Shown here: positions 1 to 64,000 of the stretch, one piece after another
How positions within the stretch are numbered: the stretch's first letter is position 1
Layout: the number at the start of each line of letters is the position of its first letter
DNA from: Macrocystis pyrifera
Lineage: Eukaryota; Sar; Phaeophyceae; Laminariales; Laminariaceae
Length of the DNA: 64,000 nt
Assembly (NCBI GenBank): GCA_031763025.1
Contig: JASSKH010000007.1
Span: 3,067,776 to 3,131,775 of the forward strand
Direction: 5' to 3'
Translations under genes and position numbers: made by a program
Notes under the pieces: generated by a model
What the model saw: only the letters and a program-made list of their open reading frames with translations
Databases searched by the model: none
What the model was told of the DNA's origin: nothing

Positions 1-1057
1 ACCGGGATCTTGCCCTCTTCGACATCTCACTTTCAGGAGTACTCGAAGATGATCGCCGCTCCTCTGTTTTCGTTCGCACGTCGCTGGCGTATCGGCAAAC
101 TTTATCGATCGGTATTGTCCTCACTACTATCGAATGGTACCTTTGGCTTGGGTGGCAGGGTAGAAAAACGATACCGAAATACGTGCCCGTGGGTATGTAT
201 GTAGCAAGGTGAAAAACGTGACAGTAAAAGGCGTACCCTTGGCTAGCAGGGCGAAACACATATACCCGATATAATGCTACATTTTTTCCTCGAAGTAGTT
301 ATTTTCGCTCCAGTTTTTTAGAGCCTGTCCGGTGAGCACGAACTTGACATTTTGGACATGTGAAAACAACGATAACTACATGGCAGCGACGCATCGCATC
401 GCATCGCATCGCATCGCATCGCATCGCATCGCATCGCATCGCATTGCATTGCGGAGGCTGCTGTTCGCACGCACTTGAACGGCAAAACGACCCGAAAGAA
501 ACATAGCGGCGCAGCACAGCACTGCTCTGGCGCCGAGCGGTCCGGCTATTTTTCAAACCAAAAACAGAGGCTTATAGGTCCCTCTTACCAAAAGCTTGGG
601 TATGCTCTTCCCACGGACCTACACACCCATCCATCTACCCACCCACCCACCCAACCACCCACCAACCCACCCACCCACACACCCACCGACCCACCCAACC
701 CCCCAACCCACCTACCAACCCTGAGCCGTTGCAAAACTCCCGCCCTTGACAACAATATTTCGCGTCGACAACAACTTGAAAAAAACAGTACGCGGACGCT
801 TAGCTTGCGCTCGTCGCTTACTTCTGCTGTCATACCAATGTGTCCGGAAAATTAAAAATTAAAAAAAAAATCGATCGATCGAGTGTCAACATGGATGGGT
901 AGTCAAACTCAAACGATCCCTACATTTCCGTACAGCTATTATTTCTGTCCTTCAATATAAATACGTTTTAATATTAATATATACAACTACTATCTTAAGG
1001 GATTGTGGTACCAAGTGTGTATTTGCGGGCAGAGTGGTGTATAGCTGGCTCGCTTAC
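1..1057. other. Region beyond protease exon 3, no exon found
   Basis: Holds the GCATC and CCCAC microsatellites and AT-rich sequence. I searched the minus strand for the next protease exon (second DTG lobe) and saw none, so it probably lies left of the window. Confidence 0.5.
392..445. repeat. GCATC pentanucleotide microsatellite
   Basis: About ten copies of GCATC ending in GCATT variants, followed at 630-715 by a CCCAC-rich heptamer-like array. Confidence 0.85.
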
Positions 1058-13064
<12,007 letters not shown>

Positions 13065-16000
13065 ATGGAAGAAAGCAAAGCAGGAGGGGCGGTATCAGAG
13101 GGAGGTGGAGCGGATACAATAACAGAGCAGCAGGTTATTGGGACATACCGCGGGATGCTCGGGGACGTAACTCAGATGCGGCGTAAGATCTCCGAGCTGG
13201 AACAGGAGTTATCGGAGCACCAGTGAGTACACAGCCTGCTCCTTCGGGTATATACCACCGCATACTCCACACAATTTCTGGTACTGCCATACCGATGTAC
13301 CGTGCAACATTGGTACACCAAATATTATACTCTCAATGGAGAGTGGCCGCTGTTGCTCGCTCACGATGAAGATGGTGATAACCAGCTCAACTTTCTTCCA
13401 TTTGCTTCAATTCGAAAATACAGCAGTACTATCAATAGTTCACACTCCTCTGTCTGGTCTTGCGCATAACTCCCCCCAGTCACCGGGTCGGGCTGCCCTA
13501 GCATGGGATGCTGTGATGGGATGCGCCCAAATGCGTACCCGCTCCTCTGCAACGCTGCTTCGTGTGCATTGGACCCTCCCTTAATGATGCCTATGCGTTA
13601 ACATCCCAAGCCCTGATCTTTGCTGTCCGTGCCTTCGTTTGTTACCATCAGTAATTAGTACCAGGTGCCAGGTACGTACCTGTCTTACAACAGTGTCGCA
13701 TTACGGGGGGCCACAGTAAATAGGACCTAATATTGTTATTAAAAATAGGTAAATATTATGTACCAGGTAGGTTTTTATGCACACCATAGGTCCTATTAAC
13801 TATGGACCCCCCCCGTAATAGTAGTCACCTACTCACAGACGAATACATTCCATTTGAAGGCGCCATCCACGGTAAGCGGTAAAGGCGTCGTGTTATTTCT
13901 ACGGGGAACGAAAACTCCCTCCAAAGGTCTGAAAAATTACTGTCGTGTTGGCAGTACTCCGTTTAACCATATCGCAGAGTTTAGAACCTACAATAACATG
14001 ATCGATGGCGCTCGGTTTTCCAACAGCCTTTAACTGCTCCCTATTAATAGGGTTATTTTCACAAACGCCAAGAGAGCGGGGATGGTCCGAAAATATCCCC
14101 TCCCTCTGATCCTGTCCGATTGTGCCGAAACTTTCGGGGGTTGGGTATGTGTGAGATGAAGATAGCGAACCCGTCGCCATACTTGCTCGATTTCATTCAT
14201 GCGACCGAGCCCCGGCTGTCCTACTACGGGGGACCATAGTAAATAGGACCAAATGTTGAGAGTAAAAATAAGTAAAAATATAGGTTTTTATGTATACCAT
14301 AGGTCCTATTAACTATGGACCCCCGTAATAGAACGCCCGGAAATGGGGATGATACGATACCCTCCCCCCTATTACACCTCGCTACGAGCACACGTTGCCA
14401 TGAAGGCTGACAGTTGCATGGTACGGTAACTTTGGGTTGGGGATCACGAAGCCTTCGTGACAATATCTCCTCTCGGCGTTGCCATTTTGAAAACAGCTAC
14501 GAACGTTGAAATGTATACCAAGGTAATACTTTGCTGAAGGATTTTTTCATTTCTACTCGAATTTCCACGTTTCTCTGCGCAACCTCAGTACATCCACTTA
14601 CTACTGTAGTTTTTGTCAGATCATTTTTCTGAGTGGCTCTATCCCTCCGGAATCGGCCAAGGAGAAAAAAATTGCGGAGTTTGCAAGAACGAAACGAGAT
14701 CGGGAATGCGAAAATCAAGGCAGCCCGATACGATTTTTTCTTGCGCAACTTTCTGTAAGTCATTTTTGGGGTTCTCAGAGCGAACCAAAAAAACTTTTTT
14801 TTTTCTCAAGATTTCCCCCCCCCAGGTATACAGCGCCAAGAGCGCTTGACCGCAGAAGGCGCCTAAATTACTGTTGTAGCTGGCATCAAACATATGCGAG
14901 TAGGAGACAAAAAACGTAGGTTTAACTTTGTGCAAGCGGTTCCAGCCTCCGTGCGCGCCAAATATAGCACTAAAGGTCAAGCACTGCTGTATTCACGGAA
15001 CGTGTGCAGGAAATAAAATCGGCAAGAACTATAAAAAAACGTCGTGCGTAATCGCAATCCTCGTATGCCGCCCGTCCGTCTCGGCCACCTTCCCCCGCCC
15101 CCCGATGCATCTTCCTTCCCCGCCTGCCCCGCTGAAGGATGGTGGTGGACACTCTGACCCCTCTGGAAGCCACGCGGCGAGCGTATCGCCTTGTTGGTGG
15201 CGTCCTAGTGGAGCGCACGGTGGGGGAGGTGTTGCCAACGGTGAAATCAAATCAGGAGGGCATTAAGCAGCTCCTGCTGCAGCTGGCCGCGTCGAAGACG
15301 GACAAGGAAAAGGCGGCGGCGGAGTGGAAGGTGAGTTTGGGCGGTTTCGGCGATTTTCCGGCTATGAATAGTTTGTGTTTTTTCAGTATGATTTAGCTCT
15401 AAAATCAACTTGCAGGTTTTCTGTGGAGAATTAAGCGTGATGTGGGAGGTCCGGTGTACTGTGTTCTTCATCGGGAGCAAACATGGGGTGTAGGTTGTAT
15501 GATAGCACGAGGCCGTCGTGTTTGTGGAGGCAAGTATCCTTATGGCGGGCCTCTCCGTAATGCTGTAGTGTCATTTCCACATGTATGGATTACTTGGAGT
15601 ATATTTTAAGTAGGCATCTACGTTTTTTTTTTACAGCGCGCGTATTATTCGTGGCACAAGCACGTTTTTTGTTTTTTTTTCTGCGTTGCTTTTCGATCGC
15701 GCCAAGAAATCCGTCGCGCTTTTGGCCAATCGAGCAGCCGCCGCTTTGGACGCCCGTCTATCTACCCACCCAAGTCCGCCTCACAAGCGGTTCTCATAGG
15801 ATGCAGCTCACCCTTCATGTAACTCGGCGGACACCTTACGTTTCGCTTCGCGCTTGGTGCAAGCAATGTCTGCCTGTTCGTGATGATAACCCGACGTGCT
15901 CCGTCTCGGCATTGTAGGGATGCGAGGGTCTATTATGGTCATACGACTACAGCCATGCATAATATTGATATTGAGTACACCCCCCCCCACCCCCCTGTGC

Positions 16001-16367
16001 GGGTCTATGGTCTTGTCATACGACTGGGACCATGCATGACATGAGTTTACCCCCCCCCGTGCACGAGGCTTATCATATACAGTATGCCCTTCCTCAGTTA
16101 CTGCTGTACCGGTATTGCAGTGTAAGCAAGCGTGAACACGAAATGGCGTAGAAAATAGGCTCGCGCTCCTCGTCTCCATGCCCACCCCGGCTGGCACAAT
16201 TTCGCACACATTTCAAAGCGTTCAGGAGAGAGTACCGATGTGAGCGTTCACCCTCCTCAACCTCCCAGATAAAGTACAAGATCCGATCTCAGCAAGAAGC
16301 CCAGGCGATGTCGCAGGCGCAGGGGGGACAACCACAGTTGGGGGCACCACAAGCCTCGCAAGCGTGA
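13065..16367 (+). CDS. PFDN2: Prefoldin subunit 2, complete, three exons
   Basis: Beta-type subunit of the cytosolic hexameric prefoldin chaperone, which hands unfolded actin and tubulin to the CCT chaperonin. Exons are 13065-13222 (52 codons plus 2 nt), 15138-15330 (1 nt plus 64 codons) and 16269-16367 (32 codons plus stop). Together they give 149 residues, close to the roughly 154 of the human protein. Residues 21-53 form the first coiled-coil helix (EQQVIG, then a heptad stretch ending QELSEHQ). Residues 54-81 read VVDTL and later LVGGVLVERTV, the subunit signature of the beta hairpin. The second helix runs about residues 85-125, and IKYKIR opens exon 3. The Gln/Ala-rich tail is variable in the family. 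Intron 1 (1.9 kb) carries two MITEs and intron 2 a SINE-like copy. All splice sites are GT-AG with consistent phase. It is divergent from the protease gene. Confidence 0.95.
13699..13820. mobile_element. 110-bp palindromic MITE in PFDN2 intron 1
   Basis: TTACGGGGGGCCACAG ... CTATGGACCC and CCCGTAATA, with a TACCAGGTA insertion in the centre. Confidence 0.75.
14222..14330. mobile_element. 110-bp palindromic MITE in PFDN2 intron 1
   Basis: TACTACGGGGGACCATAG ... CTATGGACCCCCGTAATA. Second copy in the same intron, 400 bp from the first. Confidence 0.8.
15778..16053 (+). mobile_element. SINE-like module B in PFDN2 intron 2
   Basis: CACAAGCGGTTCTCATAGGA opens the copy; the end segment is duplicated, with C-runs at about 15980 and 16050. 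Confidence 0.7.
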
Positions 16368-17103
16368 TGGCATCGTTTCAAGGACCAGGGGGCGGGAGAG
16401 GGGATGGGGGTGGTGGGGGGGGGTGGTTTGGATGTTTTTTGGCGCGTGCTGCGTTTTGCTCGAAATTCGCCGTCTTCTGCCGCAGCTGCAGGATGTTTTT
16501 GTATGTTGTCTTCGGCCGTGATAGGGGCGGTGGGTAGTGGTTGGGTTTCAGGGTGGCATTTAGTGCTCTCTAGGTTGGAGCTGCTGACTTGCTACTTTGT
16601 TTTGGCGTAAAGAGCTGCCAGGTGGTGGGTGCCACGGCTTCTGTTTAACGCTTTTGGGTCGTTCTGATGAGTAGATCTTGTAATCGACGGCGTGGTCAAC
16701 AACTACTGGAAGGGTAGTTTGAGTATTGAAACGAACGACTGCGAATGTAGACGTGCAATATAATGTGTCCAGTGTTTTCGAGGGCCGACTCGCTCCGTTA
16801 CGCGAAAAGTTAAGAGCGTGGAACAGCGAGAGCAGCAGCTTTAAGGGAAGCGTTGAGATGGGATTTCATGGGGATAAAAACGTGATGCTGACGTAGTCTA
16901 TGCATATGCGGTCGTCGAAACCACCGCAGCATCTATCGCATGCGTTGTCCCTCGTCTCGAGTTTGATGACGCTGACGGACGCTGCTGCTACCGCTGATCT
17001 TATCTTCTCACACGAGCTCATCGCCAATTTAGTCCGTGATCGAAAGCCAGGCTTATCGTTCTGCAAGGGAAATAGGACAATATCGCATACCTGGTAAAAG
17101 AAT

Positions 17104-17266
17104 AAGACATTTCGTGACCACAGTTTTTTTATTGGTCAGTTTTTCTAATTAATTTTTTTGGTTGGTGAAAAAGCCTTAGTCGACATTTGTTGTCTTCCGG
17201 AATCGTGATGTCACTTTTCGGAAAAAAAATGACCACAATCAGAAAACTGAGGGCACGAAATGTCTT
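17104..17266. mobile_element. 163-bp MITE-like element of a different family
   Basis: Ends are inverted repeats of about 20 bp: AAGACATTTCGTGACCACAG at the left and the complement of AAGACATTTCGTGCCCTCAG at the right (17 of 20 match). The centre is AT-rich. Confidence 0.65.
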
Positions 17267-17479
17267 TGTCGCCTGGCACGTACATTATTAACTATACAAG
17301 GTATACCGGTAGATTTTTGTTTCTTCAAAGCCTACTAAGATCAATTTCGTGGGTTCAAGTCTCACCGAGTGCATACTCGTAAGGACTTTTTCTTGAATAC
17401 AACTTGATTAGTGGAAAGCGCGAAAGCGTGAGTTAGCTACATTCGATGAAAATCGACGAGCAGTGGGAATGCTGAACCC

Positions 17480-17620
17480 TATGCGCGATAAAAATGAAGG
17501 CACGTACGGGGGGGAGAAGGGACGACACCTGTGACCACGGCTTGTCCAGAAGAAGACCGGTGAGGGTAAAAACCTCCTACGAGTTGAGCCGCAAAGTGAA
17601 AAGTGACGATTAAAAAAAAA
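17480..17620 (+). repeat. Dispersed repeat with GCGATAAAAATGAAGGC core
   Basis: GCGCGATAAAAATGAAGGC, a G-rich stretch, CTGTGACCACGGCTTG and CCTCCTACGAGTTGAGC. Related sequence lies at 3850-3990, 47600-47730 and 60020-60200. Confidence 0.55.
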
Positions 17621-18549
17621 AAGTGTTGCATATTTCGTTTTTTTGTTTTTCTTGCCGGACGAAATGGGGAAATACGCGGCACCCTTTCTTGTGTGCCGCC
17701 GCAGGTAACATATCCGTGGAAAGTCGACAAGAAGTGCCAGCCGACGCATTGTTTGTACACGTAGCAATAACGGCACAGCCAAGTGCGTGGATTCGGTATG
17801 TGTGCCGCTTTCTCGCCGTTTTTCTTTGCGGCACGCAATATCGCCTGGGGTATCGCGTCTTGTGTGTTGGTTTGTTTGTCGTGCATACGGTTCCATCAGA
17901 ACCGAACCGTGACAACAAACGCATCCTACGGATATGGAACGAAACCGATTGGATCCGACCCGTATCTAGCTCCGTAGTATATATCGAGGTGACGGTTCCA
18001 AACCGAACCGATTGGTGCTACTGTAACAATGTATCAGCACACTACAGAACGCACCGACCCGACTTGTGGAAGTCGAAGCATAGCATATTATACCGTTGCT
18101 TTCATTTGTTTTTTCACAGAACCAAGTCTAACTAATCCGCAAGTATTCACGCAGACGAAGAACCAAACCGCGGATCGTCTCAGAACTGTGAAAAGCCCTG
18201 AATTTCCGTTTTTATGCCGAACTTGAACTCGCGAATATAGCTTGTAGGAAGGCCATGTCTTCATATTTTGCTCCGATTGAACTTCTGAGTACATGGGGTA
18301 ACGCGACGAGCGAGCAATTTATGTGCTGCGTTTCGTCGGCTGTTTGGTTGCTAAGGCACTCTTCGATTGTCAGCTTTGCCATCTTCTACATTATTAATTC
18401 GTAGAGAGGGACTGCCGCGGGACTTCCATAGCATCTAATACGACGCTTTCATTGAACTGACTGCCACGAAAGCTTTCAATCCTCGTACAGTTTCGTGAAA
18501 GCTTTGTCACGCTGAAGGTTCATGAGACTGTCTGAGAACTGCGCTGGAA

Positions 18550-20840
18550 GTGCAATGAACGTGCCGTATGGAACCATGGCGTTGTCACGAGCGTGCCACG
18601 TGGCATCCCAAGAAACTGCATGGTGCCATGGAGTAGTCGTGAAAGTGCCGTTGCAGCCCGTGGCTTTCCATGGCAATCCTATCGCAGTGCCATGGGTAGT
18701 CTCGGGATAACATGGCAGCCTCATAGCAGGGCCATGACAGCCTCACGATAGTCCCATGGCGTCACATGGAAGTCCAATGCCCCATGACAGTGTGATGAAG
18801 TCTTACGCCATCCATGGCAAGTCCCCATGGCTGTACCATACAGTCATGGCAGTGCCATGATACTACGGTAGTCTCATGGCATCCCATGGCTCTGTGCCAT
18901 CGCATCCCGTGACAGCCCATCGCTGTGCCATCAAGTCACGACAGTCCAATGGCGATCCCACGAAGCCCTGGCAGTCCCATGGCATCCCATGGCATCTCAT
19001 CGCAGAACCAAAACAGTCGCATGACAGCCCCATCGCAGTGACACGAAACCGCGGCAGTCCCGTGGCAGTCCCAATGCGGCCCCGTGACAGTACTATGGGC
19101 CCATGGCAGTCCCATGGCAGTGCCATGAAGCCATGGTCGTGCCATGGTGTTCTATGGTAGTCCCACGGCCATGGCCGTCCCACAGTATTACGGGGGGCCA
19201 TAGTAAATAGGACCCACGGTACACACAAAAACCTATATATTTTCCTATTTTCACTACCAATATTTGGTCCTATTTACTATGGTATACCGTAATAGTCCAC
19301 GGCAGTACTTTTGAAGCCAATGACAATCCCATGGCTGTGTAAATAAGCCATAGAAGTCCCGTAGTATCGCATGGCGGTCCTACATCATTGCCATGAGACC
19401 ATGACAGTCCCATATCATCACGTGAGTGTCCACGGCAGTGCCATGACAACGGCATGAAGTCACCACAGGCCCATGCCAGTCCTACGAAAGCCATGGTAGT
19501 CGCGTGGCAGTCCCGTTGTATCCCACGGCCTCCCACGGCGGTCCCATAACAGTCCTGAAACATCCCATGTCAGTGCCATGAAGCCACGACAGCCCCACGC
19601 CATCCCATAACAGTCCCATGGCGGTTCCATGGCAGTGCTATCGACCCATGGCAATCCCATGGCAGTCCCATAGCAGTGCCGTGAAGGCTATGGCAGCCTC
19701 ACCATATTCCATGGAACTCCCATGACAGTGCCATGGTGTCCCATGGCGCAGGTGCCCCCCCCCCCCCTGCACAATGTAGGCGTAAAGAAATCCTCGCGGA
19801 GACACTGAATAATGTAGCACATCATTTGGCGTACAATTGAGAGGTTGCCGATACCTTGTGGGGTTTGGTACATAGTTCAGTATCTCACACAAATATTGTT
19901 TTACGCCTTCGTTGTGTAAGAGGGGGGTCCTGGCCATCTGTGATGGCAGCCCCACGGCAGTACCATGGAGCCATGGCAGCCCCATTACTGTGCCGTGAAA
20001 CCATGGCAACCTCCTTGCATCGCATTGCCTCCCATGGCCTCCCATGACAGCCCCATGGTAGTCCCATGACAGTCCCATGGCATCGCATCACGGTCCCATG
20101 GCAGTGCCATGGATCCATGACAGTAATGGCATGTCTCAGTCCGCCCCTGGTATCCCTTGGTATCCCATGGCAGTCCCATGGCAGTCCCATGGCAGTCACA
20201 TAGCAGTCTCATGGCAGTCCTGCGGCATACCATGGCAGTCAGTCTCTTGAAGCCATGTCAGTCTCACGGCATTCCAGGACAATCTATGGCATTCCTACGG
20301 CACCCACGGCAGTACCGTGAAGCCATGGCAGTCCCATGACATTCCATGGCGGTCCCATGGCATTCCTATGGCAGTCCCAGGGCATGTTTTGGCAGTCCCG
20401 TTGCAGTCCCATGGCAGTGCTATGACAATCCCATGACAGCCATGGCCTCCCACGGTAGTTACGTGTTGGCATCCCATGATGTCCCATGACAGTCCCATGG
20501 CGGTCCCATGGTAGCCTCTTGGCATGCCATGGCAGTCCCATGACATCCCACGGCAAACCCTTGATTCCATGTCAGTCACTTGGCATCCCATGGCAGTCCA
20601 TGGCAGTCCATAGCAGTCCATGGCAGTCTCACGGCAGCCCACGGCAGTCCCATGGTCTTCCCAGTTCCATGGTCGTCCCCTGAAGCCATGACATCCCACT
20701 GCATCCCATGGGTGGGCATAACAGTCCCATGGCAGTCCCATGAAGTCACGACAGCCCCATGTAAGTTCCATCAACGTGAGAAAACCTCCGTGGACATTCA
20801 TGGTGGTGTGCGAGTCCCATGACGGTTCCATTGAAGCATC
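18550..20840. repeat. 2.3-kb degenerate 11-bp CATGG-rich array
   Basis: Dominated by TCCCATGGCAG and variants (GCCATGAAGC, CCCATGACAG). Spacing is about 10-11 bp, with many substitutions and single-base slips. It is interrupted by the MITE at 19186-19294 and by about 170 bp of unrelated sequence at 19755-19925. Long frames rich in Gly-Leu-Pro-Trp-Asp or Ser-His-Gly are products of the repeat, not genes. Confidence 0.9.
19186..19294. mobile_element. 110-bp palindromic MITE inside the CATGG array
   Basis: TATTACGGGGGGCCATAG ... CTATGGTATACCGTAATA. The surrounding array resumes on both sides, so it is a later insertion. Confidence 0.8.
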
Positions 20841-21104
20841 GTGAACGTTTCACGATAAAACATTTCGCGAACAGTTTTACTAACTACAGTAATATTGCTC
20901 GGCAGTGGTGACAATATCGAAATGATGTCTCTTCCCCACTGCGTCCGTTTCTGTATGCCCCGCGAGAGACCGTCTCTATCGAGCACTATCCGACCCCTCG
21001 CGACCGTACGGCCGTCCCACAGCTACGCCACGCGGTAACCCTCGATGGTCATTGACAGCAATCCTACGGGACGGCCGCTTGTGCTCGAGGGGATGAGTAT
21101 GTGT

Positions 21105-21460
21105 GTTCTTCACATTAAACCATTATTTCCACCCGTCATCCAGCACAACCAGTGTCCGTGCCGATTCTTCAATCCTAGAGAGATACAAGTTATGCGGTCA
21201 CAAAACTACGTACAGAGACACTACGTTGTTACGTATGGAGTAGGCACAGTAGACAACGCAATGTCATGTCATCACACTGGATATGGCAGGCACGACGTAC
21301 ACATTCTATGAAATAGAGAAAACAAAAAAAAAACAAAACTAAAACTATAACAAAGAAACTATAGAAAACAAATCGAAGGACAGAAAGGAAAACATAAAAG
21401 AAAAAACTGTCGTGCCTTCCTGCAGGGGATTTGGCAGACACTTGAAAAGAACGGGCTAAA
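21105..21460 (-). repeat. Dispersed repeat, copy 2
   Basis: Minus-strand counterpart of 7228-7660, recognisable at CATCCAGCACAACCAGTGTC and at GGATTTGGCAGACACTTGAA. Confidence 0.65.
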
Positions 21461-22049
21461 GAAAAAACACCACTACTTGTGAACAGAGTGAGACTAGGAG
21501 CCAAGGGAAAATAGCAGGCAAACCGAAGCACAAAACAACCTCCAGGTAGCCGCAGCAGTTTGTAGTATGAGCAGCATATAGCTAAGTTCTCCCTTCTACT
21601 GTAGTCAGCCTGGTAACTTGCTACCCTGTCTGCCGTTTCCGTTCTCCGTTCGTCAACTATGCCCCACCCCTCGGCGTCAGACAATACCAAACAAGCAAAG
21701 CAGGCTCGTCATCCACCCACGCCACACGACTCCTTTCATAAGTCTTATTAAAAGAAGAAAGGAAGAGAATGAAATGCAACAAAAATCACAGACGATCGAG
21801 CGCAAACAGAAAAAAACAAAGGAAGACCACGTTCGAACCAGCTGCACCAGATGGGAGCACAAGTAGCGTAGGCATGTTCTGCTTCCTAGTCGGCCTGGTG
21901 CGTTGCTACCCTGTCTGCCACCTCCTTCCTACCTTCGTCCACCGCGGTTTCCCTTCTACTCCTCCTTTCCCCCCCCCCCTCCCCGCATTCCCTTGGTCGG
22001 GTTTCCTTCCACTCCTCCTGTTGCCCCCCCTCCCTCCATTCCCTTGGAC

Positions 22050-23500
22050 ACCACCCACGGTGGATGCGCGGCGAAGCCTGCTTAGCTGTGCCTCGTCCTC
22101 GCACTTCCTCCCCATAAACCGTCCGGCTGTTTCGAGGACCTCCCAGTAGCACTTCCTCCCTCGCCTTTTTTGCTGCAGTGGACCACAGCGCGGTCTCAAC
22201 TCCAAACACCAAGCGGGAAAGTTCCGTTGACCCTTCGGTGGCTCGGAATTCCCTAAGGTCTTCGACTATGCATCTATGCTAAGTCTTAAACTGTCCACCA
22301 GGGCTCGGATTCTCCCTACCAGCCATCGTCCCGAACATTAAACGACTGGGTAATCGCTCCTTGCGTTGCCGTGCCACGCCCCCTGCAAAGAAGAGCCGCC
22401 GTTTACGGATGGTCGTTTCGATGCTCTCGCAACGTGTCATCTTGAGGGCCTTCGCATACGAGAGGGTGGTCTGGTCAGTACAAAGTCGGCCCTGGAAGCC
22501 AATGATTCGCAAAAGAACTTGGTAGTGAGCCGTTCGAAGCTTGGCAAAGTATTCCGCTCTGAGGGTCCACGTCACGCACCCGTACAGCAGGGTCTCAATC
22601 ACCCCGGCCTTCAGCATTCGAACTTTCAGGCTAAGGGGGGCGGTGGTCCTATCATACAGCTCCGGGCCGAAACAGTTTGAGGCATGCTCGCATGAGACGG
22701 ATCCGTCCGTCGATTTCGAGGGAGAGGTCAACGTTTTCGTGGATAATGCCGGGCCGTCTGTTTATCCCTCTGGTCTGCTGCTTCGATGACGAGCGGTGGT
22801 GCGAGGGTGTCTGGTTTGGTATTCGTATAAGCACTTTTTCAGTCTTCTTTTCCGATACCGTGACGCCTGCTGCTTCGAAGACAGTCACGATGACTGACAT
22901 CATTTTCGCGAGCCCTTCAACCGACTTCCAGACAATCCCTGCGTCATCGGCGTACAACATGCCCCATACAGCCCTTCGCACTCACGCCAACGACTCCTGC
23001 TCCTCCGTTCCGACTACTCCAGCATCACTGAGTTGGACCAAATCCCTTGCGACGGCTTCGTCATGGCTGAAGCGTACTAGTACTACGTGCAACGCAGCAG
23101 CGAAGAATACGTTGAACAGTAACGGTGAAAACACGCAGCCTTGCGGCAGCCCCTGCGCGACATCAAACCATTCCGAAGGCTCGCCGTCATCCGTACGCAC
23201 GCGAGCTCGCATGCTTTCGTGGAAATTACGGATAAGCATCTTGATTTGGTACGCCAAAGCGTGTGAGTACCTCCCGTAGCAGCTCTCGGTCGACAGAGTC
23301 GTACGCTTTCTGCGGGGCGAATCGAAGGACGCCGATGACAGCAACAACACAGTGAGGGTGGGGGGGGGGTTGTTTTTGTTTTGGACAACCCAAAATCCCA
23401 CAGTTTCGATTGCAGATTGGACCTGCCGTGCTGCAACCAAACGCTGGCTGGAGCCATACCGGCCGTTTCAACCCAGCAGTGCTGACAGCATTCACCCGGT
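22050..23500 (-). mobile_element. LINE, reverse-transcriptase half and C-terminus
   Basis: Minus-strand remnant carrying the part missing from the copy at 10.2 kb. In order: [40 protein letters not shown] (RT motif), YADDAGIVWKSVEG (catalytic YADD) and a thumb or C-terminal region with LLYGCVTWTLRAEYFAKL. A conserved tail follows (FGTMAGRENPSPGGQ, REFRATEGSTELSRLVFG, then FGVETALWSTAAKK). Several frameshifts make it inactive. Its 3' end merges with a duplicated C-rich stretch at 21950-22060. The composition is what I expect for brown-algal LINEs, from memory only. Confidence 0.85.
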
Positions 23501-24663
23501 TCGGAATGCATAGCTTCCTGGATCTCGTACCGTAACATCATATTGTTTCAGTTTGTTTCGTAATCGAAGGCCTCGCGTTGTTATAGTATCTGCATCATTA
23601 CTATTGTACGTGCCAGTTATCGACGACCGAAGTCTTCTTATATGTCTCCCTCGTAAGAATAGTTGTTGCAAAACAACTACTAATAAACTGATTGATGTCT
23701 AGTACTAATATTGTTATTGTTGCGATTGCCATCCGACGATGTACAGCATGAGCTTCAACGTTGCCATTGACCACTCGTCATAAGTATTCCTCGAAAATTA
23801 AAAACAAAAATCATTACTAAAAACCTAGCGTTCAAAACCAACTCCGCGGGTGGGTGTGGAAACCTTTCCCGGGTTTGCCGGATTGTAAGACAGCAGCGGC
23901 GGGCGAGATACTTGCTAGGGCAAGAGGAGACAGCACCCAACCGACCCTCTTATTCGAGGCGCTTTATTGGCAGCTTACACTGGGTTGGAGTTCCTCTTGA
24001 GCAGAGGGATCCTCCACCGCCAACATACCCGTCGTTGAGGATACCCCCTACATACGCTACCCCCACCCATACCAGTATTCCATAGCCAGCCCTGGAAATG
24101 ACGGCCTCCTCATCATGAAATTATACTACAGTGATTTTACCTGGCTCATATAACATATACATACCGGTATCTGGTACCTGGTACCTGGTAAAATCAAGTG
24201 ACGATGTCGACACTTACTACTTGCACTCCTTGGGTTATGCCGTGACGGAGGCACCATACCTATCCAACCTCTGGCCCATTCCTCCCTTTTCGTCTTCTCA
24301 TCGGGGACGGCGCCGAAATCACGCACAGTAAGCACCAATGTTGTTCATATCTTTGGGCGGCCGGCGGGTAAATTGAGTTCAAAGAGGCGGTATTTTTTAG
24401 TATATGGTGGTTGGTGGTATCCACAAATAAGTATACAAAAATCATGAAACGGCCGACAATAAAAGTACACCCTAGGGTATAGTCGTAGCAGGTACTACTA
24501 TTAATACGAGTATTATTATTAAGAATAGTGCAGGGCACGGTAGCTCGGTACCAACCATGGTAGCTGCGTAGCTCCAGACTACCAGCTCAGAACGACAGGC
24601 ACGTAGACGTTGTAGCACCACACGTTCATGAATGTCTCCTCGTGCGTGTGTTTACTCCTGCAG

Positions 24664-27600
24664 GCACCCACTGTGGGGTGGAACTGGCTTCTGCGTAGCT
24701 GATGGGGTTGCTGGTTCAGCTTTCGATGCCCAAGAGACGTGTTCGTGTGACGACGGCTTCGCCTCACGAGACTCGTTCGGCAACCCGAGCTGCGTACGGT
24801 CGACGGTTATCATGTACTGCTACATAACGATCGCTGCTGCAGGGGCGGCGTTAACGATACTGCTTGCCTGGCACTTTCAGCAACATCGGCGTCTACCGAG
24901 ACAGGCCCGGATCACACGGAGATCTGGGATACGCTTGAGATTTATGGCGTCTGCGAGGTGCGTGAGCGCGTACATTTTCACTCTCCTTGTACGTACATAC
25001 GAAGAAATCCTCACAGGGAATCGCCTTGTTTGCACATAAGTAAGGCAGGTGTACGCGTACTTCGTACCCGGTACCCGCCGCCAGAATAGTCCTGAACTGT
25101 CCTCGAGTTCCACAGGGGAACTCTGCATAATATTACTGGCCCACGCCAGGTATCTTTCGTTTTACACAAGCGACCCGCATTCCTATATGTTTATTAATGT
25201 TAATAGTCGACACCTTTAATTACTGCTGTACGTACAACGAAACTGATCCCAGTCATACTCCAAGCACATTTGTAGCTTGTCCACATTACATGGGCTGTCA
25301 TTGTTGTCGTTTACAGCAGTAGTAGTGCTGCTGTTGATGTTGCGGATGTTGTTGTCGTTGGTGCTGTTGCTGGTGCTGATGGTGTCGTGGTTGCTGTTGT
25401 CGTTGAGGTGTGTAAACCCTTTCCGTTTGACGCTCCTCTTGGCTTTGGTCAGTGCTTTTGCCACTTGCAACACACTCCTGTTCTCAATAGCAGCGACTGG
25501 AAAGGGAGCGGTAGCTCTCACCGATAGTGGAGTACACCAGGCGTTCTACACCGCGTCACTTCCGATGGCGTACGCCGTCAGCGTGACGTACGTGGAACTT
25601 TGGGTAGATTATCTCCCGGCTCAGGTGAGGTGTGTGCGTGGGGGAGGAGGTTATTGGATACCAGTACCAGTTGTACTGTGCCAGGTATCTTCTACTACAG
25701 CTATGGAGCCGTCTTTGATGTCTGGTTAACTGTTCGTACACTGTCTCTCACCGTGTCCTCGGCAGTTCGTACACCGTCTGGACTGTTCGCGCACCGTCTG
25801 AACTGTTCATACGCCGTCTCGACTGGTCATTGTCCACACGCATTTTCAACTAATCATACACACCGTTTCGACTGTTCATACACCGTCTCGACTGCTCATT
25901 CGCCGTTTCGATGCTGATATACTGTCTCGACTACTCACATACCGTGCCGACTGTTTACACACCGTTCGTTTCGACTACACGTCGTCTTGACTGTTCATCC
26001 TCCGCCTCGGTGTTCATTCACCGTCTCGATTGTTTATAAATAAATATACCTGTGATCCTCAGCCTTATCCGATTCGTTTCGGGTCGGCGGATCTCTGCCG
26101 CCTCTGACCGTCTTTCCGCGCGGTTTCTTCACCGGGGCGTTCCACCTCCACGCCTGAACCGTCCGGCGTCGGAGCATTCGCCCGCTCAGCGCCGTGGCGC
26201 CCGCGCGAAGCCTTGGCGTTGAGATCTACGAAGGAATCTCCGAAAATCCTTGCCCTGTCAGCGTTTTGGGCCATGGTCTCTCGACAGAGTGATTGCATTC
26301 GCATGGTTCTTTCCACCACGTCCTCTCCGACCTCCGACCCATGGGGAGAGCCACCTACCCGGCCGGCGTCGCCATTGTGGGGGCCTGCGCAGGTGGCTGC
26401 ATCTGGGACATCGATGGAACGCCCCGATAGCACATGCCACCCAGGCTTAGTTGAGAACTGCTATCCATATGCAGGGCCTAAAAGTGGACTAAAAATGGTA
26501 CGTAACGGGATATATGAGAGATCTCGCGTGTCACCTACAGCCAGCAGCACTTATAACGATAGTGTGTACGCTATCGAACAGCAGCAGCTGCAGCGCAGCT
26601 GTATACTACGTGACTGCATAGATGTACAGCTAGCTGCAGCAGGACTGCCACAGCAGCTGCTGTGACGGCACCTTTCTACGGAGCTGCGCTGTCGGCCGTC
26701 GGGTACTCCCTGAGTTAGAAGTTGGAAGTTACACCACCTTCCAGGATGCCGCCGCTTTTCGGTTAATCGGCAAGTAATCGTCAGCATTCTGCTGCCTTTT
26801 TGAAACTTCATAGAGTGTGGAGCGCACGCTCTCAGTCTCCTGGCATCGAGTCTCAGTCTTTCCACATTTTACGCCCATCACGCAAGTCTGCGACCGGCGG
26901 CCGTTCAGGTCGCCGGCGTTGCCCCTTGTACATACCAGGTACCAGGTATATATTTTGAACTGTTCATACGCCGTTTCGACGGTCTATGCACCGCCTCAAC
27001 TGTTCATACACCGTCTCGATGTTTTACACGCCGTCTCGACTCTTCATACACCGTCTCAACTTCTGATACATCGTCCCGACTATTCATAACGCCGTCCCGG
27101 CTGTTCATTCGCCGTCTCGATTGCTCGCACGCCGCCTCAACTGTTCAAACGCCGTCAAACTGCCCAAACACCGTCCCGAGTGGTCTTGCATACCTGGTAC
27201 GCCGTCTCGACTGTTCTTGCACGCCAGGTACACAGTCTCGACTGTTAATACACCGACTCGACTGTCCATATACCTGTTTCGACCGTTCATATATGTTTAT
27301 ACAACTTCTCGACTGTTCACACACCGTCTGAACTTGCCCACCACCGTCTCCACTGCTCATATATACACCGCCTATCGATTGTTCATACGCCGAGAATCGA
27401 TAGTTCATACACTGTCCAGACTGTTCACGCACCATTTTGACCGTTGGCAACATGTTGGTCCACTGTCTCAACTGCTCACGCACCGTCTAAATGCCCCAAA
27501 CACTGTCTTGAATGTTCATGTATACACCGCGCGACTGTTCATACACCGAATCGACCGTTCGTACACCGTCCAGACTGTTACCATATATACCGTCTCCTGA

Positions 27601-29127
27601 ACGTTTCGGGCACCTAACCGACAGTTCATCCATACACCCCCCCGACTATTCATACACCGTCGCCCCAGCTGCTGCCTTCGGGGTGCTTTGCGGTCAAGCT
27701 CAAACGTTTCGCCGAAGAGCAAGCCCTCTTCGTCCGATTAGGATTCGTGGGGTTCCTGTCCCTCGTGTTGATCGGCTCTATGACTTTCATCTTCGATTCT
27801 GTGGCGGTCGCTAGACTGATAAATTTGATGGGATCGGGAATCTCGACGTCCGTGGTGAGTACGAAAGGGGGGGCATGGGCAAGAGTGGGGGAAACGCGCA
27901 GATTTTGGCGGAAATGAGGGAGGAAGTGATGGGGCAAAGAGGACGAGGTGGTGCAGCCGACGAATAGTCCTGGACGAACGTTCGCGATAGCTTCTGCGCG
28001 CTCTCATACCATACCATTAACTCCAAAATGTTGATGACAACGCATATTTTTATACACGTCCCTGGTGCACCGTTTAATTGATATTAAAAGCTGCAAATGT
28101 AAACTATGTTCAAACAGAGTCGTGCTGACCCGCCTCAAACGTGGCATCGTCCTTCGCGTAGGGCTGCAGGATTGCCGAAGTTATCAATCCACCTCTTTCT
28201 TTTCAAGCGCCCGCACAATGTTCCCTGCCCCTTGCCCCCCCCACCCGTTGCTTCGCGCGTACGATGCCGGCAGGGTTTAGGCTTCTGCTTCGTCGCTGTG
28301 CACCTCACGTTGACGATCAATCATGCAATGGCAAAGGTAACAAGAAACACGGGCTACAAGTAACGATCCTCATGTACGTCGAAGGCATACAGTGGGGGGT
28401 TTGCCACACAGTGCAGGTTGAAGCACATCTTGCAGCTGTGTCTCTCCCTATTGGTCCAAACGAGACATTTTGTCTAGGACAGAGAAAATGCCGCCAGCCC
28501 CACGAACGGGTTAAAAAACGATCTTCTCGCTGACAATATTTTTCGGGGAGAGGAGGGCATACACTCGAGCTATTGATGCGATCCAACGCGTTGCTCGCCC
28601 AATGCGGTGCTGACCAACTTGCTGTGTTCGTGCATATATTTAACAGCACAGGAGTTTAGAAATAGATCACTTCGACTTCGCGACAATTTTTGATCGCAAA
28701 CCCCCTGGAAACAGCACCGAAATAGTGACATGCTTTCCGCTGACTACAATACCAAAATCAGTGGTTTGTATTTTCTATGCTATCTCTGTGCCGGCTTGAC
28801 AGGGATCGCAAACTGCGAGATCACTGTATGAGAAAGCAAGGAGAAGGCTGTGGGCGCAAGTGGTGGCGTTGTTAATTGTTGGCTACACGTTCGTGAGCTC
28901 GATGGCGGTTTTAGAGCTGACGCAGGCGGGGCAACGAACCCCCATAGTTCCCTTTTCGATCATGGTGAGACAGACACCACCCTCCCGATCGGTATATGTA
29001 TATCCCGCAGTCAGTAGTTAAGCTAGAGAGCGCCTGTCCGGACGGGACGTTGTTTGCTTATTAGGCCACGCTGGCTGTTTCGTGGTATGCGTCGCTAATA
29101 GGCCCCGCGCTGCCAGCCCGTAAATAA
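24664..29127 (+). CDS. EGF-like domain plus seven-transmembrane protein, six exons, 5' end missing
   Basis: Putative receptor-like plasma-membrane protein; family not recognised. Exons are 24664-24957, 25408-25624, 27669-27854, 28274-28336, 28803-28964 and 29065-29127 (stop TAA). Junction phases are 2, 0, 0, 0, 0, and each border has GT and AG. Joined, they give about 327 residues. Residues 10-43 are an EGF-like module with cysteines 10, 26, 28 and 43 (ETCSCDDGF). Hydrophobic segments follow at about 47-70, 104-127, 141-163, 190-213, 230-248, 271-292 and 302-321, with basic loops such as EKARRRLW. The acceptor at 25407 is the weakest; an alternative at 25316 is out of phase with exon 1. The signal peptide and first exons are not found. 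A phase-compatible upstream exon could end at 24327, but its content is unconvincing. Intron 2 holds two minisatellite blocks and an antisense open frame. Confidence 0.8.
25740..26045. repeat. 20-22 bp minisatellite, first block, in EGF/7TM intron 2
   Basis: Degenerate units around CACCGTCTCGACTGTTCATA. The second block at 26955 has the same unit, so one array was probably split by insertion. Confidence 0.85.
26955..27660. repeat. 20-22 bp minisatellite, second block
   Basis: The same CACCGTCTCGACTGTTCATA unit. It ends a few bases before the acceptor of exon 3 (27668), so the array forms that exon's upstream intron sequence. Confidence 0.85.
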
Positions 29128-31130
29128 GGCTACATGTTCGTCATAAATTAAAAAACACATTTAGAGATGCTGTGGCTATCTAAAGGCCCTTCATATTTAC
29201 GACCAGGCTTGGTAGGTGGCCTCATGTGTAGTATGGAGATATCGACCACATTACTTCACAAGTGATCGGTTTTGCCGAACCGGAACCTAACACTACTAGG
29301 TCATGCTCCATACGTGGACAAAGTACACTCGCTGAGGCAGCTGAGGCCTGCAAACTCCCGAAAGGACAGCACTACAGTAGTCGAAGGAAACGATTGGTCT
29401 CGGCTCGGATCAATCGAAGGAAGGCGCTACCATCCAACGAGAGTGACAACAGTCGATTTTGAAAGTATTCCTTCAGATATTGAAATTGAACATGTAGCGC
29501 TCGCGTATCGGCGTCTAAGCATACAGTTGACAAGGTCGATGGCGGACTGACTGCTGAACAGCGAGAACTTCCCATGAGGCAAATGCTATTAGCGTCACTA
29601 TTCGTAAGGTGTACTTTGTGAGCTTCTCCCGCGCCAGCAGGTAGACCCCTCAGACCACCAAAAAAGCAGGTAACCTCTACTAACTCACGAATGAACAAGT
29701 GGACCCTTCTAGCCAAACTCAGCCACTTGGCTCAAGTAGCCCAAAAGGTAGATTCTTCCAACCAGCAAGCTTCAGGGTCTCAAATGATCATTGACATGGT
29801 GTAGAAATCTCAGGATTCACTGGCAACCCGATGCTACTCTGTGTGGTGCGTATAATCCGCGTTGCAGAAAGGTAGAGAAAACGAGAGAGGAGAGTACGTA
29901 CAGTAGGGCGATCGAGAGGGAAGCTAGAGCCGTGCTCTCGAGTTCACCCACGTGACCCTGGAAACGAAAAAACAAAGAAATACCCTGTACATGTATTATA
30001 CAGTATCATAGACTGTGATATGTGAATAGCAGCAAGATCTGCGACCCCCGAACTTCCAAGTGGCTTGTCAGGGTTATGTTCCTTGACGATTTGAAGAATG
30101 ACAGCCCAGTCAAACGGCATACCTACATACGTACTCGGAACATCAAAAATTAATTCTGACATGAAGCTACGTATGATACGCTATAGCAACACGGTAGAGG
30201 TATCTGAAATTATAAATCACAAGATCGGGGATTTCGTCACAATTCAGCTTTGCAAGCTGCGTGCAAACCTTCTGCTGCTGGTTGTATGTGACATCAACGT
30301 ACACACCACAGCAACCTGTATTTGCCCCTGTTATGCCGCTCGTCGAGCCAGCTACTGCTGTGTGTACTGGCTTAATAGACGAGATAACTATTTGTACCGA
30401 GCAGTGACTAGATGACAACTGACTCCTGCGGTAGTGTATACCAATCCCTCATACGATTCCTCGATGGAGAGGACATATCAACAGTCAAAATACACAAATC
30501 ATATAGTCGCTATTTTTCCGTTACGTGACGTCTTTCCAAAACGCGTACCGGTATAGTTATAAAAAATGTAGGCATTACAGGGAAAAGCTCCATGCAGGGC
30601 CCAACTCGTTATCTGTTCTGTATATATACAAACGATGGACACGAAATCAAGCGAACAACCACATATGTATTGTAATTTTTTCTGCTTTACGACATGACTC
30701 ATCAGGCCGGATCTTATGTAATTTTTTTGAGTGTTTGAAAAGGCAGGAAGTCGGATTTTCCACCGGCAAAAAGCCACGCCAGATCGGTGCGCCATGTGCC
30801 GTCTTAGCGTTTGTTAGGTTTTATTTCATGGGAGAATGAAAAAAAACAGAACAGAACCGAGATTTTGAACTCCACGTGGACCACGACACGAACGAGTCAT
30901 TCACGCCGGGTTGGGCGATCAACCTTCACCACCAGCTCCTTGAAGGAAGGAACGGAATATGGAACCTCCTGGGGAGCTGCGTAAGGGGTTTGCTAGTCGC
31001 TGGACCAGCGAGGAGCTCTCGCTCTCGCGGAGCATGAGCTGCTTGCGGCCGTCGTAGTGAGAAAAAAAAATCCGTTAGATTGTTTTGATACTGCTGTAGT
31101 CTCGTCCTGTTGTCTCCAAAGTTGTTTTGC
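29128..31130. other. Gap with weak coding-like minus-strand frames
   Basis: Minus-strand frames at 30418-30167 (YVDVTYNQQQKVCTQLAKLN) and 30162-29944 (FDWAVILQIVKEHNPDKPLG) look protein-like, and the second ATG lies 10 bp after the first stop. A short block near 30800 reads DLAWLFAGGKSDFLPFQTLK. No consistent splice chain links them. Confidence 0.3.
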
Positions 31131-32519
31131 CTAGAGCAGCTGCAGTTGGGCGGCCGCAAGGAACGCGAGGGTGGCCAAGGTGTTGATGCCCTCCCTCTCC
31201 GTGGTGGTCGATGCACAAGTGCTGGAGCCCAGCTGTGTACAAGAGTAACCAAGCATGTAGCGTCGTGACCCATCATGAGCCCAGTCTATAACCAATACAA
31301 AATTGTACAATGCCTCCGAGGTCTTGTGCAAAAGCAAGTTTTATCACTTTCAGAGTTGATCAGAAAAGGCTGTAAAAAAAAAATCATTTCATCGAATTTC
31401 ATGAGTGATAAAATCTCGGAGGAACATTTTTTCCACCAAACAGGCCCCATGAGACGTGATTTTGATACAATCTGATCAGAAATGGGACCAGATACCCCGA
31501 AGCCTCCGTAAACAGTCATATAATCACCTAAAAAAAATTGCGTAAGATCTGGCCTCATCAATACACACTTTTTCATGATAAATGCAAGTTAAGCTATCAA
31601 CTCACAGTACTACTATTATATAATAGTAGACGCGTAAGACGTGAACCGCCATATATTCCAACCGGTTTGTCGACCAAGAATAAACGATGCGACAAGTAGT
31701 CTACAGCAGTGGCTCCGTTCATTCCGCAACCATCATAGGTCTCCTGACGATATTCCCACCGGTCGAAAACAAAGGAAGAAAGGGGTACTGCCAGCGATTT
31801 ACAGCTTGGTAACGACTACATGGTGCTCTTTTCAGAGAGGCATCATCGCTCGTGTATATCAATCTCCCGTTGGTATTCTTCCACGTGGCGGGTCCTCCTC
31901 CCACACATTCTGAATCACTGAGGATGAGGTAGTAAAATTTTCCTTCCAACCATGAACATCCAGCCGAAATCGCTCCTTCGACCAGGTTACAATGTACCCT
32001 CTTCCTAGGTATTGACCCATCGCAATCTCCATACGCGCACAGCATCTTGCTACAGGGAGGATTGACGGTGTAACTTATCATACAACACAAGAAGAACAGG
32101 CTCCAAGCGATCGGTTAGCTGACCAAGCAATTGGATATCTGCACGCAAAGCATAAATATAGCATGCGATACAGCTTCGTTAATATATAATACACTTCACT
32201 ATTCCAGTGGCTCGACCTTCCTGGTGTAGACGCCAATGGTGGCCAGATGTACCAGGTATTGACATTTTTCTTGACTTACGACTTGAGGCTCAATGTCACC
32301 ATGAAGTTGGGGAGGTAGGCAATTTCTTCCCCACAAAATGATTGTCGTCATCCGCTCCGCCCACTGTTGAATATGTAGGGAGTATATGCGTCTCGACCTC
32401 GAAGATGTTGGGTCGTTCTTTCAGAAAGAAAAGGGAGTTTAATATTGGCTTGTGGGTGCACACGAAAGCCTTGGGTGCTACTAGTGGCTCTGCATCCTCG
32501 TGTGTGCAATCCACATGTT
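31131..32519 (-). CDS. Cysteine-rich probable secreted or surface protein, three 3' exons
   Basis: Not a family I recognise. Minus-strand exons are 32519-32300 (2 nt, 72 codons, 2 nt), 32073-31803 (1 nt, 90 codons) and 31322-31131 (63 codons plus stop TAG). Phases match at both junctions. The acceptors before exons 2 and 3 have pyrimidine-rich stretches; the donor at 32299 (GTGACA) is weak. Exon 1 reads FVCTHKPILNSLFFLKERPN and then GGADDDNHFVGKKLP. Exon 2 is cysteine-rich (CSKMLCAYGDC, HCNLVEG, CSWLEGKFYYL, DSECVGGG). Exon 3 ends with a hydrophobic tail (NTLATLAFLAAAQLQLL) after a Ser/Thr stretch, as in GPI-attachment signals. An upstream exon with the start codon is needed and was not found. 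Probably a real gene, but shown only by splice logic and composition. Confidence 0.5.
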
Positions 32520-32910
32520 CTGCTATGTGTGGGTGACCCGCAGATTCTGCTACGGGGTTCGACCGCGGGTGTCCTCCCGCTATCGTGAGCGTGTTAACCT
32601 TTGTCTGCTGACGGACGTTCTCGTTGTTGAGCTTGGCTCGTTAGTAGGCGCGAGTAAGGCGCAACTCAAGAGCAGCAGCTGGTGCGACCCCGTGTGACGC
32701 GAACAGAGTCAATCCGCCAACCCCTGGCGGTGTAACTCAGCTGGTATTCCGGTAATTCAAGATAGCGATGATCCAACGACCCCATTATGATGCTGTTGAC
32801 CCAGCTGATGCTCGGGTGGTCCCAGCTGGTGTTGATTCAGCCATCCCAGATGAAGCTGCTCCGGTGATCTCAGGCGAAAACGATACTGTGGCCCCAGGCA
32901 CTGAGCGACA

Positions 32911-33715
32911 ATGATCCCAAATGCCGATGCTTCGACGGTCCCAGGTGCTGATGCTCTGATGATACCAGATGCCGATGACTTGGCGATCCCGAACGATGCC
33001 CCGGGGAGGGGATATCATCTTGGTGTTTTGTTGGGGATTATGGTCAGCCTCTTGTCTTCCTCCGGTACCCTCTTGGTACCAGCATTGGAGGCGGCGTGCG
33101 TGAAACTTTTGCACGACAGCATTGGGCCCTCTATTTGTGTGAGAGAAGTTGACACACTTATCTGGGGGTTTTGCTCGATCCGGGGGGTTCGTTCGCGGTG
33201 CGCTCTCCGTGAGCTAGAGCAGCTGGGGGCAGGGGTGAGCTCGTTGTACGCTACACTTTTTTCATCACGTTTCCCTCAGCCTCCGGTGAAAATGTGGCTA
33301 TCGCACTAACAAATTCCCCACCCTCAATTCACGCGCCCCCGTTTCTCTTTTGATCTGCCTCAGGTTTTGAACCAGTATGTCGGCTGCAGTATGGCTGCGC
33401 ATTTCTCGGCGCCCACAGAAACAAGACCCCTATTATGCGTACCCATTTGTAGCAGTCTGTGTTATTTGTGTGTGAGGGGCAGGCAGTTGTTGTTGGGAAG
33501 TGCAAGGATCAGCGCGAAAGAGGGCAGCGGAGTGACCTCCATACCGCTCTCCAAGTTCTGGTCGGTCCGCGCGCCGTTTTCTACCCGCCGCAGGTAGCCC
33601 GGTAGTCCCTGCGGAGGAGGGTGTAGGAACAGTGCGGGTCAAGGCTCCTTCTCTCTGTGACACGACAGATGCAAAGGCGGCACCAATTTCCTTGAGTGAA
33701 GAACAGCACTTGTGA
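32911..33715 (+). CDS. Putative membrane protein with PxADA repeats
   Basis: Tentative three-exon model: 32911-33138 (76 codons), 33364-33469 (35 codons plus 1 nt) and 33594-33715 (39 codons plus stop TGA). The first exon begins with short repeats (VPGADAL, MIPDADDL) followed by one hydrophobic segment (HLGVLLGIMVSLLSSSGTLL). The last exon reads VVPAEEGVGTVRVKAPSL. Acceptors at 33363 and 33593 are good (CTGCCTCAG, CCGCCGCAG). The donor at 33470 is GTGTGA, with a stronger GTGAGG two bases later that would break the phase. The same repeat motif continues upstream from an ATG at 32767 but is out of frame with the exon, so either another intron or a frameshift lies between. Function unknown. Confidence 0.35.
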
Positions 33716-34656
33716 GGACAGAGAGTAAATAGTACGAGTACATGAAAGCTGGCACCTGGTATAGATTGGAAGCGAAAAGATGCTTTTAGAATGTGGCCAA
33801 AAGATTAAATGAAGAAGAGAAGAGAAGAGTGCAAGAAGAGATGCACGAGAGTGATCATCTAGGTCGCTCGGTCATCTCGGTATGATGCACACGCTACGGG
33901 TAGTTGTACTCTTCGGGCTGTTGTACCGACAACCGATTGGTCCATTTCACCGTAACGTTTGCCGATGAACATATGGTGGCATAATAGCCACTCTGGGACA
34001 CTGCTACAAACCAAGCTCCTGATGAAGGCAGCCTCAGCGTACAAAACACCGAACGTCGAAAAGCATGCGACTATTGACATTGAACTTGTAGTCCCGCCGC
34101 ATATTGTGCGCTTGTCTTCATACCCAAACTACGATACAATCGTACAAGGCTCGGCTTACCGTAGTGATTGCGCACCAAATACATACGGATATACAGACTC
34201 AATGTCCCAACATGCGACGAACAACTGTTGTTCGCTACTTACTGGACATCACCAACAGCGTGGATTGCCTCAGGAATGTGACCATGTTATAGGTGCGTGT
34301 ATATGGGAGTCCAACGTCGAAAGCGAAACGGTCGACACCCTTCCGGGGCGCTACGATCTAAACTTTTTCTGGCGTTAACTGTCCAGACCGCATAGATGAA
34401 CGGAATATAGATGACAGTAGTCTCAGAGTCGAGTGCCGCACCCCATCCTTCCTGCGTATACTTCCTGTGGCAGACACCGTAGAAGACGAGCGTAGACCCC
34501 GCTCGGGTGGCTTGCCCTCCTCTTGTTTTCACGATTGTCCGCTGTAGCCGGAGTAAGGGGCATTCCTCTCAGATAAGGGGCGGCATTGACAGCTGTACCG
34601 GTAGTGAACAAGGATGGGGAGCTGAACGCCCACTAGCAAACCAGTGAGCGACGAAA

Positions 34657-35334
34657 TCATTCAGAGGGTGGGTTGCCTATGATGTGAAATGTTGGAATAT
34701 GGGACGTTTCTAACTTGGATGATGACCACCCCCCAACCACGAGGGTTGGCGCTGCTTTCATACCGTCTCTTATCCAATCCAAGGAGACCTGCTTGTTTTT
34801 ACGCTGTTGTAGTACGTAGTTGCTGTTCAGAGCTACGTGTGGAAACTCGATCGATTGTTCGCGGCTGATGACCCATAACGACGGGTTTCCAGCCTCGCCC
34901 CGGTTGCCGCCTACTGCTGGAACCCTGTCAGCACGGGGGCTATGCCAAGGATCCTCGACTGCATCTGCGTCGGGAGATTCTCCCCTCGCCCCTGCTTTGC
35001 CTTGAGTGGGATTACCGATAGGGCTACCCCATGAACTGTGTGTTGTGCCGCGATTTCTATCTTCCTCTGTGGTTGTCCTATTGTGCGGTCGGCCGGCGTC
35101 TGTTGACGAAGGCATCATCCGCCCATGCCGCCACATGGAGAGGATATTCCTGGATGCCGTCTGGACTGTGTTTTTTTTTCTGCTAGTCAAGATGGTAAGG
35201 TTCGCTCCTGGGTCTTTCCTGCTTACAACAGTTCCTCCTACGGCCCCTGTACCACGGGCGGCAACGCGTGGGTCCCTTCCTACGCTTGTGATCCTATTCC
35301 TCTGAGGCCCCGTAGCCGCTCCTCTTGTCGACAC
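34657..35334 (-). CDS. Hypothetical 225-codon open frame
   Basis: One of the longest open frames not explained by a repeat. It has no ATG at the quoted start (GTG). The first two thirds are Arg/Gly/Ser/Thr-rich and low in hydrophobics. The end reads EFPHVALNSNYVLQQRKN and then VSLDWIRDG, and finishes HIIGNPPSE. No domain was recognised. It overlaps a competing exon pair on the other strand (35135-35547), and only one can be right. A frame of this length is unusual but not impossible by chance in 64 kb. Confidence 0.25.
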   Translation of the reverse strand: MSTRGAATGPQRNRITSVGRDPRVAARGTGAVGGTVVSRKDPGANLTILTSRKKNTVQTASRNILSMWRHGRMMPSSTDAGRPHNRTTTEEDRNRGTTHSSWGSPIGNPTQGKAGARGESPDADAVEDPWHSPRADRVPAVGGNRGEAGNPSLWVISREQSIEFPHVALNSNYVLQQRKNKQVSLDWIRDGMKAAPTLVVGGWSSSKLETSHIPTFHIIGNPPSE

Positions 35335-35547
35335 CCCTGCATTTACCGGTCGCCTGGACTCCCTATTCTCTCGACTACTTTACAATTGACGATTTATCCC
35401 TCCCAATATCATCCCTCCCCCCCAAGGACGCAGGGGTGCCCGCACCCCGGCGTTCCTACGTCATCGTCCCTGCGGCGAGCGTGAGCTCCACTCTTGTTTC
35501 TTCCGTGGCGGCGACGAGCGTTGCTTCGATTACCTACTGTTTTCCCG
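35135..35547 (+). CDS. Putative exon pair with membrane segments
   Basis: Exons 35135-35194 (20 codons, phase 0, donor ATG|GTAAGG) and 35316-35547 (77 codons plus 1 nt, donor CCCG|GTGAGA) join in frame across a 121 bp intron. The first is a hydrophobic leader (MERIFLDAVWTVFFFLLVKM). The second reads PYSLDYFTIDDLSLP and then a hydrophobic stretch, SYVIVPAASVSSTLVSSVAA. What follows is unclear: the frame stays open without splicing to a TGA near 35621. Family unknown. It conflicts with the minus-strand 225-codon frame. Confidence 0.3.
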
Positions 35548-35694
35548 GTGAGAAGTTTCCTTCTCCTCGGACCTTTGCAGATCGACCGCGCCCTGCCCTT
35601 CCTCATCGCCTCAGCGAGTGACTCCCTCCCTCCTCTCCGCAGCGTCTGACCCAGCTGAGAGACTGCGTCGCTGCGATGCCCCCCCCTGGGATTC

Positions 35695-35925
35695 CGCACA
35701 ACAACGTTCGCTTGCAATTGAAGATGTTCAACAACGTTCGCTTACAATGAAGATGTTGTTGCGCGATTCGGACGGAAGTACGGCCGTTCGTGCCTCCCAA
35801 ATAGATATGCACAGCCAACCAAGATCCGTAGGCCAACAACGGGCGGGGGGGTCGTACCTCCCAAAAAGACATGCACAGCCAGCCGAGCTCCGCAGACGGC
35901 CAACAAGGGGGGGGGGGGGGTAATG
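35695..35925. repeat. Two short direct duplications and a G-run
   Basis: CAACAACGTTCGCTTGCAAT and its near copy lie back-to-back. GTACCTCCCAAAAAGACATG and GTGCCTCCCAAATAGATATG form a second pair. A run of about 16 G ends at 35921. Confidence 0.65.
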
Positions 35926-36526
35926 CTGCGTATACCATCGCTTTGCGCGTCTATCTCAACGCCGCCAGTGGGACAGTTTTTTTGCAACAGCGGACTACAG
36001 AGAGGCAGCAACCATAGAGCTTGATTCACTGCCCTCTGCTTGACAAGGGTCAGCGCGTTTGCCCTCTATATCTGCGATTTGAGCCTCTACACTGAAGTTT
36101 CTTGACTTCCCTGGTTCTAGCAAGGCAGGAGCCTTTCCAATTTTCTGCTCCGACTTTGTGCCCCGAACAGGGCGGGAACCTCTCTCAAAGTTCCTTCTTG
36201 CCGCTGCTCTCTCTCCACCAGTCACTCCCAAGCTTCTCTTCCCTTCTCCGTACTCACGTCTCTCCGACTCCCCAACGAAGTTGCCTTGTCCGTGGGGAAA
36301 CAATAGTGCCGCGCTGCCTTTTCCGCATTGCGTTATACACACACTGCCAGAAGTTATTGATCATTCCACTCCATGTCCTTGCCTTTCCTAACAGAGTTCC
36401 TGTCGCCCCTCACTTCTTCTACAACCATGCTCTCCGAACTCCGCTCCCACACCTAGCTCCACTGGAAGCAAAGTTAATATAACTACTACTGCTGCTAGTA
36501 TTACAGTACTACTTCTGCTACGACAG

Positions 36527-36961
36527 TCCTGCCACAATTACTTTTACCATTACCGAGGCTTCTGGCACGTGGTGCGCGAAGCGCATCCCGCCGGAGGCCA
36601 AAATTTGGGCATTTTATCAATCCTGCCGTCGACGCCAATGTGAGATAGGTGTATCTCAGGTTCGACCTGTATCTGCACCAAGCTTCTCTTCGTGTAGGGT
36701 GTAGCGTGTAGGAAACGACAGGTATCGGTGATGCTTGGCACGGCAAGCCGAGCAGAAGTGATCATGAGACAAGACACGAGTCAACTCACATCGACGATTA
36801 TGACAGCTGTCGTCATCGTCAGCAACTACTTGGTGACGGAGATTGGGAATTCCCTGCCTCAACTATCATCAGATCTACGAAGATCTGTGGCCACTTTTGT
36901 ACAAGAGTCAATATCCACGATAGAGGACGAACACCTTCTGTTCATGCGCGATCTTGCATGA
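36527..36961 (+). CDS. Putative two-exon gene end, two competing frames
   Basis: Exons 36527-36639 and 36722-36961 are bounded by CGACAG, AAT|GTGAGA and CGACAG. Splicing is phase-consistent in two different frames. Frame I ends with a helical stretch (QLTSTIMTAVVIVSNYLVTE ... STIEDEHLLFMRDLA) and a stop at 36961. Frame II begins TITFTITEASGTWCAK, continues through PPEAKIWAFYQSCRRR and stops at 36978. Frame I looks more protein-like in exon 2 and frame II in exon 1. No family was recognised. Confidence 0.3.
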
Positions 36962-37364
36962 CAGATATAGCCAACTGACGGTAGAGAAACGACCTGAGAC
37001 TCACCATAATGCGTAAATATGCTCAAAATGTGCGTCTTGCACGTTTATTTTACTCTCTCGTAGTAATCGGGCATCTGGCTCCTTTTAGCGTACAAAAACA
37101 CTATAACATCCTTGTACGGACTTCCAAAAAAACAAGCAGCCCACGGCGAAATGAACCCTGAAAAAAACGCCTACGGTGAAAAGGGGGGGGCCGCACATTT
37201 GTTTTCGCTTTCGGCGCATATAGGTGCGGCACCGAAAAAACGGAGGTGCAGCAAGCCGCACATTGACCCTAGCACATGATGCGCTCGGCGAAAATCTCGC
37301 CAAAAATGTACGCCAGCGCACCGCCGCACGCTCTAAGTATAACCCTGATTATTACTGCTGTTAC

Positions 37365-37473
37365 TATTACGGGGGACCATAGTTAATAGGACCAAATTTT
37401 GTCAGTAAAAATAGTGAAATATATAGGTTTTTATGTATACCGTAGGTCCTATTAACTATGGACCCCCGTAATA
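37365..37473. mobile_element. 110-bp palindromic MITE
   Basis: TATTACGGGGGACCATAG ... CTATGGACCCCCGTAATA. Confidence 0.8.
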
Positions 37474-38679
37474 CTACTGCTACCAGGTACGTGGCGCCTG
37501 ATGTATAATACAAGTATGCCTGGTATATAGAGTATTGCCAACAAGCGGTAAAATAACGGGTGGTATGAGTGGGTATATTTTACGGCCCTGAACACAGCAC
37601 CGCGGATAGTCCTCTCAAAAATGTTCACAAACAACTATACCAGGCACCAGTACCATACTACTGTAGTGTAGTACGCGCTATTTCCAGGTATAGGTGCTGC
37701 ATGTTCGACCCCCCTTCTGATTGACCGCGGCTCCGCTCTCTATCTACTGATATCCCGCAAAACAAATACACGCAAACATATTGTTATGATACACAACAAT
37801 CGAAAGGCCGACCGCTATCATACCGCTGCCCGTGCTGCCGTAGCGACCCGTGGAACCAGCGGTCCATTACCTTAGTTTCACCTCATTTTTAGAAACACGC
37901 CCCGTGATGGGCAGACAGATGCACAGCAACAAGAAAGTCTACGAATCGCAGACAAACAAATAACAAAATAACAACCTCGTCCCACGGACCCTGGGGCATT
38001 TTCGGCGCGGACAGCACGGAGAAATTTCGGCACGGACGCGGAGAAATTTCGAAAGTCGGAAGCTAAGTTGGGACTGCTGTAGAACGCGTTTTGTTGTTGC
38101 GTGCCACCCGACAACGAGTCAGTACTCGAAGTAAGCCGCTGTAGTGTTTTGTTGTTGTAAATCGCATTGTACATATATGTCTGGTGTATCGCCTGTAAAA
38201 ACAACGTACCGGAATGAGTATCACGAGAAAACTGTATATCGAGTGTTATGATACTGAAATATATCACAAAAACTCAGTTAGCTGTCGAGGCATCGGGGCC
38301 CTTCGACCGCTTGTTATTCAAAGTACTCGGGGTGTTTGCATGATCGTATATGACCGCCATCACCAGGCCTGCTTCCTCCGCAAGGCAACCCCTTTACTGG
38401 GTCACCGTGAGAGGTAATGAATACGAGCATGTCGTGGCGGTAAAACTCGAAATCATTTCATACCTTGATATTATACGTATAACGCAACGCGAAAATGGAG
38501 GCGGAGGGCGCGCGTTAAAACATAACATTATCGACATTGTTCGTCAAGCTCTTGCTTCGCTGTGCAATGGGAGTACTGTGGCGTGTGGTAAATATGAGCA
38601 TGTACCCGTGCAGCTGTTCTGTGCGGATATTTTAAATCTTGGAGTAGGCGGACGAAGGGCCCTCATCTCAAACCTTGGC

Positions 38680-38760
38680 AAGCAACACGGAGCAACACGC
38701 AACACGGAGCAACACGCAACACGGAGCAACACGCAACACGCAACAGCAGGTAACAGGCAA
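38680..38760. repeat. ACACGGAGCA/ACACGCA microsatellite
   Basis: GGAGCAACACGCAACAC repeated about four times. Confidence 0.75.
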
Positions 38761-39253
38761 CGGGGGTGTTTCTGAATCTCCGTGTTGCTCTTCCTCCTTG
38801 GTCCATCTTTCAAGGTCACTTGTTGTTTCGTTGGAGACGATCGATCTTGTGTTTGTTTCTGCACGTATTTTGTACTTGATGTACGAGTGTATGATTATCC
38901 TGTACCTCGTACATTTGATGTGCCTGTCAGCAATCCGGTGCGGTCTATAGTCTATATAGTATGTATTTAACGAAGTAACATAATATAAAGTTTATCATAT
39001 ATACCAAGTAGTCTATAGGAATCTATAGTCTAGATTATGGGTTATAGAACTCCTAGTCTATATGTCTATAGTCTGTAGCGTCCGGCACTGGTTGGTCGGT
39101 CTTTCGTTCACCATTAACGTTTTGGTTAAAGGTTGAACGTCTCAAAAATGGAAAAGAAAACAGCTTTTCTTGGAGTAAAGTTTCATCCCCTTCCTCCTAA
39201 ATACGGGGACATGGCGTCGACGGCAGGACACGTACGCGATCCACTACGCTAGC

Positions 39254-40193
39254 ATGTTGGCAATGGTAATCGGAGAGCTCATCCTCAAAATCAGCCAGCA
39301 GGGCATATACGTTAAGATGGACGCTTTGTGGGACCTCCTCGACCAACAGCAGCTGGAGGTGTGGGAAATAATCTTCCATTGTCTAGCGATACCAGCTCAG
39401 GAAAAGATCAGAACCACCACACCACCTGACCTGCTGGTACCGTACAGGTGTCTCCTTTATCAGCAAGCGGAATACAAAAGACACGCACGGAAGAGGTGCC
39501 TGGAACATTTAAGAGTACCGCAAGCCAAGAGAGACGAACTAATCACCCCCCGCACGCGCAAGAACGGGAATTTGAAGCGGAAAGGAAAGAGCGGAAAGGG
39601 AAAGAGCACACGCCTACGAATGGAGCAGCGCCATCCCGCCACCTGGCCTATCGAGTCAGAATCAGTCGTTTGGCACAAGCGGCAGTGGATAATGGGCATC
39701 AACCGCTGAAGGATAGTGGAGATATGGGGACGCAAAGGAGGAGGAGCGAAAGGAAGAGAGGCAGGAGAAGCATGAGGAGCAGGAGGGGCACGCACGCAGG
39801 GAATATATATATATAAGGGATCTAGGGGGGGAGCTGGTGGCGGAAGATCAAGTGGGACGGGAGCCTAAGCAGCAGCAGTTGACGTCGACGCCGCCGCCAC
39901 CGCCGGGCAAAAACGTTTAGGCAGACGACTTTGCCTAAACGGCTTGGCCCTTGCACTGATAAGCGGGCTACAAGTTGGAGGAGAGCGAGGAACGAGCGGA
40001 GCTGGCGGGGGAGCGCGAGTCCATGGTTGGGGGAACGAGCACGAACGGTGGGGAAGGCGCAGTCCGATACGAAAAAGGCAACGAAAAAATTAAGATCATC
40101 ATCAGCCTGCAGCGGGGCTTTGGAAACCCAGGTCCATATGTTGTTCACTTTTATTCGACGAGTACGCACTCATTGGCGATTTCGTACGAGTAG
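39254..40193 (+). pseudogene. Charged coiled-coil protein gene, frame broken or intron-split
   Basis: The first frame runs 39254-39709 from ATG: a helical N-terminus (LDQQQLEVWEIIFHCLAI) followed by a Lys/Arg-rich tail. Before the tail ends, a second frame takes over with strongly charged content (QEREFEAERKERKGKEH, 39448-39816). A third follows from about 39718 (KEEERKEERQEKHEEQEGHA), closing at 39918. A last open block from 39973 (LEESEERAELAGERESM) ends at a stop at 40193. Consecutive blocks with one composition but different frames suggest either several small introns or a decayed gene. The open frame also extends upstream of the ATG (RRRQDTYAIHYAS). No domain assigned. Confidence 0.35.
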
Positions 40194-40239
40194 CACTGTG
40201 GAATATTTTGGAGCTATTACAATGTCACCCCCCCCCTAC

Positions 40240-40468
40240 ATTTTTATAGGTTGGGCTGGTGCCGGTTGACAAGGATGCTGTAAAACACGCCAATTACGTT
40301 GTGATCTAGACAACCAGCCTACCATGGTATGTTTTTTTTTGTTTGGTGGTCGCATGGGCTGGCGGCTAAGTTAGATAATTATTGCGGGGTGGCCCTGCAT
40401 AAGAGTAATGATCCTATTGCGTGATGTGTAAATGGCAAGGCGCCCACGAGGCAGCAACGTCTTGGAAT
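40240..40468 (+). mobile_element. Diverged SINE-like module A
   Basis: TATAGGTTGGGCTGGTGCCGG, TGTAAAACACGCCAATTACG and CACGAGGCAGCAACG mark module A; no module B follows. Confidence 0.6.
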
Positions 40469-41694
40469 TTCTGCTCTTGAAGTGATAGCACTATTTCTTA
40501 CAGTGTCACACCAAGAGGATTATGGGTTGGATGATCACGGATCTAGGACGGTGTAGACACTGTGCCACGACTATGGAGGCTGTTGGACATGGTCGTGCCA
40601 ATGTATGATAGGTCTAGTACGTATAACTGTAAGTGATCTAGAACATTGCGGTGGATTTTATGTTTTCTCCGAGTGGAAGAATTATGGGGTCCCCGACTGA
40701 CCCGTACGAGAGAGGGCGGTGTCGTAGAGCCCGAGGCTAGAGGTGAGGGAAGTGGAAGGCAGGAACTGACTCGGAAGGCAGGAACTGGCTCGGAAGGCAG
40801 CTTCTCTCGTTCAGGAGGCTTATTCCTTTGTTGCCGCGTTATTCCCGTTTATGATGAGAGAAAAGGGAGCAGTTTGAGAGTGTTTCGATTGAGGCTTGAT
40901 TCGAGGTATCAAGCCCACTCTGCTTCCTTCCATTAACCCGCTAGACGCCTGGCCAGCCCGAATACACGACCTACGCTTATGGCTTCGACGCCCCCACCTT
41001 CGAGGCATCATGGGTAGCCTGCCTGCCTTGGCGGTAAGGGCATGTGGGACAAATGCGGCGGAGTGAGTTATCGTTGTCTGGATCCTCTACTCCACCACAA
41101 ATGCCGTGAAAGAAGACAGGAACTATTTGTAGGCAGGAGCCTGATATATATATATAATTTCAGAGGTCAACGCTTTTACCGACCCTGCTCCCACTTTGCA
41201 TTGTGATCGTACGCCGAACTGATCCCACGTCGACCTGATTGGCCCTGGGTATAAAATACACTTTTGCGAGGAACTTTTCTCGGAAGATGGTCTACTCTTT
41301 TCCTACCGGTGCTCCTACCCAAAGGAGAAGTCAGATCCTAGGATATTACTGTAGCCTACTAAAACCCAATTCTAGGGGTCATCTTGTCTTTTAGGAAAGT
41401 CTGTCCTAGGAACACTCCTTGCGTCCTTACGAAAGCCTTAATAGTACAGACCGTCTTATCTACCGAGAGAAACTTCAGAACCCCCAGGAATACTCTTAAG
41501 GTATTCAGAGCTTTGATCCTTACGACAAAGAGAAACTTCAGAGCCCGATAATAATATTTAGGGGTTGCAGGCTTTGATACTACAAGCTATCTAATATCCA
41601 CTTCTATAGCCCGATATCATATCATATCACCGCGGGATGCCGTTCCTCTCAATTCGACTCCGTTTCTTCGATTCCAATATTATAGCGCTCAGAG

Positions 41695-42328
41695 ATGGCC
41701 CCACGCGGTAACCCTGCAGTGACTAGATACGTTTGCGTGGTTGATGACGGCTCACGCTCTTGGGTCGGTTTTATGACGTCAGCTCCTCGAAATCTTCTGA
41801 CCTATGCGGGTGTCGCTTTTACTACGCCCTTCGATATTTGTCGATGTCGCTTGAACACGTATTGAGAGGATATTTTCTTGCCTGTTTTTGATGTTGTTTG
41901 GGAGTGGGGCAGACAAGCTTATAGGCCAACGATTCCGCAGCGCGTCCCTTGTAACAAACACACTGGTATTTTACGTTTTAGAAATTTCAAAACTCCGAAA
42001 CGTTTCTTGTGTGCGGGTGTGTTCGAACAATACTTGGGTCTTTTGAAAATTGACAGTACCGCAATGTCGAGACGCGGAACGACTCGTCAGGACGGGGAAG
42101 GGAAGATAAAGGGTGACGAAGAGTGCTCTCGATGACCATTATGTTTGGGCCCGTCTGTCCATGCCCTTTGAACGTTCAGGATCAGGCCGTGGATCCAGCC
42201 TTTGTTTTTGTATGCGCCCTGGTAGTGTGGTCTTAGATGGGGATCCGATGGACTTCAGGATCAAGTATCTCGGTCGTTATTCCGATGCAGAGAGAATAAA
42301 TCACCCGCGCGGGTCACCCTTCTGTTAA
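41695..42328 (+). pseudogene. Decayed single-ORF coding region of about 210 codons
   Basis: An ATG at 41695 opens a frame (NPAVTRYVCVVDDGSRSWVG) that meets TGA at 41863-41865. It continues in the same frame with equally protein-like sequence (CNKHTGILRFRNFKTPKRFL) to a TGA at 42133. It resumes in another frame (DDHYVWARLSMPFERSG ... DFRIKYLGRYSDAERI) up to TAA at 42326-42328. One stop and one frameshift fit a pseudogene; recoding is less likely. The 470 bp upstream holds short imperfect duplications (GAGAAACTTCAGA at two places). The family was not recognised. Confidence 0.35.
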
Positions 42329-42422
42329 AACACCGGGATGATCTTGGTGGTGATGAAATTGTAATATAACATGGAGCAGGCATTCTCTGGGGCGTGTACG
42401 ACTAGCAGCCACCGCATGTGTA

Positions 42423-42626
42423 TCAAGACTTGGGCAGCATGAACCCGAGCATCAGGTCGGACTGGACCTCTGCTGACCCCACCGCAACACCTCCAGGGAA
42501 CATGTCGAAGCTATAGAAGTAGCCTTTTACCTCATTATGGCGACCTTGGTAGGTAACGAATTCGTTGCGTACCAAAACTGCAAAGATTGTCAGAGCACCA
42601 GCATCCCCGAGCACCAGCCATGTCAC
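42423..42626 (-). CDS. Putative terminal exon of a membrane protein
   Basis: Minus-strand frame of 67 codons after an acceptor (CACTGAAAG) at 42627, ending at TGA 42423. It has a hydrophobic N-terminal part (TWLVLGDAGALTIFAVLV) and then YQGRHNEVKGYFYSFDMFPG. Upstream on this strand lies a minisatellite with an inserted MITE, which would sit in the preceding intron. No upstream exon was found. Confidence 0.25.
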   Translation of the reverse strand: MTWLVLGDAGALTIFAVLVRNEFVTYQGRHNEVKGYFYSFDMFPGGVAVGSAEVQSDLMLGFMLPKS

Positions 42627-42639
42627 CTTTCAGTGCCCT

Positions 42640-43335
42640 ATTAATAGTAACTGATGAGGACTCAATAATTTCAGCTTTCAGTACCGTACTGCAAGGACTG
42701 GCGAGGACCTAGACCTTCCATCTTTCTTCCAGCTCCCAGTACCCTAGGGATTCGCAAGGACTCGGTCACTTCAGCTTTAAAGCGATTCGGACTCGCTACT
42801 ACGGGGGAAAACAGCGAATAGGACCTACGGTACACACAAAAAATATATATATCTCGCTATTTTTACGAACATTATTTGGTCCTATTTACTATGGCCCCCC
42901 GTAAATAGTCAATGGCTGAGTCCCGAATACCACTGTAGTACTCTGACAACCTTCGGGCGTTTTTCTCGAACAAAGTACACAAAGAACGTGGTTTCTTTTT
43001 GTTTGCCCCGTTGACTCGGTACTCGCGAGGACTCAGTACGTTCAGCCTTTGGTACCTTTGGGACCCTCGAAAACTCAGTCATTTCAGCTCCTGGTACACT
43101 GGCCACTCGCGAGGACTCAGTTATTTTAACTTCTGGTGCTCTACGGACTCACGAGGACTCAGTCATTTCAGCTTTTGGTGCCCTGGGGACTCGCGAGGAC
43201 TCAGTAGTTTCAGCGTCTGGTACCCTGAGACTCGCGAGGACTCTAGCCATTTCAGCTTCCGGTACCTTGAGGAATCCTGAGGGCTGAGTAATTTCAGCTC
43301 CTAGTACCCTGTGGGTTGAGTGCTTCAAAAGGACT
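42640..43335. repeat. About 43-bp minisatellite
   Basis: Units carry CTCGCGAGGACTCAGTCA, TTTCAGCTTCTGGTACCC and a variable spacer, roughly a dozen degenerate copies. Split by the MITE at 42797-42907. Confidence 0.85.
42797..42907. mobile_element. 110-bp palindromic MITE inside a minisatellite
   Basis: TACTACGGGGGAAAACAG ... CTATGGCCCCCCGTAAATA, splitting the 43-bp minisatellite. Confidence 0.75.
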
Positions 43336-43689
43336 CGGGCCCGCGAGTCAATGACTGATCTCTATGACTCGGACTTGAGACTCTGACGACCTTTGCAAAA
43401 CTGTCAGGACTTGTAGATCACTCTAAAACCTACGCACCGCAGAACGGGCGTACAACGCCACGCTCGCAAATGTGAGTTTTGAGGAAAAATTCGATCTCAT
43501 AGCCTTGTTTTTTTCTGCTTCAATTTTTTTCAAATGCACATTTTGCACTTATACATCGCCTCATAGCATCCCGGGCCTCCACCCTCTCCTCCTCGTAACC
43601 GCATTTACTCGGTGCGCGACGCGATCCATTTATACGGCCTCACTCCGATCGTTTTTTACTCCCTCTTTTATTTTCCACTGAACAATCAC

Positions 43690-44036
43690 ATATCGCCTTG
43701 CGCGTGCGTCTCAAACTAAAGTGTATATATGGTATATTCGCTGGCCTGGGTTCCCTCAAATTGGATTGAAGCTGGTGTGGACATCCGTGGGCCTTCAACC
43801 GATCGAGCGATGAGTCTGAAAGACTCCGCCGTTCCAGAGAGAGTCGACTACGACAAATGGCGATTGCGCCTTGGGCGTGCATCTCAAACCACCAGATACA
43901 TACATTTACCACGTTTACTCCCTTGTTCGGTTCCCTCAAGTTGGAGCGAAGATTGTGGGTAGGCGCGCGAGACCGTATACGGGCATCCATCGGCCGTCAA
44001 CCGATCGATGCCTCTCAAAGCCTCCGCCGTTCCGGT
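43690..44036. repeat. Tandem duplication of about 170 bp
   Basis: Copy 1 from ATCGCCTTGCGCGTGCG and copy 2 from GATTGCGCCTTGGGCGTG. Each includes GGTTCCCTCAA(A/G)TTGGA, a CATC(C)GTGGGCC-like segment and a CAACCGATCGA segment. Confidence 0.65.
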
Positions 44037-44109
44037 GGGAGGGGGTTGGGGGGCGGTAGCTATCATCATGCATGGCCGTAGCCGTATGACCATAGATGGG
44101 GGGTCGGGA

Positions 44110-44205
44110 AGGGGGAGGGGAGCGTACTCATTTGTTATTCGCCTTAGTTCATTTTTGACCATTGACCACGCATCCCTTTACAGACGGAGCACCGTGGGGT
44201 GAGGG
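44110..44205 (-). mobile_element. LINE 3'-tail scrap, minus strand
   Basis: Reverse complement of the LINE 3' tail (GACCATTGACCACGCATCCC on plus). A fragment of SINE-like module B (44060-44100) lies on its 3' side. Confidence 0.65.
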
Positions 44206-44516
44206 ATAGTCTCCAAGACGTTCAGAAGGGGGATGGAGGGGGTGTACACATTGTCACATATGGCAGTAGTCGAGCACACCACTACCGGTAAACGCTGCGG
44301 ATAATTCCGCCCCGTGCGTCTTGATGTTTGCATAATTCTTACACTAAATATAAACAAATATAGTAGGGCGTGCATGAGTTTTTCCGACGTTAGGGAGTCG
44401 CGAGCATCGCGAATAACACCCTCGCTTCGCTCCCACACGCACGCACGCGTGGTTTTCCACTGACACCTTTTTGCGTCCCCCCCCCCCCCCCCCCCCCCCG
44501 TATTTTATTACTCGTA

Positions 44517-45046
44517 TTATATATGGGTTGGGTTGGGGTCGGTTGGCGACGACGCTGTAAAACACGCCTCTCACTCCGTGAGCTACTACTGTAGACAACC
44601 AGGGTACCGTTTTCGTTGTTGTTTTTTTTGGCGGTCACACGGCTGGCGGTCGAGTTCGATCATTTTTGTGGGGGGAGAACCTTAACTCCACGCAAGGGGA
44701 ATGATCGTATCACGTGGTGTGTATATGGTAAGGCACCCACCAGGAAGTGAGATAGTAAACTCATTGCTGTCTCTGTAAGTGGCCGCACCAGATAAAAAAT
44801 CAATTCATTGATGCTGTCATCCATCTGCAAGAAAATCCGCCTCAAAAGATGTTCTTAGTAGGATGCAGCTCACCCTTCATGCGACTTGCCCAACAACTCA
44901 CGGCGCTTCGCGCTCGGTGCAGGCAATCAATGCCTGCTTGGTCGGTGAAAATCCGACGTGCTCCGTCCCGGCATTGTAGGGATGCGAGGGTCTATGGTCA
45001 TACGACTACGGCCATGCATGATATCGAGTACCCCCCCTCCCTCCCC
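44517..45046 (+). mobile_element. SINE-like composite repeat, full copy
   Basis: Same A-B order as at 8541, ending CATGCATGATATCGAGTACC and a C-rich run. It is preceded by a C-run of about 20 at 44478-44499 and followed by a 20-bp minisatellite. Confidence 0.75.
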
Positions 45047-45074
45047 GGTCCGATTCTTTCCGAGGTCTCCGACT

Positions 45075-45395
45075 AGCCTGGCAGGTGTACGATTATTTTG
45101 GAGGTCTCCGCCTAGTTTAGAGGTCTCCACCTACTTTGGAGGTCTTCGGCTAGTTTGGAAGCATCCGACTATTTTGGAAATCTCCGAATAGTTTGCAGGT
45201 GTCCGACTAGTTAGGGGGTCTCCGACTAGTTTGGAAGGCTCCGATTATATTGGAGGTCTCCGAATAGTTTGGAGGCATCCGACTATTTTGAAAGTCTCCG
45301 ACTAGTTTGGGGGTCTCCGACTATTTTGGAAATCTCCGAATATTTTGGTGGTCTCCGACTATTTTGCAGCTCCCCGGCTATTAATAGTTTGGGGC
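45075..45395. repeat. 20-bp minisatellite
   Basis: About 16 copies of GGAGGTCTCCGACTAGTTT-type units with variants (ATTTTGGAAATCTCCGAAT). Follows directly on a SINE-like copy. Confidence 0.85.
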
Positions 45396-45399
45396 GTTT

Positions 45400-48264
45400 T
45401 GGTACGGTTCGCGCGCCGTCGTCAGACCTTCGCTTCGAGCAAGCATACACAACATGCTATGCGGAGCCTTTGCCTGCCGTAGTGCGGCTACTTTTTTTTG
45501 TAAATGTTGTCTGTTTTGTTCGGAATTTGGTTGTGTGCGTGTGTCATTTTTGCCGGCACAATAACTTCGATTTGGTTTGTCGAGGTATGCATCACATATG
45601 TATATATTTGTTCTCATGGTTGTACCGCTTTTCTTCGCCGAGCAGTCAGTGCTGCGGTACGTACGTAGGGGTTGCCCTTTTCGGCCCAAACAGTTTGTCA
45701 TTGACGGAATTTCTCAAGCGAGAAGCCACCCAACATCGTTACCGTACACCCGACGCATACATTAGCAACCCGTTTTAGACCCCTAGGTATGAATAGCGAC
45801 AAAAACCGATGGACCTTTAGTGTTATCAGGCGGCTACGAGCGGCGTCGCTGTACGGGTAGGACGTTGCTGAGCCCGTTGTGCGATACGACTCCTCGCGTT
45901 GTAGCTGAGCACGGGAATCAATCGGTATCACGCCCAATCACGCAGTTGGCCATTGCTGAAATCGTCACCCAGGTTGTATCGTCAGTTTCCCCCTTCTCGA
46001 GCTCCAAGAGGGTCAAGATATATAATTCGTTGGATGCCCATGTAGCCCACGGCATTCACACTAATCGGGCGTACATAGCTTACAATTATTAGGTGCCAGA
46101 CCCTTACAAACAGTATTAGCTTGTATTTCGATTTGCCATTCGACAATGTGTGGCGTTGGTGTCAACAACGAAAAATGATTATGAAACAACAGGATATTCA
46201 TACCACGAACAGCTAAAAGCGTGAGCCTACTATAAATACGTGAAACACGTGTCCAACAAACAAAAACTAGGAAAAGTAGATGTATCTCCCTGTTCTCGTC
46301 CCCCCCATCCCCTCCAGCCGCAAAGGCCAAACGTTTTCCTTCCCTGAACTCGTAGCACGGCTTTGCCTGCATTTTGGGACCTGTGGTGCTATATTCTGTG
46401 CAACCTCCTCTGTGCTCTCTCCATCATCGTTTTTTTTTTTTCCAAGTTTTCATGAAAGCTAATGAAACCCCTTGTTCGACTTTGAGATCGAGAACTTCTT
46501 CGAACGTCGCATCACCTAGCTGCGTGTGATGCTTCGACCTCGCACGCTACGACGCGCTGTATGTGACCTCGTATATTATGTACGTAGTAGGTCGTTTGCG
46601 CAGCACTGCAGCACGTGCAGACGGTATGTGATATCTGTGTAACATGTGTGTATTATGTATCGCAGTAAGATCATAACCTCTCCTTGTCTTCGTATTTCGA
46701 TTTATTTGGCGCTGAAAATGTGTCCAGCTCCTTGTAGTGTAGTGTACTCGCTGTTTCCCCTCACGATTGAAGTGTAGGAGTAGGGAGAACCGCTGGCCAC
46801 TTTGTCCCACTTCCTACTCGATCTCAGATTTGGTCAATATGGCCTCGTCATGGTACCTCCGTCACGTAACTCCTGTACAGCCTCGATCTACCTCTTTGAC
46901 TTTGAACCCCTCCACTCTCCATTGTCCCCCACGTCGCCCTTGTTCTGTTTGGTTTCGACTCAACTCGAACATGTCACCGGACAGACCACCGAACCGCCCG
47001 CGAAACAAGCCGTCGAGCAGGCCGCTGAACAGGCCACTAAAATAGGCCCACCGAACCCGGCCAAAGCCCGCCCCCAAAAGCACTGCAAAATTATTAGCAG
47101 TAGCGGACGCGGCGACGACTTTAGACTTTAGACTTCAGTCCTTAGATTGAGACACGAAAACGAAAGGCCTGTTTGGCGGCCTGAAATCTACGGTCGTCGT
47201 CGCGTCCATTCCAAAAGGTTGGAGTGCTTTAGGCTGAAGGACTTTTCCCTGTTGCGGTATAATACAATGCTGTTTCGCAGTGGGTGGCAGTGTGCAATAG
47301 CGAAAGGGGGCGGGGGTGGCGGAGATTTTTCAAGCAGGGAGGTGATACAACATTAGTGGGTGAGAGCGGTAAAACGGATACTGTACGGAAACTACCGAGT
47401 GCTCGACTGAATGAAATACGCGCTGTACAACGTCACACGTCGAGCGAAAAAGTTCACGTAAAACACCTTGTAGTAAGTGTACTATTAATATTACAAGTCG
47501 AATATACCCGTTGTGCTGTCGTACGGTATCAAGCGCACCTGATATCATCACGATACATCATACACTTTGTGAGTTTTTCGGAAACAACAGTGATCGATAT
47601 CGAGGCGGAGAAGACACGACGACCCTTCCCTGTGGCCACGGCTTTTGTTCAGAAGGCCACGGAGGGGACAAGCCTCCTACGAGTTGAGCTTGAGCTGGAA
47701 AGTAGAAGGGGTGATAGAAATGATTGAAACAGAAGGTAGGCTTCGGACCTGCTACGTATGTACAAAGCAGCGGTGTGTTGCACAGCACACTGACTGACTG
47801 TACGACGAGAAAAACTGTACCACACCGCGAGCGTCAAAACAAACAGTGATGATGCTTAAATATTTTCACGTAAACACGGCGGCAGGTACACGATTAAACA
47901 AAATGCTCAATGGCCTGACTGTTGTTACCTATTTGCTGGCGGTGGCATCGCTTGTAAAAGAGTCGAACCGTCCGAGGGTTCACCTCTTCGCACCTCAAAA
48001 ATCATTAATGCTACAACATGACGTTCACATGTATCCCAAGTATCCCCCCCCCCCCCATAGCAACGTGGGTTGGGTGCATCGGTTTCTCTAAGTTGTGAAG
48101 GGGACAAAGGTGCGGACACTTGATGACGACAATTTTTCTTTGCTCGATTCAACAATGAGACTTCGCCGTAAGGCTACTCGAACGAAGTCATACACACGTA
48201 CGTAGAAGGCTTCCTTCTCTGCCGCACGGTTGTATCTCCCCCCCGTGGTTGTTTTTACCGTCAG
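45400..48264. other. Gap with unlinked open frames
   Basis: Candidate exons end at 45778 (NSLSLTEFLKREATQHRYRT), 46092 (PITQLAIAEIVTQVVSSVS) and 47131 (AKQAVEQAAEQATKIGPPNP, after a CGATCTCAG acceptor at about 46828). I could not chain them. The dispersed repeat core lies at 47600-47730. Confidence 0.3.
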
Positions 48265-48545
48265 GCAGCGCAATGTTGCATGCTGTCGAGGCGCACCTGA
48301 ACAAACTTTCTGAGGCTCTTCGCTTCAATGCAGTACAGGAGTTCAATGAGGAGCCCTGTACCTCACCCCAACACGCAAGGCTTTCGAGCAAAAAAGTGTA
48401 CAAACACCCTACATGGCATAAAGGTAGCATTTTCGCTCCCAATACGTTCGAAAAAATACTTAAGACAGACGGGATTACGATGAGATTGAGTAGTTCCTCT
48501 ATTGGGGAGCACGGTCAGTCGGAAAACAAACAAAATGGCCCATAA
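48265..48545 (+). CDS. Putative terminal exon, hypothetical protein
   Basis: A strong acceptor (GTTTTTACCGTCAG) at 48264 is followed by 92 open codons and TAA. The start is helical (AVEAHLNKLSEALRFNAVQE); later KGSIFAPNTFEKILKTDG. An alternative donor lies at about 48424. No upstream exon or family was recognised. It lies just left of the 1.17 kb tandem array. Confidence 0.3.
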
Positions 48546-48848
48546 ACGGTGCTACACCTACTGCAGTTGCGACCCCTATTGAAGTACGCCTCGTTTACGT
48601 GACGGCTTATTGCTGCGCGTTTCTCATACGGTGGTGGTGGCAGTTGTTGGGCGCGTGGGCCACGATCAGAACCAGTAAACAACGAACGGCACCATCTATT
48701 ACCTCTCTGTTTTAGAACTCACTCGGGCCGCCCGCGCGTCCGTCCCCCCCCCCCCCCCCCCCCGCCGGACATTTGCTGGGGCGTTTTACGTTATCTCACG
48801 CCAGCCCCTTGATTTGCCGACTGCTTGCTGGTGTCTATGTCTGTATGT

Positions 48849-49956
48849 ACAAGGCACTTCGCTCCGCGGGCGGCCTACGCCGCCCGCCACGCTCGCTCAG
48901 GAAGGAAAAGTACATCGAATCATGCGCAGCGGACAGAGGTGCATGATTGAATATAGCTTTTTATGATTGTAGCTGCAAACTGGCGGCTTGATGTTGTCAA
49001 GAGTCCCGCCGCCATGTGTCAGGGAAAAACAGCTCGGACGCCACATACGTCCGCCCGCTACGCTCGCTGACATGCCGCACGTACGTAAATACCCCAGGCA
49101 GTCCTTTTCTTCTTTTGATATGATTGCTGTATGTACGAAAGAGAAAGCACAGCACGGCACAGCAACACCGCAAAAACAATGAAAATGAAACCGAAAATTT
49201 GGGAAAGAGAAAAAAAATCCCCGTCCCCTCATGTGATAAGTTTCTGACACCTTGCACCGGTCAAAAAAGAGAAAAACCGAACAACAGGGCTTCTCTCTCA
49301 GCCTCATACGCCGCCCGCCCCTCTCGCGACCACCTCGCCACTAATTCGGCCCGGGAAAAGCTTTCCTCACTGTCTGCCACAGTCAGCCCCGTCGCCCGCC
49401 TCGCGTAAAGCCCGGTGCTCACCGTGGCCGTCGTTCGCCAGCTCGACAATGTTGGTGCGTAGCCCTCTCTTTGAACTTCAGCCCGGTCGCAAAAATAAGC
49501 ACCGCTTGAATCTTATCTTGCAATCCCGAACGATCCTTCCTTATAAACTCGTACATACTGCACTCTATCCAAAACCACGAATAAATGGAGGCCAGACAGA
49601 GCCCATTCATGCTTCCTTCGTGTCTCGAGGCACACTCAATGCCTAGTTACGAAAACGGCGACCGCGCTCCTTGCAACCCCTCCTCTACCAGCCACCACCC
49701 GCTGACACCCGCGACGGCGCCGGGCCCGCCCGCGGTGCCGTGCTCCTAGTACATGTACGCACACGAATCGAAAGAAGAAAAAAGGAAAAAAGGACTGAAA
49801 GTGCCAAGAGGAATGGAGAAAACAAAGAACCGCTGGAAAGGTCCGGCAAGTAATAAAAGGAGGCGATTCCCAAGTGGGAGCTCTGAGAGGCCAGGGATGT
49901 ACCAACCGAGCACGCTCAGAGTCGAGATCTAAGTAAGTAGTTCTATGTATGTATGT
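48849..49956. repeat. 1.17-kb macrosatellite, unit 1 (diverged)
   Basis: 1108 bp. Starts ACAAGGCACTTCGCTCCGCG. Carries the GC hairpin in altered form. In this unit the minus-strand conserved frame (49449-49261) is joined differently by a one-base indel, and it lacks the GTAAGA donor-like end seen in units 2-5. Confidence 0.9.
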
Positions 49957-51128
49957 ACAAGGCGCTTCGCTCCGCGGGCGGCCTACGCCGCCCGCTACGC
50001 TCGCTCAGGAAGGAAGCATCAAATTATGCGAAGCTGACAGAGGTCCATGATTGTTTTGTTTTTTTTATGGCCCCTGTAGTTAGCTGCGAACTGGCGACTT
50101 GATAATGCCAAGAGTCTTGCCGCCATGCTCCAGGAGAAAACAGCTCGGACGCCATATATGCTTCGCGTCGCGGGCGGTTTTCCGCTACTCTCGCTCACAC
50201 GTCGTACATACGTACATACCCCAGGGAGGGCACTTATTTTCTTCTTTCGATATGCTCTGTGTCTGTGTACTCGTATGTACGAAAGATAAAGCACAGAACG
50301 ACACAGCAGCAACACAGCAAAAACAATGAAAATGAAACCGAAATTTTCTAAAAGAAATAAAATCCCCGTCCCCTTTCGTGTAATAATTTACTACTTGAGT
50401 GGAACACCTTACACCAGTCAAAAAAAGAACAAAATGAATCAAAAGAAAAAATCTTACAGCAGAGCTTCTCTCACAGCCTCGTACACCGCCCGCCCCTCTC
50501 GCGACCATCTCGCCACCGATTCAGTCCGGGTAAAGCTTCCCTCCCTCTCTTCCACAGTGAGCCCCGTCGCCCGCCTCGCGTGAAGCCCGGTGCTCACCGT
50601 GGACCTCGACGCAAGCTCGACAATGTTGGTGCTCATTCGGGGTACCTCCCTCTTGTGACTCTCAGCCCGGTCGCAAAAATAAGCACCGCTTGAATATTAT
50701 CTTACAATCCCGAACGACCCTTAAACACTCGTACATACTCTATCCAATGTCACAAATGGAGGCCAGACAGAGCCTATTGATGCATCCCTCGTGTCTCGAG
50801 GCACACGCGACGCCTAGGCACGAAGGCGGCGACCGCGCTCCTTGCAACTCCCCCTCTACTCGCCAGCATCCGCTGACACCCGCGACGGTGCCGGGTTCGC
50901 CCGCGCAACCGTGCTCGGAGTACACGCACGCACACGAAACGAAAGAAGAAAAAATGAAAGAAGGACTGAAAGTACGACGAGAAATGGAGAAAACAAAGAC
51001 TCGCTGGAACGGTCCGGCAAGTAATAAACGGAGGCGATTCCCAAGTGGGAGCTCTGAGAGGCCAGGGATGTACCAACCGAGCACGCTCAGAGATCGAGAT
51101 CTAAGTAGGTATATCTATGAATGTATGT
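49957..51128. repeat. 1.17-kb macrosatellite, unit 2
   Basis: 1172 bp. Starts ACAAGGCGCTTCGCTCCGCG with the perfect hairpin GCGGGCGGC-CTAC-GCCGCCCGC. A minus-strand 60-codon frame at 50636-50454 (VARWSREGRAVYEAVREAL) ends at a GTAAGA donor-like site. Confidence 0.92.
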
Positions 51129-52312
51129 ACAAGGCGCTTCGCTCCGCGGGCGGCCTACGCCGCCCGCTACGCTCGCTCAGGAAGGAAACATCAAATTATG
51201 CGAAGCGGACAGAGGTCCATGATTGAATATTGTTTTTTTTATGGCCCCTGTAGTTAGCTGCGAACTGGCGACTTGATAATGCCAAGAGCCTTGCCGCCAT
51301 GCTCCAGGAGAAAACAGCTCGGACGCCACATATGCTTCGCGTCGCGGGCGGTTTTCCGCTACGCTCGCTCACACGTCGTACATACGTACATACCCCAGGT
51401 AGGGCACTTATTTTCTTCTTTCGATATGCTCTGTGTCTGTGTACTCGTCGTATGTACGAAAGATAAAGCACAGAACGGCACAGCAACTAGACAGCAACAC
51501 AGCAAAAACAATGGAAAGGAAACCGAACATTTCTAAAAGAAACAAAATCCCCGTCGCCTTTCGTGTGACTACCTGAGTGGAACACCTTACACCAGCCAAA
51601 AAAAGAACAAAATGAATAAAAAAAGAAAAACTCTTACAGCAGAGCTTCTCTCACAGCCTCGTACGCCGCCCGCCCCTCTCGCGACCATCTCGCCACCGAT
51701 TCAGTCCGGGTAAAGCTTCCCTCCCTCTCTTCCACAGTGAGTCCCGTCGCCCGCCTCGCGTGAAGCCCGGTGCTCACCGTGGACCTCGACACAAGCTCGA
51801 CAATGTTGGTGCTCATTCGGGGTACCTCCCTCTTGTGACTCTCATCCCGGTCGCAAAAATAAGCACCGCTTGAATATTATCTTACAATCCCGAACGACCC
51901 TTAAACACTCGTACGTACTCTATCCAAAATCACAAATGGAGGCCAGACAGAGCCTATTGATGCATCCCTCGTGTCTCGAGGCACACGCGACGCCTAGGCA
52001 CGAAAGCGGCGACCGCGCTCCTTGCAACTCCCCCTCTACTCGCCAGCATCCGCTGACACTCGTGACGGTGCCGGGTTCGCCCGCGCAACCGTGCTCGGAG
52101 TACACGCACGCACACGAAACGAAAGAAGAAAAAAGGAAAGAAGGACTGAAAGTACGACGCGAAATAAATGGAGAAAACAAAGAACCGCTGGAACGGTCCG
52201 GCAAGTAATAAACGGAGGCGATTCCCAAGTGGGAGCTCTGAGAGGCCAGGGATGTACCAACCGAGCACGCTCAGAGATCGAGATCTAAGTAGGTATATCT
52301 ATGAATGTATGT
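51129..52312. repeat. 1.17-kb macrosatellite, unit 3
   Basis: 1184 bp, same layout. A small insertion (CAACTAGACAG) lies near 51484 and the CTAAAGAAAT-type tract differs. The conserved minus frame is at 51816-51634. Confidence 0.92.
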
Positions 52313-53480
52313 ACAAGGCGCTTCGCTCCGCGGGCGGCCTACGCCGCCCGCTACGCTCGCTCAGGAAGGAAACATCAAATTATGCGAAGCGGACAGAGGT
52401 CCATGATTGAATATTGTTTTTTTTTTATGGCCCCTGTAGTTAGCTGCGAACTGGCGACTTGATAATGCCAAGAGCCTTGCCGCCATGCTCCAGGAGAAAA
52501 CAGCTCGGACGCCACATATGCTTCGCGTCGCGGGCGGTTTTCCGCTACTCTCGCTCACACGTCGTACATACGTACATACCCCAGGGAGGGCACTTATTTT
52601 CTTCTTTCGATATGCTCTGTGTCTGTGTACTCGTCGTATGTACGAAAGATAAAGCACAGAACGGCACAGCAACACAGCAAAAGCAATGAAAATGAAACCG
52701 AACATTTCTAAAAGAAACAAAATCCCCGTCCCCTTTCGTGTAATAATTTACTACGTGAGTGGAACACCTTACACCAGCCAAAAAAAGAACAAAATGAAAA
52801 AAAAAGAAAAAATCTTACAGCAGAGCTTCTCTCTCAGCCTCGTACGCCGCCCGCCCCTCTCGCCACCATCTCGCCACCGATTCAGTCCGGGTAAAGCTTC
52901 CCTCCCTCTCTTCCACAGTGAGCCCCGTCGCCCGCCTCGCGTGAAGCCCGGTGCTCACCGTGGACCTCGACGCCAGCTCGACAATGTTGGTGCTCATTCG
53001 GGGTACCTCCCTCTTAATTGTGACTCTCAGCCAGGTCGCGAAATAAGCAGCGCTTGAATATTATCTTACAATCCCGAACGGCCCTTAAATACTCGTACGT
53101 ACTCTATCCAAAATCACAAATGGAGGCCAGACAGAGCCTATTGATGCATCCCTCGTGTCTCGAGGCACACGCGACGCCTAGGCACGAAAGCGGCGACCGC
53201 GCTCCTTGCAACTCCCCCTCTACTCGCCAGCATCCGCTGACACCCGCGACGGTGCCGGGTTCGCCCGCGCAACCGTGCTCGGAGTACACGCACGCACACG
53301 AAACGAAAGAAGAAAAAATGAAAGAAGGACTGAAAGTACGACGAGAAATGGAGAAAACAAAGACTCGCTGGAACGGTCCGGCAAGTAATAAACGGAGGCG
53401 ATTCCCAAGTGGGAGCTCTGAGAGGCCAGGGATGTACCAACCGAGCACGCTCAGAGATTGAGATCTAAGTAAGTATATCT
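52313..53480. repeat. 1.17-kb macrosatellite, unit 4
   Basis: 1168 bp, same layout; conserved minus frame at 52997-52815 with Ser-to-Trp and Val-to-Glu changes. Confidence 0.92.
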
Positions 53481-53950
53481 ACAAGGCGCTTCGCTCCGCG
53501 GGCGGCCTACGCCGCCCGCTACGCTCGCTCAGGAAGGAAATATCAAATTATGCGAAGCGGACAGAGGTCCATGACTGAATAGTGTTTTTTTTATGGCCGC
53601 TGTAGTTAGCTGCAAACTGGCGACTTGATAATGCCAAGAGTCTTGCCGCCATGCTTCAGGAGAAAACAGCTCGGACGCCATATATGCTTCGCGTCGCGGG
53701 CGGTTTTCCGCTACTCTCGCTCACACGTCGTACATACGTACATACCCTAGGTAGGGTACTTATTTTCTTCTTTCGATATGCTCTGTGTCTGTGTACTCGT
53801 CGTATGTACGAAAGATAAAGCACAGAACGGCACAGCAACACAGCAAAAACAACAACAACGAAAATGAAACCGAAATTTTCTAAAAGAAATAAAACCCCCG
53901 TCCCCTTTCGTGTAATAATTTACTACTTGAGTGGAACACCTTACACCAGC

Positions 53951-53986
<36 letters not shown>

Positions 53987-54644
53987 AAAATCTTACAGCA
54001 GAGCTTCTCTCACAGCCTCGTACGCCGCCCGCCCCTCTCGCGACCATCTCGCCACCGATTCAGTCCGGGTAAAGCTTCCCTCCCTCTCTTCCACAGTGAG
54101 TCCCGTCGCCCGCCTCGCGTGAAGCCCGGTGCTCACCGTGGACCTCGACGCAAGCTCGACAATGTTGGTGCTCATTCGGGGTACCTCCCTCTTGTGACTC
54201 TCAGCCAGGTCGCGAAAATAAGCACCGCTTGAATATTATCTTACAATCCCGAACGACCCTTAACCGTACGTACTCTATCCAAAATCACGAATGGAGGCCA
54301 GACAGAGCCTATTGATGCATCCCTCGTGTCTCGAGGCACACGCGACGCCTAGGCACGAAAGCGGCGACCGCGCTCCTTGCAACTCCCCCTCTACTCGCCA
54401 GCATCCGCTGACACCCGCGACGGTGCCGGGTTCGCCCGCGCAACCGTGCTCGGAGTACACGCACGCACACGAAACGAAAGAAGAAAAAATGAAAGAAGGA
54501 CTGAAAGTACGACGAGAAATGGAGAAAACAAAGACTCGCTGGAACGGTCCGGCAAGTAATAAACGGAGGCGATTCCCAAGTGGGAGCTCTGAGAGGCCAG
54601 GGATGTACCAACCGAGCACGCTCAGAGATCGAGATCTAAGTAAG

Positions 54645-54646
<2 letters not shown>
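53481..54646. repeat. 1.17-kb macrosatellite, unit 5
   Basis: 1166 bp; an A-run of about 33 at 53952 replaces the shorter run of the other units. Conserved minus frame at 54175-53993. Its right boundary runs into the TATG microsatellite. Confidence 0.92.
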
Positions 54647-54676
<30 letters not shown>

Positions 54677-55366
54677 TGTATGTATGTATGTATGTATGTA
54701 TGTATGTATGTATGTATGTATGTATGTATGTATGTATGTATGTATGTATGTATGTATGTATGTATGTATGTATGTATGTATGTATGTATGTATGTATGTA
54801 TGTATGTATGTATGTATGTATGTATGTATGTATGTATGTATGTATGTATGTATGTATGTATGTATGTATGTATGTATGTATGTATGTATGTATGTATGTA
54901 TGTATGTATGTATGTATGTATGTATGTATGTATGTATGTATGTATGTATGTATGTATGTATGTATGTATGTATGTATGTATGTATGTATGTATGTATGTA
55001 TGTATGTATGTATGTATGTATGTATGTATGTATGTATGTATGTATGTATGTATGTATGTATGTATGTATGTATGTATGTATGTATGTATGTATGTATGTA
55101 TGTATGTATGTATGTATGTATGTATGTATGTATGTATGTATGTATGTATGTATGTATGTATGTATGTATGTATGTATGTATGTATGTATGTATGTATGTA
55201 TGTATGTATGTATGTATGTATGTATGTATGTATGTATGTATGTATGTATGTATGTATGTATGTATGTATGTATGTATGTATGTATGTATGTATGTATGTA
55301 TGTATGTATGTATGTATGTATGTATGTATGTATGTATGTATGTATGTATGTATGTATGTATGTATG

Positions 55367-55396
<30 letters not shown>
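54647..55396. repeat. 750-bp uninterrupted TATG microsatellite
   Basis: About 187 perfect TATG copies with no interruption seen. The 368-, 311- and 252-codon frames reading Met-Tyr-Val-Cys through it are repeat artefacts. Confidence 0.97.
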
Positions 55397-55397
<1 letters not shown>

Positions 55398-55554
55398 CCC
55401 CTTTATATAAACTGCGTATTGGTGTGGGATCGTTTTTTTCAGTGGTGGAACGGATACTAAGCTGTTTTACAATCGTTTTGCGCCACGGAAGACCCGGTCG
55501 GTCGTACCGTCTATGTTCTAAGAGTTGGCTAACTCCACTCCCCCCTGCCCCCCT

Positions 55555-55615
55555 TCCGAACGGGATGCGTGATCAATGGTCAAATGACTAAGGCGAGCAA
55601 GAAATGAGTACGCCT
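55555..55615 (+). mobile_element. LINE 3'-tail scrap
   Basis: Only the last 60 bp of the 56.3 kb LINE type (GGTCAAATGACTAAGGCGAG to GAGTACGCC), immediately followed by SINE-like module B. Confidence 0.7.
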
Positions 55616-55627
55616 CCCTTCCTTCCC

Positions 55628-55775
55628 GTCGTCACGGCGCTTCACGTTTGGTGTGCAAGAAATGTCTGCTTGCTCGGTAAAAACCCGACGTACTCCGCCC
55701 CGGCGTTGTAGGGATGCGAGGGTCTATGATCATACGACTACGGCCATGTACGATATGAGTGCACCCCCCCTTTCG
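55628..55775 (+). mobile_element. SINE-like module B
   Basis: Directly follows a LINE 3'-tail scrap; ends GTACGATATGAGTGCACC with a C-run. Confidence 0.65.
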
Positions 55776-55809
55776 CCCTATCAGGTATAATATATACCAG
55801 GTATATGTA

Positions 55810-56335
55810 TAGGTTGGGTTGGCGTCGGTTGGCGTCGCCGCTGTAAAACACGCCTCTCACTGCGTGAGCTACTGCAGACAACCACGGCACCGTTTTTGTT
55901 TTTCGCGGCTACCACGGCTGGCAGTCGAGCTAGGTCATTTTTTTGCGGGGAGAATATTATTTCCGCACAAGGGGGATGATCGTATCACGTATAAAGAGTG
56001 TGCACCGGTGTATGGTAAGGCACCCACGAGGCAGTTACATAGTATACCCATTGCTGTCTCTGGAAGTAGACACACCAGCAAAAAAACCCATTCATTGGCG
56101 CTGTCATCCATATGCAAGAAAATCCGCCTCACAAGCGGTTCTTAGCATTAATAGGATGCAGCTCACCCTTCATGCGACTCGCCCAACACCTTACGGTGCT
56201 TCGCGCTTGGTGCAAGCAATGTCTGCCTGGTCGATGAAAACACAACGTGCTCCGTCCCGGCATTGCTGTAGGGGTGCGAGGGTCTATGGTCATACGACTA
56301 TGGCCATGCATGATGTCGAGTACATCCCCCCCCTA
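55810..56335 (+). mobile_element. SINE-like composite repeat, full copy
   Basis: Modules A and B complete, with a small insertion (ATTA) before GGATGCAGCTCACCC. Ends GATGTCGAGTACATC plus C-run, abutting the LINE 3' region at 56337. Confidence 0.75.
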
Positions 56336-56336
56336 G

Positions 56337-57018
56337 CGCGATATAGGGGGAAACCAAGAAGAGATGATGTCCGCTGGGAGGCCTGGGAGGTACAAGGCAG
56401 AAGTAGAAGAAAGGATAGAAAGAAGGGAAAGGCTAGCGCTAAGAAACAAGGTGGAATCGGGAAAACACTTCGAGAAATACGGGGGACTGAGGGAAGGAAT
56501 AGGAATGAAAACGTATTTGCACGGCCCAATGGACTTCGCGAAAACATTGGAACTGCGCTTTCGTGTAGGTGACCTGGACCTGCCAGAAAGAAGAAAGAGG
56601 TATACCAGTAGCCGGTAGGAGGAGGAAGTAGATGCACAGATGTGCCCGCGTGGCAAAGCAATAGAGAGTAGAACTCACATAGTAGGAGAATGCGAAATAT
56701 ACAAGGAGGAACGGGATGTGTTGGAAGAGGAGATGAGGGAAATAGACGAATGTGACATGCAGGAGTTTGATACACTGAATAGCAGCGAGAAAACGATCGC
56801 TATCCTAGGAGATAGATGGTGGCCACAGGCGGCCAGACAGGAAGGAGATAAGACTAGCAAAAAGTTTCTGTGTAATATATGGAAACAACTTAATGAGCGC
56901 CCAATTGGTGGAGGTGTCTCTATCAGGAGTAGGAACGGTGCTCCGCCTCGAAAAGGATGAGTGGTCAATGGTCAAATGACTAAGGCAAGCAACAAACGAG
57001 TACGCCCCCCCCCCCCCC
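56337..57018 (+). mobile_element. LINE 3' end with zinc-knuckle-like C-terminus
   Basis: A frame open from about 56364 to 56960 with one in-frame TAG near 56618. It encodes a basic helical segment (EERIERRERLALRNKVES) and then the cysteine/histidine motif CPRGKAIESRTHIVGEC, LEEEMREIDECDMQEFD, ILGDRWWPQAARQEG and ERPIGGGVSIRSRNGAPPRK. After the stop comes a conserved 3' tail (GTCAATGGTCAAATGACTAA) ending in GAGTACG and a run of about 19 C. It appears to belong to a different LINE lineage from the copy at 22-23.5 kb, judging by the C-terminus. Confidence 0.8.
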
Positions 57019-57209
57019 CCCCCGACCTCGCGCCCCCGCCCCCCGACCATAGACGCTAAGAAGCCGGGGCTTGACCCCTTGGCTGGCCCCCCCTCACACT
57101 AAAAGTAGTATCATATGATAATGCCAAAACGTACCTTGACGCGCCCAAAACAACCGGTCTCCTACCAAATTTCCCCCAAAATCTTGCTTACTCCCGGCGG
57201 GCGCTTGCG

Positions 57210-57340
57210 AGGGGGGGGGGGCGTGTACTCATGTCATGCACGGCACGAACATAGTCCTTCGCATCCTCACTATGATGCCGATGCCGGGACGGAGTACGTC
57301 TGGTTGTGACCGACAAGGCAGACATTGTTGGGGGGGGGGG
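57210..57340 (-). mobile_element. SINE-like module B fragment, minus strand
   Basis: Reverse complement of the module B end (GTGTACTCATGTCATGCACG on plus), with G-runs on both sides (57211-57220 and 57330-57347). Confidence 0.6.
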
Positions 57341-57686
57341 GGGGGGGCTTGTTTATTTCTTGGCGATCCTAGGTATCCGCAAAATTACGTCGAGCTAAAT
57401 GGGCCACTACTATGACCGCTACTAATACTTGATATGCTGACACGTTGTAATTTGTTATCCCCTTGGTTCCGCCTGAGGTTCAGGCGTTACAGCCAGCCAG
57501 AACCCAGCTTGCGCGTTTCTTTTGTAGAGACCCATTCACCATAACTACTGAGTAAATTGTGTGCATGCAGCCCTGGCCATATTCTACCCGCTGAGTGAGC
57601 TAGCGGTCTGCGCTCGGTTCGTGGTTCATACACCATAAGCAACCACTGAACTGGCGGTCAGCGCTGACCATGACTACCACCGAGCT

Positions 57687-57795
57687 AGTAGGGGGACCAT
57701 AGTAAATAGGACCCTGCGGTACATACAAAAAACTAGATTTTTACCTATTTTTACTAACAATATTTGGTCCTATTTACTATGGCCCCCCGTAATAG
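57687..57795. mobile_element. 110-bp palindromic MITE
   Basis: TAGTAGGGGGACCATAG ... CTATGGCCCCCCGTAATA. Confidence 0.75.
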
Positions 57796-58779
57796 CACTC
57801 TGGGCTCCCTTTGGGTGTTGAAGACAGCGACCAAAGTAATGATGTATGTGGTGTCACCAGCCGTCTACGAGCAGCGCCAGCACCCTTTGCCAGCAGTACC
57901 GGCATGATGGGATTATGTTGCGCCCGTATCCCACGACTCCTTGCTTTCAACCATTGTAACTCGGGACACACGACTTATATCACCCCCCCCCCAAAAAAAA
58001 AAAAAAAACATGCAGAGGCCGGTGTGCTGAGATCGTCAATTTTTTATTTCGTCAACTTTTTTCCCCTCTGAACGCCCCCCAAGAGGCTTAGATAGAAACA
58101 GCTCAGTGCTTCCATGGTGTACCAGTTATCTCTAAACGGGCTCCGGACTGTGTATTTCGGTCAAGAGACACCTGGTGCCAGGTACACCACAGCCACTGAC
58201 TGCTAGCAGTCAGCGAGCGCCGACTGCTTAGGGTGCATGTATACGTACAGCAAAACGACTGTCGGTGAGGGCAGGGGATGATGTGTCGTGTCGCACAAAC
58301 CGCTTCTTGCCACCATTGCAGAGAGCTGCGTCAACCCCCCCCCCCCGCCCCTTTTTCCCCGTGCCGGACAAACAAAGTTTGGTTTGGCGGGTCCACTATT
58401 TATCGTGATACTTGGTACTTCGTGCGACTTTTTTGTGAGCGCCTGCACTGCTGTAGACTTGAGGGGCTTTGCTCCGCCTCTTTTCACAACTGTACCCACG
58501 GTTTTTGGAGAGAAACTATTAATGTTATACTTGGGAAATAGGCAGTGTGGGGTAATATTTTTCAAAGTCCATACGTAGAGGGTTAACTGATGCAGCAACA
58601 GCAACAGCTGCAGCAGCAACACTTCACGGTTTGTTTAGGTTGGTTTTTGTTTTGTTTCATCCATTTCCCCGGCGGAGTTACAAAACTACCGTATATAATC
58701 AGCGTCGAGACGGTCCTGTATCCCTTCCGGTTAGTACGCATATACGCCTTGATGTTTTGGCTCACTTTATGTATGGTTC

Positions 58780-58844
58780 CTAGAATCGTTCCACATAACC
58801 TCTCCAAGATTGTTCCCAGCCGCCATCGCCACCGTCACCGCTGA

Positions 58845-58902
<58 letters not shown>

Positions 58903-58914
58903 ACGCGCGGTCAT
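58780..58914 (-). CDS. Short polyglutamine open frame
   Basis: A 44-codon minus-strand frame: ATG, then MTAR, 19 Gln, then LSGDGGDGGWEQSWRGYVERF (stop TAG). It could be a real exon or a by-product of the CTG repeat. No splice partner or family was recognised. Confidence 0.2.
58846..58902. repeat. (CTG)19 triplet repeat
   Basis: Nineteen uninterrupted CTG units, read as polyglutamine on the minus strand (see the short frame at 58914-58780). Confidence 0.95.
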
Positions 58915-59000
58915 TTCTGGTTTCTCCTGCGCGCTACCGAGTGCATATCGCTGAGAAAGGCGTAGGAGAAAATAGCCAACCTAGGCTCGTGAACTGAACT

Positions 59001-59216
59001 GTTGCATTCCTCTCGTAGGTAGGGCGTTGATTGCTCGCTATTAACAGTAGCTCAGTATTATAGCCGACAACGGACGCCGGCCCTTCAATCAACCTCAATT
59101 CGTTTTTTTCTTCGTTGCATTCCTCTCGTGGGCACGGAGTTGGTTGGCCGCTATCCAACAGCTCAAACATTCTATCCGACAACGGACGGCGGCCCTTCAA
59201 TCAGTCTGGATCAGTC
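59001..59216. repeat. 113-bp tandem duplication
   Basis: GTTGCATTCCTCTCGT begins each copy at 59001 and 59114. CCGACAACGGACG and GCCCTTCAATCA are shared; the copies have diverged. Confidence 0.75.
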
Positions 59217-60019
59217 TTTGTTGCGGAGCTTTCTCCGACGCCATTCTTTGTGTACTCTCAACACTCCTGCTTGTACGGCATCTACGTGGGGAGTCTTTCG
59301 GCGAACTTTTTTTTTTTTCGCTTGTCTTTCCGCGCGTAGATTCCCAGTCAACCTGATGCATTAACACATAAAAAGAAAAGACATGAATCAGCCGCACCAC
59401 ACCCTAGCGCTAAAGCCGGCGATGGGCGAGATGATCGGGGATGTTTTCCAGGTACGCAGCTTCCGCCCGTCGAAGATTCCCTCCAAAATACAAATATCCC
59501 CCCCACCAAAGATGCTCCTGACACTTTCTCGACAGGAGACCAGTCTTTTCGGGCGCGTCAAGGCCCCTTTCTCGTCCTAACTCTGCAGTTTTAGTGTGGG
59601 AGGGCGGTCAGCCACGCAGCCCAACCCGCGATATTTCAGCATTGTTACCCGCCACGCGACCAGACTCGACCGGACGCCACCGGACGCCACCGGGTCGACT
59701 CCCAATGGGGTCCAGATGGGTCAGCTTTCGCCGCCTCAAGGTGATGATCACGATGATCATCATATTCGACGACCGCCTCACCAGCGGTGTCGGCGGGCAC
59801 CATCACCATCACCGACTAAGTCACCGTCATCCTCATGGTCGTCACCATCCTGACTCGTAAAGTAGTAGTGTGCTCTGTTTTGCGCTACTTATGTTGCCAC
59901 GCGACAGGTGACCCGCACGGGTCCCGGCTGTCGCCGGCTGCGCCCGAGAGGGAGAGAGTTGGTCAAAAACGAAAAAGAAACGATGCAAATCGACGAAAGG
60001 TGGGGATGCTGAACGGAAC

Positions 60020-60200
60020 CAGCCCTCTGCGCGATAAAAATGAAGGCGCGCGTATTAACGGGGGAGGCGGGTGGGAGGGGCGGGGGCAAGGGGGAAAACG
60101 GAACGGCGACATCTACCTGTGACCAGAGCTTGTGCCTAGGGGGTTGACGAGGATCAAACATCCTATACTGGAGAGTAAAAGAGTGATGAAAATAAACAGC
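60020..60200 (+). repeat. Dispersed repeat with GCGATAAAAATGAAGGC core
   Basis: Same core and order as at 17480, followed by GAGAGTAAAAGAGTGATGA. A 251-codon minus-strand frame (60868-60113) ends in it and has a hydrophobic stretch near its C-terminus. Confidence 0.5.
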
Positions 60201-61345
60201 ACAAAAATAAGCACGGCCGGGCGCGCGAGCAAGCATTTTGCGCAATACCGCTCTGGCTTGAAATGTAAGAACCGTTGTGCGTCCATATTAATGGGTGAGC
60301 GTTTCTTATGTTCGAGGCCGGAGTGGTATATGTTGCCGCCGTTTGTTGTCGCGAGAACGTCGGAAGGAAGCAAACTCCCGCTTCTTTTACTTGTTTGCTC
60401 TTTGTGTGTGTGACTGGTCCCTTTATTTCGCCGCGGAGAGTTTTTTTGCTTTTTTTGTTCTTGTGTGCGTGAGGGGCCTATCCAAATCGCGGAGCGGTGC
60501 TGCTTTTTGTTTTGTCGCCAGGGGCTGGTAAGCCATTTATTGTTATCCTCCATGCTGTCCAATTTTCTCCATCTAAAGCGAGTGAGGTGTGAGTGTCTGT
60601 CTATCACAAAACAACGACGAAGCAAGCCTCCTTGAAAATAAAAACAGAAAATAAAAGCCGAGGACCGGAGAACGTTTGCGTCGCGTATCATGTTATCATA
60701 CGGACGAGAGCAATTTTTGAAACGAAGCTGTCCCCGCACCCGGACGGAGTGATAGTAAAACATAAAAAATATATATATCCCACAACTTTGGGTGCGACCA
60801 GTTCCAAAGAGAGTTACTCTTTCAAACGTCGGTGTGGTCGGCCCCGCGTTCCTCCTCCTCCTCCTCATTGGACTGAAGAAAGCTCTTCGTTTGGTTCGTT
60901 CAAACCCACCGCCCTCACTTCACTCTGGCACGCCCAGCGCGTACCTACCTACCTACGCCCACCGCGCGCAAGCGCGTCTTACTACGAGAGTCTCTGAGGT
61001 TCGTGGCGCGCTTGTCCCTTACTGTGCCACGGTAATTTAAATCACCACGATAACGATAGACAGTGGTAGTGGCATGGGCAACCCCCAAACTGCTCTCTCG
61101 CAACGGCTGTGTAGCTTTTTCTGCAACCATTATTTGGTGCATTTTTTGTTTTTAAACGTCAGCTGTGAAATCGAGGATTTCGCCGAAACTCAAATTTTCC
61201 AAGCTGCGTGTGCTAATATCACCGCGCGTATATATCACGGGCGTAAAAGGTCTACTGACTCCTGACCTGACACGCATTTCGTCGTCCTGAAAATGAACCC
61301 CCCCCCCTCCCCCGAACCCCTAGTTATATGCTTGGTATTTCTATA

Positions 61346-61837
61346 TAGGTTGGGTTGGCGTCGGTTGGCGACGACGCTGTAAAACACGCTTCTCATTGCG
61401 TGAGCTAGACAACCAGGGCACCGTTTCTTCTTTTTTTCTTTTTTGGGCAGTCTGCACGGCTGACGGTCGAGATATATCATTTGTGTGCGGGAAGAACCTT
61501 ATCTCCGCACAAGGGAAATGATCGTATCACGTGGTGTGTATATGGTAAAGCATCCACGAGGCAGTTCCATAGTAAACTCATTGCTGTCTCTGGAAGTGGC
61601 CACACCAGAAAATAATTCGATTCATTGACGCTGTCATCCATACGCAAGAAAATCCGCCTCAAGGTTGCACCTCGCCCTTCATGCGACTCGCCCTACACCT
61701 CACGGGCGCTCCGTGCTTGTTGCAAGCAATGTCTGCCTGGTCGGTGAAAACTCGGCGTGCTCCGTCCCGGCATTGTAGGGATGCGAGGGTCTATGGTCAT
61801 ACGACTACGGCCATGCACGATAATAAGTACACCCCTC
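61346..61837 (+). mobile_element. SINE-like composite repeat, full copy
   Basis: TAGGTTGGGTTGGCGTCGG to GATAATAAGTACACCCC. It is followed within 15 bp by another copy, giving a tandem pair. Confidence 0.75.
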
Positions 61838-61849
61838 ATACCTTATGTA

Positions 61850-62342
61850 TACGTTGGGCTGGCATCGTTTGGCAACGACACTGTAAAACATGCCGCTCAC
61901 TGCGTGAGCTAGACAACGAGGATGCCGTTTTTTTTTTTTTGGCGGTCGATCACAGCTGGCGATCGAGCTATAAATCATTTGTGCGAGGCGGAGCACCTTT
62001 TTCCCGCACAAGGAGAATGGTCATATCGTAGTATTCACGGTAAGGTGCCCACGAGGCAGTTACAAAGTACCCCCGTTGCTGTCTCTGGGAGTGGCTACAC
62101 CGAAAAATAAATGAACTCGTAGAATGCATCATCCGTGTGCAAGACCGCCTCACAAGCGGTTCTCAGCAGGATGCAGCTCACCCTCCGTGCGACTCGGTGA
62201 ACACCTCACGGCGATTCGCGCTTGGTGCAAGCAATGTCTGCCCGGTCGGTGAAAACCCGACATGCTCCGTCCCGGCATTCCAGGGATGCGAGGGTCTATG
62301 GTCATACGACTACGGCCATGCATGAGATCGAGTACATCTCTC
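61850..62342 (+). mobile_element. SINE-like composite repeat, full copy (second of tandem pair)
   Basis: A more diverged module A (GTTGGGCTGGCATCG), then module B ending GAGATCGAGTACATC with a T/C-rich tail. Confidence 0.7.
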
Positions 62343-62717
62343 CTATCGAGTACACCCTCCCTCCGGCGATTCTGGTCCGCTTAGGGTCGCCTCTCATCCC
62401 GGCATGATACCACAAATTGACAAATTGACACGGGGGGGGGGGGTACATACCAGGAACCTCGTGTTTCGCGTGCTCGTTTGTGTGATTTTGTATTTTTTCC
62501 AATTGCCTTCCGGCAAATGTGCTGGGAGGGCATTATTCAGTCAGAACGGAAAAGCTGACAAAATTCGTGGAATACCACCAACCTCATCCAAGCACCCGTC
62601 CTTCCCTGCGTATGCTCAATTTGAATACGCACTACCGCCCGATACCCTTCATCCAGTTATTTGCCGTTCGTCCTACTCCGCATCTACGTTCCACCCCCTC
62701 GCCATGGAAAGCAATCC

Positions 62718-62763
62718 TCCCTCCTCCTCCTCCTCCTCCTCCTCCTCCTCCTCCTCCTCCTCT
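62718..62763. repeat. (TCC)n triplet repeat
   Basis: About 15 TCC units; frames across it read as poly-Ser, poly-Pro or poly-Leu and are not counted as genes. Confidence 0.9.
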
Positions 62764-63059
62764 CTCGTCACCCTGGCGGCCTGGCGGTCTCGCAGGGCGA
62801 GCTTGTGTCGGTGCACCCGGCGAGAGAACGCGGCCTGGGCGGTCACCGACATGACCTGAAAAAGGTGTTTCTTTGCGGACATCTTTTCTGGATAGGGAAC
62901 CCCCGTCCGTTCCTCCTTCGATGCTCCCTGGCCAGCTGGTCGATTAATTTTCTACCTTCCTTTCGGAGGCGATCTGATTGTTATGTCCCAGGTAATAGTT
63001 TCTTGGGCTCACAAATATACACAGAAACACACATGGCTCAGAAGGGTTCGTTTTCGGAG

Positions 63060-63257
63060 AGAGGGGGTGTACTCATTATCATGCATGGCCGTAGTCGTTC
63101 GCCCATAGACCCTGGCATCCCTACAATGCCGGGACGGAGAACGTCGGGTTTTCACCGGCCAGGCAGACATTGCTTGCACAAAACGCGAAGCGCCGTGAGG
63201 TGTTGGGCGAGTCGCATGAAGGGTGAGCTGCATCCTACTATGAACCGCTTGTGAGGC
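63060..63257 (-). mobile_element. SINE-like module B, minus strand
   Basis: GGTGTACTCATTATCATGCA on plus marks its 3' end; it reaches CCTACTATGAACCGCTTGTG at its 5' end. Confidence 0.7.
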
Positions 63258-63269
63258 GGGTTTTCGGAG

Positions 63270-63352
63270 GAGGGGGGGGGGGGGGCGTACTCATTTGTTG
63301 CTTGCCTTCGTCATTTGACCATTGACCACGCATCCCGTTCAAGACGGAGCAT
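63270..63352 (-). mobile_element. LINE 3'-tail scrap, minus strand
   Basis: Reverse complement of the same tail (CGTACTCATTTGTTGCTTGC on plus). SINE-like module B on the same strand follows it at 63060-63257. Confidence 0.7.
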
Positions 63353-63467
63353 GTGTCTACGGGGGGGGGGGGGGGGGGGTGCAGCCAATGCACATAGAAC
63401 ACGGGGCTCACGGCGCGGAGCTAAGTTGGGCCGGTCAACAAGTATTTTTCAGTTGGTCTGGCATTTG

Positions 63468-63737
63468 CTCAATCCGTTTTTTTTTTTTTCGAAATTTCAG
63501 CTGAAAACCTGACACGTGCTTTACTATAGTCTTCCAAAGAGACTGTCTATTGCACCATTTATTTGTTTCGTGAACTATTAATAGGCATATTTCAGAAAAA
63601 AAAAGCGAAAAAGCGTTTTGGCCACAACTGACGGAAAACAAAAAATGAAATGGCGCAATGGACAGTCTCTTTGGAAGACTACAATAAAGCACGTGTCAAG
63701 TTTTCAGCTCAAAATTTCGAAAAAAAACGGATTGAGA
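63468..63737. repeat. Long inverted repeat with arms of about 90 bp
   Basis: The left arm 63468-63560 matches the reverse complement of 63647-63737 with few differences (AGTCTTCCAAAGAGACTGTC, CACGTGCTTTA). The loop of about 86 bp is AT-rich. The right arm contains the start of the open frame at 63650. Confidence 0.85.
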
Positions 63738-63937
63738 ATCCTACAGTTGCGATTTTCCCCGGAAATGGGGGAAAGTCGATGCATTGCACGCAAACTTCGT
63801 TCTACCGACTAAAAAACGGTTTGAAAAACACGGTTTCCTCTCTGAACAAGCTCAATAAACTCAACGATGAATCGCGCAAACTTGCCCAATCAGAGTGCGC
63901 AAACGTGCCCATCAGCAAACGACACGGAGGTGCATGA
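63650..63937 (+). CDS. Hypothetical 95-codon frame starting in an inverted repeat
   Basis: The ATG is in the right arm (AQWTVSLEDYNKARVKFSAQ), followed by VAIFPGNGGKSMHC and a helical Asn/Leu/Lys stretch (NTVSSLNKLNKLNDESRKLA), stop TGA. The mirrored left-arm copy has a stop after three codons, so only the right copy is open. No family was recognised. It could be a mobile-element ORF or a first exon. Confidence 0.3.
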   Translation: MAQWTVSLEDYNKARVKFSAQNFEKKRIENPTVAIFPGNGGKSMHCTQTSFYRLKNGLKNTVSSLNKLNKLNDESRKLAQSECANVPISKRHGGA

Positions 63938-64000
63938 CCGCATTGATTAGCTGATCAACAGATACTCAAGCTCCGGCTAATTCATCGCCGTTCATGAGAT

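Follow-up and report, generated by a model that had tools for sequence, protein, structure and literature searches.

In a 64-kb window of the Macrocystis pyrifera genome (the whole stretch of DNA analysed), we found a predicted six-exon gene that, with a probability of about 0.6, encodes an EGF-like seven-transmembrane (7TM) receptor-type protein and belongs to a small multigene family of the giant kelp. Its product of about 323 residues is predicted to comprise a six-cysteine EGF-like module of about 50 residues, seven membrane passes, basic inside loops and a short tail. The sequence itself establishes the exon chain as far as exon 5, the existence of a family with shared exon lengths, the cysteines of the module, the number of segments and the bias in charge. 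The other copies of the gene are named C205m, C205p, C205m2, C212a, C212b, C132 and C192.

All exons of the window gene lie on the forward strand. Exon 1 (24632..24957, with a probable ATG start) encodes the EGF-like module (residues 6-54), TM1 and a basic loop. Exon 2 (25453..25624, 172 bp) encodes TM2 and TM3 and has a same-phase counterpart in the paralogs; it is followed by an intron (25625..27668) in which a degenerate ~20-bp minisatellite occurs in two tracts. Exon 3 (27669..27854, 186 bp) carries an LLP motif, a basic loop and TM4, exon 4 (28274..28336, 63 bp) carries TM5, and exon 5 (28803..28964, 162 bp) carries a basic loop with the motif Y-E-K-A-[RK]-[RK], TM6 and the start of TM7. 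The remainder of TM7 and the tail PARK are assigned to exon 6 (29065..29127, 63 bp including the TAA). This exon fits in frame and splice sites, but it has no direct match among the paralogs, comes fifth in hydrophobicity among the seven last-exon candidates within 2.5 kb, and is the part of the model held with least certainty. The candidate last exons of C205m, C205p and C132 have tails longer than PARK.

The preliminary description had joined six exons by GT..AG sites into one open frame of 327 residues ending at the TAA. This chain stands in outline, with two boundaries corrected and the last exon unconfirmed. The junctions 25624/27669, 27854/28274 and 28336/28803 and the donors at 24957 and 28964 are matched in the paralogs. 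On the other hand, the exon-2 acceptor placed at 25408 is probably wrong: an acceptor at 25453 trims 45 bases and gives a 172-bp exon that fits, in the same phase, six other copies (C205m, C205p, C212a, C212b, C132 and the partial copy C205m2). The length of 172 bp was chosen as the one common to the copies, several of which have other in-phase AG sites. The start of exon 1 at 24664 is probably wrong as well, and the 5' end is probably the ATG at 24632, which adds the cysteine that makes six. The corrected protein predicted from the spliced exons has 323 residues. The alignment, charge analysis and final hydropathy used the corrected exon-2 boundary, and the shuffling and, for the window gene, the dN/dS analysis used the earlier one.

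A search of the Macrocystis pyrifera assembly (537 Mb, 223 contigs) with the spliced protein gave 27 matches at E<=10. Six of these are the window gene itself and 21 lie in four other clusters, nine of the 21 at E<0.001, so the paralogs that the preliminary description had proposed to look for in brown-algal genomes do exist in this same genome. The reversed protein gave two matches (best E 0.10), both outside the family clusters. Exons at the four other clusters keep the order of those in the window. Judged from these sequences, the exons form a real chain, and the gene they make up belongs to a small family; the chain goes beyond chance because homologous exons occur at other loci, where the reversed control has no matches. 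A scan with the pattern HPLWGG gave 12 matches, five of which were discarded as non-family after reading, and seven copies of the EGF-like exon are found in the genome (the window gene, C205m, C205p, C212a, C212b, C132 and C192). In all seven, the exon-1 donor lies 17 nt past an IRLR-type motif. Of the six copies other than the window gene, five accommodate successive exons of 172-186-63 or 172-183-63 bases. Exon 3 measures 183 bp in C132 and 186 bp in the window gene and the other five copies (C205m, C205p, C212a, C212b and C192). The 63-bp length of exon 4 is shared by the window gene, C205m, C205p, C212a, C212b and C132; no exon 4 was detected in C192. A homologue of exon 5 is present in C205m, C212a, C212b and C132. 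In an alignment of five family proteins, 46 of 362 columns are invariant, and the window protein is 36-38% identical to the other four.

Codon-level constraint is indicated by a dN/dS ratio of 0.36 for C205m/C205p (167 codons) and 0.68 for C212a/C212b (288 codons); the latter pair reaches 1.09 and 1.23 in exons 3 and 4, which we count against the receptor-type reading. Between the window gene and C212a, exons 1, 3, 4 and 5 give 0.15-0.45 per exon, with dS of 1.7-2.2 being near saturation; the value for exon 2 (0.66) was set aside, having been computed on the earlier boundary.

The module at the N-terminus has the pattern C1-x3-C2-x10-C3-x15-C4-x-C5-x14-C6 with a C-x-C-x2-G-[FY] core. Cysteines C2-C6 are present in all seven copies and C1 in six, being replaced by Gly in C132. 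A C2-C3 spacing of 10 is long against the EGF norm. The module of the window gene matches no Pfam family at E<=10, EGF profiles included, while that of C212b gives sub-threshold matches to EGF_Teneurin (0.046), EGF (0.2), EGF_2 (0.42) and hEGF (2.7), all outscored by the unrelated SLR1-BP (0.026). AlphaFold2 predicted two short strands at low confidence for the module alone (pLDDT 52.4), and the prediction for exon 1 (pLDDT 66.6) was likewise too weak for a fold search. Thus, one extracellular-type EGF end module, as had been described, is suggested by the cysteine pattern only, and EGF profiles in Pfam do not recognize it.

Seven membrane-sized segments, also described before, are recovered as peaks in the hydropathy profile when the cut is set to 1.0. 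The second (1.40) and third (1.06) segments are weak, and at a cut of 1.6 five peaks are left. C205m likewise has seven peaks; C212a, C212b and C132, whose models contain no last exon, have their first six at places matching the window protein. The count of peaks in itself is not evidence, because composition-preserving shuffles of the uncorrected model often reach seven (533 of 1000). The support for seven segments comes rather from conservation and the charge pattern of the predicted protein. The predicted inside loops of the window protein contain 8, 4 and 6 K+R residues and the predicted outside loops one each, a distribution that predicts an outside N-terminus. Seven passes with the N-terminus outside, as in the GPCR layout, are thus found by hydropathy and charge prediction only. 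The cytoplasmic tail is very short.

We then considered whether the gene as modelled covers only the C-terminal part of a larger receptor, with 24663 as a true acceptor and upstream exons for a signal peptide and ectodomain. This is unlikely, in spite of several features in its favor. TGCAG[GA], split after TGCAG, occurs at the equivalent point in all seven copies, and AGA/AGG make up only 34% of the Arg codons of family exons. At this point C132 offers no in-frame ATG, and it is missing the first cysteine; the stretch from the ATG to CR in C205m/C205p has six changes distributed 3/2/1 over codon positions 1/2/3, which is not coding-like. A loose six-cysteine pattern just 5' of C205p (2061267-2061422) was discarded as chance. 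Against these stands the frame itself: the 33 bases ending at 24664 are open from the ATG and run as C-V-Y-S-C-R into the exon, and the equivalent C-V-[YF]-x-C-R reads through in all seven copies (with Gly as the first residue in C132). An in-frame ATG lies at most 11 codons 5' of HPLWGG in 6/7 copies. The window gene and C192 have a stop immediately 5' of the ATG (TGA in the window gene) and no AG between that stop and the first cysteine. Bases at odds with a pyrimidine tract occupy -17 (G), -15 (G in 7/7) and -11 (A in 6/7). Furthermore, 7 of the 10 changes between the window gene and C212a in the ATG-to-CR stretch fall at third positions, and the DNA alignment between the window gene and C212 begins precisely at the ATG. 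In the 10 kb upstream of C212a and C212b, only ~580 bases adjoining the exon align, and the nine short matches over ~8.5 kb upstream of C205m and C205p were taken as repeats, not read one by one. Further ectodomain out of sight, which the preliminary description had left room for, is also disfavored by the lack of LNR or Ephrin_rec_like near any copy among the matches listed. A pattern scan of DNA around the copies found no credible upstream module, with the EGF pattern allowing up to 9 residues between C2 and C3, so that the family's own spacing of 10 would be missed. EGF- or Ephrin-type pattern matches elsewhere were discarded as chance, having long C runs or not being common to the copies.

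Other readings concern what the chain encodes. A chance chain of open, hydrophobic segments is extremely improbable: although hydrophobic composition often yields seven peaks, as the shuffles indicate, the homologous exons at other loci agree in order, length and phase, and no reversed-control match falls at a family locus. It is also improbable that the family has lost its function and that the window gene is one of its decaying or unexpressed copies. C205p does look damaged, with a frame break in exon 5 and a probable insertion in exon 1, the exon-2 donor of the partial copy C205m2 is no longer GT, and the last exon of the window gene is short and lacks paralog support; however, the window gene has GT..AG splice sites and no stop or frame break over 323 codons, though dS to C212a is ~2. 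A less remote alternative, although still a minority view, is that the protein belongs to a new family of channels, transporters, scramblases or membrane enzymes and that its EGF-like cap is incidental. This alternative is favored by the lack of a GPCR family match and of the textbook class-A GPCR motifs (DRY, CWxP, NPxxY and the TM3-loop disulphide), none of which was seen by eye in the window protein. Five family proteins had no significant match in Pfam; single members gave nine weak matches (E 0.02 to 0.9), including the membrane and transport families IspA (0.021), Pho88 (0.14), TMEM128 (0.16), TMEM18 (0.55), Frag1 (0.55) and Lig_chan (0.87). These matches differ between members, however, and stand alongside the plainly irrelevant Cas6 and PWWP, while an extracellular module, seven N-out passes and basic inside loops make up a receptor layout.

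The family has no sequence relative in PDB at E<=10 and no significant match in PHROGs. A viral origin was discarded: a CRHPLWGG scan of viral contigs matched one stretch that is no relative, although a single pattern is weak evidence. A retinal-binding rhodopsin is marked by a lysine in TM7, and the window protein has no K in its TM7, a region that depends on the uncertain exon 6. An Ephrin_rec_like receptor was likewise rejected, as none of the 30 matches listed for that domain is near the family.

For the preferred receptor-type reading, TM1 would act as a reverse signal-anchor that places the N-terminus outside, because no hydrophobic stretch precedes it. The EGF-like module would then sit at the cell surface or wall, where it may bind a diffusible cue, a partner protein, or a component of the wall or matrix. 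Such binding might shift the seven-helix bundle and produce a signal inside, relayed most plausibly via heterotrimeric G proteins; G-alpha matches are found at six loci in the genome. The divergence between copies would be in keeping with recognition receptors that differ in their ligands. A more far-reaching reading, less likely than not, is that brown algae evolved their own compact class of EGF-7TM surface receptors, independently of animals, tandem-duplicated and fast-diverging, which may serve G-protein signalling in cell-cell, gamete or wall recognition.

Brown algae represent a separate origin of complex multicellularity. The Lin-Notch (LNR) transmembrane proteins of Ectocarpus are reportedly linked to the etoile mutant and combine a cysteine-rich extracellular module with membrane segments in a brown alga, like the window protein. 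None of the 87 LNR matches listed for the genome (E<=10) lies near any family locus, and a pattern scan of the DNA around these loci found none, so membership in that group was rejected. A Notch-domain gene is down in etoile according to the available part of PMC3879662. The same part describes putative 7TM GPCR-like proteins of Ectocarpus, expressed in gametes, and six G-alpha paralogs, comparable to the putative 7TM protein and the six loci found here; unlike the window protein, they are described there with no mention of an EGF-like module (PMC3879662). A putative transmembrane receptor is placed in the brown-algal sex-determining region in the available part of PMC12592211. Brown-algal cell-surface receptors are poorly known, and the family provides a short candidate list for cell-cell, wall or gamete recognition with a paralog-backed gene model. 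A literature search, judged by titles, found no algal EGF-7TM protein.

Animal EGF-module adhesion GPCRs are of the ADGRE/EGF-7TM type. The window protein resembles them in its predicted order of an extracellular EGF-like module followed by seven N-out passes, and differs in having a single atypical six-cysteine module and no hydrophobic N-terminal stretch. In Pfam, 7tm_2, GPS and GAIN have no match at E<=1 among the five family proteins, so adhesion GPCR membership was rejected: the absence of GAIN noted in the preliminary description is borne out, and the likeness drawn there to animal adhesion GPCRs survives as an analogy of layout. In the available part of PMC12716839, the GAIN-7TM link is confined to holozoans. 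If confirmed, the kelp family would mean that the EGF-7TM layout can arise without a GAIN domain.

The spliced protein of the window gene (W; + strand) belongs to a small family in the kelp genome. We searched 537,376,219 bases in 223 contigs, in which the window occupies C221:3067776-3131775; the Macrocystis pyrifera assembly is described as having 223 contigs (188 contigs and 35 scaffolds) and 537 Mb (PMC10498591). At E<=10 the protein gave at least 27 matches. Six are the W gene itself, and the other 21, nine of them at E<0.001, all fall within four clusters on contigs C212 (9), C205 (7), C132 (3) and C192 (2), each spanning at most about 55 kb. The reversed W protein gave two matches in the same genome (best E 0.10), both on contigs outside the paralog clusters. 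A DNA pattern for HPLWGG, a peptide motif of exon 1, matched 12 places, seven of them family members and five not. Because the genome search scores best candidates only, the family may be larger than the copies found. Partial copies are present at C205 and at C212:479323, and the C205 gene copy C205p appears damaged. The region C205:2020000-2077413 (L013, L028, L035, L037, L039, L043, L068) is an inverted cluster with remnants: its two genes lie on opposite strands and point apart, and between them are partial copies (exons 2 and 3 on the minus strand, exon 5 on the plus strand, and exon-6-like ORFs).

As far as sequence can tell, the evidence for the W exon chain is comparative and comes from these paralogs; an open frame with seven hydropathy peaks is weak on its own, since hydrophobic composition alone produced a seven-peak count in 533 of 1000 shuffles. 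The six exons drawn in the preliminary description do join by GT..AG junctions in a single frame of 327 residues up to TAA, and a splice-aware alignment of the W protein to paralog DNA recovered homologous exons. The exon 1 donor (24957) lies 17 bases past an IRLR-type motif in all seven copies compared. Exon 3 (27669-27854) has 186 bases in W, in both C205 genes (C205m and C205p), in the tandem pair C212a and C212b and in C192, and 183 in C132. Exon 4 (28274-28336) has 63 bases in W, C205m, C205p, C212a, C212b and C132; it was looked for in C192 and not found. The donor of exon 5 (28803-28964 in W) is matched in C212a and C212b, with an equivalent position in C205m.

The second exon had been started at 25408. 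For the copies other than C192, we chose 172 bases as the common exon 2 length, several copies offering one or two further in-phase AG sites. An in-phase acceptor for this length is available in C205m, C205p, C212a, C212b and C132, and at 25453 in W (exon 2, 25453-25624); the partial copy C205m2 fits too, although it has lost the GT at its donor. With this exon, the five-protein alignment shows few gaps up to and through exon 5, and every one of the five proteins carries serine as the residue spanning that first splice junction. Thus, the start at 25408 adds 15 residues that are probably intronic.

The 5' end had been placed at an acceptor (24663), with exon 1 beginning at 24664. We favour instead a predicted translation start at 24632, which completes six cysteines in exon 1 (C1-x3-C2-x10-C3-x15-C4-x-C5-x14-C6). 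The sequence TGCAG|[GA] does occur at the acceptor position in seven of seven copies, and its AG is uniform even though AGA/AGG make up just 34% of family Arg codons. Also counting against this start are the absence of both the ATG and C1 from C132 and the spread of the six differences between C205m and C205p in this stretch, three at first, two at second and one at third codon positions. On the other side, the bases ahead of the acceptor encode C-V-[YF]-x-C-R in frame (Gly replaces the first Cys in C132), non-pyrimidine bases are kept at -17, -15 and -11, and third codon positions take 7 of the 10 differences between W and C212a from the ATG to CR. Six of seven copies have an in-frame ATG one to five codons ahead of the first cysteine. 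In W and C192, a stop codon immediately precedes this ATG and AG is absent from there to the first cysteine. The W/C212 DNA alignment begins exactly at 24632. Over 10 kb upstream, C212a and C212b align only in about 580 bases adjoining the exon, and C205m and C205p share nine short matches across about 8.5 kb, which we take as repeats. None of the 87 LNR matches and none of the 30 Ephrin_rec_like matches listed in the genome lies near any family copy.

The 3' end is the least certain part of the model. The last exon of W (29065-29127) is compatible in frame and hydropathy, has no direct paralog match and ranks fifth in hydrophobicity among seven candidates within 2.5 kb downstream; the second half of TM7, the last predicted membrane pass, and the tail are consequently uncertain as well. 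Candidate last exons with longer tails are present in both C205 copies and C132; C212a and C212b yielded no candidate.

The corrected protein has 323 residues. The seven membrane segments proposed earlier correspond to seven peaks in a 19-residue window, at 59-77 (2.04), 104-122 (1.40), 142-160 (1.06), 190-208 (2.22), 219-237 (1.67), 269-287 (1.98) and 297-315 (1.72), but only five of these reach 1.6. C205m also has seven peaks; in C212a, C212b and C132, whose models do not include the last exon, the first six lie at corresponding places. In W, loops after TM1, TM3 and TM5 contain 8, 4 and 6 K+R and those after TM2, TM4 and TM6 one each, a bias that predicts an outside N-terminus. Judged by hydropathy, no signal peptide is evident, since residues 1-40 do not exceed 0.85. 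The EGF-like exon is the best-conserved part (C212a and C212b, 93.8%). Pairwise dN/dS is 0.36 for C205m/C205p (exons 1, 3 and 4) and 0.68 overall for C212a/C212b (exon 3, 1.09; exon 4, 1.23). For W/C212a it is 0.15, 0.45, 0.30 and 0.33 in exons 1, 3, 4 and 5, values that are rough because dS is 1.7-2.2.

Several other features surround the gene. Intron 2 carries a degenerate ~20-bp minisatellite, ACTGTTCATACACCGTCTCG (25765-27568), in two tracts flanking about 900 other bases. Upstream of W lies a long, degenerate ~11/21-bp minisatellite, TCCCATGGCAG (19053-20747); a similar array is found in the C205 cluster. On the minus strand are the first part of a eukaryotic aspartyl protease gene (12326-12769; Pfam Asp E 4.6e-9, residues 96-125), a reverse-transcriptase remnant (22982-23464; RVT_1 E 5e-5, below cut-off) and an ORF that resembles an RT flank by eye and has no Pfam match (22279-22758). 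Further downstream, a tandem repeat of roughly 1.2 kb (about 48900-54500) has six-frame ORFs that resemble one another at 50561, 51741, 53024 and 54264 and a less closely related one at 49248, and a TATG microsatellite occupies 54647-55396 (187.5 copies, 100% matches). Elsewhere in the kelp genome, the LNR (Notch-domain) family has matches on C126, C194, C211, C192, C223 and other contigs; several of those listed at E<=10 lie within open frames of >1000 codons.

We then compared the family with known proteins. Five family proteins drew nine Pfam families at E 0.02 to 0.9, one member each, none significant and none GPCR; the top score was IspA (0.021). The family profile matched no PDB chain at E<=10, no PHROG family was matched at E<=0.1, and a single pattern found no relative in viral contigs. 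The N-terminal module had been called EGF-like; its six-cysteine pattern agrees with this, but Pfam does not recognise the W copy, the C212b copy scores below cut-off with EGF-type families (E 0.046 to 2.7) and better with an unrelated one, and the AlphaFold model has low confidence (52.4). We thus call the module EGF-like by cysteine pattern only. The main rival to a receptor is a membrane protein of another kind. As a receptor, the layout suggests that the EGF-like cap would face the wall or medium, that TM1 would insert as a reverse signal-anchor and that the seven-helix bundle would pass binding inward, most likely through G-protein coupling. G-alpha matches occur at six loci in the kelp genome, and Ectocarpus gametes are described as having several GPCR-like genes and six G-alpha paralogs (PMC3879662).
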